A stretch of DNA of 64,000 nucleotides from Pempheris klunzingeri (lineage: Eukaryota; Chordata; Actinopteri; Acropomatiformes; Pempheridae), in contig NC_092032.1 of assembly GCF_042242105.1 (NCBI RefSeq), positions 16,231,915 through 16,295,914 of the forward strand. The letters are read 5' to 3'. A program made the position numbers and the translations under genes. The notes beneath the pieces were generated by a model. That model had not been told where the DNA came from, made no database searches, and saw nothing but the letters and a program-made list of their open reading frames with translations. Position 1 is the first letter of the stretch; every line of letters starts with the position of its first letter. Positions 1 through 64,000 of the stretch are shown here, piece after piece.

Positions 1-254
1 TATTTAATCACGTCTTACGAGTTCACAGTGCACCCTGTACTTCATTTATTAAAAGTATTATGATTTTAAATAAAGCCATCATTCACTGTCATGGCTAGGG
101 CATTTTGTGCACACTGAAGGTCTAATCTTATGGAGTGAAGAGGGAGCACGTGGAAGTGTTCTAAATTTGAGCTGCAGGGAAATGCAAAGCCTAAAACCAG
201 ATTAGATAATTAAATTCATTTTATAATTATGAGTCTATATGTACAGCTGGAGTA

Positions 255-1625
255 TGTTTACTTAAGTACTGTCTGTCTGCACCGTCAGTCTTAGGCTACT
301 TTGTACTTCTACTCCACTACATTTCTGAGGGAAATATTGTAGTTGGCAGCTGTAGTTACTAGTTACTTTCTCAGATTAAGATTTCACATTGGCAACTATG
401 TGAAAAACTTCCACAATTCCACTTTATTAAATTAAACCACTAGTTTCCAGTAATTTTGGTCACTGGTTCCTTACAAAGAAATGTTTCAAACTTCAATATG
501 TTTCAATCAATATCAATATTGAAGTTTCAATCAAAGTTTCCACACAATTTATATGTTAAATTAGATGGAAACGCTACTACCAGGCCTACTACCACTAGTA
601 CTACCACTGTCATCCAGGAATTAGGAATTAAGTGTTTCGTACAGTCACTTATTCTCCAGTCAGGTACGTTTAAACCACAGCAGAGGAAAAGGGTAAAATT
701 AGATGATGTAACTGAAGCGCCAGTCAAACCTCAGATGAATGACAAGGATGTGGAAAATGTGATGGACATATGTCTCCTCTGCTTCTTTAATGTATTAATT
801 TAAGGAAAATGACAGTCTCCTCATCGCTCGACACTTAACTGATGCTTTCATCTGCCGCTACTTTGCATCTCTTCAGTGGAGCGTCATGTTTATCATGATT
901 TCATTAAGCCTGTGTCAATCGCTTTGTTATATATTCTTTTTATTGATTCATCAAGTTTTCTGGAATATTTTAACTTTTTGTTTTTTTTAATTTCTGGAAT
1001 TTCCTCTCAGGCATTTTAATGCACTGATTCAAAATGCATATAAAACAGGTGGATGAAAACTCATTTAATGAGTTGTTAACTGTTCCACAGAGCGATTCCC
1101 CCTCTAGACCTCTCCGTGGTTTCATTTAAATAAGTGTTCTAAGCCCAAAGAGCTAAAAGTATCCAATATTTCGCAGAAAAGCAAAAATGAGAGAAATGTC
1201 TCCAAAAAAAAAAAATGAATGCAGCTTTGTGTAGCAGAACATTCCTCTTTTTTACACCGTGAATCTTTTCATGACCCTACAGATTTATTATGTGACCTTT
1301 AATGGGGCCCGAACCTCAGGTTGGGAACCACTGGACATAAACCACCCATAGTAACTATATACAGTATAATGTAGTAAACATTGGCTCCACCTCGATCAGA
1401 AACAACAATAAAAACGCTGCTTACATATTGATGGATCAGTATTAACAATCTAATATTGTCATATCTAATAATGCATCAGTCACAGGGGCTTTTACTTTTG
1501 AGGCTAAGTACATTCTGCTGTACCTTAACTTCAGTGGGATTGTGAATGCAGGACTTTTTACTTTGTGGCACTGATACTTTTACGTAAGTAAAGGATCTGA
1601 GTACTAATTTACCTTGACATCTTTT
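255..1625. mobile_element. Dispersed teleost repeat split by a younger insertion
   Basis: Two blocks, about 255-392 and 1360-1625, read as consecutive parts of one repeat common in spiny-rayed fish (phrases such as ACTTCTACTCCACTACATTT, TAGTTACTAGTTACTTT and GTAAAGGATCTGAGTACT). The ~950 bases between them are foreign to the repeat and end in GGTTGGGAACCACTGG, a terminus typical of non-autonomous hAT-type elements. The matching start terminus is not evident. No coding capacity is seen. Boundaries are approximate, and the family assignment is from memory. Confidence 0.55.
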
Positions 1626-4600
1626 CTGGTACGTGGCCTCTACATATGTGTATGAAGCATGTTGTTGCATATAATTACAATATACAGTGGGTCCAATTCA
1701 TAGCACATTGAGGTAGATATATGTTATATGCTGTGTCCATTAATTATATCCAGTAGGCTGGTTTTGTGATTAAATTTGATTAGTTAGAGTGGCTCCTGAT
1801 TTATTCTCTCCCGTGTTTCCACCAGATGTCTAATAATCACAGTCACATTGCTTCCAAAGTTGCAGTGATACACCCATGCACGTCTTCTGCTATAAGATCT
1901 GTTGCCCAGATGCATGATTCACTTCAGGAATTAGTGTAATCAGCGACGCATCTGAATCAGATGTGGCATATAGCTGGTCAGGCTATGTGGATTTCTACTA
2001 ATTTACAGCTTACATTGCAGTGCAAATACATAGAATTTAATTCCCTGGATTACTGACTGAACGCATCAAAATAGCATATGATGGGGATCCAATACAGCTG
2101 ATGCAGATGCAGTTTGCTTCTGGGTAATATGTTGGGAAGGGGATCTTCAAAATTAATCCTAAAGTGGCATTTTGCTCATTTCTCCCTTATTTTCTTGCCA
2201 GATGTGTACAGATTGCAATGGGATGTAGTCAACATGTCGTATACAGATACCATTTGGTGGATTATATGATGCAAATGGTAATTTTTAGGAGGTGCTTGCA
2301 CGTGAATTACAAAGACAAATGGATACAAAGAGAAACACATGCTTATATAGTGTCTTCTGTTGTGTATATACAGTAGCTGCACACCACTGAGGGGTAAATG
2401 AATGAAAGAATACACTGAAAGAAATGTTTATCTTAATTTGCTGAACTCAAACTGTGCAAATTTGTGGTAGAACAAACAAAGTGAATTTGCTGCAAATACA
2501 GCTGGATGTTCTGCAATAGTTGCTTTGGGGGGAAAAAAAGGCAAAAACTAATCAAAACAAATGCCATGCATTAGTTACAAGTGTCCAGACCTTGGCGGGC
2601 TTGCAGGATGTTACAGCCCAATGACTTGCTCATTTAAATTATGACCGTGCAGAACAACAACAACCCAAGACAGGCCCACAACCAAGACGCATCAGGCCAC
2701 AGTCCAAAGGAAAAAAACGGTTCAGGGAACTTCAGCATATACTCCCTTAATTCTTCCTACTCACAGCAGTGCCATTTTCTTGTTAACATGACTAATATGG
2801 CTGCAGAGTTGATGATCTGATTCAGCTAAAATTAGTAGTGATCATGAGGAGTTATAGATTTCAGCCCATAAGGTGATCTCATACAATTAATGAAAAGCGG
2901 CATAAATGTTGCATGAAGAGAATGTGAAAATGGGCTGCATAAGTCTCTGCAGGAAACAGCCGTGGGTTTTTTTAAAAAAAAAAAGAAGAAAAAAAGCATG
3001 CAGTAAAGCACTACAATTCCTCTCAATTCTAAGGGTAAGCGATTTAGTGACTTTCAGCCCTTCTTACTTTAATCACTTTAAAAATGAAGCTGATTAACAG
3101 TGGTGGTAGGAGGCACACAGTGCAGCGCATTTCTCTCCCTGCACAGCCTATTCTTTGATGTTGTTGTTTTTGTTTGTTGCACCGCCCCATCATTTGAATA
3201 TCACACGGAGAGGGGGCTCCTACTCGGCCACTTGCTGCGCCTTTGTTGCCGTGATTAAAGCAGGTGTCGCGCAGGGTTGTGTTTGTTAATGACAGTTTGC
3301 ATTTAAATAGCTGTCACTCGTCTGTCAAGGGGAGGGAAGGAGGGGAAAATGTTTGTTTCCGGGCCTCCAACGTACTCAGAATGCATCTCTTTTACATAAG
3401 CTTAACCTAGCTTTGCAAATGAGGAGGCAAAGTTTTGCAGGAGTGTACCTGTAAAGACTCTCCACTGATGTTGGCAAGTGATGAAAGTCCAAACTTTAAA
3501 GGAAAGCAGAGCACAAGCTAACCCAGTTGGAAGTATTTGTTTACAGCATATAGACAGCACAACATAGTGATAAAAAAAAAAATGGACATAAGGGCCAAAG
3601 AGAAGGGCCTCATAATTTAAATGAACCCCTGCACCCCTTAACATCTACATATGCTGTGCAAGTGTCCCTCATTACAGATTCACCAAACTAAAAGGAATAA
3701 TATGATCCTAGTCTGTGCCTTTCAAAATTGTTGCAAATAGCTACGACAAAAAAAAAAAGACAGCTTTCTGATCCGCCACCTGCTTAACATTTGGTGAGGC
3801 TCAAAAGCTGCCAAGTTAAGGTCAGAGAAAGATCATTGTCATGGTTAAAAAACAACACTGTGGCTGAAAGAATTGGGTGATGTACATGTAAACCAGTGAT
3901 GTAACTGGGAATTTATTTTATCCAAGGAACTGATTACTTGATTCATCACCTCGGCCAGGTTAATGAGAGCAGTGAGGGTTACCCAGGCTGGTGAAGCTGC
4001 AGCCCAAAAAAACAAAACAAAGCAAACTACTGAAAGACGATAAAACACCTCATAGGGTTGAAGGGAACTACAGAGTCAGGTGACAATTCTCTAAGAACTA
4101 TATATTTACACGTAGCTTATTATCTTAACAGTACTCTGCTTTTGATCTGCTTAATAATAATGAAAATACATTGTCGTGTTATAATTTAAAATCATTTTAA
4201 ACTGAGCCAAAAGCTTCTTTGCCTTTGTTTATCATTAAGGCATTGAGCAGAGACTTATTCTACTTGCAGCTGCCACACATCTCTGTATTTCACAATAAAT
4301 TTGGAAACCTAGAAGTCTCAGATTTAATGTGCTGTGCTGTGTGTCATGTTTCCTAAAGTTTTCCTGCATTTTAACACAAGGTCTGAAAACAAAACGTGGC
4401 CCACAGAGAGTGCATCATGGCACCGTGCAGCATCCTTTCAGAGGGAAGTGACAACCAGGAGGCAAACATGACATTTTCTCTTCACGAAAACAGGTGATGT
4501 TCCTGGATTGTATATAAAGTATGTTTTATAGGACACTGGAAGACAGTGGTAGGAAGAATAATGGCAAGAAAAAGTCAAAAGAGATGCCTCGCTGAGGTAT

Positions 4601-5939
4601 TGACTCTAATCAAGGAAAGACTGGTGTAGGACCCATATGTCAAGAACAATTGCATCGTCCTTGAAAAGCAAATTCCTCTTTACAATAATGGCCCTGCAAT
4701 TGCACTGTTTGATTGTTTAGCCGCCCTTGATGGGTCAGCAACAAACACTCAGTCATTCATTCATGAGCCACTTTCATCATAACAAAGTTGGTAAAACAAA
4801 GTGGAGCAGGCTAAATTGCCTTCTGGAAGTAATTAGCCATAATCATGCTGTTGCTGTAGCTATTGGTGGCATTAGCTTACCTTCGCTCTAAATCACTGTT
4901 TGTTTATAAGCACCCAAGGGTCTTGAAAATTTAAATAAAAGATAGGGCCGGAAACTTCAGAGGTGGCTTTATGGAGATGTATGGATCATTTTTAAGCAAC
5001 AGAACAGAGGGACCTGAAACGGCTTTTGGTTGAAATTAGTGCACTTTTACTCACATTAGCATTGCTAGCAGCTAAAAACAACTTCTTGTGTGTATCTGAC
5101 AAAAAGTAACTACCATTTCATGTGTGCATGCCTAGCATGTCTATTGAAATAATTAAAAAAAAAAAGATATATGCACCTCAAATCCTCTCCCTCCATTGTT
5201 TTCCAAATATGTATCCAGTCTAAACCTAATTCTATTTATTAGCACTGAGAAGGAAGGTTGCTCATTACACTCACCTATTGATCGTCTCATCCTGACAGAA
5301 GGGAGATTAGCAGTCAACTTTCAACACCTCAATCAATAATCATCTGCCTAATTGGGTATTAGCAACAAGAAAGTGGACTTACTTGTCACACAAACAATGA
5401 AAGAAAGACTAAAATTCAGGGTTTCCATGCAGCTGAGTTTTGGCTCTTATTCATCCGAAGCTTGCCCTCGTAGCTTTAATTTGAAATTACCAATCACTAT
5501 TCCTGTTGCGGATGAGGATGTGGAGTTCTTTTTGTCTGTAGAATAAAATAATCCAGGACTTACTGAACACTGCTCCAAATCCCATAGGACATGCAGGCGC
5601 ATCCCTATTAATTTGCAGACTTTCTTCTGTGGTGTTCTGTTTGGGTCCGGGGGAGTTTCATAGGCCAGTTGTGGTGTGACAATCTGCAGTAGAGAAAAAC
5701 ACCACATCGTGCGACCCTAAGATAATTTTAGGGTCAACATGAAATTCAAAAACAAAAGTTGTTTGGTATTTTTCAGATTTCCTCTTCACAAGGTCAGTGA
5801 CACCCAAGCTGAGTGTCTTCGATTGACTCCGAAGCTACTGAAAAGCCTTTGCATTCTTTTGGTGCACATGGCATTTATCTGTAATTGATTTGTCTCAGCC
5901 ACTGTGAATGCCATACAGCATGAGCACATTTGCAAACCA

Positions 5940-5940
<1 letters not shown>
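1626..5940. other. Gene-free stretch with possible regulatory islands
   Basis: No credible exon on either strand. Most of it is AT-rich single-copy sequence with short A runs. Two pieces stand out as unique, higher-complexity sequence: about 3,100-3,360, which is GC-richer and holds a TTTGCATTTAAATAGC stretch, and about 4,640-4,900, with several TAATTAG-type homeodomain cores. Either could be a conserved non-coding element, but conservation cannot be judged from one genome. Confidence 0.4.
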
Positions 5941-5977
<37 letters not shown>

Positions 5978-5989
5978 CCTCTCTCTCTG
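5941..5989. repeat. (CT)n microsatellite
   Basis: About 49 bases of nearly pure CT dinucleotide, interrupted by a few G and C substitutions. Arginine/glutamate or serine/leucine reading frames across it are low-complexity artefacts. Confidence 0.95.
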
Positions 5990-6489
5990 TATGCCGTGCT
6001 TCCCATCTGGCTTCCCATTCAATCAGAAAAAGATTCAAGGAAAGCACCGAGTCGCACAGCTTCTCGCTCCATCTAGATAATTGTAACAAATGCTCGTTTG
6101 AAACCAAGAGTGTCTGCTTAATTTACAGACAATGCGACTCTGAAGCATTTTTGGAGGCAACAACTCTCCATCAGTATGTCCCATTCATAAACGCTAACAA
6201 TGTAGCTGCACTCAAAGCCAGTTTGTAGCGAGAAAAGAGCATAATGTAACAGATGAAGATTTTCTTGCTCCCTGAAAAGCTGACAAATAAACAGAAAACA
6301 GTGATCAGAATACATTAGTTTTAATTGGAGTCTGGTCGACCAAAATTTTGTGAAATGAGCACAAAGTAGGACAAAATACATTTTCCCTCTAAAGCTTGCG
6401 ATAGAAACAAGCTGTAGCTAATTTGACATTGATGGTAGAAAGTGGAGGTGTGATGGTTGTGGCTAGAGGTGGATGTAAGGAGATGCGTT

Positions 6490-7015
6490 ACTCCCAGCTA
6501 ACACATAACGCTCCCATAACATGTGCAGAATGTTCTTTTCAGGGTTTTTTTATTTGGGAACCCTCCCACAGTGCTCTAAGAATGTTGTGCAAATGTTTTT
6601 GTTTGATGTAACACTGCCACAATGCTCTAATAACCACACACATTTTTCGTGGGTCTTGTTTGTGTCGTTGCCCTGAGGTTCCCTGTTGGCAGCCTGTTAG
6701 CTAACTCTCCTTTTGAGAATGTCGTGCAAAGGTTTTCGTTCCCGTATCATTCCTTAAATTCCCCTTAAGTTTCCCTGTCGGTAAAAGTCAAAGAACATTG
6801 AAGTAACTTCCTTGGAACATTTTATTAACCCTTTTAGAACTTTATGGAAATATAATGATCCCACTGGTTTTACGTGAGGAAAAACTTGCAGTTTTGACAT
6901 CTAGGGAACGTTAAGGGAGAACGTTCATGTAACCCTCTGGAGTGTCTGGGAATGTAACAGTGAAGTTGGTTTTAAGTGAGAAAATCTTGCTGTTTTACCG
7001 TTTAGGGAATGTTAA
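6490..7015. mobile_element. AACGTTC-rich dispersed repeat
   Basis: Begins near CAGCTAACACATAACGCTCCC and carries repeated variants of GAATGTTCT, GGAACGTTAA and GGGAATGTTAA in both orientations, the signature of a short palindrome-rich repeat frequent in teleosts. It abuts the next element at 7017 with almost no spacer, so one may have inserted beside or into the other. Confidence 0.5.
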
Positions 7016-7016
7016 A

Positions 7017-7346
7017 AGGGGCAGCATGGTGGTGCGGTGGTTCCCACTGTTGCCCCACAGAACGGTTTGAACCTGGGGTCTTTCTGGGTGGAGCTTGCAT
7101 GTTCTCCCCATGCTAGCGTGGATTCTCTCCAGGTACTCCGGCTTCCTCCCACAATGCAAAGACATGCACATTAGGTTAATTGGAGACTCTAAGTTGCCCG
7201 TGAGAGTGAGTGTTTGTCTGTCTCTATATATGTTGGCCCTGTGATTGGCCGGCAACCAGTCCAGGGTGTACCCCGCTGGGATTGGTTCCAGTTCCCCCGA
7301 GACCCTGACGGATAAGTGGTATAGACAATGGATGGTTGGATGGAAT
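7017..7346 (+). mobile_element. Teleost GGCAGCATGGTGG...ATGGATGG repeat, copy 1
   Basis: A ~330-bp copy of a repeat found throughout teleost genomes. It opens with GGGCAGCATGGTGGTGCGG, contains GCATGTTCTCCCCATGC and CATGCACATTAGGTTAATTGG, and ends in GGATAAGTGGTATAGACAATG followed by GGATGG. A second, reverse-oriented copy lies at 48,667-49,013. The 150-codon open frame crossing it on the minus strand is incidental. Confidence 0.85.
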
Positions 7347-8796
7347 TTTAAAAGGGGAACACTCAATAAAGCGAATGTTTCCAAAGAGTCAGTAGCACAA
7401 AAACATTTCTTGCATAAACCGTATGAATTAGTCTTCCTGTGAGCCACTGGCTAAGAGGGCTATTGTGACTGACTAGCATTAGCAATTATCTGTTTTGTTT
7501 TAAATGTTTTATTGTATCATTTTAGCCTAAAGCGTTTTGCTTCTGTGTATGAAACGCGCCCTGCAAATAAATGTGTTTGCCCGTCACTGAGCTGTACATT
7601 CTGCCCCCCTGACTTTATTTCTTATCACTGCTATCATGTAGAAAGAAAGAAAATCACCTAACTGGTTCAGTGTTTTTCTTGGGGTTTTTTTGCATTTCCT
7701 GTGATGTTCAAGTCACCTAACATGAACTCAGAAGAGTGTCTGGTTTATTTTGAAGCTAAAGCCTGAGTCCTGATCAGACTTTGTGGGGGACAGTTAGGAG
7801 GACTAGCCGTCCATGCCTTGAGCCAGCGCTGATGGTAGGGGAGCCGCAGCACCCCTTCCCCTCTACCGGTTCATCCGGCTCCCAGAGGACCGCTAGTAAA
7901 CACTGCACGTCAACCCCGAGGCCAATTAGCCTGCAAGATCAGCCTAGTGAGAGGCCTGCTGGAAAGGGGAGGGGGACTTAATTCAAAGAGCAGACTCTGT
8001 GAGAGTTCGGCTATCCTAATCGCTAAAAGAGCTCAAGTCCCAGGGGTACCATTCAGGCTTTCAGGAAATATAAAGGAGTTTTATTGTTTGCAAAAAAAAA
8101 AAAAAGTGGTGAAATAACGCACCATGGTGATTTCATTTAAAATATGAAAAATAACAAGCAATCGAGAAGTATCTACAGAGAGGTTGTTAGTCCGCGACCC
8201 TAAAAGGCAGATCCACCCACAAACTGAGCTTCTATCCACAGAACAGCTTCACGTCCGGTTTCAGCAATTTAGGCACTGATTTGAGAAATTGAATTTTATC
8301 TTCAGTTTAGTGTCCATCACAGCTCAGAATGAGGCTTGTAAACTGTAATAGCGTAGCAAGTGTGGGAAACAGAGGTTAACAGGAGAGCATGCGAATCACA
8401 AAACTGTTAATTAGAATCACACAGTATCCAAGCAACAGTAACAGGGCACTGAGTGAAATTAGCTATTTAGCGGGGCACCATCCTGCTCCTGTTGGCTCTC
8501 TGTTGACCTCTGCCCAGGACACCCATCCTGTTTTACTGTCAGATACTGAAGCCGGCATGCCACAGCAACACTTTCACATTGTTACTTGATTTTTTCTTCT
8601 CTCAATAAGTTATTTTTTCCTCCCAAAACACATCAGAGCTAAACTAAATGTGCTCGAGAAAAAAACAGAAGCAAGGATTTAAAAATGTTACGGATTTGTC
8701 ACTTGCAGTCATTTGAACTTGAGGCAGAGGGAAACAGAGATCATGCAATTATGTGAGATCCATATCTATTGTTATTTAAGAGCTGCGTGCCCATTT
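7347..8796. other. Gene-free stretch
   Basis: No exon with plausible splice sites or recognisable protein similarity. A GC-richer patch at about 7,780-7,980 has an open frame rich in Pro, Ser and Thr but nothing that identifies it as coding. An A14 run lies near 8,092. Confidence 0.4.
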
Positions 8797-8822
8797 ACAC
8801 ACACACACACACACACACACAT
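8797..8822. repeat. (CA)n microsatellite
   Basis: Thirteen uninterrupted CA units followed by a short ATAT tract. Confidence 0.97.
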
Positions 8823-9069
8823 ATATGTGAATATATGTTACCACTTATATTATACATTGTGTCAGTTAAAGTACTTGGTCATTCTCACACTTATTCTAAT
8901 TATTCTTTACTGCATACTAACCTTTTTAGCACAGCCTCAAGGGTATGCCACCCTGCGTTTTACTGCACATTTTATATGAGCATGTGACAAATAAAACCTT
9001 TAAATCTATGAATATTGCATCTTGATTGTGGACACCCTTCTCTACATTGTACATTTATGTGCTTCTGGG

Positions 9070-9425
9070 CGAGGAACACTAAAGCCTATAACGATATTTT
9101 AGACAAAAGTGTGTCCAACTTTGTGGCAACAGTTTGGGAGAGTCTAATTCACCAACGTAGAAATCATTTTTTGTGAAACAATTTAACTGAGCCTTGACCC
9201 CCATCCACAAAGTTAAGGTTGAACTGGAACAACAACCACGATCCAGACCCGATCGACCGCCTGCGACCTCTGTGGCCGACCTCACTAACACTCCTGTGCT
9301 TGAGTCCTTAGCTTCCAAAATACTGATAGTTTAGGCTGTTATAGCTGCAGAAAAATGCTCATAGATTTGGAAAAAGATGTTCAACAATCAAATCTAGGAG
9401 TGAGCGTTTTTACCTCTGTATGCTC
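9070..9425 (+). mobile_element. Tc1/mariner-type transposon relic (3' half)
   Basis: The stretch keeps scattered blocks of the 3' part of a fish Tc1-like element: AACTTTGTGGCAACAGTTTGG, a CGATC..GACC..CTGCGACC region matching the end of the transposase frame, CCGACCTCACTAACACTC, AGGCTGTTATAGCTGCAG and GATGTTCAACAA. Between these blocks the frame is destroyed by stops and indels, so it is an inactive fossil. The inverted terminal repeat and the 5' half are not seen. Confidence 0.6.
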
Positions 9426-12400
9426 TTAACACAACACCTACTGTGCACACACAGTTGTTCCATAACCACATCCTGGGTCAAAGGAAAGAGGATTAAGGGG
9501 ACTGGAATTGATTTGACAGCCTTTAGTATCAAGTGCAAATTTGGAGGCTGAGCTCTTATTCTCACCTCCAACACTGTCCTGATGCTTTGCTCGATGTCAT
9601 TAAAGTTTTGGGCAGCTCCTCAGACACTCTCAGATGCTGCTGAGAGGATCCATCCACTGTAACATTTTTTTGTTATCCTCCGTGTCATAATAGTTGATTG
9701 TGGACTTTTTGCTTGACACAGGCCATAAACCTTCACAGACACAAGCAGCCTAACAAGACGTAAGCATGTCTGCTTCAAGACGCCAAACCAGCGGCTCCTC
9801 TCTCCGTCTCTCTCTGTCTCTCTGCTTTGGAAAATGAGAAGAGCTTTTCAAAAAGAAAAAAAAAAAACTGTGACTCTATAACAGTAGCCTGTGTGTCCCC
9901 AAGGATACTGAGCTAGCACGGTCTGCCAGTCTATCACACAGGAGCACACTGCTTTTGTGACAAACTGGCAGACTAACATCTTTCATTCCTGTAGCTCCTC
10001 TGTGCTCTTCTTCTTCTTCCTAGACAATCCTCACAATAACCTCGGTGGTGAGTGCATGACTACACAGTGTTCCCCGTTGCTTTCTGTTGATTCAGTGCAG
10101 CGCACTGGTGGATATCAGCCCTCGAACACTCCACATTCATTTAGAGAATGTGTCGAATACACAGCAGAGAGCTGTCAAAACATCACAAAAGGTCAGAGTA
10201 CAGATTTAATTACTTTTTATTGTGCATGTGTACGACACTGAATAACAACAAATGTGCCCGCAAACCCCCAGATCATTTGCTTGCAGCAGAAAAGTCATGC
10301 TTTGTCAAAGTTTGCCAGAGGATGGGTTTACATACAAGCTCTATTTTACCAGGTGAGCAGCCTGGCTATCCTTAAATCCTTCAGAGGCTGTATCCATTAC
10401 AGGATCCATGAGAGGTGGGTAAGAGGCAGAGAGCATGGAGGGGCTGCTTCACTGCACACCACACAACCCCTCTTTGCACTCTAACTGGCAATTGTTAAAT
10501 TCACACTCATGTCAGTCTTCTTCACAATTTAGAGCCCTGTCAGGTATTTCCTTGTGGACAAAACTTCCCCGCAGCCACTGATGTCTCAGAATGAAACAGC
10601 GAAGTAATTCTGCAGTCTGATGGCATCGCTGTGGGTTTTTTTTTCTTCTTCTTTTCTTTTCTTATTACACAGCGGCCTTAAAGATTCATGAGGGAACTTG
10701 CATTCAAACAAGCTTAATATCCATCCTGTTTCATACTAGTAACAACACAGCCTGGCAGAGGGAAGTGAATCATAGTGCCCCAGTGACTTGGAAGTGCCCA
10801 GATATGCAAATGTGTGAGTTTGTGCAATAGATTATTCAAATGCATAGATGCTTTGCCTTTGGGGCCGCCCCGCTGCCGAGCTGTGGTCATTCCCCGTGTG
10901 TAATAACTCCCTTGCGCCGTGGTTCCTCCCCAGAGTCGGAGGAGTGAGGTGGAGGGGATTGGGGGTGTGGGAAGGGGGGAGGAGGCGCGGGTGACACAAG
11001 GTGACACGGTCTAGCCGATGGCCTGGAAGGCCACCCACACAAGAGCGGTATGGATGAAAGGCTGCTCCACACGCCGTCTGGCTTTATTGGAAATAAAACT
11101 GTGCAAACTCATTTTGGCATAAAATAAGCTGCTTTATTTTTTCATCAGATGCAGTGTGGTTTGAGAGAACAGGAACAGAGAAGGCAAAATCAAGGAAGCG
11201 GTTTAAATTATAAAGCTAAAACCATTTGCCGACCTTGCGAGAGTGTCATCATGTTGCCTATTCCCAGGATGAATAATCTCATATCTTCATAAAGACAGTC
11301 TCTCATTTTGAAATTGGAAGACAGATTTGTTGAAGGAAGGTTAGAAACTCTTGAAACTCACAGAGGAATATATCAGGCTGTAGCAGACGATTTTTGTTTG
11401 GATCAATTCATTCTTGGTGGGATTTGTTCGAAATGAGAAAATTACAGAATGTGAGCAGATTTCTCCTGTACTTCCTCCGTGTAGAGTTCAAAACTTTCGT
11501 GAGATCCACCACTCCTGTCGATTAAAAGTGCCAAAGTGCAAGGTGAGGCTGGAACATTTTGCACGGTTATTTGTCAAATTAGCGACTAATGGGAAACCCT
11601 CCCCCACTGCAGTTTGATCCATCTGCCACCGGTCTAAGGCTGTAACTGCTAATTGCTAACACCTACACAAGCACCAGGCAGGGATATTGATTCTTTATCC
11701 TCACATCGCAAACATCATGAATGACACTGAGAGACCAGTAGCGATGGGCCGGTGCATTACGGGGCATCGTGCTGCCGGGGTTAGGGTAATTCACCGGTAC
11801 TATGTGCACACATGCACGTACTGCTGCGCTCGCACTTAAAAAACCCCTTCGACTGTAACACATGACGACAGATGACAAGTGCTCGGCGAGGAGGGAGAGT
11901 GCGAGGAACATGCAAACTGAGACCAGAAGTACAGCATCAGCAGATGTAATTAAAGCTTGGGTATTATAAAGCAAAGATTAAGAGTGTGTTTAATGGATCA
12001 ATAATGATGGACAGACAAGACAAAGAAGATTAATCAAAGTGCTCAGAAAATAGAGCACTTAGGCGAGCAATTAATATGTCAAGGAAACCTCGCAGGGACA
12101 AAAAATCTGTTAAACTAAATGTAACTAAACGGCTTCAAGGGCTATTACTTAGGCTTATCACCATTGATTTTGTCTATATCTGTGTGTGAGCGTGATGTTA
12201 ATATCCCTATTGATTCACAGAGTTTGAGCAGCTTTTGATAGACACCGCTCACACGTTGCCTCTCATTAAACTTTCAGTTTTAGATTTCATTACAATGTCC
12301 GGACCGTTCCCTCATTTCCTCAAGGAGGGTTATGAATATCGATCCGCTCCAGATAGATAGCTTAAGTTCAGCACACGCTTTGATGAAATGTCTCAACTTT

Positions 12401-13554
12401 TTTTTTTTTTTTTTTTTTATCAGCGTAATAGGGCATCAAAAACAACTGGGACTGGGAGCCCCCGAGTCAATATGGCTGCTGGCCAGGACAAGCTAATTTC
12501 TTTGGCTTCGCTTCAGATGTTTTGCATAACATGACTTAAACTGACGGACAAAAAGTAGGAGGCGGAGAAAAAAAAAAGCAGAACTGGAAGCAGAGCTTGA
12601 CTACTTGTGATAATCACAGCAAATCACCAAAAGGGAAATGAACTGCACTGTATATTATCGATGTACAGCGCTGGGTGTTGTGTTTTCGTGCACTGATAGC
12701 AACCACAGGCTTATGATGACAGCTAATGGTAACAAGCACAAATTAAAGGGTTCCTGCCTTTTCCACTTTGATTGTAGTTATTGTTGTTTACTGTGGTTTT
12801 ATATGCTGGACCCACAGGATCTACAGACTCAATCTCCTGCAGCCTGGTTTGTTTCTGGCTCTATTGAACCAGAAAAGATGGACTCTTAGTGGATATCTGG
12901 GGGCTTTTCTGCCTGTGATGGCCTCTTTTTTCTTGTGTGTTCCATTTCATTACACTTACTGTCACACTTCTAGACATTAACTGTATGAAATTAGGAAATC
13001 AAGCAGCACAGCTATCTCAGACCATGGCTTAGCCCTCTTAAACTCCCCAGCATTATTGATTGCAGAGTATAATATACAGTCTGCTATTGATTGCTGCATA
13101 TATACATTATAATCTAACTGTTACATCATATATAATTTCAACAGATTGGATGATTGGTTCCTCCTTTCCTTGAACATGAAAGAAGAGTTGAATAATTTTA
13201 TCTATTTATCCTGCCTGACAAAAATCTAAAGTCATGGCTGCACTTCATTTGAACCTGCCTTGACTGCAACACTTTCTGTGCATACCATGTGAATAACGTG
13301 CTGTCATTTCCAGGTCTCAGCTCTCTAAATTTGAACAGTAACTTCTCGGGCTTGCTTCAGCCACCAGCCCTTTGCCTTCCCTCTTTCACAGTTTCCCCTG
13401 TCTGAACCCATATGCACACAGTGCTCTCTGTAATGGCATGCGACCACTTTAACGAAAAATGATGGAGAATCTGTCAACCGGGCCACTCTTTGCTTGACAA
13501 GATGATGCATGCAGTGGCAAATGCAACATTGGTGCATAAAGAGTGGGGTGGAGA
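9426..13554. other. Gene-free stretch
   Basis: No supported exon. It includes a pyrimidine tract near 10,637-10,662 and a GC-rich patch at about 10,860-11,050. It also includes single-copy sequence at about 12,030-12,340 that could be regulatory but has no decisive motif. Confidence 0.4.
12398..12418. repeat. Poly-T tract
   Basis: Uninterrupted run of about 21 T. It could be the poly-A tail of a minus-strand retroposed sequence, but no recognisable retroposon body or target-site duplication is evident beside it. Confidence 0.8.
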
Positions 13555-13790
13555 TGCCGAGTTGATCAATCAGTTAGTTAATCGATAGAAAATTTTTCAG
13601 TGGCAATTTAAATTATCAGTATAATCAAATCAAGCTCTTCTGCAAGCTGCAATGCCATTATTTGATAATTCCAGCTTCTCAAATGTTAGAATTTGCAGCT
13701 TTCCCTTCCCTAAATTGTAGAAAATTGAATATCTTTGGCTTTTGGACTGTTGGATGGACAAAATAAGACGCGAGGACACAATCTTAGCTC
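13555..13790 (-). mobile_element. ATTAATCGATTA-type dispersed repeat, copy 1
   Basis: Shares the diagnostic order of a common spiny-rayed fish repeat, read on the minus strand. It has a TTAATCGAT edge, then blocks resembling CCAGCTTCTCAAATG and AAATTGAATATCTTTGG, and a GACAAAATAAGAC block. Two more copies are at 17,715-17,930 and 42,240-42,530, and a fragment is at 37,905-38,075. Boundaries are approximate. Confidence 0.6.
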
Positions 13791-16700
13791 CTAGAAACAA
13801 CATTTATATGCAACTAATTTGCAACAGCAGATATGTTTTGAAAGAAACGTAATGTTGACTGATTTATGTTTGCTATTAACATAATGAGGAAATGTTTTAA
13901 ATTACCATATCTGGCAAGGCACAAAGTGGCGTGACTACAGCACTATTTCCCTTTTTTATGGTTATGTTTTGGCACTGGCAGCACTTGGTTTAAGTAATGG
14001 TCTGTTTTAATACAGACCTTGAGACACAATGTGCTTATTAACCTTAACCAAAGTGCCCACAGACAGAGCTCAAACCCCAGACTCTGCAGCACTCCATCCA
14101 GTCTGAAAACTGTTGTCTCTAAACATAAGACATCACTTTGGACTCGAATGATTATTTGCTGATGTTTCATAGGTCAGACAGTTAAAAGATGAATCAATAA
14201 TCATCACTTGAGGCTTTAATAGAGAGCCACATGTCGGCTTTATCAATGTAAAGCTCTGCAAGGTTTATTTTGTCTCAGTCATAGAAGAGTTCAGGCAGAT
14301 GTGGCAACCTTAAAACTTCAGGACCCAACTCTGCCCAAATGTTTGGTCCACGCTGCCTCCGCTGTACAGCTCTGTTCATCTCCTGGTCCAACCGAAACTG
14401 CTGCACTCACCTGAAAATCACTTGATAACATGATCCACACAAACTGCATCTTCAGTCAGGCAATCCAAACACCAACAAATTATTCACTTGGCTTAATCTT
14501 GTTAGAGATTGTACCTGCCATGCTGGCTATTGATTTTTTTTTTCTTTTCATTTTTTCATTTTTTGAGCTTGTTTTGTGAGTTTTTTTCTTGTCTGGTACT
14601 ACTGACGTGCCAGACATGAAATGTTCTTGTAAGCGAGAAAAAATTCTTGGAATAATTAAGCGAACTTGCAGTTTTGAATGTAACCATTAAAGAATCCGTT
14701 TTTTTGTTAATCACAGCTTCTCTTAAGTGGATCTGAGCCGCAAAGGGTAATGGACACACGCTGTCTCTGTGGGCTGAACAAATTTGAGGCCAAGCATCTT
14801 TGTTTGAAACCCTCCTGGTTTCATTTCCTTCGAGTCGGTCAGCGTCTGTAACTCTGTGTGTTCAGATTTTGGTGAGTGTACTTTATGTAAGTTAGGTCCT
14901 CTGGGTCAGGCGCTCCTTCTCACTGCTCTTTAGTGGCCTTGTACCTGCTGTTTTATTTCTGCGCTAATACTGTTCGCAATTAGCCACTGGAAACCTGATG
15001 TTCTGCAAACACAAATAATTAATCTCTCACCACATGTAGGAACAATTTGGATGATTTGTAGAGCCATAAAGGTTGATTATCATGTTTCCATATTTACTTT
15101 TAAAATGGTACACCCTACTTCTACAAATCGTTTACCACTTTATTACTGCAGATGACTAAAGCCTGCATCACTGTCAACCTTATAATGAGGTTGGCTGGCC
15201 CTCTCATTTTAATATATCCATCAACAATTCTAACTTTACAACGCATAATTATATTTAAAGATATAGGCTATGATTTGGAACAGATCCTTACAATGTGTTG
15301 CAAAACATGTATTAACTGCTTCTAAATTTATTTAAAACTCATGAAAGTTTTGTTCTTCACTAGGGAAACTGAAGTCTGAAAAGAAAACCTTTAACTCAAG
15401 GACCCCTCACTAGATTTCTTCTGAAGCTTTCAGCAGCATTTCTTGGCCCTCAGCAGCGGATGCGGTTTGCTCGGTTGTCAAGAAAAGAAAAACAGTCAGT
15501 ACACGACACAAATGCTTCATATTTCACGTTCTTATAAAGTGCATGTTTTATATGATTACAAGCAAGTTATGTTATGAATCATTCATTATCTGTCAATGCA
15601 TCACCTATAGATGCTTAAAAGGGGGAGACATGCATTAGTAGAAAATGTCCATACATATGCTTACAGCTACGTTAACGTATATTACAGTTAGGGATGTAAT
15701 GATACCAAAAACTCATGGAACAATAATATTGTGGTAGAAAGTATATAGTATATAATAAGTATTTTAAAAAGGAAAAAAAAGATTAAGAAAAATTATGACT
15801 TGGTATTCTTGTTCAGAGCTAGTGGATATTTGATTTACTGCAACTGCTGCATATTTCAAAATAACACACAGGCCTTGAATTTATTTAATATGTAGACGCT
15901 TTAACTTTAAAAGACAACATCAGCTCAGAGGTAGGACTGTTTAATTATCAGCTGTCCCTGGATTAGCCCATAAAATGATTTAGCAGGAGGAAAACTCTGA
16001 CAGCTCCAAGTAAATATGCTACATTGACTTTTATTAACTTGTGTGCGGTTCTCTGACCTCTGTGGCATTTACTGTATTGTCCTACAAGGCAAATTCCAGC
16101 CATCTGGTACTTCGGGCAAGTTCAAGCAAATGTTAAGATGTACTGTATTTGCAACTATTATCCGACCCGCTCCACTGCAACACATAATTTCATCCCTTTG
16201 CCCCCATCCTACATAATAAGGAAAGGAGCTTCACATTACAAAGCTGATGCTTAAAGTGCCATGGAATTAGATGCTGCCATTTGAAAGACGGACAAACAAC
16301 ATCTCTGTTGGAACATCACACATCACCTCATCATACACTACAGTAGTGGCAGATGTATAGTAGCCTAATTATACAAAGAAATTGCAGTTATTTATATTTC
16401 AAAGGCAGCAGTTCAGAAGCGTTGATAGACTCCTCACCGCCTCCCACCCCCACCCAACCTCCTGCTGTTATTGTTGCCGCCGTTGCCATTGTTGTTCCTG
16501 CTGTTTGTGTTGAAGCTGCTGCTGCTCCTCTCACTGGCGCTGTTGGTTTTTCACCCCCGGCTTGCTCCTGCATGCGTTCTTCATGTGTGACCGATGTCAA
16601 AACCACATGTTAATTTGCACATCATAATAAAGAATAAGAGAGCAGAGCAGAAATTAAAAAAAAAACATAAAAAAAAGATCACCTCTCTTGGTTGGGGTCT

Positions 16701-17714
16701 TTTTGTTTTCAGTGTGAGGCTAGAAAATGTGTTGATTAAGCATAAAGGGACTTCAGAGTATGCTGTCAACATCTGGTGAAGTAGAGTCCACACAAACTCA
16801 TAAAAATTGTAAAAGAAAACTACAAGTTCAACCAGCAAAGTAAAATGACAACGTCTGAAAGATCCCACCTGATTGCTGATGCATTACTGGCCTCTAGTGG
16901 TGTAAAACACAGACACTAGTGTGATACATGGTGAAAGCAGCCATAATGCTGAAATACAGGCCTTCAGGCAACTTGGTGGTGTTCACTGTCAGTAAATTCT
17001 ATGACACCAGACAGGGCCAGAGTTGAGATATTCACTTCAGCATCGACTCGATGATGCCTCTAATGAGGGTAACCACCCTGGCAGAATCTTACTCATTTCC
17101 ATCAGGTAATTACACATTAGAGTCACACAAGAGGGGGGAAGCAATAAATTCAGTGATAGGAAGTCCAGTCAAAATAGCCCTCAGTCTCAGACAGCTTCTC
17201 CTGCGGTCTGCTGTGCTACTGTGACTGCTTTCCAAATTGCAAACCTTTTATTTTTGCTCATTTGGACTTTTGCATGCAGTGTGCATACAATTTGGACATA
17301 CTACTTCCTCATACCTTGAACTTTGACCCTCTTGCTCATGCATCTGTTGTAGTCAGAGTAGTGTGTGTGGGTCAGAGTAGCCAGAGAAGCATGCTGGCTT
17401 GCACACTGCAAAATGGGACTGCATGTATTAGGACATCCTGGTATTTTTGGCATACTACAATTCACGCACCACGCACTGGGACATGCTAAATCTTTTTCTT
17501 GCATAATAAAGAGTATGATAATATGGGTATTGGAACCACAGCCTAAAGAAGAATCTTTGGTCTGCAGCTGTCCATGTCTGCATTTGATTTTATATTCGAC
17601 ACAAAGACTATGTGCAAATTGCACTATGCTCAAAATACAAAACAAACAAAAAGGCTATGTACAAAATTACAGCTGTTTCCCACTTTAATCATCAGTGTTG
17701 ATTAGCAAATAACA
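13791..17714. other. Gene-free stretch
   Basis: No supported exon on either strand. An imperfect trinucleotide-rich patch at about 16,430-16,530 (TGTTGCCGCC and GCTGCTGCTGCT) gives a misleading Ala/Val/Pro-rich open frame. The remainder is AT-rich single-copy sequence. Confidence 0.4.
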
Positions 17715-17930
17715 GAGGACTACAACTAATAATTATTGTCATTATAGATTAATCTGTTGATTATTTTCTGCATTAGCTGACTGACTGTTTGGCTTATAAA
17801 AATTCTGAGTATAGTGATAAATGCTGTTGCAATGACCCAAAGTGGCATTTTCACAATGCTTGTTTTGTCCAACCAACTGTCGAATGAGTAACTGATTAAT
17901 GGACTAACAGTCTCAACTGTACTTACTACT
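17715..17930 (+). mobile_element. ATTAATCGATTA-type dispersed repeat, copy 2
   Basis: Contains the family's opening (AACTAATAATTATTGTCATTA, then TAGATTAATCTGTTGATTATTT) and its internal TTGTTTTGTCCAACCAA block. The next ~150 bases (to about 18,090) hold fragments of the CTTAAGTA-type repeat, ending in AAATTCCACCAGTGC. Confidence 0.65.
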
Positions 17931-18228
17931 AACTTAAGTTGTCAAGTAACTGAAATGAAATGCTGGGCGTCCCTATGACAGGTAATGTAGAAGAGTAGAA
18001 GAAGAAAGTAGCATGAAAAGAAGAGTTAAGTGAAGTACAGGTGCTTCAAATTTGCAGCTAAGTAAAGTACTTGGGTAAATTCCACCAGTGCAAAAGGCTA
18101 CTGAAATGAAACCTGGCGGTCACATCAGTTGGTGTCTGACTTAAAAATGATCTCTTTTGGTGAGAAATGTGCAGTCAGTGAGACTCACCCAGCATGCAAA
18201 TGAAGAGTGATGATTCAAGCACAGTGAC

Positions 18229-18234
18229 TTTATT
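18229..18234 (-). terminator. Poly(A) signal of impa1 copy 1
   Basis: AATAAA on the minus strand, 66 bases past the TGA stop at 18,300. It is the first canonical hexamer downstream and implies a very short 3' UTR. Confidence 0.6.
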
Positions 18235-18299
18235 CACGACATACAGCTAAAGAGTGGATTTATCTACTTGTACTCATTTCGAAATGCATTTGGATGTTC

Positions 18300-21192
18300 T
18301 CATTGCTTCTCAATCGGAGCGTCGTCCCTCACCACCGGGAATATTTCAATTTCCTTGATGATCCGCTGAGCAATGACATCGTTGTTTGCAGAAACCATCC
18401 TTCGAGACATCAAATCAAACGGTCCCCCTAAATGATCAAACAAAGCCTTTATTAGGGGGGCTTTCGCCAAAAGATAAGCCACAATATACACTTATAACCT
18501 TCGAAAGAGAGCTCAGTGCTGCATAGTCACTTGATGCTCTGCGATCAGATTGGAAAGCATACACACCATCAACATCCAGTAGTATTCCCCCGGCTTCTTT
18601 GACAATAACCGCTCCAGCAGCAATGTCCCAGCAGTGGATCCCAATCTCGAAGAAGGCCTCCACGGCCCCCGACGCCACCAGACACATGTTCGTGGCAGCT
18701 GTCCCTGACCCACGGAGCCTGCCAGGACAGATCAGTTGGAGATGAGTGAATACAAGAGGGCCATGCTGCCCTAGAAAGGCAGCCAACAGTAACTGAGGAT
18801 GGCTGGCAAAATGTGTAACTGATAGAAAAGTTGCACTGCCTTAATTATGTACTTTTTTTGGCTGATTATATCACCCAAATGAATAATTGCCAATATACAA
18901 AGTGCTTAGAAATGCAGATACTGCAGTCTGACTTCGGATACCCCTTAAGGAAAACGTATTATTTATGAACAACGTGAATTTTTTCATCTGTCTTGTCCAT
19001 TTGCACCTGTTTGTCTAAGATAATAAAGTTCATCTTCACTATTTACAGTATGCAGCTTCTTTGCCAGATGTCTCTGTCTGTCTAATATTTATATTCAAAT
19101 CAATATAACAAATTCATTTACAATTTAATACATGTAAATATATGATTTCAAGGTAGCTTAACCACATCAAATTGCATGAATTCCACTAGTATCAAAAGCT
19201 TACATGGTAGCTACTCTGCTGAGCTCAATTTTGTAGTCAATGCAAATTTTATTGTTTTTGCATTATCATTTTTAATGTGGTAAAAGAAATGGGAGACAGT
19301 CAGACTCTGGTCTGTTTTGCGGTGCAGGGCGGTACACATTGCAATTATGAGTCCATGTATGCATGTCAGCACTCACCCATGCACTGGGATGCAGAGGATC
19401 TTCTGCATGGTGGAGAAGATCTTGGTTACTTTTTCTTTGCTCCTGTCGGTTCCATGCTCAGAGATGATAATAGACTTCTTGATTTCTGCAAAGACAGCAT
19501 GTCAGAGGGGTTACTATCATATATAATTATAGGTGTGATAGTGACTGTAAAGGTGCACACGCTTGCACATACAGTATTGGTGAAGAGTCCTCCAAAGTCA
19601 GTGTATGTGTCACCTTTTTGATCCAGGGGATTCTGCTTGAATGCTTTATTCATCTGTTCTTAGAAAACCTCGAGGTCTTTGGTGTGAAAGTGATGACTAT
19701 GTATGGCTGTGTTTCTAGGTATTACATTTCAAAAGCCGGGCAAAAGAGGGCATGGACATTTCATGACTTAATTTCCATTTTCAAATGTCTATAATAGAAT
19801 AATATGACCACCCTACCTCTTACATCAGACACTTGAATTGGTTCATCATCACAGAAAGCTCCCTTCCCCTTCCTGCCTTTATACATCTTGTCTTCCAAGC
19901 AGCTGTACACCACACCAAACTCCAACTGAAAAAAAGGCGACGTTCTTTCAGTTTGCACGTACATGTATGGACAAACTATTTTTACTGACTGTAAAACTAT
20001 CCCTTTTTTGAGCCGACATACCTCCTTATTGACAGCAAAGGCAATGGACACAGCCACAAATGGGAATCTGTGAATGAGTAGTTTCAGTGTGTTATTACAT
20101 AGACAGAAAAAAATGTATGAACAGGTATTTTTTTGAAAACAAAGTAAAGTAAATAATGAAGAATAAAAAAGAAAATTACGCCTGTTCTGTTTCTTGCTGA
20201 GATTCGTCTCTTAAATACATATGAAGCTACAGCCAGGGGACAGTTAGCTTAGCTTAGCATAAAGACTGGAAGCAGGGGGAAACTGCTAGCCTGGTTTAGC
20301 AGGTTTCCCCCCTGCTTCAAGTCTTTATGCTAAGCTAAGCTATCTACTGTCTACTGTGCTGGAAAGGTTGATCTCATTAGTGAGCGTACCTTCAAATTAC
20401 ATACAAATATGTTAGAATATATCCATGTGTTTGGCTTTGTATGGAAATATTGTGAAATTCTCCCAGAACTAGTCATTTATGTAATTTTTATCTGGCTGTG
20501 TCAGAGAGATGACACCTACAACAGGAAGTGTTTGGTTCGATCAATCAACACAACAAACACTGACATCTTACCCATGTACAAAGTTCGTGGTGCCGTCCAC
20601 AGGGTCTATGATCCATGTAGGTTTGTCGGTTAGGATACACGCTTCCCCCTTTGCCACCGACTCCTCCCCGATGAAACTGAAGCACAGAAGAAGCGATGGA
20701 CCAATATCAAGATATGACAGAGCAATTTTGCGCCTCTGTTTCAAACATTACAAGCACACAAAGAGTGATGTATAGGTGTGTGTCTGTGCTCATGTCTCAC
20801 CAGTGTGTGCCTTCTCCGAATTCCTCTTTAAGAGACCCGATGATGATTTTCTCCACCCTCTCATCAGTCTTGGTGACAAGGTCCACAGTGGAGCTCTTTG
20901 TCATGACCCTTATTTCACTCTCCCCGGCTTTCCTAATTTCCTAACAAATGAGTTAAATATTCCCTCTGAATATTAGTGTGCATGCTTGGGATCTGGAGGT
21001 TAAAACAGGATATATTTTCATCATCACAAAATCTTTCAAAAATCTAAAGCCAAGTCTCAATTTTACCCAATGGTGCACTCACAAGAGAAGAAATATATTT
21101 AGATGATATCACAGATGGCTGTTGCTTACCGCTCCAGCTTTTCTTGCCACTGTAACAGCAAAATCATATGCCTTCTGCCAGGGGTCATCCAT
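18300..21192 (-). CDS. impa1: Inositol monophosphatase 1, tandem copy 1 (283 aa)
   Basis: Hydrolyses myo-inositol monophosphates to free inositol with Mg2+, in the cytosol, feeding phosphoinositide synthesis and, in fish, osmolyte production. Eight coding exons (minus strand): 21192-21130, 20940-20801, 20676-20572, 20067-20022, 19925-19817, 19485-19377, 18718-18567, 18427-18300. All have GT-AG introns, the phases join cleanly, and 852 nt give 283 aa (human IMPA1 is 277). It begins [13 protein letters not shown]. The metal-binding set is intact: E72 in GEES, D92 and D95 in DPVDGTTN, and D222 in HCWDIAAG, followed by IVKEAGG and GPFDLMSRR. Exon 2 is two codons longer than in copy 2. A non-coding 5' exon probably ends at 21909 (AAG|GTAAGG), spliced to an acceptor near 21232. 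It sits head-to-tail with copy 2. IMPA2 is less likely because the C-terminus and GPFDLMSRR motif follow IMPA1. Confidence 0.95.
20247..20341. repeat. Long hairpin-forming inverted repeat in impa1 copy 1 intron 3
   Basis: Two ~42-base arms, centred near 20,293, are almost perfectly complementary (CTTAGCATAAAGACTGGAAGC against GCTTCAAGTCTTTATGCTAAG, flanking complementary G5/C6 runs). It resembles a miniature inverted-repeat transposable element common in fish introns. It lies between coding exons 3 and 4, far from the splice sites. Confidence 0.8.
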
Positions 21193-21908
21193 TTTGTCTC
21201 AACGGGAGGGGGGCTTACTGAAGAGAGCCTGTAAAATGAATAAAGCTTGTAAAAGTGCAACAAAGACTCATATAATGCATAACAAGCACAATGACGTGCA
21301 ACTTAAATATAAAACAATTAGAGGCTGTTTTAAACACAATGGCTTTATAGTGTTAACGTCCTTTCTCTGAGGAGCACAGCACAACACTTCCAAACCTGCA
21401 CAATTGGCACACATGTGTTACAAAAGAATGGGTTGTGCAACACTACCGCAGCTGGCATCAGCCTGTCCTGCATTAAAGCATTAAAGAGTGCTATTTCTAG
21501 TATTTCATAATCTATGAAATAACACAATATTTTGGCATGTGTCATATCATGATTAACAAATCAGTGGTAGTCTAATAAAAGAATAAATGCAGTAAATCGG
21601 TGTGTTAGCAGTTAAAACCACATTTTTTTGTTGTCGATAGAGACCTCATACTTGTTAAATACTTTCTTTTAAACACACTGTACTTCTCCTCCTCATAATA
21701 TACTTTATACGCATTACCTCTGCTATTAGAAGTCGTATCTGCCAGAGTAACGGTTGCTTTATGATATGATAATCCACCCTCAAAGAGTTTTTGGTGACAA
21801 GTTACATAATAATGTCAAAAAATGGGTATGATGACAAGCACACATCTTAACACCATTTATGCAAGCACACATTATCATCTATATACTGCTGAAATGAATG
21901 AAAGCCTT

Positions 21909-22072
21909 ACCTTGTGAAGTCAGGAGGGGCAGACAAAGGTGGCACCTAGATGCTAACGCGCCTTCTGACAAACTTAACTATAAGTTGTCTCATTGGAGAG
22001 ATGAGGCAAGTAAAAAAAAAAAAAAAAGTTGGCATGACAGAGGGGGAAAAGTACTAGCACCGCCCTCACGTG
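21909..22072 (-). promoter_or_regulatory. Putative 5' UTR exon and promoter of impa1 copy 1
   Basis: On the minus strand a strong donor (ACAAG|GTAAGG) ends a likely non-coding first exon at 21909. Upstream lie a poly-T stretch (22007-22027 region), the OSRE1-like element at 22042-22058 and a CACGTG E-box at 22067-22072. No clear TATA box was found, so the transcription start is not fixed. Confidence 0.45.
22042..22058 (+). promoter_or_regulatory. OSRE1-like osmotic/salinity-responsive element
   Basis: The 17 bases GGGGGAAAAGTACTAGC fit every position of DDKGGAAWWDWWYDNRB, the OSRE1 consensus I recall from work on the tilapia IMPA1.1 and MIPS genes. It lies about 850 bp upstream of the impa1 copy 1 start codon and about 130 bp beyond the predicted first-exon donor. 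I found no full match in the proximal upstream region of impa1 copy 2. The site is observed; activity is inferred. Confidence 0.6.
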
Positions 22073-23682
22073 TTTCTTCATAGCAACCTGAGAGAAAAAA
22101 GAAAACTTTCTGTGAGACTCACGAGAGCAGACCTGCAACAACATGATGCCACATTTGCTGCATTTCCCAGCGCATCTGTGGCTGGTTAAATGAGCAGACA
22201 TTTTTTTTGGGTATCTTCGTAATTCTCCTGAGGTGACTTCACAGAATGAAGTGCAGATGTCACTTGAAGACACACCCTGCTGTGTACATTTCCGTGTGCA
22301 TGCAACTCCTGACATGACTAGTTATGAAGAACAGTGTAGAACATACTCTTAGTACTGATGGCAGCTCATGAACCTGTAACTTTTTAATAATAAGTGTACA
22401 TTCCAGCTCCTGACTTAGTTTCAACATGGGATTTGACATGACAAACAAAGCTCCTGTCAGTTTTATATTTCCTGATAGTTTCACAGCTGTTGAGCTTTCC
22501 CTTTATATCGTTTCATTGTATTGTACTAGTGGAAAATGCTTTGAAAGGTCCCCCGGTGAGTCAGTCTACATTACGGCATGTGTGCATACTTGCCCGTTTC
22601 TCACTGCTCCCGCCGAAGGTTGGGTAATGTCTCTACTATATCCTCTGAATGGACTGAATGGAAGCATATAATGCAGATGCACAGATCTAAATGCTTATCT
22701 GGCACAACTGCTCATTACTGCACGAGTTAGATATATAAAAGCGCATATTCATCACATCTCACTGTAAGGTGAAGTAGCTTAAATGCAAATTGGTTCATCT
22801 TCCTGTGCTCCCACGCTTCATTCACAGCACCCCACCCCTTAAAATATACCATGAAGTGTACTCAAGTCTAGAACTGAGATGCAGTACGTGTGCTTGAATG
22901 TTTTGGCCCTGAAGTGACAACATTTAAAGGCTATCTTTCATTCAAACGCCTAGCTGCACCGAAGGCCTAAGGGAGGGTAAAAGACTATTCTGTGATTTTT
23001 CAAACTACTTTTCTTAAAACACCAAATGCTTTTCGCAGGAAGTCATACCTTGCTGCAAAAGGGATTGTTCAATTAGTGGTAAATGCTGCATGTCGCAAGA
23101 AAATTGCATTGTGCCTCTTACTTGCTTGCATCCTGAAGGGTGATGGTAATAGTAGTATGTGGCTCCTTTTAGTGTTTGGAAAGGCAGGAGCACTTGACCA
23201 TGCTGAACTGTAATTGATTCTGATTTCAGTTTTTTTGTTATTGGAGAGATTAAAATGTTAAGACACTGAATTTCACAAACACTACACTACATTACACACA
23301 AGATATGCATCAGGCATTATCTCTCATTCTCTTGTCTGTTAGTGAAAAAGCAGAAACAGTCTGAGTGCTTTGCCGTGGCTCGTTCAGACATGATGCTCAT
23401 CGCCGCCACGCCTTGAAGACCTCAAGTTCATGTGTTGAAATAGCTCTAAACCTGTTTTGGCAGTTTGCTGTTGCACCAGCAACAACAGGATGAGTGCTAA
23501 AGCAAATGTTAACGTACTACAGCTAATCTTCTTCAGAAAGTTAGTCATCTTTTATCGACTGCCGTGTGCAAAGATAAGGTTGTCAGAAAATGTTGTCATC
23601 CTACTATACAAGTTAGTGGATTCACAAACCGTGCAGCTAAAATAAACAGGGGACTGTTGAACTTCACAGATCCTTATGGGGT
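22073..23682. other. Intergenic stretch between the impa1 copies
   Basis: No supported exon. AT-rich sequence upstream of impa1 copy 1. It may hold further regulatory sequence, but no motif is decisive. Confidence 0.4.
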
Positions 23683-23930
23683 GTGATGAAGGCGCGTTTT
23701 GTTGGAAGTTGTTTGAGCAGGAGCAGCAGGAGAGCAGTTTTCATCCCGTTGTCCTCGTCGTGCACTAAATATAAGACGCTCTCTAAAATGCTGGGAGACA
23801 GGCTGAGGGAAGTGATAGGACAAGCAAAACAAATACATCAGTCCTGCTGTCTCCCTGGCAGGTCCGTTATGAATAATTTATCCAGGATGACGGATGTTTT
23901 GGATGTTTGGTTCCCCGAAATCACAGCTGT
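23683..23930 (+). mobile_element. Non-LTR retrotransposon (LINE) reverse-transcriptase fragment
   Basis: Within an open frame starting at 23683, the residues YKTLSKMLGDRLREVIGQ and, soon after, PGRSVMNNLSRMTDVLD match the finger/palm region of LINE reverse transcriptases. There the usual pattern is DYK-L-K-LA-RL--V, then a PGR-----I---RDV motif. The similarity stops after DVLD. The rest of the 134-codon frame is unrelated, and no catalytic FADD box or endonuclease is seen. It is a dead fragment, not a host gene. Confidence 0.7.
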
Positions 23931-24179
23931 AACTGAGGCCTGCCATGATGCTGAAGTTGCTGAAGGTCAATGGTGCACCATGAAGGATGAGCAGCAGCTT
24001 CAGACAGGTTATTTCCAGTCTGAGGTCCTTTGTAATCTTGCCGCCAAGCCCCTCTGGAGTTCCACAGCCATGCTAGCGGCTCTGTGACGCTGTATTTTAA
24101 CCACCTTAGTTCAGTGTGCTAGCAACAATTGCTCATTCACGTTTTGTCATGAACCAACATCAACAAAGTGAAATTTTGA

Positions 24180-24530
24180 CCTGAAAGTGGCGCCAGATGA
24201 AAAGTCAGGAGATCCTCAGGGGAACCTTAATGTTTGTACCAAATTTTATGCGAATCTATGCAATAGTTGTTGAGACAACTCACCAAAATGGAAAAATGTC
24301 ATCCTAAAGGTGGCATTAGGGGAAACCTCAGGGGATTGCCACACTCAGTGGGCTTCACCCTCTGGGGACAATGAATGTCTGTACCAAATTCTGTGGCAAT
24401 CCATCCAATACTTTTTGGGGCATTTCACCAAAAGCTAAAAATTACAATCTCATCTTGGTGCTATGGGTAAAGTCAGAGGATCATCAAAGCCAGACGGCTT
24501 CATCCTCTGAAGACTGTGAATAAATATGAA
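24180..24530. repeat. Degenerate tandem repeat of about 115-bp units
   Basis: Three diverged units follow one another (about 24,180-24,290, 24,296-24,410 and 24,430-24,525). Each carries versions of GTGGCGCCAGA, AGTCAGGAGATCCTCA, TTCACCCTCTGGGGACAATG and TGTCTGTACCAAATTCTGTGG. The motif set belongs to a repeat that is very common in spiny-rayed fish genomes. The units differ too much for a recent expansion, and the spacing and similarity do not fit a CRISPR array. Confidence 0.65.
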
Positions 24531-26067
24531 TGCAAACGTCATGACAAACCATCTTATAGTTGTCGTTTCTTTCTTTCAAAGGTCTTTTTATTGCTTAATA
24601 ATGGACAAAACAGTAACTATACAGGGAAAGAGGAACTCTATAACCACACTGGTAAGATAAATACAGGAAATGCTTGCTCACACAGGGCCACATCAAGCCA
24701 AATGAAGAGCATAAAAAGACAAATTGGCGTAGAGAAAGAAAACTGAAAAAATAATTCAACCAAAGAGAAAACATACATTCTAATAAATGTCTACAGAGCT
24801 TGGCTCTCTGGTCTCCGGGGGCACATTTTGGGATGTGGAGCAGGAAAACGCAGCCTTGCTGGTTTTTCAGAGAACAATGGTTGGCATTTCCTAGCAGCAA
24901 CCTGGACATACAGTAGAAGTATAAGGCTGTGCCATTAGTGACTCTGTAGACAACATTAAAAAAACATTAACAATCAAAACATGGGGAACCAACAGGACTT
25001 GCTGAGCAGTTTTTCTTGTAAAGGTGGAACTGACAGAAGAAGACTTTCAGCTGACTGACTCCAGAAATCATTCCCAGCACTGGTGATTACATCTGAACCT
25101 CCTGCTGCAGACAAACATGGACCATTGATTTCAGTGAATATGGGGGGTGGAGCAGTTTAAGACCTGGGTTTGCTCAAGTGAAGTGTTTTAAAACCATTTG
25201 TTAGTCATCAGCAAACATAAGCTAAGAAAAAAACAGACACAACAGTCCGAAGAGAGCAAAACTCAGAGCTATTTCATAGAGCACATCAGCCCGGGGGGCA
25301 GTGTACCGCTCTGCATGTGGAGTGTGTGCAGCACTGAATGAAAGGGCACGGGAAATGCAGCAGAGAAGTTTACATGGTGTAATGGCTGTGAACGCTTTTA
25401 TCTCTCTCCTAAATCACGGTAGTAGTCAGCGTGTTTTTTTTCCTGGTGTTTTATAGCATTTCAGAGGCCTGTTTTTCGGTTTATTTGGTTCCTGTTTGCC
25501 ACAAGAGACGATTTGCTTTCCTAATACGCTCTACTTTATAGACTTTTATAAGGAGAGGAGACAGTTCACCATTTTTCTAGGTCAGAGCAAATATAGATGT
25601 TTATTTATGCCTGAGCACAGGGCTACAATTCACGATGGTGTTCTAGAGCTTGGCTGGATATTGAATACAGAGGAATTTTCCATTTTCTATTGTACTCCTA
25701 CATAATATCACATTTCAGAATAGAAAACTCTGGTAGAACACTTGCCAACTTCACTAAATATAGCTTTCATAATTGTTTCTCTTTATTTGTCTCTGTTGGT
25801 GTGGATAGAATATTCACATTTCCAACAGCAAAGTCATGAAACTGAACTTGGAATAGAAATGTCAGCATTGTACTGCAAATATTTTCCTTCTCAGACATCA
25901 CTTCGCTTGCCAGTGATTGTCTTTTGTCAGTTTACGAGCATACATGCGGGTGCATGCTGACACTTGTCTCTGCAGGGCTTTAGCGACTTGAATTTATCCA
26001 TCTGTACTGTGTCAGAGAGAGGCTGGGCATGAGCAGGAGATATTTATGGTGCATTTTGTTGGCTGCC
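24531..26067. other. Intergenic stretch
   Basis: No supported exon. AT-rich. It lies downstream of impa1 copy 2 on the minus strand. Confidence 0.4.
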
Positions 26068-26073
26068 TTTATT
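26068..26073 (-). terminator. Possible poly(A) signal of impa1 copy 2
   Basis: AATAAA on the minus strand about 725 bases past the TAG stop at 26,798. It is a candidate only, since non-canonical signals nearer the stop were not excluded. Confidence 0.35.
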
Positions 26074-26797
26074 ACTTCCTTTCAAAACAAAAAAAACAAA
26101 AACAACTTAATATCAAAACACTTAAAACAGAGTGCACAAATTTACGGGAAACCCATCATTGTATTTCAGCCTGGATGGGATAAAGAAGCAGTTGTACAGT
26201 ACAGTAGTTATAGAGACACAAAGTCTGTTGTACATGTTTTGCATTAACTATAGTGCAAACTAGTGATGGCATTACTGTATGAACAATTATGTTTAAATAA
26301 ATCTAATTAAGTACAATAGACTATGAATCAAACACTCAAGCCTTAGGTGTAAAAGCAATAACACGGGTCAAGACCTGAACACATTTACATTAAAACTACT
26401 TCAATAGTGCTGCGCTGAGGTATTACAGTCAGTCAGATTGCTTGATCTTGTTCTGACCACATTGTTCACATAAATAAATATAAATTATGGCTAAAAACAA
26501 GTGTGTATTAGGACACAGACATAATTCACCATTTATCCTAACATTACTATCCATATAAACTATACAGGAGTCGAAAGGAGTCTGAATCTGTGAATAGCAA
26601 AGTGTAAGAATTTAACAATGACTTATAAAGAAGGTTGAAAGTCTAAGTGCTGAATATTAAACAAACCCACTCTGCTGTTCCTCAGAGGTTTTTGGTTCTT
26701 AAGGCAAAGACGGAATCGTGACCTGTTAAAACTCAACCCAGTTGGCCCTTTAAATAACTGTTCGCTAAGTTCACTGAGGTGATGATGGAAAAACTAA

Positions 26798-29700
26798 CTA
26801 GCCATCTGTGTCGTCCCTGCCGACGTGATACTCTGTTATCTCCTTAGCGATGCGCTCGGCTATTGCTCTGCTGCTGGCGATGATCAGCCTCCGAGACATC
26901 AGATCAAATGGTCCACCTGGATGAAAGAGAAGTTGAACATGTTTTATACATATTGTTTATTTAATCAAAACGTCATTTAAGTATGGTTACATGTGTTAGA
27001 ACACAGCAGCGCCCTGACAATGCCTCTGAGTGACCGGGTAATTCAAATACACTGTAAATACATTCCTCAGAGTTCCTGCACCCTTAAATGATAAGGCTTT
27101 TTTATTACTTGTTAAGGATAAAATAAAACGATGCTACTCATTACGGTAACAGCTGAGAACACATGAGCCAGTGGTATTTTCTCACTGCCATAAATCTGGC
27201 TCATTGCCCTTCCTATTAACTGCTACAACAGCTATGTGCTAAGCTGGTCATGAGTGGGAAGTTATATGTTCAGTATGAAAACAGACGGTGAAGGCGTGCA
27301 GACTAATTTCGAAGCTTCGGTTATCGTGTTGGACACAGTTATTTTAACTTACACCGACTGCTTCATGAGTGCTCTCCACCCTACAAGCTTGCTACACCAC
27401 ACATGTACTCCTCCACTGTACATTTCAGATGTACAAAAAGGGAGTGTCTTAGCAGAAATCAAGGATGTGCTTGCTTTTTTAACAGCACTCCCATTGTCAG
27501 CGGGGCAGGTTAGACTTGACAAGGCATCCTAGATCTCAGGCCAGGTGTTACGCAATTGGCAGTGTTGCCAAATTCTAAAATCAAATTTCTCAAACCCAGC
27601 TGCTTCCTTTTTCTAGTACAGAGCAAGTAGCTGCCCCGCTGCCCATCTCTGACTGTTTCACGGGCGTTTGTGAGCAGATAGAGGAGGAAAAACCAATAGC
27701 AATGAGAATTAGTCACAGTAAATTATTTATAAACGTTAATAACGTCTGTTGTGTTTGCGCTGAGAGCACAGCAGCCCGTTCTCGCTGCTTTGTTCTTGTA
27801 AAACAACTTCCTTCAGCAATCCTGCAGTTTTTCCACGAGTCAATCATCCTGGAGCTTTTTTCTGTGTGACTCACCTGAAATGTCCATGATGACTCCTCCA
27901 GCTTCGGTAACAACCGCTGCCCCTCCAGCCATGTCCCAGCAGTGGATGCCCATGTGGTAGTAAGCATCAGCTGATCCGCACGCTACCAGACACATGTTGA
28001 CAGCTGCACTGCCTGGGGAGCGTATGCTGTGGATAGAAATAGGATGCTCTCTGTATTTGACTGACACAGTTAACCTCAAGTGGTGTTAGTGCGTGTTTGT
28101 GAATGTTTAATGTTATCACACAAGATTTCCATAAAATCAGTCCCCTTTTGTGACACTATTTACTATTCATTCGTTCTTTTTTTTTTTAAATATGAGGACA
28201 CAAAACATTGCAAAAAATGTGGTATGCGCCTTGAACATTAGGCTACTGAGGCACCAACAGTGGTGCAACAGGATTCATACTGCCTTCACACACAAGGATC
28301 CACAGGAAACAATACCTGTTTACCACTCTCGTACAGCCATATCAGAGCTTCACATTTCAAGTGTTCAACTGGTGAAACACGATGTGGGTTTCACTGTGAA
28401 GCAGGAACAGGACACGACACACAAAGTGCAGGTCACAGAGGTTAGTGAGGAGGCAGCCACAGAGAGCGGAACATGACAAGCTGCTTACCTCCAGCTCCTC
28501 AACTCATAGTGCCCTGCTATTGTGTGGGAAACTATTGTGGCTACGATGTTTTCGATTGACTTCTTCTCATCTGTTGCACTTCTGATAAAGTAGCTGCTCA
28601 GGGAGTGTTTGCTGAAGTAATAACCACAGGAGTCACTAAATCAGCCAGAGCTGGAATTTTTAGGATTACAACTTGTGCAGAAGTATATATTTACCCATGC
28701 ACAGGGATGGTGAGGATGTTCTTGATGTTGGCCAACATAGTTTTGAAATGCTCAGGATCCTTCTTGAAGCCCATTTCTGTCAGTACCAGAGACTGGCTGA
28801 TGTCTTGGATGAACACACAAAACCAGAAAACATCCTGTTTACTCCTCTGAAGACACAGTCAGTTAGTAAAGTACAGCTACTGTCTCTGAGGTTTCACTGT
28901 GTACAGCTGATGGTAGAGCAGAGAATATTGCTGTAATATCGTCTCCACCTGGTGGATTTCTTAAAAACTGCAACACTGAAGCCTGAGAAGATTACCAATA
29001 TGTACCTTCTTGTCCAGACACTTTGATAGGAACTCCATTGCAGAATGCTCCTTTCCCTTTCCGTGCTGTGTACATCTTGTCCTCGATGCAGCTGTAGACG
29101 ATCCCAAACTCTATCTGAGACCAAGAAGCAGCAGAGAAAACAGTAGTGATTCATATGGTGTAGGCAGAGGGATAAGAATAGAACAACAGGCAAAACTACT
29201 GTTCTACTCATCAGACACTCCCTGGGTTAATGAGGTACTTACTATATTACTGTTATTTATAATTAAGATGTTACAGTGTCAAAAAAATATGTGATTCCAA
29301 ACAATAAAACCTACCTCTTTCTTCACAGTGAAGCCAATTGACACAGAGACAAACGGAAATCTGCACAAAAGGAAATTTAACATATAAAACATTCGTTTAA
29401 TGAACTCCCTGTAGGTTTAAGCTCAGAGGAATCAATTTCCATTATCAGTTCAGTTTCATCTATGTTGTCTAATTATCCCTGACAGAGAGGACAATCCAGG
29501 AGAGAACCTAATTAAAAGATAAAAATAGTTAAGGAGACACAAAGATAAAACAAATCCAGCGCCGTATCAGCTTTCTTGATGGTTGGCACAGTAGATAAGT
29601 GTGGGCAGTACCTGTGAACAAAGTTGGTAGTACCGTCGATGGGGTCGATGATCCAAGTGGGATCGTCTGTCAGAACACTGGGAGCACCTGCAGCTACCGA

Positions 29701-31399
29701 CTCCTCACCTATGAAGCTTCAAAAGCCCAGAAAGAAAAAAAAAAAAAAACAGTGCAAAGTGTGATTTCTATCACTGTAAAATGTATGATACTACTACTGC
29801 TGCACTTTATACTGCCAACCTGCTGTGTTTCCTGTCACTTTGCTCATAGATTCTATTATATGTGATATTTGGGACAGTTTCCATTTGCCTGCTTTGACAT
29901 AGCGACCACTGAGAACACCGAGGTCATTTCTCTCAGTGTTTTTTCTTTAATTTCAAACATGTCAGCATCCTGGAGCAAGTTTATGCTCTGCAAATACACT
30001 TGGTGGACATTTGACAGGCCGATTCCAGTATTTCAAGGCTATAAGAGTATATTTAATTTTGAATAAGTTTGGTCCAATAAAAACAAATGAATTAACAAAT
30101 AAAAGGATTCAGCATTTCCCCACCAGACCAGAAGGCTTTGAAACAGCATATGAACTTCATATTCACCGTTAACAGAGTAAATTAAACTGATCATTTAGAA
30201 GTCTCGTTTCAGTATCCAATTGTTTTGTGTTTGTGTGTTTGAGGCTTATGTATTCATGTGATATCAGTATTTCTAAATTCTTGGCTAAAGCTCTGTCAGG
30301 ATTAGTGATAAGAAAAAGAGTGTGAACCTGCTTCATCATACATCAATATCACAGAAAACTATCATCCACAATGTAAAGTGAAATGAAGCATTACATATCA
30401 TATTAATCTCTTGAAAATAAAAAAAAAATAGCGTGAAATTAGGGACCATACTTTGAGAGACTGAATAATAAAAGCACACTGATAAAACACCCCCCCTCCC
30501 ACCATTTGCTGTTCAGGTACCTGTGAGTCGGGTACTTTTCCTTGATGGAGGATATAATGAGCTGTTCCACTTTCTGGTCCGTCTCGGTCACCAGGTCAAC
30601 TGGTGAGCTCTTCTGCATGACGGCGATGTCCTTCTGGAGCGCCTCGCGGATCATCTGGCAGTAACACAACATTGACAAACTCAGCAAGGGGATTTTTTGG
30701 ATGACTGACTTCATCTGCTACTTTAATTAGCCTAACATGTTGGGTGTTATTGTTACACACCATTGTCAGTGATGGGTCAGAGATGATTAGGCGTAAGCTG
30801 TAAAAACCAAATATCTTTGTGTGTCGTCTTTATCAGGTTTTTTTACACATAACTATAACTTTATTTGAAATTGTGCCCATCCTGTGCAAATGGTACATTA
30901 CATTTCTCTTCACGTTTTCTGTTTTGATGACAGTGCACATGTATCAGACTCACTACTGTGTCAGCCTGATCCGGTCCACTATTAACCTCTATGTTTCATT
31001 TTGAATACTGTATCACAAACTGATCAACATCTAAATCTATGTGAAATCTGTCTATGTCTGCAAATTACTCTCTCCTGTATCTAATAACTATTGACAAAAA
31101 CAAAAATTAATGCAACTTATGCCTATCAGGTTCTTTGTTATTGTGCTAACACTATATATGATTATTGTTAATACTTATCTTTACTATGTATTAACAACTT
31201 TGCACAGTAGTTTTGGGCAGGTTATTCTGTCTGTTTGTGGTACCTACAGGTCCCTACTGCTGTAGTACTGATTAAAGTGAATGTAAAACTGAAGTTATGC
31301 CATGTTCAACCACAAATAAAGTGATTCCTTGCTCACCTTCCCAGCGTTTTTGGTGACCTCCACACAGTGGTCCATACACTCTTGCCATGGATCACTCAT
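26798..31399 (-). CDS. impa1: Inositol monophosphatase 1, tandem copy 2 (278 aa)
   Basis: Same enzyme family and reaction as the copy at 18.3-21.2 kb. Eight coding exons (minus strand): 31399-31337, 30654-30521, 29716-29612, 29360-29315, 29114-29006, 28803-28695, 28026-27875, 26916-26798. Together they are 837 nt, 278 aa, with every GT-AG junction in phase. Exons 1 and 3-7 have exactly the lengths of copy 1 (63, 105, 46, 109, 109 and 152 nt), so the two arose by tandem duplication. It starts [12 protein letters not shown]. Catalytic residues fall at human IMPA1 numbering: E70 in GEES, D90 and D93 in DPIDGTTN, and D220 in HCWDMAGG. They are followed by VVTEAGG and GPFDLMSRR. The C-terminus HVGRDDTDG is shorter than in copy 1. 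Nothing suggests loss of function. Confidence 0.95.
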
Positions 31400-31975
31400 G
31401 TCGACAGGTAGGACTAAATATATTCACAGGTACAGATTGTAACGTTGGGTTCCTGATGAGATACAAAGCGACACTCATTCATTCACATTCAGATTGTGAC
31501 AGCAGCTACAAATACAACCGATGAGCCACCGGTTGGAAAACTGGGTTAGCTGGATAATTAAGAAGAGAAGCGACCGTTGGCTCTTTAGCTAAATTAGCTC
31601 CTTATGCTAGTTAGCTTTTCTACGAACAAACGGGTGCTAGCATAATGACAACTAGCTACTAATAACACACAGCTAGTTGTTTATCCAGGCAGCTGTGTAA
31701 TGGCACTTAATTTACGTTGCAATGCACGACTATATAAAGAGTTCCTGGGCTAAAGCTAATTCAACCCACCTCCAGACGGGTTGACTTCACTGTGTTGACT
31801 TTTAGCTAAGAGAGGGCGGGACCGAAGGGAACTCTCGCTCTCATTGGTCAATAAATGCCGCTGAATGTGAAGCCGCCGCTCCCATTGGCTAAAAAGCGTT
31901 GTCATTTATCCGTACAGGAAACCGCGAAGTCGCCCAAACAGGAAGTGGAGTTTGATTCAGTAAAAATAACTTTTT
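31400..31975. promoter_or_regulatory. Putative bidirectional promoter between impa1 copy 2 and a divergent gene
   Basis: This 576-bp interval separates the impa1 copy 2 start codon (minus) from the start of a plus-strand gene candidate at 31976. It contains two inverted CCAAT boxes (ATTGG near 31,842 and 31,881) within a GC-richer segment (about 31,800-31,960), and no TATA box. That fits a CCAAT-driven housekeeping promoter firing both ways. A minus-strand 5' UTR may extend to about 31,790. Confidence 0.5.
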
Positions 31976-32486
31976 ATGTCGTTTGAAGGAGAGGAAGGAA
32001 CAGTGGAGAATTTCAGCAAATGTGAGTTTTTCTGTCTATGCTTTGATTTAATGGGAGCTCATGAACATTAGGTTAATAAACAGTGAACATGTATGCACTG
32101 GTGGCACAACTTTCCCAGTAGTATGTGGTAGGAGGAAGATGGAGGAAATATGATTAATATATTAACCTGGCTGGCCTATGATCTGATAAGTACAGGTAAG
32201 GTAGGCTATGTACTCTATATGTGCGCATCTGAGAGTATGAAAAACAGCAATATCACTGTCTTTTATGTTTCCTGTAAGAGGCTGGAAAGATCTCTCTCTG
32301 GATCCAGACATCACCCCCCCTGGTGTCAGCCTCTCTGAAGACTCTGCATTGAAGCCACATATGTCAAGCACCCTCCGTCAGTCCCCGTCCTCCACCCAGG
32401 GAGAACTGACAGCTGGGAGGATGGACATTATTACTGGGAGTGGAAGCAGAGAGGGGAGCAGGTTTGCATGGCACTGTCGCAAAAAG
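31976..32486 (+). CDS. Unrecognised gene candidate, divergent from impa1 copy 2
   Basis: I do not recognise this protein. Exon 1 (31976-32021) starts at ATG and encodes MSFEGEEGTVENFSK, ending AAAT|GTGAGT in phase 1. Exon 2 (32281-32486) follows an AG acceptor in the matching phase. It is open for 68 codons (starting WKDLSLDPDITPPG, rich in Ser, Pro and Gly) and ends AAAAAG|GTAGGC in phase 0. An exon that continues the frame and stops is 34917-35114 (about 65 codons, ending NEMSGNS then TAG), with AATAAA at 35316. Joined, this gives 149 aa. No domain, signal peptide or membrane segment is evident. The shared CCAAT promoter region and matching phases support a real gene. The weak pyrimidine tract before exon 3 and missing similarity argue for caution. 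It could also be a remnant of a larger gene. Confidence 0.4.
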
Positions 32487-33104
32487 GTAGGCTGTCTGTT
32501 AGGAAGGAATCAGCCTTCCTGCAGTTTTAAACTTTCTGGCACAATAATGAACACACCGTCATGAAATCATCTCCATCTTCAAAGATAGGAGTGTTCCTGG
32601 ACCATAAAGTAGGGACACTGTTCTTTTATAACATCTCTGCCTCAGCAGTTCTCATCCACAGATCCAGGCTTTGGGTTTCCTCATTATGGAGATCATGTTA
32701 AACTTTGTCATCTGAAACATCTGGAAGTTTGAATGGCTTTAATGAGTATAATAATGAGTATTTTGAGAAAATCAGTTTTTTAAGTACATTTTTAACCACC
32801 TTAGAAAAGCAATGCCACACTTACATCACTGTCTCAAAAACGAAATATGTGGTTATGCTACAGCTGAGATGAGGAACATGATAGCTCTCGCAGTTGCTGG
32901 TTGTCATAGCAACACACCATGCTTTCCACCATGCTTTAAGTGAGCAGCAGGCAGAAATATCGACCATCTAGAGATTAGAGATTGTAAATAGACCTCCAAG
33001 AAATGATGATACGATACGTCTCACCTCGCAATTCAAGTTCAACCAATTTTACTTTTGAACAAATGAAAACACTTTAACTACTTATCACACTTCTCATCTC
33101 CTCA

Positions 33105-33280
33105 TTCTGAGTGTACATGTTGTTATATATTAGTAGTGGTATTATTTGTATCATTATTATTATTATAATATGGTACAGTGCCTCACTCTCAGTGTACATG
33201 TTGTTATATATTTTTATTAGTAGTAATATTATTAGTATTATTAGTAGTGGTATTATTGTTATTATTATTATTATAAGACT
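33105..33280. repeat. ATT-rich tandem duplication
   Basis: A ~90-bp unit beginning AGTGTACATGTTGTTATATAT occurs twice in a row (from about 33,109 and 33,199). Both units run into TATTATTAGTAG-type trinucleotide repeats. Confidence 0.75.
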
Positions 33281-33419
33281 CTGGACTCACCTGGTGCAGT
33301 AATTTACCTCTGTGTAATAATTTGTAATAATAATTTTTAATACATCTTTTTTTATTCATATTTTTATATATTTATATTTTACTTTGTGTTTGAAGTTTAT
33401 TCTTATTTTTATTCTTTTG

Positions 33420-33490
33420 GAGCTGTGTGTAACAAAAAGCAATTTCCCCCTGGGGATTATTAAAGTAATTCTGATTCTGATTCTGACACT
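33420..33490 (+). mobile_element. 3' tail of a retroposon
   Basis: CAATTTCCCCCTGGGGATTA followed by TTAAAGTAATTCTGATTCTG and further ATTCTG units is the typical 3' end of a fish LINE/SINE group. The body upstream is not recognisable, so this is a short 5'-truncated copy. Confidence 0.55.
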
Positions 33491-35711
33491 TGTTCATATT
33501 GTTCATAGTTTACTGTAAGTTCCACATTTAGATATAAATCCACACTTTTCTATTTTTTCTGACACCTGTATTATCTCACTTAATATTAGTGTAGGTTCAT
33601 GTGTCACATACTTTAAATCAGTTTTATTTATTTACAATACATGCTTATAATAGGTATCCAAGCTTAACAATTCATTTAAAACATATCGTAGAGGGCTCAG
33701 ACCATGAAGGGATGCTGTGGTTTAAAAAGTCTGGGTAGTTTTGGTAGATGCACTGGTGAGAAACATTTATGAGACCAGAAGAGGGCAGCAGCGATAAAGC
33801 ACAGCTACAGCATGTTGGCTCCCTCTTGTAAGAAGAGCTACAGGTCAAACATCATAAATGTGTGGAGGCTTCTGGTACTGCAGACCACTTTGAGCGTTGT
33901 TTTAATATTGAGCTGGCATTTAAAGATGCAATCCATGTCAAAATGTGCTCCTACCGACCTAATAAAGCTTAATATACAAGTTCATACTAACACATTTCAT
34001 ATCATTTCTGGACAATGAGGGTGCTTTTGGTCATTTTATTTGGTAAAATTCAAGACATTTACTGGTTATATCTTTATGAATGTTACAAGTTGGTTTAGTT
34101 TTCTGTATTTCTTAAAATGCCATCATTTAGAGCTTGGGTAACTCACAGAATTATTATTATTATTTTTATCTATTACTTAAGTTGCACCCATGCCTTAGAG
34201 CCATGGATTGATGCTGCAAAAGAGCAGTACTTTAGGTGTCACTGTGTGCTTGACTACAGTCAGAGGACAATCATGAGCATCATGCAGAGCACCATGTTTA
34301 GGTGTACTAAAGATCACTGTTTTGCAGTAAAGGTGCACTTAATGGTTTGTCTCTGCCTCAAAGTTAATTAGTTGTCTCTGTTTAACACATTTAGACCACG
34401 TCTGCAGGAGGAAAATGACAAATAAAAGCCCCTGAAATCAAAAGAGCACCATCCTCAGTGACATTACACATTTTTCTAAGAATGATCCAACTTGCTTTAT
34501 CATTTTGACATTTTTCCCTTCAACTATTGATGATTGCAGAATAATTATTATTGTGTGTAGACACACTGAATTGTTGACTTTTTGTGACAGTGTTATGTGA
34601 ATATTAGCATCTAGTGGTGCCTTTCCTCTACTGCACAGACAGTAAAACACACTCTGCAACACTTAACACTTGCTGAACAGACATGACATAAGAAGTAGCA
34701 TTGAGGTAATTAATATTAAGCCTCCCTCTACTTTAGTTAATTATTCACTCCTCCCAATAGTCTAATATGTTGGTTTTGCTTCCAAGGTAAGAATTTTACA
34801 CATTTATTATATTATACAGAGATAATAGTTATTAATATTATAGAGTGTATATAAGCATATTTCAGTTTCATCAATACAGCAGTGAAGAAAAGCTCTTACT
34901 TTAAAGTCTGAATCAGGTTTTGGCTTCCTTTTCTATATTCGTCTACATAACCTCAGAGCGTTTTATGTCCAGGCAGCCCTGTGTGAGCACTGACAGCACA
35001 GTTAGCTTTAAAAACACGATCTCATCCATACAGACTTTATCTCACAAAGACATGGCAGAAATTCAAAACAATAATATTCCTCAAGCAGTTAATGAGATGT
35101 CTGGCAACAGTTAGACATACTTTAAATCCAATTCCTCTTAAAACTAGAGCAGCTGTTTTTGGTATGTTCTAAGGCAAGGCAGAATAATGATAATCACAGT
35201 CATCCAATCACAATTAGAGAGCAATTCTTTTTTTGTATATTTGACAAACAACATAAGATGGAAGTATGGAAGCTCTTCCTTTCTGTGCATACTACACATA
35301 TCAGGACAAACCACAAATAAAAAAGTGTTTAATGTCATGCGACTAGACTATGGGAATTCCTTTACATTAGTCAGTGTACAGTAACAATCTGAACTAATCT
35401 CTTATGATTATTATTTAAAAAGAGAGAATGCAGTCCTTCATAGCCGTCTTTGACAAGTACGGGATGTCACCTAGTTTGGGCCATTAATTGCAGCATGTCT
35501 GTTTGGCAAATCAGTAATCTTCTGAACATGCTAGTGAGCACAAAGTAGTATTTCAGTCTCGACCAAAGGAGTAAAAGTATTGTAACATTTAGGAGTTAGT
35601 AACTTGTGCAGTACTTCATACTCACAGAAAGTGAGGGTTCTTCATCAATAAAGCGAAGAATAGATTTGTTATTCATGATGGAAAAGTGCTCTAGTCCTCT
35701 TTTTCTTAAGC

Positions 35712-35922
35712 CAGTGTTTCCCAGTCCTGGTCCTGCAGCCCACTGCCCTGCATATTTTAGATGTATCCCCGTTCCAGCGCACCTAATTGAAGTGGCCAGC
35801 TCATCATCCAGCTCTGCAGAAGCCTGATAATGAACGACCTGCTCATTTGAATCAGGTGTGTTGCAGAAAACATCTAAAACATGCAAGGCAGTGGACCTCC
35901 GGAGCCAGGATTGTAAACACTG
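35712..35922. mobile_element. MITE with long terminal inverted repeats
   Basis: A 211-bp element starts CAGTGTTTCCCAGTCCTGG and ends in CCAGGATTGTAAACACTG. Internal arms mirror each other (GCCCTGCATATTTTAGATGT against ACATCTAAAACATGCAAGGC), so the whole can fold on itself. It matches a hAT-like miniature element abundant in fish. No clear 8-bp target-site duplication remains. The flanks contain pieces of the CTTAAGTA-type repeat. Confidence 0.75.
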
Positions 35923-37304
35923 ATTTCAGTAAAAGTATCAGTAACAGAATGGGAAAAAAATCTCAATGGAGAGTCCTGCATTAGGAATTTAACTAAAAAA
36001 CGAGTAACATTTAAAATTATGTGCAGTAACTGGTACTTAAGAAGCACAAGTAGAAGAACACACGTAAAGAAAAGAAAGAAAGTAGCACAGTGTTACATTA
36101 TAAGAAGAGTCCAACTTTAATGTAACTTAATTCATGCACTGTCTGCTGTCCATGGGAAAGACTGAAACAACTTTAGCAACAGATTTAGATAGAAAAAGAG
36201 GATAGATGGTCTTTTATAATGATGAAAAGTGCTTTGAAGGAACAATTTGTCACACTGATGTATCTGAACAAGCACTTTCATGTTCTAATTTTATGGGAAC
36301 GCTGATGTAGCTTCTGTCAATAATACTGCAATACATAATATTGTCCTGTGAACAGATCTCATTATATTTATAGATATAATCCAATGCAAACAGCCGCATA
36401 TATTTGTTCCTCCATGTCCCAGAGAACAGCGCACTCTCTTTGTGTGGAGATTCTTAATGGCGCCATAATGGGAGTCATGTGGATCTACTCTTGGCAAATA
36501 GGAGGCTGGGGGGAAAAAAGCATCTCATCTGTGCTGTAAGGAGGTCTCTGCGGGTTGGGAAGGAGCCGTGTTTGTCGACAAGCCTCTCGAACAAGACTCC
36601 CATTAGGCCTGAGAGGAGGGCACACATCAGATCACACCACAGCGGGACCAGAAATCTGACCAGAGCAAAGCGTTTCACATCACACAACCATGGAGCCATT
36701 TGTTGCTATTTAACCTTCTCTGTGGAAAAGGTGAGCTTTTACTTCTGCATTTTATCACTGAATTGCAAAACTGAGCATGTCTGCCTTTGTATTCACTTGA
36801 TATTTTGAAATTGCATGTGCTATAATCACTGTAAGTAAGTACGTCTTTTGTGTATGTTATTGGAGATGTATTGTCCTCTAAAGGTCAGCTATCATCATTT
36901 GGTAACAAATCTCCTAGATGGTGTTTGAAAAGTTATCAGGTTTGACAGCTCTAGTCAAAAAACAAACGTGGGAGGAAGTTTTGCACACACCACAAGAAAA
37001 TTAGATTTCAGTCAGCTATGCAGTAGCGAAGACACTCCTTGTGAGTTCCAGGGAAGTACCTGCTGGCTTAGAACAAGTCCAGTGCAGATTGAAAATGTTT
37101 TTTTGCTGCTGTTCAACAGTGAGGTGATTTAAGGCATGTACAAACACGCATCTGTTTTGAGGCGCAATGAACCAGTGCAGGGTCTCACTGTCATGAGCTC
37201 CCTGAAAACATCTGCATCCTTTGTAACTATCGGCGTGCCCGTATGTAAGTACTTCCTCCTGACATGCCAACTTTCTTTCTTTTGATTTGCCCTTCCTAAA
37301 TGTG
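35923..37304. other. Upstream region of the first ADP-ribosyl cyclase gene
   Basis: No supported coding exon. About 36,480-36,729 is a GC-richer block ending AAAAG|GTGAGC, a good donor, so it may be a non-coding first exon of the gene whose coding part starts at 37305. No TATA box was identified with confidence. Confidence 0.35.
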
Positions 37305-40300
37305 ATGGATAATGTCTTCTTTTTTTCTATCTTTGTGTCTGTTTTCAAAGGGTTCATTGTGCTCCTGCTCTGCCCTCGTCAACAGGGAGCACAGCTCGGG
37401 ACTACCCCCAACATAAAACACATCGTGGTTGGGAGGTGCTACAGTTACATCACACTAGTTAACCCCAGCTTGAGGTAATGTGCCTGTGACTTGAGCCTCA
37501 AATCTCGAGAGACGTTGATTTTTCTGCCCTAAAGGGCAGGTTGGAAAATGCCACCTTATATTGTAACAACTTGATTCGTAATTAAAGGATAAAGCCACCA
37601 GACTCTGTTGACAAAAACAATATCGTGCCACTTTGGTGTTTTAAAGGGTTTGTTCGGATCCAACACAAACAAACTAACCGATTGAGGCAGCAGTAAACCA
37701 GTCCGGTGGGTTTGAATACTTTATCATTTTTGTTGGATCTCAAAGGCTGGGAGGCGTTCAGTAACATTCCAGTGCACTAACTATCATCCTGTTGGTGCTC
37801 AGACTTTGAAATGCCATTAAGTTTAGTAAAGAGCGCTTTGTGACTGAAACTTGAGTTCTTGGGATCCAACTTGAGTATTGAACGTAAACGTTTTGTTTGA
37901 AACTTACAGGTGATTTGCACAGTGACCCCCAAAGCCCAAGGTGGCATCTTAACATGTTTTTCCCAAAATCTGAAGATAGCTCAGTTTACAATTGCTGAAC
38001 AAAGAGAATTTTTGCATATTTAACAATTCACAGATTTCAACCGATGTCAATCGACTGATCGCTGCAGCCCTTAGATATATTTCATCCTCACCTGTAGGCA
38101 TGACTGTGAGGAGATCTGGAGACAGTTTGAGGAGGCGGTTGTCCGTCAGTCCTCTTGTAACGTGACGGCTGAGGATTACCATCAGATGTTTTATGCGATG
38201 CCGCAATCCTGGCCTTGCGATAGGGTGAGCAAGCGTGAGATATAAGCTCTGAAATTTGGGTTTTTTCATTGGATGGAAAATCTTTGAGTCAAGCTAGATA
38301 ATATTTCCCTTCACCTCTTTTAGTTCCTCTTTTGGAGTAAAACCAGGACACTGATGCACAGCTATGCAGCTGTTGTACGTCACTTCTGGACACTGGAGGA
38401 CACGCTGGTCGGCTACATGTTCAACGACCTTGTCTGGTGTGGTCAAGAGGAAGACTCCGGTAGATCTTTTCTAGTTTTGACAAGGCAGAGACTAATTACA
38501 ACATAATGTTTGCACAAGCTGAGGAAATCCTTTAAAAAAAAAAAAAAAAGATTAACCTAGCAGTTCCTTGGATTTTCAAAGAGGGATCATCTCCTCAAAA
38601 AAAACTTCACAAGGGAAAAAAAGAGTATAAATACATGCAGAACCATTGTTTTCTTCTTTGCTGCCCAATGAATTATCACACAGTCTCTCTAATTGATCTC
38701 ATGAACCATTTAAGGGCTCTAGACCTTAAGCAGATAAACACTGCAGTAACTCAATCATGATGTAACATTAGCTGTAACTGAATTGGGGCATCATGGGGAA
38801 ACATTCAAGTCTACTTATTTAGATAAAACACATAAAACTTAACAAAATTTAAGTACAGTGTAATAATTAATTAGTTGTTAATGAATGAGTTCATATTTTC
38901 AGCTCACTGATGTAGCCTACTAACAATAACACTATTATATACATTGTCATGCTTTTAATGTTATAATTAACCACTAAGTGTTCTCTATCAACACTACAAG
39001 CTTTATTAAATGAGACTGGAAGATAAAGTGGGACAAAATGTGCTTCTATTGTTGTATTTTAATGAAACCTCACTGCTCAGGCAGCTGCAGTTGTGCCTTC
39101 AGCGTGTTTAATTACAGTCGTAGCACTGAGCGATTAACCTGCCAACAGCACGTCGTTGCATGTGGACACACATTTGTTTTCCTTAATATCCATCCATGTC
39201 TCATTTGGATACAAACAAGTCGACGACACTCCCCTGCTCCTTTTTAACTGACAGCTGTGAATTTGACACAGGCTTTGATTTCAGCTCTTGTCCAGAGTGG
39301 TCAGCATGTAGAAATCATCCAGTGTATTCTCTGTGGAGGCAAGCCTCACTAAACGTGAGTTAAAGGCCCAAAGTGCCGACACAGCTGTGTTGTTTATCAT
39401 TTATGTGCAATATGATGTTCCAAAACCAGCAGCAGGATGTTGTCCTCATGCGATTTCCTTCACCCATTTGCTAGTTTGCAGAGACGGCTTGTGGCAACAT
39501 CACAGTATTGCTGAATGGTTCTATTGCCAACGCCTTCAATAGGAAAAGGTAAAAAAAAAAATAATAAATTAAGATGAATGATGAATATTTTAGCAGTGGT
39601 GTTTGTTGATTATATATTACATATATATATTTTTAAATCTTACAGCATGTTTGGAAGTGTTGAACTGGACGGGCTGAACCCACACAGGGTGGATTATGTC
39701 AACATAAAGGTGGTGACCAATCTAGGAGGACCCTTCATGTGAGCATTAAACAGCATAATTGGTATTATGGTAAACATTTCTAACAAATGCACAAAGTTAC
39801 TATTGCATAAAACAATACCACTTTCCAATAAATCACCATTTCTAAAGGGTTTGCACGCTGTAACTAATGACTCACTAATCATTTCCTGCTTTATGGATCA
39901 GCTGGTGAATAAAAACAACTTTTGGGTTGCCAGGTTGAGACCCTCTAAGACCCCTGGGCAACTCCTGGAAAAAGAAATGTGGAGAATTTGGACCAAAATA
40001 TATGTCTTACCCTAAACTTGCTCATTATAAAGTTTGAAACCCACAAGATCATTCAAAACTTGACTGTGTTGAAATGACAAGACTATGCTTTGTTTCATGC
40101 ATGCGCGAATAATGGCAGTAAAGCTGAATGTAATGGAATTATTACCATAGATAGAAGATAAACACCTGCCAGAGGGATTTGCAACCCGATGGCGACCCAA
40201 GATTTGTCCTTTTTTTATGGCCCATAATTCATCTATTGTGTGTATATGCATGTATATCCTTAAATCAAGCCCCCTGTTTTTCACCTCTACAGAGAGTCAT

Positions 40301-40628
40301 GTAGTCAAGGGTCCATTGTAGACCTGATCCAGATCCTCCAGTCCAGAGGTTTCCGCTGGACTTGCACAGACAATGACCAGTAAGTGACATCAAACAAGTC
40401 GAGCTCTTAAGCTCATTCTATCCGACAGGCGGACAGACGTGAGACTTGACACAGATGTGGTTTATGGTTTAACAGTGAACTTCTTGATGAAAACACCCCG
40501 CAGTAACAGATAGCATCTTTGTCCACAGGACCCTGATGATCCTTCAGTGCATCCAGAGCCCCAAACAGCCCTCCTGCCAAACATGTGCAAACAGCCTGTC
40601 GCACAGAACGGGCCTCACGTTTGACTGA
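37305..40628 (+). CDS. ADP-ribosyl cyclase (CD38/BST1 family), copy A (289 aa)
   Basis: Ecto-enzyme family that converts NAD+ to cyclic ADP-ribose and ADP-ribose. Eight exons: 37305-37474, 38098-38224, 38324-38459, 39272-39354, 39475-39548, 39646-39738, 40293-40379, 40529-40628. All splice junctions join in frame (870 nt). The start at 37305 gives a hydrophobic N-terminus (about residues 4-23) usable as a signal peptide or signal-anchor; a different start is possible. Active-site residues by alignment to human CD38 are W103 (W125), E124 and D125 (E146, D147 in TLEDTLVGY), W166 (W189) and E203 (E226 in FGSVE). The residue matching D155 is Asn133. N-glycosylation sites occur at CNVTAED and GNITVLLNGS. 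There is no hydrophobic C-terminal tail, so it is not GPI-anchored like mammalian BST1. The N-terminal region resembles BST1 slightly more than CD38, and the same-strand order before copy B parallels the mammalian BST1-CD38 pair. Confidence 0.92.
37905..38075 (-). mobile_element. ATTAATCGATTA-type repeat fragment in intron 1 of copy A
   Basis: Blocks CCCAAAGCCCAAGGTGGCATC, GCTCAGTTTACAATTG and CGATGTCAATCGACTGATCGC match the inner and terminal parts of the repeat seen at 17.7 and 42.3 kb. Its end lies only about 20-30 bases from the exon 2 acceptor at 38098, so it may supply the branch-point region. Confidence 0.5.
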
Positions 40629-40822
40629 ATCACCCACAGCTTTAGCGTGTATTCTTTGTTATGTTGTTTTCTTACGCTCAATGAAGGAGCATTAAATCAA
40701 ACTGGCTGCTGAAAGGATTTCCTCTTTTAAAGCACTACAGTGGCTTTTTTTTTTTTTTTTTGCATTGATCCCATTGCATTAGCAGTTTACAATGTGTTTC
40801 ATGCCACAAGCTAATAATGTAC

Positions 40823-40828
40823 AATAAA
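40823..40828 (+). terminator. Poly(A) signal of ADP-ribosyl cyclase copy A
   Basis: AATAAA about 195 bases after the TGA stop at 40,626-40,628, preceded by a T-rich run at 40,747-40,761. Confidence 0.55.
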
Positions 40829-41814
40829 CTGGCTTCTGCTAATTAAATTGAGATCTTAGGGGTTGAAATGCACCACTAAAGCTGTATATCAGCTGGCAAG
40901 ATAACGGCCTCATCGTTAGCTAATTTTGAAGCATCTTTGTCAAAATCTGCTTTTGAGAGCGTATTTTTATCAGCTTTGTGTTGCTGATGCATTTTCTCAA
41001 ATGCATGTATAAGATTACACGCATACACAGCAAACCTGATGCTATGTGTGAATCTGTGTACATTTCACAGGGGTCAACTGGGGTCCAGCAGCTCATTTGT
41101 CGCCCTGAGCCTCATAGCAGTTTAACCGGCCCTGTCTGAAACTCGTGTCTGTGTTTATGAAACCAAAGGTCGGCAGGGAATCACTGCAGACTCTGAACTT
41201 GTGTAATCTAAGAGTTAAGCATCGCAATAAACTGAAATATCATGTCATATTTTTGATAGTCTGACATAAATCAGATGTTGTTTGGCTTCATTTCAGTGAT
41301 GGAATATTCTTATTTACGCTCCCTTTGTTTAGTGTGCTGTGTATTAACCCACAGGCGGTGACACACCCACACTGATGAGCAACATGAGCTCCTTTCTTGT
41401 TTTGCTTCACAATAGATGGATCCTGGTAGTATGAAAGCCACAGTCTGGACTTTGTTACGAACTTGGAACCATAACATACTCGTTGATAATCTGGTGCAAG
41501 ATAATTCTGGTGCCACAGACATCCACCAAGTGATATTCATGTATTATTGGATCATTAAGTCGTTACACATCCTGCAAAACAGAGATGAAGAACCTGTTTA
41601 CTGGAACGGTTGACCTTTAGTTTTGCTCTACCTGCTTGTTCTCAAAGGTCTGACATTTCTCAACATGTTGCCTATTGGTGGCTTTCCCATGACCTTTCCC
41701 CTACAACCAACTTTCAGCAGCTGGTCAATGTTTAACTGCATGAGCTTCGCCCGGCTACTGTAGTGTAAACTTGGTTTTACATTAGGTGAAAGTGAGAAAT
41801 GCTTTGACATTTCT

Positions 41815-42185
41815 TAACGCAGTGGTGGAAGAAGTATTTTCACAATACCACATTCTAAAAATACGTCCTGTGTAAATAAAAGGGCAAAAGTCAGGTATGT
41901 TCGCAACATAAAGAACCGTACAGGATTAAAAGTGAAAGCACTTCTTATGCAGAACTGCTTTTGTCAGTGTTAGGAATGTAATTAAAGTACTTTAAGCAGT
42001 ACTTGTGCTTCATATACTGCACGGTAGTTTAATTCAGAGCAATTCATTATATTGTATAAACTGTTTTGTTTGTATTTGTGTGTATATTTCTCTCCAAAAT
42101 GCAGTATAAAGAAATAACAATGGTAGAAAGTAACAAAGTACATTTAGTGAAGTACTGACAGGACTAGAATTGTGAGGTACAAATG
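41815..42185. mobile_element. CTTAAGTA-type dispersed repeat
   Basis: Starts CGCAGTGGTGGAAGAAGTATT and continues with TAAAGTACTTTAAGCAGTACTT and AAGTACATTTAGTGAAGTACT, the hallmark of this fish repeat. Further fragments of the same family are at about 255-1625, 17,930-18,090 and 43,345-43,455. Confidence 0.7.
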
Positions 42186-42239
42186 AAGATTTTATAAAAT
42201 CTGATTTTTTATTTCCAATAAAGTAGATAAAAGTATAGC

Positions 42240-42530
42240 TGAAATAATTAGACAATCAATCGATTACTATTTTGTTGTCATTTCTCATTTAAGAACTTTT
42301 CATGGTTCCAGCTTCACAAATGTGAGCATTTGCTGCTTTTCCCTTAAATTATTCTACTGATCTTAATCATTTTCTAAAAATTATTTAGCGATCTGTACTG
42401 TTGGTTGGCCAAGGTGTCACTTTGGGCTCTGGGTCATTATGAAGACATTTCTCACTATTTTCTGATCAACCAATCGATTAATCATGAGCAGATTAATCAA
42501 TCGTGACAATAATCCTTAGTGCTCCACATC
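42240..42530 (+). mobile_element. ATTAATCGATTA-type dispersed repeat, copy 3
   Basis: Bounded by AATAATTAGACAATCAATCGA on the left and GATTAATCAATCGTGACAATAA on the right. Inside are GGTTCCAGCTTCACAAATGTG and CGATTAATCATGAGCAG. It is the best preserved copy in the window and lies about 440 bp upstream of the copy B start codon. Confidence 0.75.
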
Positions 42531-42967
42531 AGACAACTCCAACAGTAAACTACATGAATTGTAGTATAACTAATAGCACCACTAGTGATAGTACTAATAG
42601 TGCTGGTAATATTCACAGGGGAGGTTTTCATCTACTTTTTCACACTTTTCCTTAAAAACTTTGACTTGTAAGAGAGTATTTTTACCGTTTGCTCTCAGTA
42701 AGTATCCGGATCCTTCCTCCACCACTGGTTAAGCGTTGCCACAAGAGTAAAGTGTCCTCCAGCTCCACTGTGACACCCTCCTGCTCCGCACCCTCCTGCT
42801 CTGCACCTTCCTGCTCTGCATGGCCAAGAGCCAGGGCACGCGTGCACGCGCGCTGTTTGCGCTCCTCCATAAATAGAAGCATGAGCGGCCTCAGACAGTG
42901 ACAGAAAACATCAAGTGTGACTGCCCAAACTTTTCCACAGACGGGGTTGAATAGGTGAGGGCGCAGA

Positions 42968-45900
42968 ATGGACAAGAGGCGCTGCATCATCATCATCACC
43001 GTCAGCGTCCTGCTCATCCTCGTCCTCGCGTTCATTGTCGCGTTTACACGACCGTCCTGGCGGAACAATGGCGGATTTGAGTCAACATTTATGAGAAGGT
43101 GTGAGAACGCCACACGGTAAGAGTCTTCACTTTTAGCTGTTTATTCAAACAAGTGTAGAGGAAGTCTAAACTGGAGATTAGATTAGATTAGATTGATTAG
43201 AACACGATTTAAGATGTGTTTAATATATGTTGCATTAAGTTTGGTAGTTTATTAGGACACAGCAACCTGCCTGTAGGTCATAATGGTCAGTTCTTCCTCA
43301 AACAGCTGGAGAAAAGATGTTGATTCAGCTTTATTATCATTTTGGACAGGTGGTCCTTCACTGAAGTAAAAGTACTAACACCACATTGTGACAATACTCA
43401 TCTACTAGTAAAAGTACTGCCTTCAAATAATTGTCTTGAAGGATCAAAAGTGAAAATATAACAAATTCTAAATATTTTATTCGAATCTTCTCAACCCGTA
43501 AAGGAACTTCACTTTATCACAAACAAATTCAGAATGATAATACTGTGTGAGATGTGTGTTTCCAGCGGACAGGAAGGTGGTGAAAAATCTGACAAGTAAC
43601 TAAAGCTGTCAGATAGAGTAAAAATAGCACACAAACCACATCCCCCAACATCCTCCGGCAAAATAGTTGCAACCAACAGTCAACCCTTCATGAATGCAGG
43701 ACTGTGTTAGTTTTATCTTGCCGTACATAATAACAGACAGACAACCTTGATAACGAATTGAAATGCGGAAATTGCAATTTCATGAATGGGAATCACAGTG
43801 TGAGTGCTTGCTTGCAAGCTTGAGAAACCTTGGAAAGTATCAGTGATTCACACTTGCATGTTAATAAAGTGGGTGAAGTGGTGTAATTGCAATAACTGCT
43901 ATCCAGGATGAGCATCTGGAAGCAGAGTTCAGCGTTTCGTCCATTTGGTACTTTCTAAACTACCTGATTTCGGTTCTGATTCGGTTCTTCTCTTCAATTT
44001 TTTTCCATCAGAGTGACGCTGATCAACATTCCTGTTAGAAGCTGTTCTGCGATTTGGGCTGCATTTGAACAAGCCTATGTAGGGAAGGACCCTTGTGAAG
44101 TCCCCATGGAAGCCTATGACTCTGTCGTTGCCGCGGTCCCCTTCACACCTGCATGCAACAGAGTAAACAGCGCCCATCACAAGACTGTCTGCGTGCACAC
44201 AGTCCACAGTCCACACTTTGTATGAATCAGAATAACACCTTTAACAATCTGATACTAACTTGGTTTTTTTGGGGTTAGATGATGTTTTGGAGCAAAACGA
44301 AGGATATGGTCCAGGATTTTACTAAGAAGAAAAATTGTTTTGTGAGGCTGGAGGACAGTCCGTTGGGATATATGCTGGATGGTCTCACCTGGTGTGGGAA
44401 GGAGGGCAGCAGTGGTAAGACTCCTCAGGAAATAGACAACCTATGTAAAGTTCTACTACTTAAAAGTATGTTACTTCAAATGTGTTTTTCATCATTTAAG
44501 CAGAGGACCTCACGTGCCCTTTATGTGTGTTTCACGCCTCTGTGACATTTCCGTCGTAACGGCTGGTGTTAGAGGCGTTATTGGAGTTATTATCTTATTT
44601 AAAGCATGACAAGTCACGGCAAGTTGTTGGAACCCAGCAATCACAGTAGCTCAAAGTGGAAAAGTAAAAACAAACTTGACACGCGAAGTATGCATAACAC
44701 CAGAAGACATAATGTGGTTTTATCGTGCTGGTAGTGAGAGCAGCCTCACCGGAGCTCGAGAAGCATCATCAGAAGTCATCAGCCAGGAGGTAGCCATGCC
44801 TTGCTAAACACCACTAGGCTATAGAAGGAAGGACATAAGAGTCTAGAAGACAACTCTCTCCCTTCCAATTAGGTATCTTTTCAACTTTCTGCCTTCTTTT
44901 AAAAGACAAAAGAATATGAGGAAGGTCAGGTCCTGTAAAGGTACTTTTCCAGAGGCTTTTCTTCCCTTTAGCTTATTATCCTCAGTCATAAGATAATGTA
45001 ATTGCATGTAGGATTAATTGCAGGAGTGTTTTATTACTGTATTAGTTATATATAGGCGTACCTAATAAACTGGAAACTGCGCATATGTTCTCAGACAACC
45101 TCTAAAACAAATCAAAATGCAGAAAGTGCTTGGCCAACCCTGGCGAGTATCGTGCACGGAGGGGTGTAATTGCAGTAACACCTTTTTAAAAGACTAAAAA
45201 GTACGAGGAAGATCAGATTCTGTAACATCACTCTTCCAGAAGCTGTTTTCAGAGGAAGAGTGTTGAACTATTCCTTTTATTGTCAATACAGCAGCCATAA
45301 GATATTGTAATTGTATCTAGACAATGATAGACTTCGTAGGTGGTTTATGGCACTAATAGCATCTCAATGGGATGTTTGTGTCATTAATGTATGTCTTTAT
45401 TTTTATATGTTTAAAGTTTGGCTGTGATCATTTGTGTTTTTGCCACTTGTCTTCTGTCTCAGTGTGGGTTTGCGATGTCTGTTTTGCTTCATATGCTTCA
45501 TATAAGCAAATTCTTACTGACTACAGTGAAATGGCAAAAAGAGAAAGTACTGAATGTGTGTGTGTGTGTCGTCGTAGAAACGCTCACTGAAGGATGCCCA
45601 AGATGGACAAAATGTGAGAACAACCCAGTTCGCTCGTTTTGGAGAAGAGCCTCAGCCAGCGTAAGTTATCAACAAGAATTCACTAGTTTTGCCAAATAAT
45701 GGGATCAAGCAGTGGTTAGAATAACATACATGTGGAGCACAAGGTGAAGGAAATCCCTCCTGTGCATAAGTAATTATTATGGGACAGAAAGAAAAAGCTC
45801 GCCCTGCCTGATTCTTCATCAATGAGGCTTTGTGCTGGTCTCCATGGAGCCACATTGTGTAGCAGCCCACACATTCAGAGGAGTCCTGGAATGGTTTGTC

Positions 45901-48900
45901 TGGGTTTTTTATCCTGTTAGAAAACTACCAACACATAGCGCTCTTCTCCACGTATTCACAAAACAACACATGCGCACACGACAACACACAGATTCAGTCC
46001 AACATGAAACATGGCCATGCTTACATGTATAAAACTGAAGCACGACGCAGGAGAAAAACACCAAAAGTAAAGGTTACAACACAGAATCACACAAGCTGCT
46101 GCTGGCATCTTTAGGAAAGTGCAGTGGCTACACAGTTGGTGCGATGTGAGCAAGATCCAACTTTATGTCACCTCAGAAAGTTTAAGGTGCAGCGAGACAG
46201 ATTGTCACGTCTTGGTTAGCAGCTAAAGAGACAGATATTTCCCTCAGGGGCTAAAAGGAGAGTGAATATTGTACTTGTGCCCTGTAATCACTGGACGTGT
46301 AATATCTCAGTGTTTTGTTCACTCTTCTTCTGGTTCAATAATAACAGTAACAGTGATTCTTCATTTTGATTTATGAAAAGTAGACAGTAGACACAACTTA
46401 TGTATATCTATAAAAAGCTTATTACTCACTTTGTTGGACTTCTTAGATAAACTTTAAAAAGTGGAGGAGGCTTTAATGGCTACTGACTTTTACTATTGAT
46501 TTAATTATGTTGAAAATGCAGCTGCTGAAGTGGCACGCAGCCAGCATTAAATACCGCTGCAGCCATGTGTGTTATATGTTTTGAAAAGGCGTTGAAGAGC
46601 ATCTTGATGTCGGGGGAGTGTGTCTCCTCATCCCTGCAGCATCTCAGCCACCGGAGGGCAACACAAGCAACACATTTTTAGCAGCTCACAACAACATGAA
46701 TTCTGAGAACACTGCAGTACCACAAAGTCAGACATATGTACATGAGGAGATGTCTTGCAAATGAAGCACTGTTACAGATCAGTTGCTGCCGGCTAAAATG
46801 ATATTGTACAAGACTGATGCACGCTAACTGTGCTGCTTGTCGACCAGTGGAGTCCCTAGAGAGCAGAAAGGCCTGGCGTCGCCGTTGTGCTTGGAATGTG
46901 TGGCAGTTAACCGGCTGATTATCTCCTGTGTGTCATATCTCTGTATGTGGGGAAAGTGCTCCAAACAACCTGATTGTTTTTCATGACATCAGTTTGAGGG
47001 AAGGATGGATCAGAGCATATAGAGGAAGAACTGAAATGATAGTCACACTTTGACAGTTAAACTATTTTGTAAATGTGACCGTTGAATCATAATAATGCTC
47101 TTTTTATTCAGCCTCAGGCCTCCTGACAAAGACACACAGGCAGTAATTAACATATTTTACAATCCAGAGACTTTTTAGCAGTTTATTTAAGAGCATTTCA
47201 AATGACGTAGGACGGAGATGTCCAGTTGGACGTGATTAGATAGCAGCACTGTTATTTTACTCTACAGTACATGACACTTACATTCAACATCACTCTTTTA
47301 CACTTGATAAAAAAGCTTCACCCTCACACCCAGAACATTTTCATTACAAGATACAATGGATTGTCCTGCAGTATTGTAAGACACTGTGAGAAAAAGACAT
47401 TTAACATAAACTCAAACTGGCCCAAAGGTGCAAAAAGAATCACATTTCCACTAATAGCACAATATTTCATTTACACAGACTTAACAGACTTCATGAAATA
47501 AACCTGTGAAATGGAATGAAAGTCATTTTTCCAAACGCTCTGCTGCATTATGAAAGAAATAAAACGTGTTACTCAGGAAAGAAACAGTGGTATAAATCTC
47601 AAGTGCAGTTTCTTTAACATCGTCTTCGTGTCTGTAGTTTGCAGACGCCGCCTGTGGTGACGTCACAGCAGTGCTAAACGGATCCATCCCCATGCCGTTC
47701 AATCCTACGAGGTAAACTCCTCTGCACTTCTTCTGTTGACAGCTGATGACTTCTCACTTATCCGTTTTTCGAATGTTTATGCAACTAAACATTTTGACAG
47801 TGGCAGACGCAGCACTAAAGATGCATCTGGTTCCTTTGTCAAAACATCTGGGCTGTAATCTGGTACAGCACCAGAAGCTCGCACATGAGGCTCATTTTAA
47901 ACTATTTATTTTCAAATATTTGCTATTTATCATTAGCATCTCAGTCTGGTCAACGGACCAACACCCTAAAAGTCTCTGACATGACCACACATCCTTTAGA
48001 TATTACTTTAACAGAGTCTTGTCTACGAATACTTTCAATCAACTGAAAGTCACATAGTTGATATCCATAAGTTTTACTTCTTTCATATCAAGTTATATCA
48101 CATCCTGTATATTACATGTTTCTCACCCCTATCTGCTGTGTATTGTTCTGTATTTTGTTGACTTACTGTTAGAAGGTTTTTCTCATGTAACATGATTCTG
48201 TAGGAACTTGTGTCATACATGGTATATAATATGTTCCTCTCAAGTCAGCATTCTACTCTTCCGACTCCACTTTGTCTGGACAACTGGTTGTTCTAACGAA
48301 AGATCAAGTCCATCTTGGGACATGCTCTCATGTATCTGAAACCAGATATAGCTTGTAGAATCCTATAGATGTGGTAGCTTTACTCTGTATTCCTTAGCCT
48401 GTGATGTTGGACTCGTACACCTACATAAACTTCTTGAATGAATCTTGGACTCCGATCCCTACACTTACCTACTTGCTTATCTGCCTGTCATGGTGAGTTG
48501 GCTTAATACAATCTCTCTAACTTAAATTTTTCGTCTGCAGTGTTTTCGCGACCATCGAGGTGAAGAGGTTCAAGTCCGCCACGATGAAAAGCCTGACTGT
48601 TGTTCTTGTCGCACAGAACTTTGTGTAAGATTTCTGCGACACTATTGTCCTTTTATTGTTCATTTTCATCCATCCATCCATTTTCTATACCGCTTATCCG
48701 TCAGGGTCGCGGGGGGAGCTGGAGCCTATCCCAGCTGACTTTGGGCGAGAGGCGGGGTTCACCCTGGACTGGTCTCCAGCCAATCACAGGGCCACATACA
48801 GACAGACAGACAGACAGATAACCACTCACTCTCACACTCACAGGCAATTTAGAGTTACCAATTAGCCTAATGTGCATGTCTTTGGATTGTGGGAGGAAGC

Positions 48901-49356
48901 CGGAGTACCCGGAGAGAACCCACGCTAGCATGGGGAGAACATGCAAACATGCAAACAGAAACACCCAGAGTTCAAACCGAGCTAACCACAGCACCACCAT
49001 GCTGCCCTGTTCATTTTCAACGTGATGATATTTGGGCTACAACACGCAAATATGCAGAAAGACAAGATTGTTCCTGAGGTCGTGTTTTCTGTGTCCTCTG
49101 TGCATTTCACCTCTTCAGGACAAACTGTGCAGATGCATCTTTAATGAATTTACAGAGGGAGCTGGATACAAGAATTCAATACAACTGCAAGGAAGTGAAA
49201 GAGTAAGTGCAGCATGTTTGCGTGAGAGGACGTGACAACATATACATTTCTGTCCTCACACAATATGTCGACTTGGTGTTGTCTGTCTCTCTCTGCAGAG
49301 CTGACATCAGGGAGTGCATGTCCCATAAAGACAAGCCCTGTGGACCCTGTTGGTGA
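42968..49356 (+). CDS. cd38: ADP-ribosyl cyclase (CD38 type), copy B (272 aa)
   Basis: Makes and hydrolyses cyclic ADP-ribose from NAD+. Type II membrane protein: a short basic N-terminus (MDKRRC) precedes a transmembrane helix at about residues 7-23. Eight exons: 42968-43116, 44012-44162, 44279-44414, 45578-45660, 47638-47711, 48541-48624, 49119-49202, 49299-49356. All are in phase (819 nt), and exons 3-5 have the same lengths as in copy A (136, 83 and 74 nt). Active-site residues are W104 (human W125), E125 and D126 (E146, D147), the D155-equivalent Asp kept in LGYMLDGLTW, W167 (W189) and E204 (E226). Glycosylation sites are at ENATR and LNGSI. The C-terminus is Cys-rich (CMSHKDKPCGPCW) with no GPI signal. 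Human CD38 is 300 aa. Introns carry repeats, including one arm of an inverted repeat. Confidence 0.95.
43345..43455. mobile_element. CTTAAGTA-type repeat fragment in intron 1 of cd38
   Basis: CACTGAAGTAAAAGTACTAAC, CTAGTAAAAGTACTGCCTTC and GGATCAAAAGTGAAAATAT match the internal part of this repeat family. Confidence 0.6.
44898..45320 (+). repeat. Diverged direct duplication in intron 3 of cd38
   Basis: A segment of about 110 bp beginning TTTTAAAAGACAAAAGAATA (about 44,900) recurs as TTTTAAAAGACTAAAAAGTA (about 45,186). Each copy is followed by AGGAAG(G/A)TCAG, a TTCCAGA(G/A)GCT block and CATAAGATA(A/T)TGTAATTG. The stretch between them contains CCTAATAAACTGGAAACTG. It looks like an old insertion or local duplication. 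Confidence 0.6.
47134..47488 (-). repeat. Inverted repeat, left arm (cd38 intron 4)
   Basis: This 355-bp block is the reverse complement of 49,440-49,787, with only a few substitutions and one short indel (an extra ~8 bases near 47,193). It ends 149 bases before exon 5. The other arm begins 83 bases after the stop codon of the same gene, so the intron holds an antisense copy of the likely 3' UTR. Confidence 0.93.
48667..49013 (-). mobile_element. Teleost GGCAGCATGGTGG...ATGGATGG repeat, copy 2
   Basis: Reverse-oriented copy of the element at 7,017-7,346, starting CATCCATCCATTTTCTATACC and ending CAGCACCACCATGCTGCCC. It sits in intron 6 of cd38 and contains a short (ACAG)n run near 48,799. 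It lies within the loop of the 47.1/49.4-kb inverted repeat. Confidence 0.88.
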
Positions 49357-49439
49357 GGACGTGCCGAGTGAATGTCAGATTATACTGGCAAAGACAAGAA
49401 ACACAACAAAAACCAGCTTTGAAAATGTTTGTTTTCATC

Positions 49440-49787
49440 TCTGTTAAGTCTGTGTAAATGAAATATTGTGCTATTAGTAGAAATGTGATTCATTTTGCAC
49501 CTTTGGGCCAGTTTGAGTTTATGTTAAATGTCTTTTTCTCACAGTGTCTTACAATACTGCAGGACAATCCATTGTATTTTGTAATGAAAATGTTCTGGGT
49601 GTGAGGGTGAAGCTTTTTTATCAAGTGTAAAAGAGTGATGTTGAATGTAAGTGTCATGTACTGTAGAGTAAAATAACAGTGCTGCTATCTAATCACGTCC
49701 AACTGGACATCTCTGTCCTACGTCATTTGAAATGCTAAACTGTTAAAAAGTCTTTGGATTGTAAAATATGTTAATTACTGCCTGTGT
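49440..49787 (+). repeat. Inverted repeat, right arm (after the cd38 stop)
   Basis: Counterpart of 47,134-47,488. It starts 83 bases past the TGA and so probably makes up most of the 3' UTR. No AATAAA lies between the stop and 49,787. An ATTAAA at 50,076 is the nearest plausible poly(A) signal I noticed. Confidence 0.93.
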
Positions 49788-52776
49788 AAAATTAATATAT
49801 AACATATTTGATGAGGAAAAGAGCCCCAAAACAATATAACACAAAACTAGATGAAATTAAGTAGAGTTCACTAAACTATAACAGAGTCAGGGGATACTCA
49901 CTGCACGAATGCTGGTCATCATGTGACCGAAATTCCACTTTCGGGTCATGTGATGACGCCTGAGACGGCCGCATTCATTGAACAAAGATCTGATTTGTGG
50001 CTGAAACCTTCGAAACCAGTGGGAGAACCTTTGACCCTGGATAATTACATTTAATTTTTTTTTTTACTTCACTGAATTAAACATTAGATAATTATTGACT
50101 CAGTAATGCAAGTTATTATGTATCTGTGCAGCACTTTGTCTTTGTCTTGAGTTTATTTTAATTTCTTCCAGTGTTTGCGAATGAATTAAGTTGCAATCAA
50201 ATTTTTATAGACTCAATTAATATTTGACCTTTAATATCTAATGCGTCTTTTTGAGCCCACATTGATTTACATTCATCACACTAGCTTTTTTATTTTAAAA
50301 GGGACCTGGTTTTTAGTGCAGAGACGTTTTTCTCCTCCTGTCTGAAAGGATTTTGTCGTCCTATACTATCATCAGTCCTGATATAAACCCACGTTGAACT
50401 GATAATCTCTCTTCTTACTTTGTGGCAGACTTTGAAATGATTCACATAAGTTTTGAACTGTGATGTGAAGTTACTGTTTGCGTTCGATTTTGACTGACTG
50501 ACTTTGAAATGATCTTTTAATGGCATAATGGACTTGTTAAATAGGCGATCTGAGCAAAAATGAAAGCACGATTGGTTTGTCTGGTTTGATTTAAGAAAGA
50601 AAACAAGCAACTGAGAGAAAAGCAGTGACTTTTGTCAAACCACACATGAAGTGATTTGCTGATTATCTCAGTTGTGGCTAAAAAGGCTTATTTTTCAATA
50701 CTAAACACACCGTTTTTGCTTTCTCTTTTGATTCACATGAAACTGTTATCTGCTGTCTAAGGTTCAGCTTAGGTGTATGCAAATATGCAGAACCACTAAA
50801 CCACTGAATAGAATAGAAAGTGTTATTTAAAAAAATCACACCTGCTTATGGTTTTAGATTTGTAGGCGTAGGCCACAAAATGTCTTTTCTATCATGCGTG
50901 GGAACCGAGGGCGTGCGTGCGATGACACAGAGAGGAACTTAAAGAGCGTCCTCTACAATGAGATTGTTGGGGCAGGAAACAGGAGGCTCATCTTTCCTTT
51001 CTAGAGGCTTGCTGCTGTGTCACACGTACCGTAAACGGGCTCTGCCGGTGCTGGGAAGAGACGTCCGGGTTTCTCTCTGCACAGGTGTGACATGAAGAAG
51101 GCCCCTTCTGTAAAACCACTACATGGGGTACTATGACTGCACTGTAATGCCGGTAAACAGCGCTTGAGTTTCAGTCACTGCCGCTGACACTACACTGCAC
51201 TAATAATAATTATCTATATATGTCAATGCGGTTGCAGTGAAACTAGTCATTTTTTTTAACTTTTGAACTCACATATTGCCTGACTGAGGTTTAAAGTGAG
51301 AGAACCTTTAGCTTTTTAACATCTTTTAGAGGACTGTGAACATTTTAGGAATGATCTTAGGTATGGGACTCTCAGTCACGCACAAAAGTCCCAAACGTCT
51401 CTATTTGTAGCTTGAAACCAAATGACAAAGTCTGATTGTATGGGAGTCTATGGAATAAGCCAACTTCTGATTTGATTTGTTACCTCAGTAACCATTTTCC
51501 TGCTGAGTTCATGGTTTTGTAGCTAGCTGCTAGTTTCAAGTCTCCTTCAATACAACATGATGTTAATTTTGTACATTTTGCTCCCATTAGAGGAAAATAG
51601 TCCCATTTTACAGTGAAATAAAATAGAGTAGGACTACCTTGTGACTAACCAATCCCGTGTGGTCACTGTGGAGTGGATGTCACTCCGGCCATGTCCACTT
51701 TTTTTTTACACAGTCTACAGTTCCAGTGTTATTTTATCCCACAAATCTTCTCAGCAAGACAGCGAACAAGCATATTTCCCAAAGTTTCAGACTATTCCTT
51801 TAAGACGTTCCTCTACAGTAGGAGCCTTAAGGTGTACCTGAAGTTCCCTGAAATCACCTCAGAAGTTACACAGCACCTCACATGTTAACTCTAATGGACT
51901 TTAAATCATTAAAAACAGCAGTGACTTGCAACTCACTCATCTGCACCGTCATCTGCACTCAGCTGTCTTGGTTTGCTCTGACATACAGAATTCTGACTTT
52001 TAAAAGAAGTTCTTTTGGTGAAGTGGGATATCCCAGAATATGAATCCTCTGCACAAGGCGTGCTGAAATTAACAGGAGGAAGCTTCCACTTCCACAAAAG
52101 TCTCATTACTGTAACAATAAAAATGTGTTGCTTGGTGTGAAAAGTGTCTGAAGGGGTAATGAAGCAGCAGCTATGGCGGGAGGTCTGTCAGCTTTACATG
52201 TGAGAAAGAGAGAAATAGAAACTAATAGAAAGAGTAAATGTGCAGCCTTGTGTGGTGATGACTGGAGGAGGAGCTGCGGCGTGTTTTCCCCTCTCCTCCT
52301 TCCCTGAAGTGCGCTCTGAGTCAACGCCTTTGAGAACAGCCTGTGCGATGATTGAGTAATTTGATAAACCTGCGAGATGTGTGATTTTCCCACTACCACC
52401 ACAGTTCAGCGGACGGTTTCATCCTGATAAAACGTTTTCCGGTTTCTACATGTGCGCGGTTCACCCACCCAGGGAGATGTGTTCACACGCTGTCCGCTGT
52501 AAGAAATGACGACTTGTGGCCTGCAGCAGCAGACCAGATGTCTAATTTACTGGTATTTTATCTTTTAAGTCTGATTAACGTGAAATGATTTCAATTATAC
52601 TTCAGTGAAACAAAACTGTAAATCTTGATATTTCTTTATATAGTCCTTGTTTTGAAGCCTTTCAGAAACATACAGTAGAAAAAAATATAAATATTCTTTT
52701 GAATTATTGTCTAAAATATCGTCCTTAGTACTACTAATGGAAGAGTTAATAAAAAATAATAATAACAAATAAATAC

Positions 52777-52780
<4 letters not shown>

Positions 52781-52820
<40 letters not shown>
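52781..52820. repeat. (TA)n microsatellite
   Basis: Twenty uninterrupted AT units. Confidence 0.97.
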
Positions 52821-52822
<2 letters not shown>

Positions 52823-52933
52823 CCTTCATGCCTTTACTACATATTTATGAAATCAAATGATCAGATGAACATTTTTTTATCTATTCCATACAGTTGAAAA
52901 GCGAGTCTCTCTTTAAAACAATACAATCAAGTA

Positions 52934-52970
52934 AATGAATGAATGAATGAATAAATAAATAAATAAATAA
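52934..52970. repeat. (ATGA)n/(ATAA)n microsatellite
   Basis: About four ATGA units followed by five ATAA units. Confidence 0.93.
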
Positions 52971-53256
52971 GTATAAACTATAACTATAAACTTTAAGGAA
53001 CCAATCAGCCACATTGCAATGAAATAGAAATTAAAAACTAAAATGATACCTCTAAATAAACAGACAGTCTAAGAGCAGTAAAAGCTAAAGTCCCTGGCCG
53101 TGTGTCATTTCTTGCAGTGTGGAGGCACATTTTTCTCTTCGTCATCGATTCGTACCATAAACACATCGTTAATTACCGCTCGCGCTGCTCATCAATAACT
53201 TGTACTTTCCTTTCCTTCCTTAAACTCTGTGGGCGGCTCCGCCACCTGCCTGGAGA

Positions 53257-53323
53257 GGGAATCCCTGCAGCTGATTGGACACGGCTGGTTTTGCCACGTC
53301 ACGTGGGATCCTCACTATAAATA
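53257..53323 (+). promoter_or_regulatory. Promoter of the TNIP-like gene
   Basis: A compact promoter: an NF-kB-like site GGGAATCCC (53257-53265), an inverted CCAAT box (ATTGG, about 53,274), a CACGTG E-box (about 53,300) and a TATA box TATAAATA (53316-53323). The start codon is 64 bases past the TATA box, so the 5' UTR should be about 35-40 nt. The NF-kB site deviates by one base from the ten-base consensus. Confidence 0.65.
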
Positions 53324-53386
53324 CCACGCAGAGCAGCCTGAGCTTCAAAATCCCAGCTTTGCTACTGGACCCCAGAAAACAATAAT

Positions 53387-56300
53387 ATGGTGAGTTTGCT
53401 TTCTGAATGCTGTTAATTAATCATTGTTTTATATGAGTGTGTGCATGTTTATTAAGCTCCTGTAACTATCAAGCTAGAAACATGTTATTATGTTGAAAGA
53501 AATGAGCCAAAGAGCTTGTTTTTCATGTGCTTGGGATGATGAATGACACTGAATAGACCCACTTGAATACTCTCTTTATTCAGCTGAATCAGGTTTTACT
53601 CTCAGGTTCATCTACAGCAGCACACTCCTTCTTCTTCTGAGTCTGTTTGTTCTGAAGTGATGTGATACAAAGATATTTCAGAGCTCCACGTGCAGCCTGA
53701 GTTTGGGCGATAGCGTGGAGATGAGATAATTCACATCCTCTGCGAGGTGTGAATCAGCTGTCACGTTGTGAAATTTTCAGCAGCCGCTTTGCATCATCAG
53801 CAAATGTGCCATCACGCAGATTCAGGCGTGAAATAAATGATTAGCTGCAATTCATATATAATAATTAATCTATTTATATTTTTGCGTGTACTTTGCAGTG
53901 AAATATAGGCACCGAATCCTCACATGAGAAAAGTGTTTGCCATTGTTGCTTGATAAATACTTCATAGAAAATCTTAACCACACATTTGCAGTTGATTGAT
54001 TTTCCATCAAGCAACTAATTGATCTTTCAGGATAAGATCATGTGGCTGTGTAATCGTTTGGAGGGGAATTTTACACCTTTATTACACAGAATCAGAATCA
54101 GAATCAACTTTATTGACCAAGTTTGTAGAAGCAAACAAGGAATTTGACTCCGGTGCAACTTTCTCTCTCTTTATGTACAGTAAAAAGTAAGAAATAAACT
54201 AGAACAATAAGAATATGAACAATATAAGTACACATAAACAGCAGTATAAAAAAACACGCAAAGTACCAGAGAGCGAAGTACCGAGGCGACCGTCCGATCA
54301 TCCTGATACACAGAGTGTAACTGTGGATGTTACACACTGACCCCTGTAGACCAGCAGAGCCCACAGGATTACTCACTCTGTCATCTACATAGACTGATGT
54401 CAGAAGGGAGGATTATCTTTAATGTGCGTCCTCCCGTGTGTTTCAACAGTCCCGACATCAGGACACGAAGGACACGCCGCCTGTGGTGCGCAGACTGTAT
54501 CCATCACTGCCCAATGTCGACAGGTGAGGCGCATCACATCATTTTAAACAGATATTAATACGCCCCATGATCTGCTTGGGATCTGCTCTGTTATTAATTA
54601 AAGGCTCAATAATGTTCATTAAATGTTTTCAGGTATGAGGTCTGTGTGCCGAACTGCTCCTCTAGAGAAAAAGTCCCTCCAGCAGCAGTGTGTGATCCCG
54701 ACAGCCTACAGGTAATATTGACAGACGAAACCTTGGAAGATACGTCTGACTGTTATTCCCACACTGTCACCGTCTGATTCCCTGACCGCACGGAAACTTA
54801 CTGGAAACAGTCCAAAGCAAAACTTCCAAAAATGTGTAAAAGGAAGTTAGTGGATACAGTCGTGTTGCATAAGTGGCCGTGCAGTCACATTCTGATGAAC
54901 GGACTGTGTGCCACACTTCAATAGTTCCTGTTTTTTTTTTTTTATATTTGCTTCAGTCAGAAGTGTCGGCAGCCAGAGGTGACGCCAGAATGAAAGCACA
55001 GATACTGATCTTGGAGGAGCAAAGGCAAGAGGTGAGTACATTTCAGAACTGAGATTTATACTCATCCCCAAACACATGCACGTATCATTGCTAAGACGTT
55101 AAATGTTCTTTCTGATTCACTCAGCTTCTTTCTATTAATGAGAAATGGGCTAAAGAGTACCGAACGATGAGACAGTACTACAAAGAGAGGGTAAGAAAGG
55201 GACAGATCCGCGGTCCCGCTCTTTGTTTGTTCGATTGCTTTGCTCATACGTCATTTCGGTGCTTTCTGCTTTGCGTCATGTGTGCTTTCCTTTACCTCAG
55301 GTCCAAGATTTAAAAGCACTGCTGCATCATCATCACCTTGAAGAGGAGACAAGTGAAGAAACATTATCTGAGAAATTAAAATGCAAGAAAGTCACAGATA
55401 AAGAGAGCGCAGGGGTAAATGCAGCTGTCTCGTCACTTCCAGATACAATTTAGTCACTTTAAAGGGTTCGTTCTGTAAAATGTGTTAATAATAATTTGAT
55501 CTTCGTGGAAACATTTTCACACAGACTGGAGATGGTGACGCCAGCTCAGCGTTACTAAGAGCAGAGAAGGAGGCAAAAGAGCTTCGGGCGCAGAACAGCA
55601 CTCTGATCCAAAGAGAGCGGCGTCAGCACGACGAGATCAGACGACTGAACAAGGTGAGTCATGACACCGGCTCCTGTTGCCGATCGAGGGAACAAAAGAA
55701 ACGCACCTCGCTTCGACACAGTTCTGTGGAAGAGCCAAGGTGGTTTGAGTGTTCAACACAGGTATTATAGTTGTTTTTTCTATGTTGGTGCAGACTCTAG
55801 AGGAGGCACTTCAGAGCACTCAACCTCGTGACCTGAGCGGTGAAACTCCACAGGATGTCTGGAGGCATCAGGTAAGCTTTGCTCATCTTCACAGATGTAC
55901 ATTTTCAAAAGATAGAAATGATCGTGAATAAACGATTTTGAGAGTTAGGTCAGAAAGTTGGTGCCACTCTCGTGTCTGTGGGTTAAATATGAAGCTAAAA
56001 AACTGAAAAAAAATAAGTGTGTTTCCAAAGATGTCCAAAAAAGTTCCCTTTTGAATCCTCATATCATGTTTCCCTGTTGTTCATTTTTAGGCCGAAGTCT
56101 ACAAGGAGGACTTTTTGAAGGAGCGGAGGGACAGGGAGAAGCTTAAGGGGAAGTACTTGGAACTAGAGAAGAAGTTTAGAAAAGTTCACAGCGAGTTACG
56201 TGTCCTCAAACCTCAGGTACACCTCACCGTGTGAAGTTTGCTATATTTGCTTGTACCTGCCATGTTCACTACGGTTAAAACAGAATGAAAGCAGTAAGAC

Positions 56301-56462
56301 TTCAGCAGAGTGTTTCTGTTTCTCCAGGTGGTTCGAACACCGCAGTCCGTACTTGAATGCACTTGCACAAACGGAGCCAGATGTCCCGACTGGGAGGTCC
56401 GCCCGCTGAGGCAGCACCACGTCCAGCTGCAGAGACGTTGCACTCCCGATAACAAACCTTGA
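53387..56462 (+). CDS. TNIP/ABIN family protein, ABIN-3-like (292 aa)
   Basis: Cytosolic coiled-coil adaptor of the A20-binding inhibitor of NF-kB family. Its members bind polyubiquitin and dampen NF-kB and death signalling. Ten exons: 53387-53389 (coding part only the ATG), 54450-54523, 54633-54711, 54957-55031, 55125-55190, 55301-55414, 55525-55653, 55794-55871, 56091-56216, 56328-56462. All are in phase, 879 nt. The ubiquitin-binding (UBAN) helix spans about residues 206-230 (QAEVYKEDFLKERRDREKL). Residues 78-107 (LLSINEKWAKEYRTMRQYY...) match the N-terminal helix of ABIN-1 and ABIN-3, and EIRRLNKTLEEAL precedes the UBAN. The C-terminus has a CTC...C cluster like the CNCG of TNIP3. No C-terminal zinc finger as in TNIP2. 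The length fits TNIP3 (325 aa in human). TNIP3 is the best guess; another TNIP paralogue is possible. Confidence 0.87.
54088..54375 (-). mobile_element. Retroposon fragment in TNIP-like intron 1
   Basis: Begins AGAATCAGAATCAGAATCAA then CTTTATTGACCAAGTTTG and continues AAACAAGGAATTTGACTCCGG, the reverse complement of the 3' end of a LINE-type repeat widespread in fish. It lies antisense to the gene and ends about 75 bases before exon 2. Confidence 0.65.
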
Positions 56463-56472
56463 AATTCAGTGC

Positions 56473-60837
<4,365 letters not shown>

Positions 60838-61268
60838 AGTTGGCAGATAAAGACAAACCCAACTCACATTCACCAGTAACAGTACTTTCATACAGAAAGA
60901 GGAAATATGCAAACTGCAGCAAAATGAATTACTGGCAATTTCACAACTCTGTCCCAAACCTCAGAGTGTTAAGTGTGTATATACATACATATATATGTAT
61001 ATGTAGGTGTGTGTGTTCTCCACTGTGTCCGCTCACAAGCAGGTTGAATTCAGCCAATGGCCTCAAAGCAGGAAGCACCTTTACCACCCACGTGCACACT
61101 GCCCTTTGAACCAACACACGTCGGTCTTTAGGAAATCCATATATGGTATTCCTAGATATCCCTCAGTAACATTAATGACTCCCAAACATGTGCAGGCTTA
61201 AATCCTCTAAGACTCTAATGAGGGGGTGAGTAAAATATTCACAGCGGTGGAGGCAGATTTTGAAGAAA
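60838..61268. other. Spacer between the carboxylesterase 5' end and the fbxl7 3' end
   Basis: No exon. It contains a short TATATG/GTGTG low-complexity stretch at about 60,975-61,016. Any carboxylesterase promoter would lie here, but no TATA box was recognised. Confidence 0.4.
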
Positions 61269-61274
61269 TTTATT
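61269..61274 (-). terminator. Poly(A) signal of fbxl7
   Basis: AATAAA on the minus strand, about 695 bases past the TGA stop at 61,969-61,971, giving an AT-rich 3' UTR of roughly 0.7 kb. Confidence 0.55.
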
Positions 61275-61968
61275 GGCACAGCTATAGCAGCAATGTGTTC
61301 TTGTTTATTTTCAACAACGATCCTATAACAGTTTTTTTTCTATTTGGCAGTACAAAAAAAAAAAAAAACATCATCTCTAAATTGTAATTTACAGCAAATC
61401 AGTTGACGAATTGATGACACTTTGAGCTCAGTTGAAGTGATTGTCAGCATATTTGTATAAAGTGCATATGCACACAAGATAAAGGAAGTGAAACTGAGAA
61501 TAATTTTATTTCACCAGATCTGCTTTAGTTGCTGCTACATTCTTAGTGGTTTAGTCTGAAGATACTTGCGGTTTATAAATAGACGTAGTAATGTATGATA
61601 CTGATTATGCTTCAGGGCCTTAAGGTGGTGACCTTTAAAATAAAATATATTACAATGCTTTTAAATGGTAACACAACTGTACCCAGTGCTCAGTGTTGTA
61701 GCATGTTGTTACATTGTGATGTTGAAAAAAAGTAATATACTGAAATACTGCACTTCTCTGCCTTTTTACAGATAAATATGTTAAATACATTCTATGGAAG
61801 TGTTTTCAAATGACAGCATCCAAGTGGATTTAAAGAGACAAGTTCTGGCCAGTATTGCACACCAGTTTTCAACCAGTTCTGACACATCAGCTGCTGAACT
61901 CCGCCAACTCCATAGCAGGAATATTAGAACATCCACTTGTCAGAGGACCAGTCCAAGAACCCCCCGGC

Positions 61969-64000
61969 TCAGTAGAAAGCGGGGTTTGTGTGCTCGATGA
62001 CGCAGCGCCGGCAGTGGCGTCTAACGAACCGCAGAGCCTCTGGCGACACCTCGCAGTCCTGCACGTTGAGAAGCTGCAGCTCGCAGCAGTTGGCAGCCAG
62101 AGCTTTGAGTCCTCTGCCTGTAACGCTCTCGCAGGCTCTGAGACTCACTCGCCTCAGGCCTTGGCAGTACATCGCCAGCTGCTCCAGGCCACTGTCCGAC
62201 ACAAGCGGGCACTTACCCACATCCAGGGACTTGAGTTTGGGGCAGCTCCTGGCCAAGTGGCTAAGGCCGTGGTCTGTCAGCCCCTCGCAACCCCTCGCGT
62301 TCAAGTAGCGCAGTCTAGGGCAGTAGCGAGCCACGTAGCGCATGCCCACATCGGTTATGCGGGTGCAGTGGGCCACGCTCAGGTAGCGCAGGCAGCCCTC
62401 CAGGCGGGCGACTTCGCGCAGGCCGAAATCCCCGACCAAGCGGCAGTCACTAAGACTAAGCTCTCTTATCGAAGGGCAGTGGAGAGACAGGTGGCGCAAG
62501 GCTTCATCCGTCAGTCTGGTGCAGCGGCGCAAATACAGATGGGTCAGCCGGGGGCAGTGGGAGGCGATAGTTCTCAAGCCCTCGTCCTCAAGGGAAAAAC
62601 AATCGGTCATGTCCAGGTAGTGAATGGAGATCTGCTGGCCGTGCAGAGGGGACAGCTGGAGCGAGGCCTCCTGGGTAAGGCTGATGCATGTCACCTTGGA
62701 GCAGCCTGGAGGGAGAGGAAACAGAGGCTGTAAGCACAAAGACAAACTATTTCTCCACAGTAGATTGTTTTTATTTAAAGGATAAGTTTGCTCATTTTCA
62801 AGTCTGACTTGAAACAACAGGCTGGTGCATTTGTGAGCAACGAAACAGATTTTATTCCCTATGTGCTTCTAATTTAAGCGACTGGGGAAGAAAAAAAGTC
62901 CAAAGCAAAAATGCATTCCATGGTTTAGCTGAAGCTAAGCTGAGGCTTCAGCAGTCTGTGAGTCTTTTCCAAAGTATGAGTCTTTTTAGTACAGATTTCC
63001 CTCTTTGAATTAGTCACTCCACCACAAGAGAGGTAAAAAAAAAAGAGGAAAGCCTGATATTAGCTCCAGATAAAACCATTTTCCAATGAACAAGGAATTT
63101 GTATTAGAAGCACATGAGGAGGGGATCTCTTAGTGGCCAGTATGAACACGAAGAATCAAGAAAAGAAATACATTCAGTGCACACACAGGCCTGTGGGTAT
63201 TGTTGTAAGGCAGACTTGACTATTTCTGAGCTCAATTATAAAATGCCACTTGAGGGCGCCAGAGTGAAACCTGCTGTATTTGGACACACGCCTGCAACTA
63301 GAAGCATGAAAATGTTTTGAGTGCAAACAGCTCCATGAAAAGCAAAATTGTGGTCAATTTTCATGGAAAAATAAAATCAAAGGCTGATGTCCTTCCCTTG
63401 ATTCCATTATTTCGTGCCTTTTAAATAAAAGCCACAAGTTTTTTAAGGCTAACAAAGAGCTTACTTCCTGGTGCTAATGGTACAGACGTTGCTCTGCCAC
63501 CACAGTCCTGTCCAAGTCAATGTTATTTGTGTCACTTCCTTAATGAAAGCAGCAGACCGCTCTCCTTACTCACGTTGAGGTAAGTTCTGCTTTCAGCTAA
63601 AGAAAGCCTTTCTTCTCCCACATGGGAGCTTAAGGTTGGCAGAGCTTCTCCTGCTCCTCTAATGATTCTACCAGCTTTAACAGAAATGACTGAGGGGGAC
63701 TGAGAGGAGGAATTCTTTGAGGTAAAGCCACATGGCCTGCTGTCCACCACCAATCAGAGATGGTGAGATGGCTTTGATTTCAAGTGTATTTCCTTTTACC
63801 TGAGAGGTTCAGGTGCTCCAGGTTGGGGCAGCGGGACACCACTTCAAACACAGCCTCATTAGAGATGTTATAACAGCCAGCGACCTCCAGGCGACGCAGC
63901 TCCGGGCAGCACTGAGCCACCACGTGCAGCCCCCGGTCGGTGAGCCTTTTGCAGCCGTTCACCATCACCGTCTCCAAGGTCAGGCACACGTTCGGGGTGT
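61969..64000 (-). CDS. fbxl7: F-box/LRR-repeat protein 7, C-terminal exons (partial)
   Basis: Substrate-recognition subunit of an SCF (SKP1-CUL1-F-box) ubiquitin ligase. The window holds the last two coding exons: 64000-63800, open to the window edge, and 62705-61969. They are joined in phase across a GT-AG intron (SG|CSKVTC). The F-box and N-terminus lie beyond position 64,000. About 310 residues are visible, made of cysteine-type leucine-rich repeats of ~26 residues (LTHLYLRRC..LTDEAL, LRYLNARGCEGLTDHGL, LKSLDVGKCPLVSDSGLEQL). They end in LNVQDCEVSPEALRFVRRHC and then CVIEHTNPAFY. This C-terminus is nearly identical to human FBXL7 apart from a final Tyr for Phe. FBXL5 was considered because it neighbours CD38 in mammals, but repeat order and C-terminus are those of FBXL7. 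Confidence 0.97.

Follow-up and report, generated by a model that had tools for sequence, protein, structure and literature searches.

How did two long and nearly identical sequences in opposite orientation come to lie within a single cd38 gene of the fish Pempheris klunzingeri, and what could they do to the RNA of that gene? The question concerns a stretch of 64,000 nucleotides, here called the window. The gene had been called cd38 in the original prediction, and both its domain and its closest solved structure agree with that name. Eight exons splice to 819 nt, i.e. 272 codons and a stop without internal stops, and all seven introns of the model have GT...AG borders. Pfam PF02267 (E 2.9e-75) identifies the 272-aa protein as an ADP-ribosyl cyclase, and among relatives with a solved structure CD38 is the best (E 2e-41). 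Eight exons are described for vertebrate CD38 genes as well (PMC6368836). The parts of the gene are the following:

42968..43116, plus strand: cd38 exon 1, coding part
44012..44162, plus strand: cd38 exon 2
44279..44414, plus strand: cd38 exon 3
45578..45660, plus strand: cd38 exon 4
45661..47637, plus strand: cd38 intron 4, contains the left arm of the inverted pair
47638..47711, plus strand: cd38 exon 5, within the loop
48541..48624, plus strand: cd38 exon 6, within the loop
49119..49202, plus strand: cd38 exon 7, within the loop, carries the last donor of the gene model
49299..49356, plus strand: cd38 exon 8, coding part including the stop; terminal exon

When positions 45000-52000 were compared with themselves on the minus strand by BLASTN, a single pair was obtained, in which 47134-47488 matches 49440-49787 in reverse complement. 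The coordinates and the few differences that had been claimed for the two arms were thereby confirmed. The alignment has 342 identical positions in 355 columns (96.3%), with six mismatches and one 7-nt gap, and with an E-value of 9e-169 the similarity is beyond chance.

47134..47488, minus strand: left arm, 355 bp, in intron 4, antisense relative to the 3' UTR copy
49440..49787, plus strand: right arm, 348 bp, in the inferred 3' UTR, begins 83 nt past the stop codon

The arms are in opposite orientation within one cd38 gene and flank exons 5-7 plus the coding part of exon 8. Both end sharply at common, full-length ends. The distances of 83 nt from the stop to the right arm and of 149 nt from the left arm to exon 5 were exact as predicted. 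An ungapped repeat finder returned arms of 297 nt at 99%, 1,951 nt apart, and a further 52 nt at 96%. In a self-comparison of the whole window (E<=1e-6), the arms ranked top among eight repeat pairs, followed by a dispersed repeat with 76% identity.

The six substitutions in 348 sites correspond to a divergence of 1.7% (95% interval 0.6-3.8%). Neutral change in teleosts proceeds at about 0.5-1% per site and million years in each lineage, and at this rate the duplication would date back roughly one to two million years, provided that gene conversion has not homogenised the arms. The duplication thus apparently looks recent. A trace of gene conversion was sought in the spacing of the differences and rejected, as the longest clean run of 135 compares with a random mean of 119 and was reached in 27% of the trials. 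One difference affects a CpG of the left arm (47213-47214), which reads CA on the matching strand of the right arm. It suggests that this site changed in the right arm and is silent on which arm was the template. Base skew was rejected as a guide to the source arm, since by the AT skew the left arm would be the native one and by the GC skew the right arm.

Pairing of the arms in RNA depends on where the transcript ends. The original prediction named an end before 49440 as the case that would refute it; such an end is not favoured, with cleavage sites being predicted here from signals. A search for ten types of poly(A)-signal hexamers found none from the stop to the right arm, and because of their absence transcription probably enters the right arm. 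The signals beyond the stop are:

49667..49672, plus strand: AGTAAA, variant poly(A) signal in the right arm, the first past the stop
49794, 49833 and 49870: three rare hexamer variants past the right arm
50076..50081, plus strand: ATTAAA, first common poly(A) signal past the right arm
51617: AATAAA, downstream

Canonical hexamers also sit inside intron 4 (ATTAAA at 46546; AATAAA at 47497 and 47558), so some transcripts could end there, short of the right arm.

The original prediction held that a full pre-mRNA would be able to form a duplex of about 350 bp, and the predicted folds support this. The duplex of the sense-strand arms has 346 pairs with a predicted energy of -607.9 kcal/mol; the value for the opposite strand is -596.7. 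The same 346 arm-to-arm pairs appear in the predicted minimum-energy fold of the entire 2,654-nt span at -1142, compared with -695 to -700 for three versions with a shuffled left arm. Nascent cd38 RNA would pair its arms over about 346 bp from the transcription of the right arm until the removal of intron 4. As splicing takes out the left arm, the duplex would be limited to nascent and intron-retaining RNA, and the spliced mRNA, which keeps the right arm alone, should behave normally. The proposed trapping of the RNA in the nucleus could accordingly apply to RNA that contains intron 4, and not to the spliced mRNA; a mature mRNA would contain both arms only on retention of intron 4. Of the molecular consequences of the duplex, editing would be the most probable, as nuclear ADAR would probably act on it.

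The best-known counterparts are inverted Alu pairs (IRAlus) in human pre-mRNAs, for which circles or altered splicing are described when they are intronic and nuclear sequestration when they lie in the 3' UTR (PMC11263572). The same source reports that ADAR1 edits and modulates IRAlus, and it treats the influence of editing on retention as controversial. According to PMC4053846, the majority of known editing sites seem to be in lineage-specific regions, chiefly inverted repeats. The cd38 locus shares with IRAlus the inverted arms in intron and 3' UTR and the predicted duplex. Unlike IRAlus, its arms are single-copy, and with one in an intron and the other in the last exon they are parted by splicing. 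Small RNAs had also been proposed as a product. In the somatic cells of vertebrates, strong endogenous siRNA is not expected. In flies, hpRNAs with inverted arms and gene homology are described as giving long dsRNA and siRNAs (PMC10317233). By analogy, the cd38 arms have gene homology and a potential for long dsRNA like hpRNAs; they differ in lying within one protein-coding gene and in their exon-bearing spacer of 1,951 nt. In principle, the cd38 locus appears to resemble known inverted-repeat systems, but it is neither a repeat-family pair nor a 3' UTR pair.

Circular RNA from exons 5-8 was proposed originally and is unlikely: exon 8 is the last exon, so that such a circle would require a cryptic donor. 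A circle of exons 5-7 is the plausible natural back-splice product given the gene model, and a minor share of transcripts may join exon 7 to exon 5 in this way. These exons amount to 242 nt, which is not a multiple of three. Complementary sequences lie on either side of the exons, and of the two arms only the left one is in a flanking intron, the right one being in the terminal exon past the stop. Donor-like sites were scanned with a weight matrix, and two are of note:

49353..49358, plus strand: cryptic donor-like site TTG|GTGAGG, overlaps the stop codon, score 3.68
49647..49652, plus strand: donor-like site AAT|GTAAGT in the right arm, score 4.93

The former outscores five of the seven donors of the gene model and the latter all seven. 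Scores of at least 3.6 are reached by 56 of the 3,767 GT sites on the plus strand of the window.

A duplex or an exon 5-7 circle could have been selected as a regulatory device that tunes the output of cd38. The near-perfect pairing would agree with this, as would the four of six substitutions that keep G-U pairs in the sense RNA, and circRNAs promoted by paired flanking introns are presented as established in PMC11263572. However, the excess of transitions that keep pairs (4/5) is not significant (two-sided p 0.375), the spacing of the differences fits chance, the pair seems young and only one of its arms is intronic. Selection for pairing was rejected as the cause of the strand bias of the differences, and a selected device is regarded as highly improbable. 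Even less credence is given to the idea that the excised intron 4 serves as a built-in antisense to the cd38 3' UTR, which would make a self-regulating gene out of one mutational step. The 355 nt of the arm in this intron are complementary, nearly throughout, to the 3' UTR of the mature mRNA. If true, a stable lariat or the hairpin pre-mRNA could act on cd38 mRNA in cis or in trans, by masking, editing or destabilising it. Most likely the arrangement is neutral, and a function is probably absent.

The origin of the arms was addressed by their copy number. The original prediction had proposed to count the arm copies by a search of the genome, and the search found only the two known places. It covered the fish's own genome (645.9 Mb in 439 contigs, with the window at C21:16231915-16295914). 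The left arm as query gave two candidates genome-wide, both of which were scored and are the known arms; the right arm gave the identical two places, even at E<=10. A dispersed repeat of intron 6 (48664-49007) served as control: searched in the same way, it gave 3,856 candidates, and the 40 that were scored had 62 matches. The search passes over very common words, so that its counts are lower bounds and very diverged relatives of the arms may escape it. At this sensitivity, the DNA of the arms is otherwise single-copy. One exact 25-mer of the arm had no match in genome_contigs and none in viral_contigs; a 25-mer of the neighbouring fish repeat had none in viral_contigs either, which gives no sign of useful fish DNA in that collection.

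The frequency of comparable pairs was estimated on 20 pieces of 10 kb, one from each of the contigs C1-C20 at position 5,000,001 (200,000 bases, 72 N). None of the 11 inverted pairs found there at E<=1e-5 was at least 200 bp long and at least 90% identical, the nearest one having 212 bp and 86%; a sample of this small size shows only that such pairs are not everywhere. Among the titles listed in a literature search on an inverted repeat in a fish cd38 intron, none was on the topic.

No target-site duplication was found at either arm, as the 15-nt flanks share no common word of at least 4 nt. There is no A or T run within 15 nt beside the left arm, and no microhomology at the junctions was seen in the flanks by eye. 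The inner flanks resembled each other by eye. The homology of the inner 60-nt flanks is not significant (of 400 random pairs, 101 reached the anchored score and 123 the local score), and the outer 60-nt flanks had an anchored score of zero and a local score reached by 48 of 400 random pairs. Decayed homology past the arms, as expected if gene conversion had preserved the likeness of an older duplication, was considered and rejected on these scores, which match those of random pairs.

A retrocopy, i.e. a reverse-transcribed 3' end of the cd38 mRNA inserted into the gene's own intron, would agree with the position of one arm in the inferred 3' UTR and of its partner elsewhere in the gene. Still, the left arm has no poly(T) tract where the poly(A) tail would be and no target-site duplication, and the copied block stops 289 nt short of the first common poly(A) signal, with rarer variants nearer; this origin is considered highly improbable. 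An assembly artefact, from a chimeric fold-back read or a misjoined haplotype, is given equally little weight. The arms differ by six substitutions and 7 nt and are not one sequence assembled twice, the 1,951-nt spacer contains intact exons, and the window is free of N and belongs to a 22.5-Mb contig. All nine matches of the cd38 protein are on C21 inside the window, which leaves no sign of a second haplotype copy. The least probable origin is that one short mobile element (SINE, MITE or other) inserted twice independently, in opposite orientations: both arms do have common full-length ends and inverted pairs of short elements are described, for Alu, as a usual source of genic duplexes (PMC11263572), but the arms have two copies only in 646 Mb compared with 3,856 candidates for the control repeat, target-site duplications are absent at either arm, the left arm lacks an adjoining A/T run, ARAGORN with bacterial settings found no tRNA gene in the window and Rfam had no match at gathering score there.

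Because of the two copies only, the missing target-site duplication and the missing flank homology, the pair is read as an inverted duplication rather than as two repeat insertions. In full, a single-copy segment of about 350 bp in one cd38 gene is taken to have been duplicated recently, locally and in a dispersed, inverted arrangement, and the arms are not regarded as a mobile-element pair; a probability of roughly 0.8 is given to this reading. The original prediction had left the choice between two insertions and an inverted duplication of the 3' UTR; it is decided against two insertions of a repeat family and for an inverted duplication of single-copy DNA. 3' UTR sequence was perhaps moved into intron 4, or perhaps the transfer was in the reverse direction. 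The copying would have taken place in replication or break repair, with a DNA end using the opposite strand some 2 kb off as template for the segment and being rejoined afterwards, the route being a template switch or end-joining capture.

Such an inverted duplication is like those from template switching or break repair, in which nearby single-copy DNA is copied in opposite orientation without target-site duplication. Short-range template switching is described as often producing nearby inverted repeats (PMC7954356), and MMBIR is presented as a model for complex duplications (PMC2621351). The cd38 copy is unlike these in its size of about 350 bp, its distance of about 2 kb and the absence of junction microhomology. 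Microhomology-mediated switching of the MMBIR subtype predicts junctions other than those seen; microhomology-free junctions fit end joining or a template switch without microhomology.

This kind of arrangement is already known, and the cd38 locus is a clean example of it. Recombination between the arms could invert exons 5-8. Six sites and a 7-nt gap distinguish the arms, which are unique as searched, so that reads from RNA can be attributed to them. The locus could offer a natural setting in which to test ADAR editing, back-splicing and the tolerance of self-dsRNA in fish. As a clean and apparently recent case, it indicates that one copying error, without a transposon, can give the pre-mRNA of an ordinary gene the potential for long dsRNA.

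Upstream of cd38, the window holds further coding stretches:

38102-38458, + strand, partial second ADP-ribosyl cyclase (bst1/cd38-like; cd38 protein match and open stretch)
18439-20747 and 27843-29718, − strand, pair of inositol monophosphatase genes in tandem (PF00459 and DNA identity)

When the cd38 protein was searched against its own genome, 38324-38458 matched it at 40%. The open stretch directly before 38324, judged by eye, is a candidate for the preceding exon and looks like one; 38102-38458 is part of a bst1/cd38-like gene in tandem with cd38. The inositol monophosphatase genes are spaced by ~9 kb, and PF00459 was matched by all six frames tried at these loci (Pfam). The pair shares 70-75% DNA identity in three matching stretches of the whole-window self-comparison. 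A long open frame with leucine-rich repeats (61972-62868, − strand; Pfam LRR_6) resembles the last exon of fbxl7.

Repeats other than the cd38 arms were also recorded:

20242-20345, inverted repeat within the first inositol monophosphatase gene, lying between exons (41-nt arms, 22-nt loop, 93% complementary)
48664-49007, dispersed repeat of the P. klunzingeri genome, in cd38 intron 6 inside the loop between the arms

The dispersed repeat gave at least 3,856 candidates in the own-genome search, whose counts are lower bounds, and 40 of them were scored. An inverted copy (76%) lies 41 kb upstream at 7019-7345, as found by whole-window self-comparison. Elsewhere, one of the twenty sample stretches of this genome contains a palindromic stretch of ~412 bp that is 71% self-complementary (L029:3278-3689).

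Candidate processing signals were located around the cd38 arms:

47497 and 47558, + strand, AATAAA hexamers in intron 4, just past the left arm
49353, + strand, donor-like site overlapping the stop codon (weight-matrix scan)
49647, + strand, donor-like site AAT|GTAAGT inside the right arm (weight-matrix scan)

With the matrix weights used for both donor-like sites, 49647 scores higher than all seven donors of the cd38 gene model; an AGTAAA hexamer follows it 20 nt downstream. Polyadenylation at 47497 or 47558, if used, would terminate the cd38 transcript in intron 4, upstream of the right arm.
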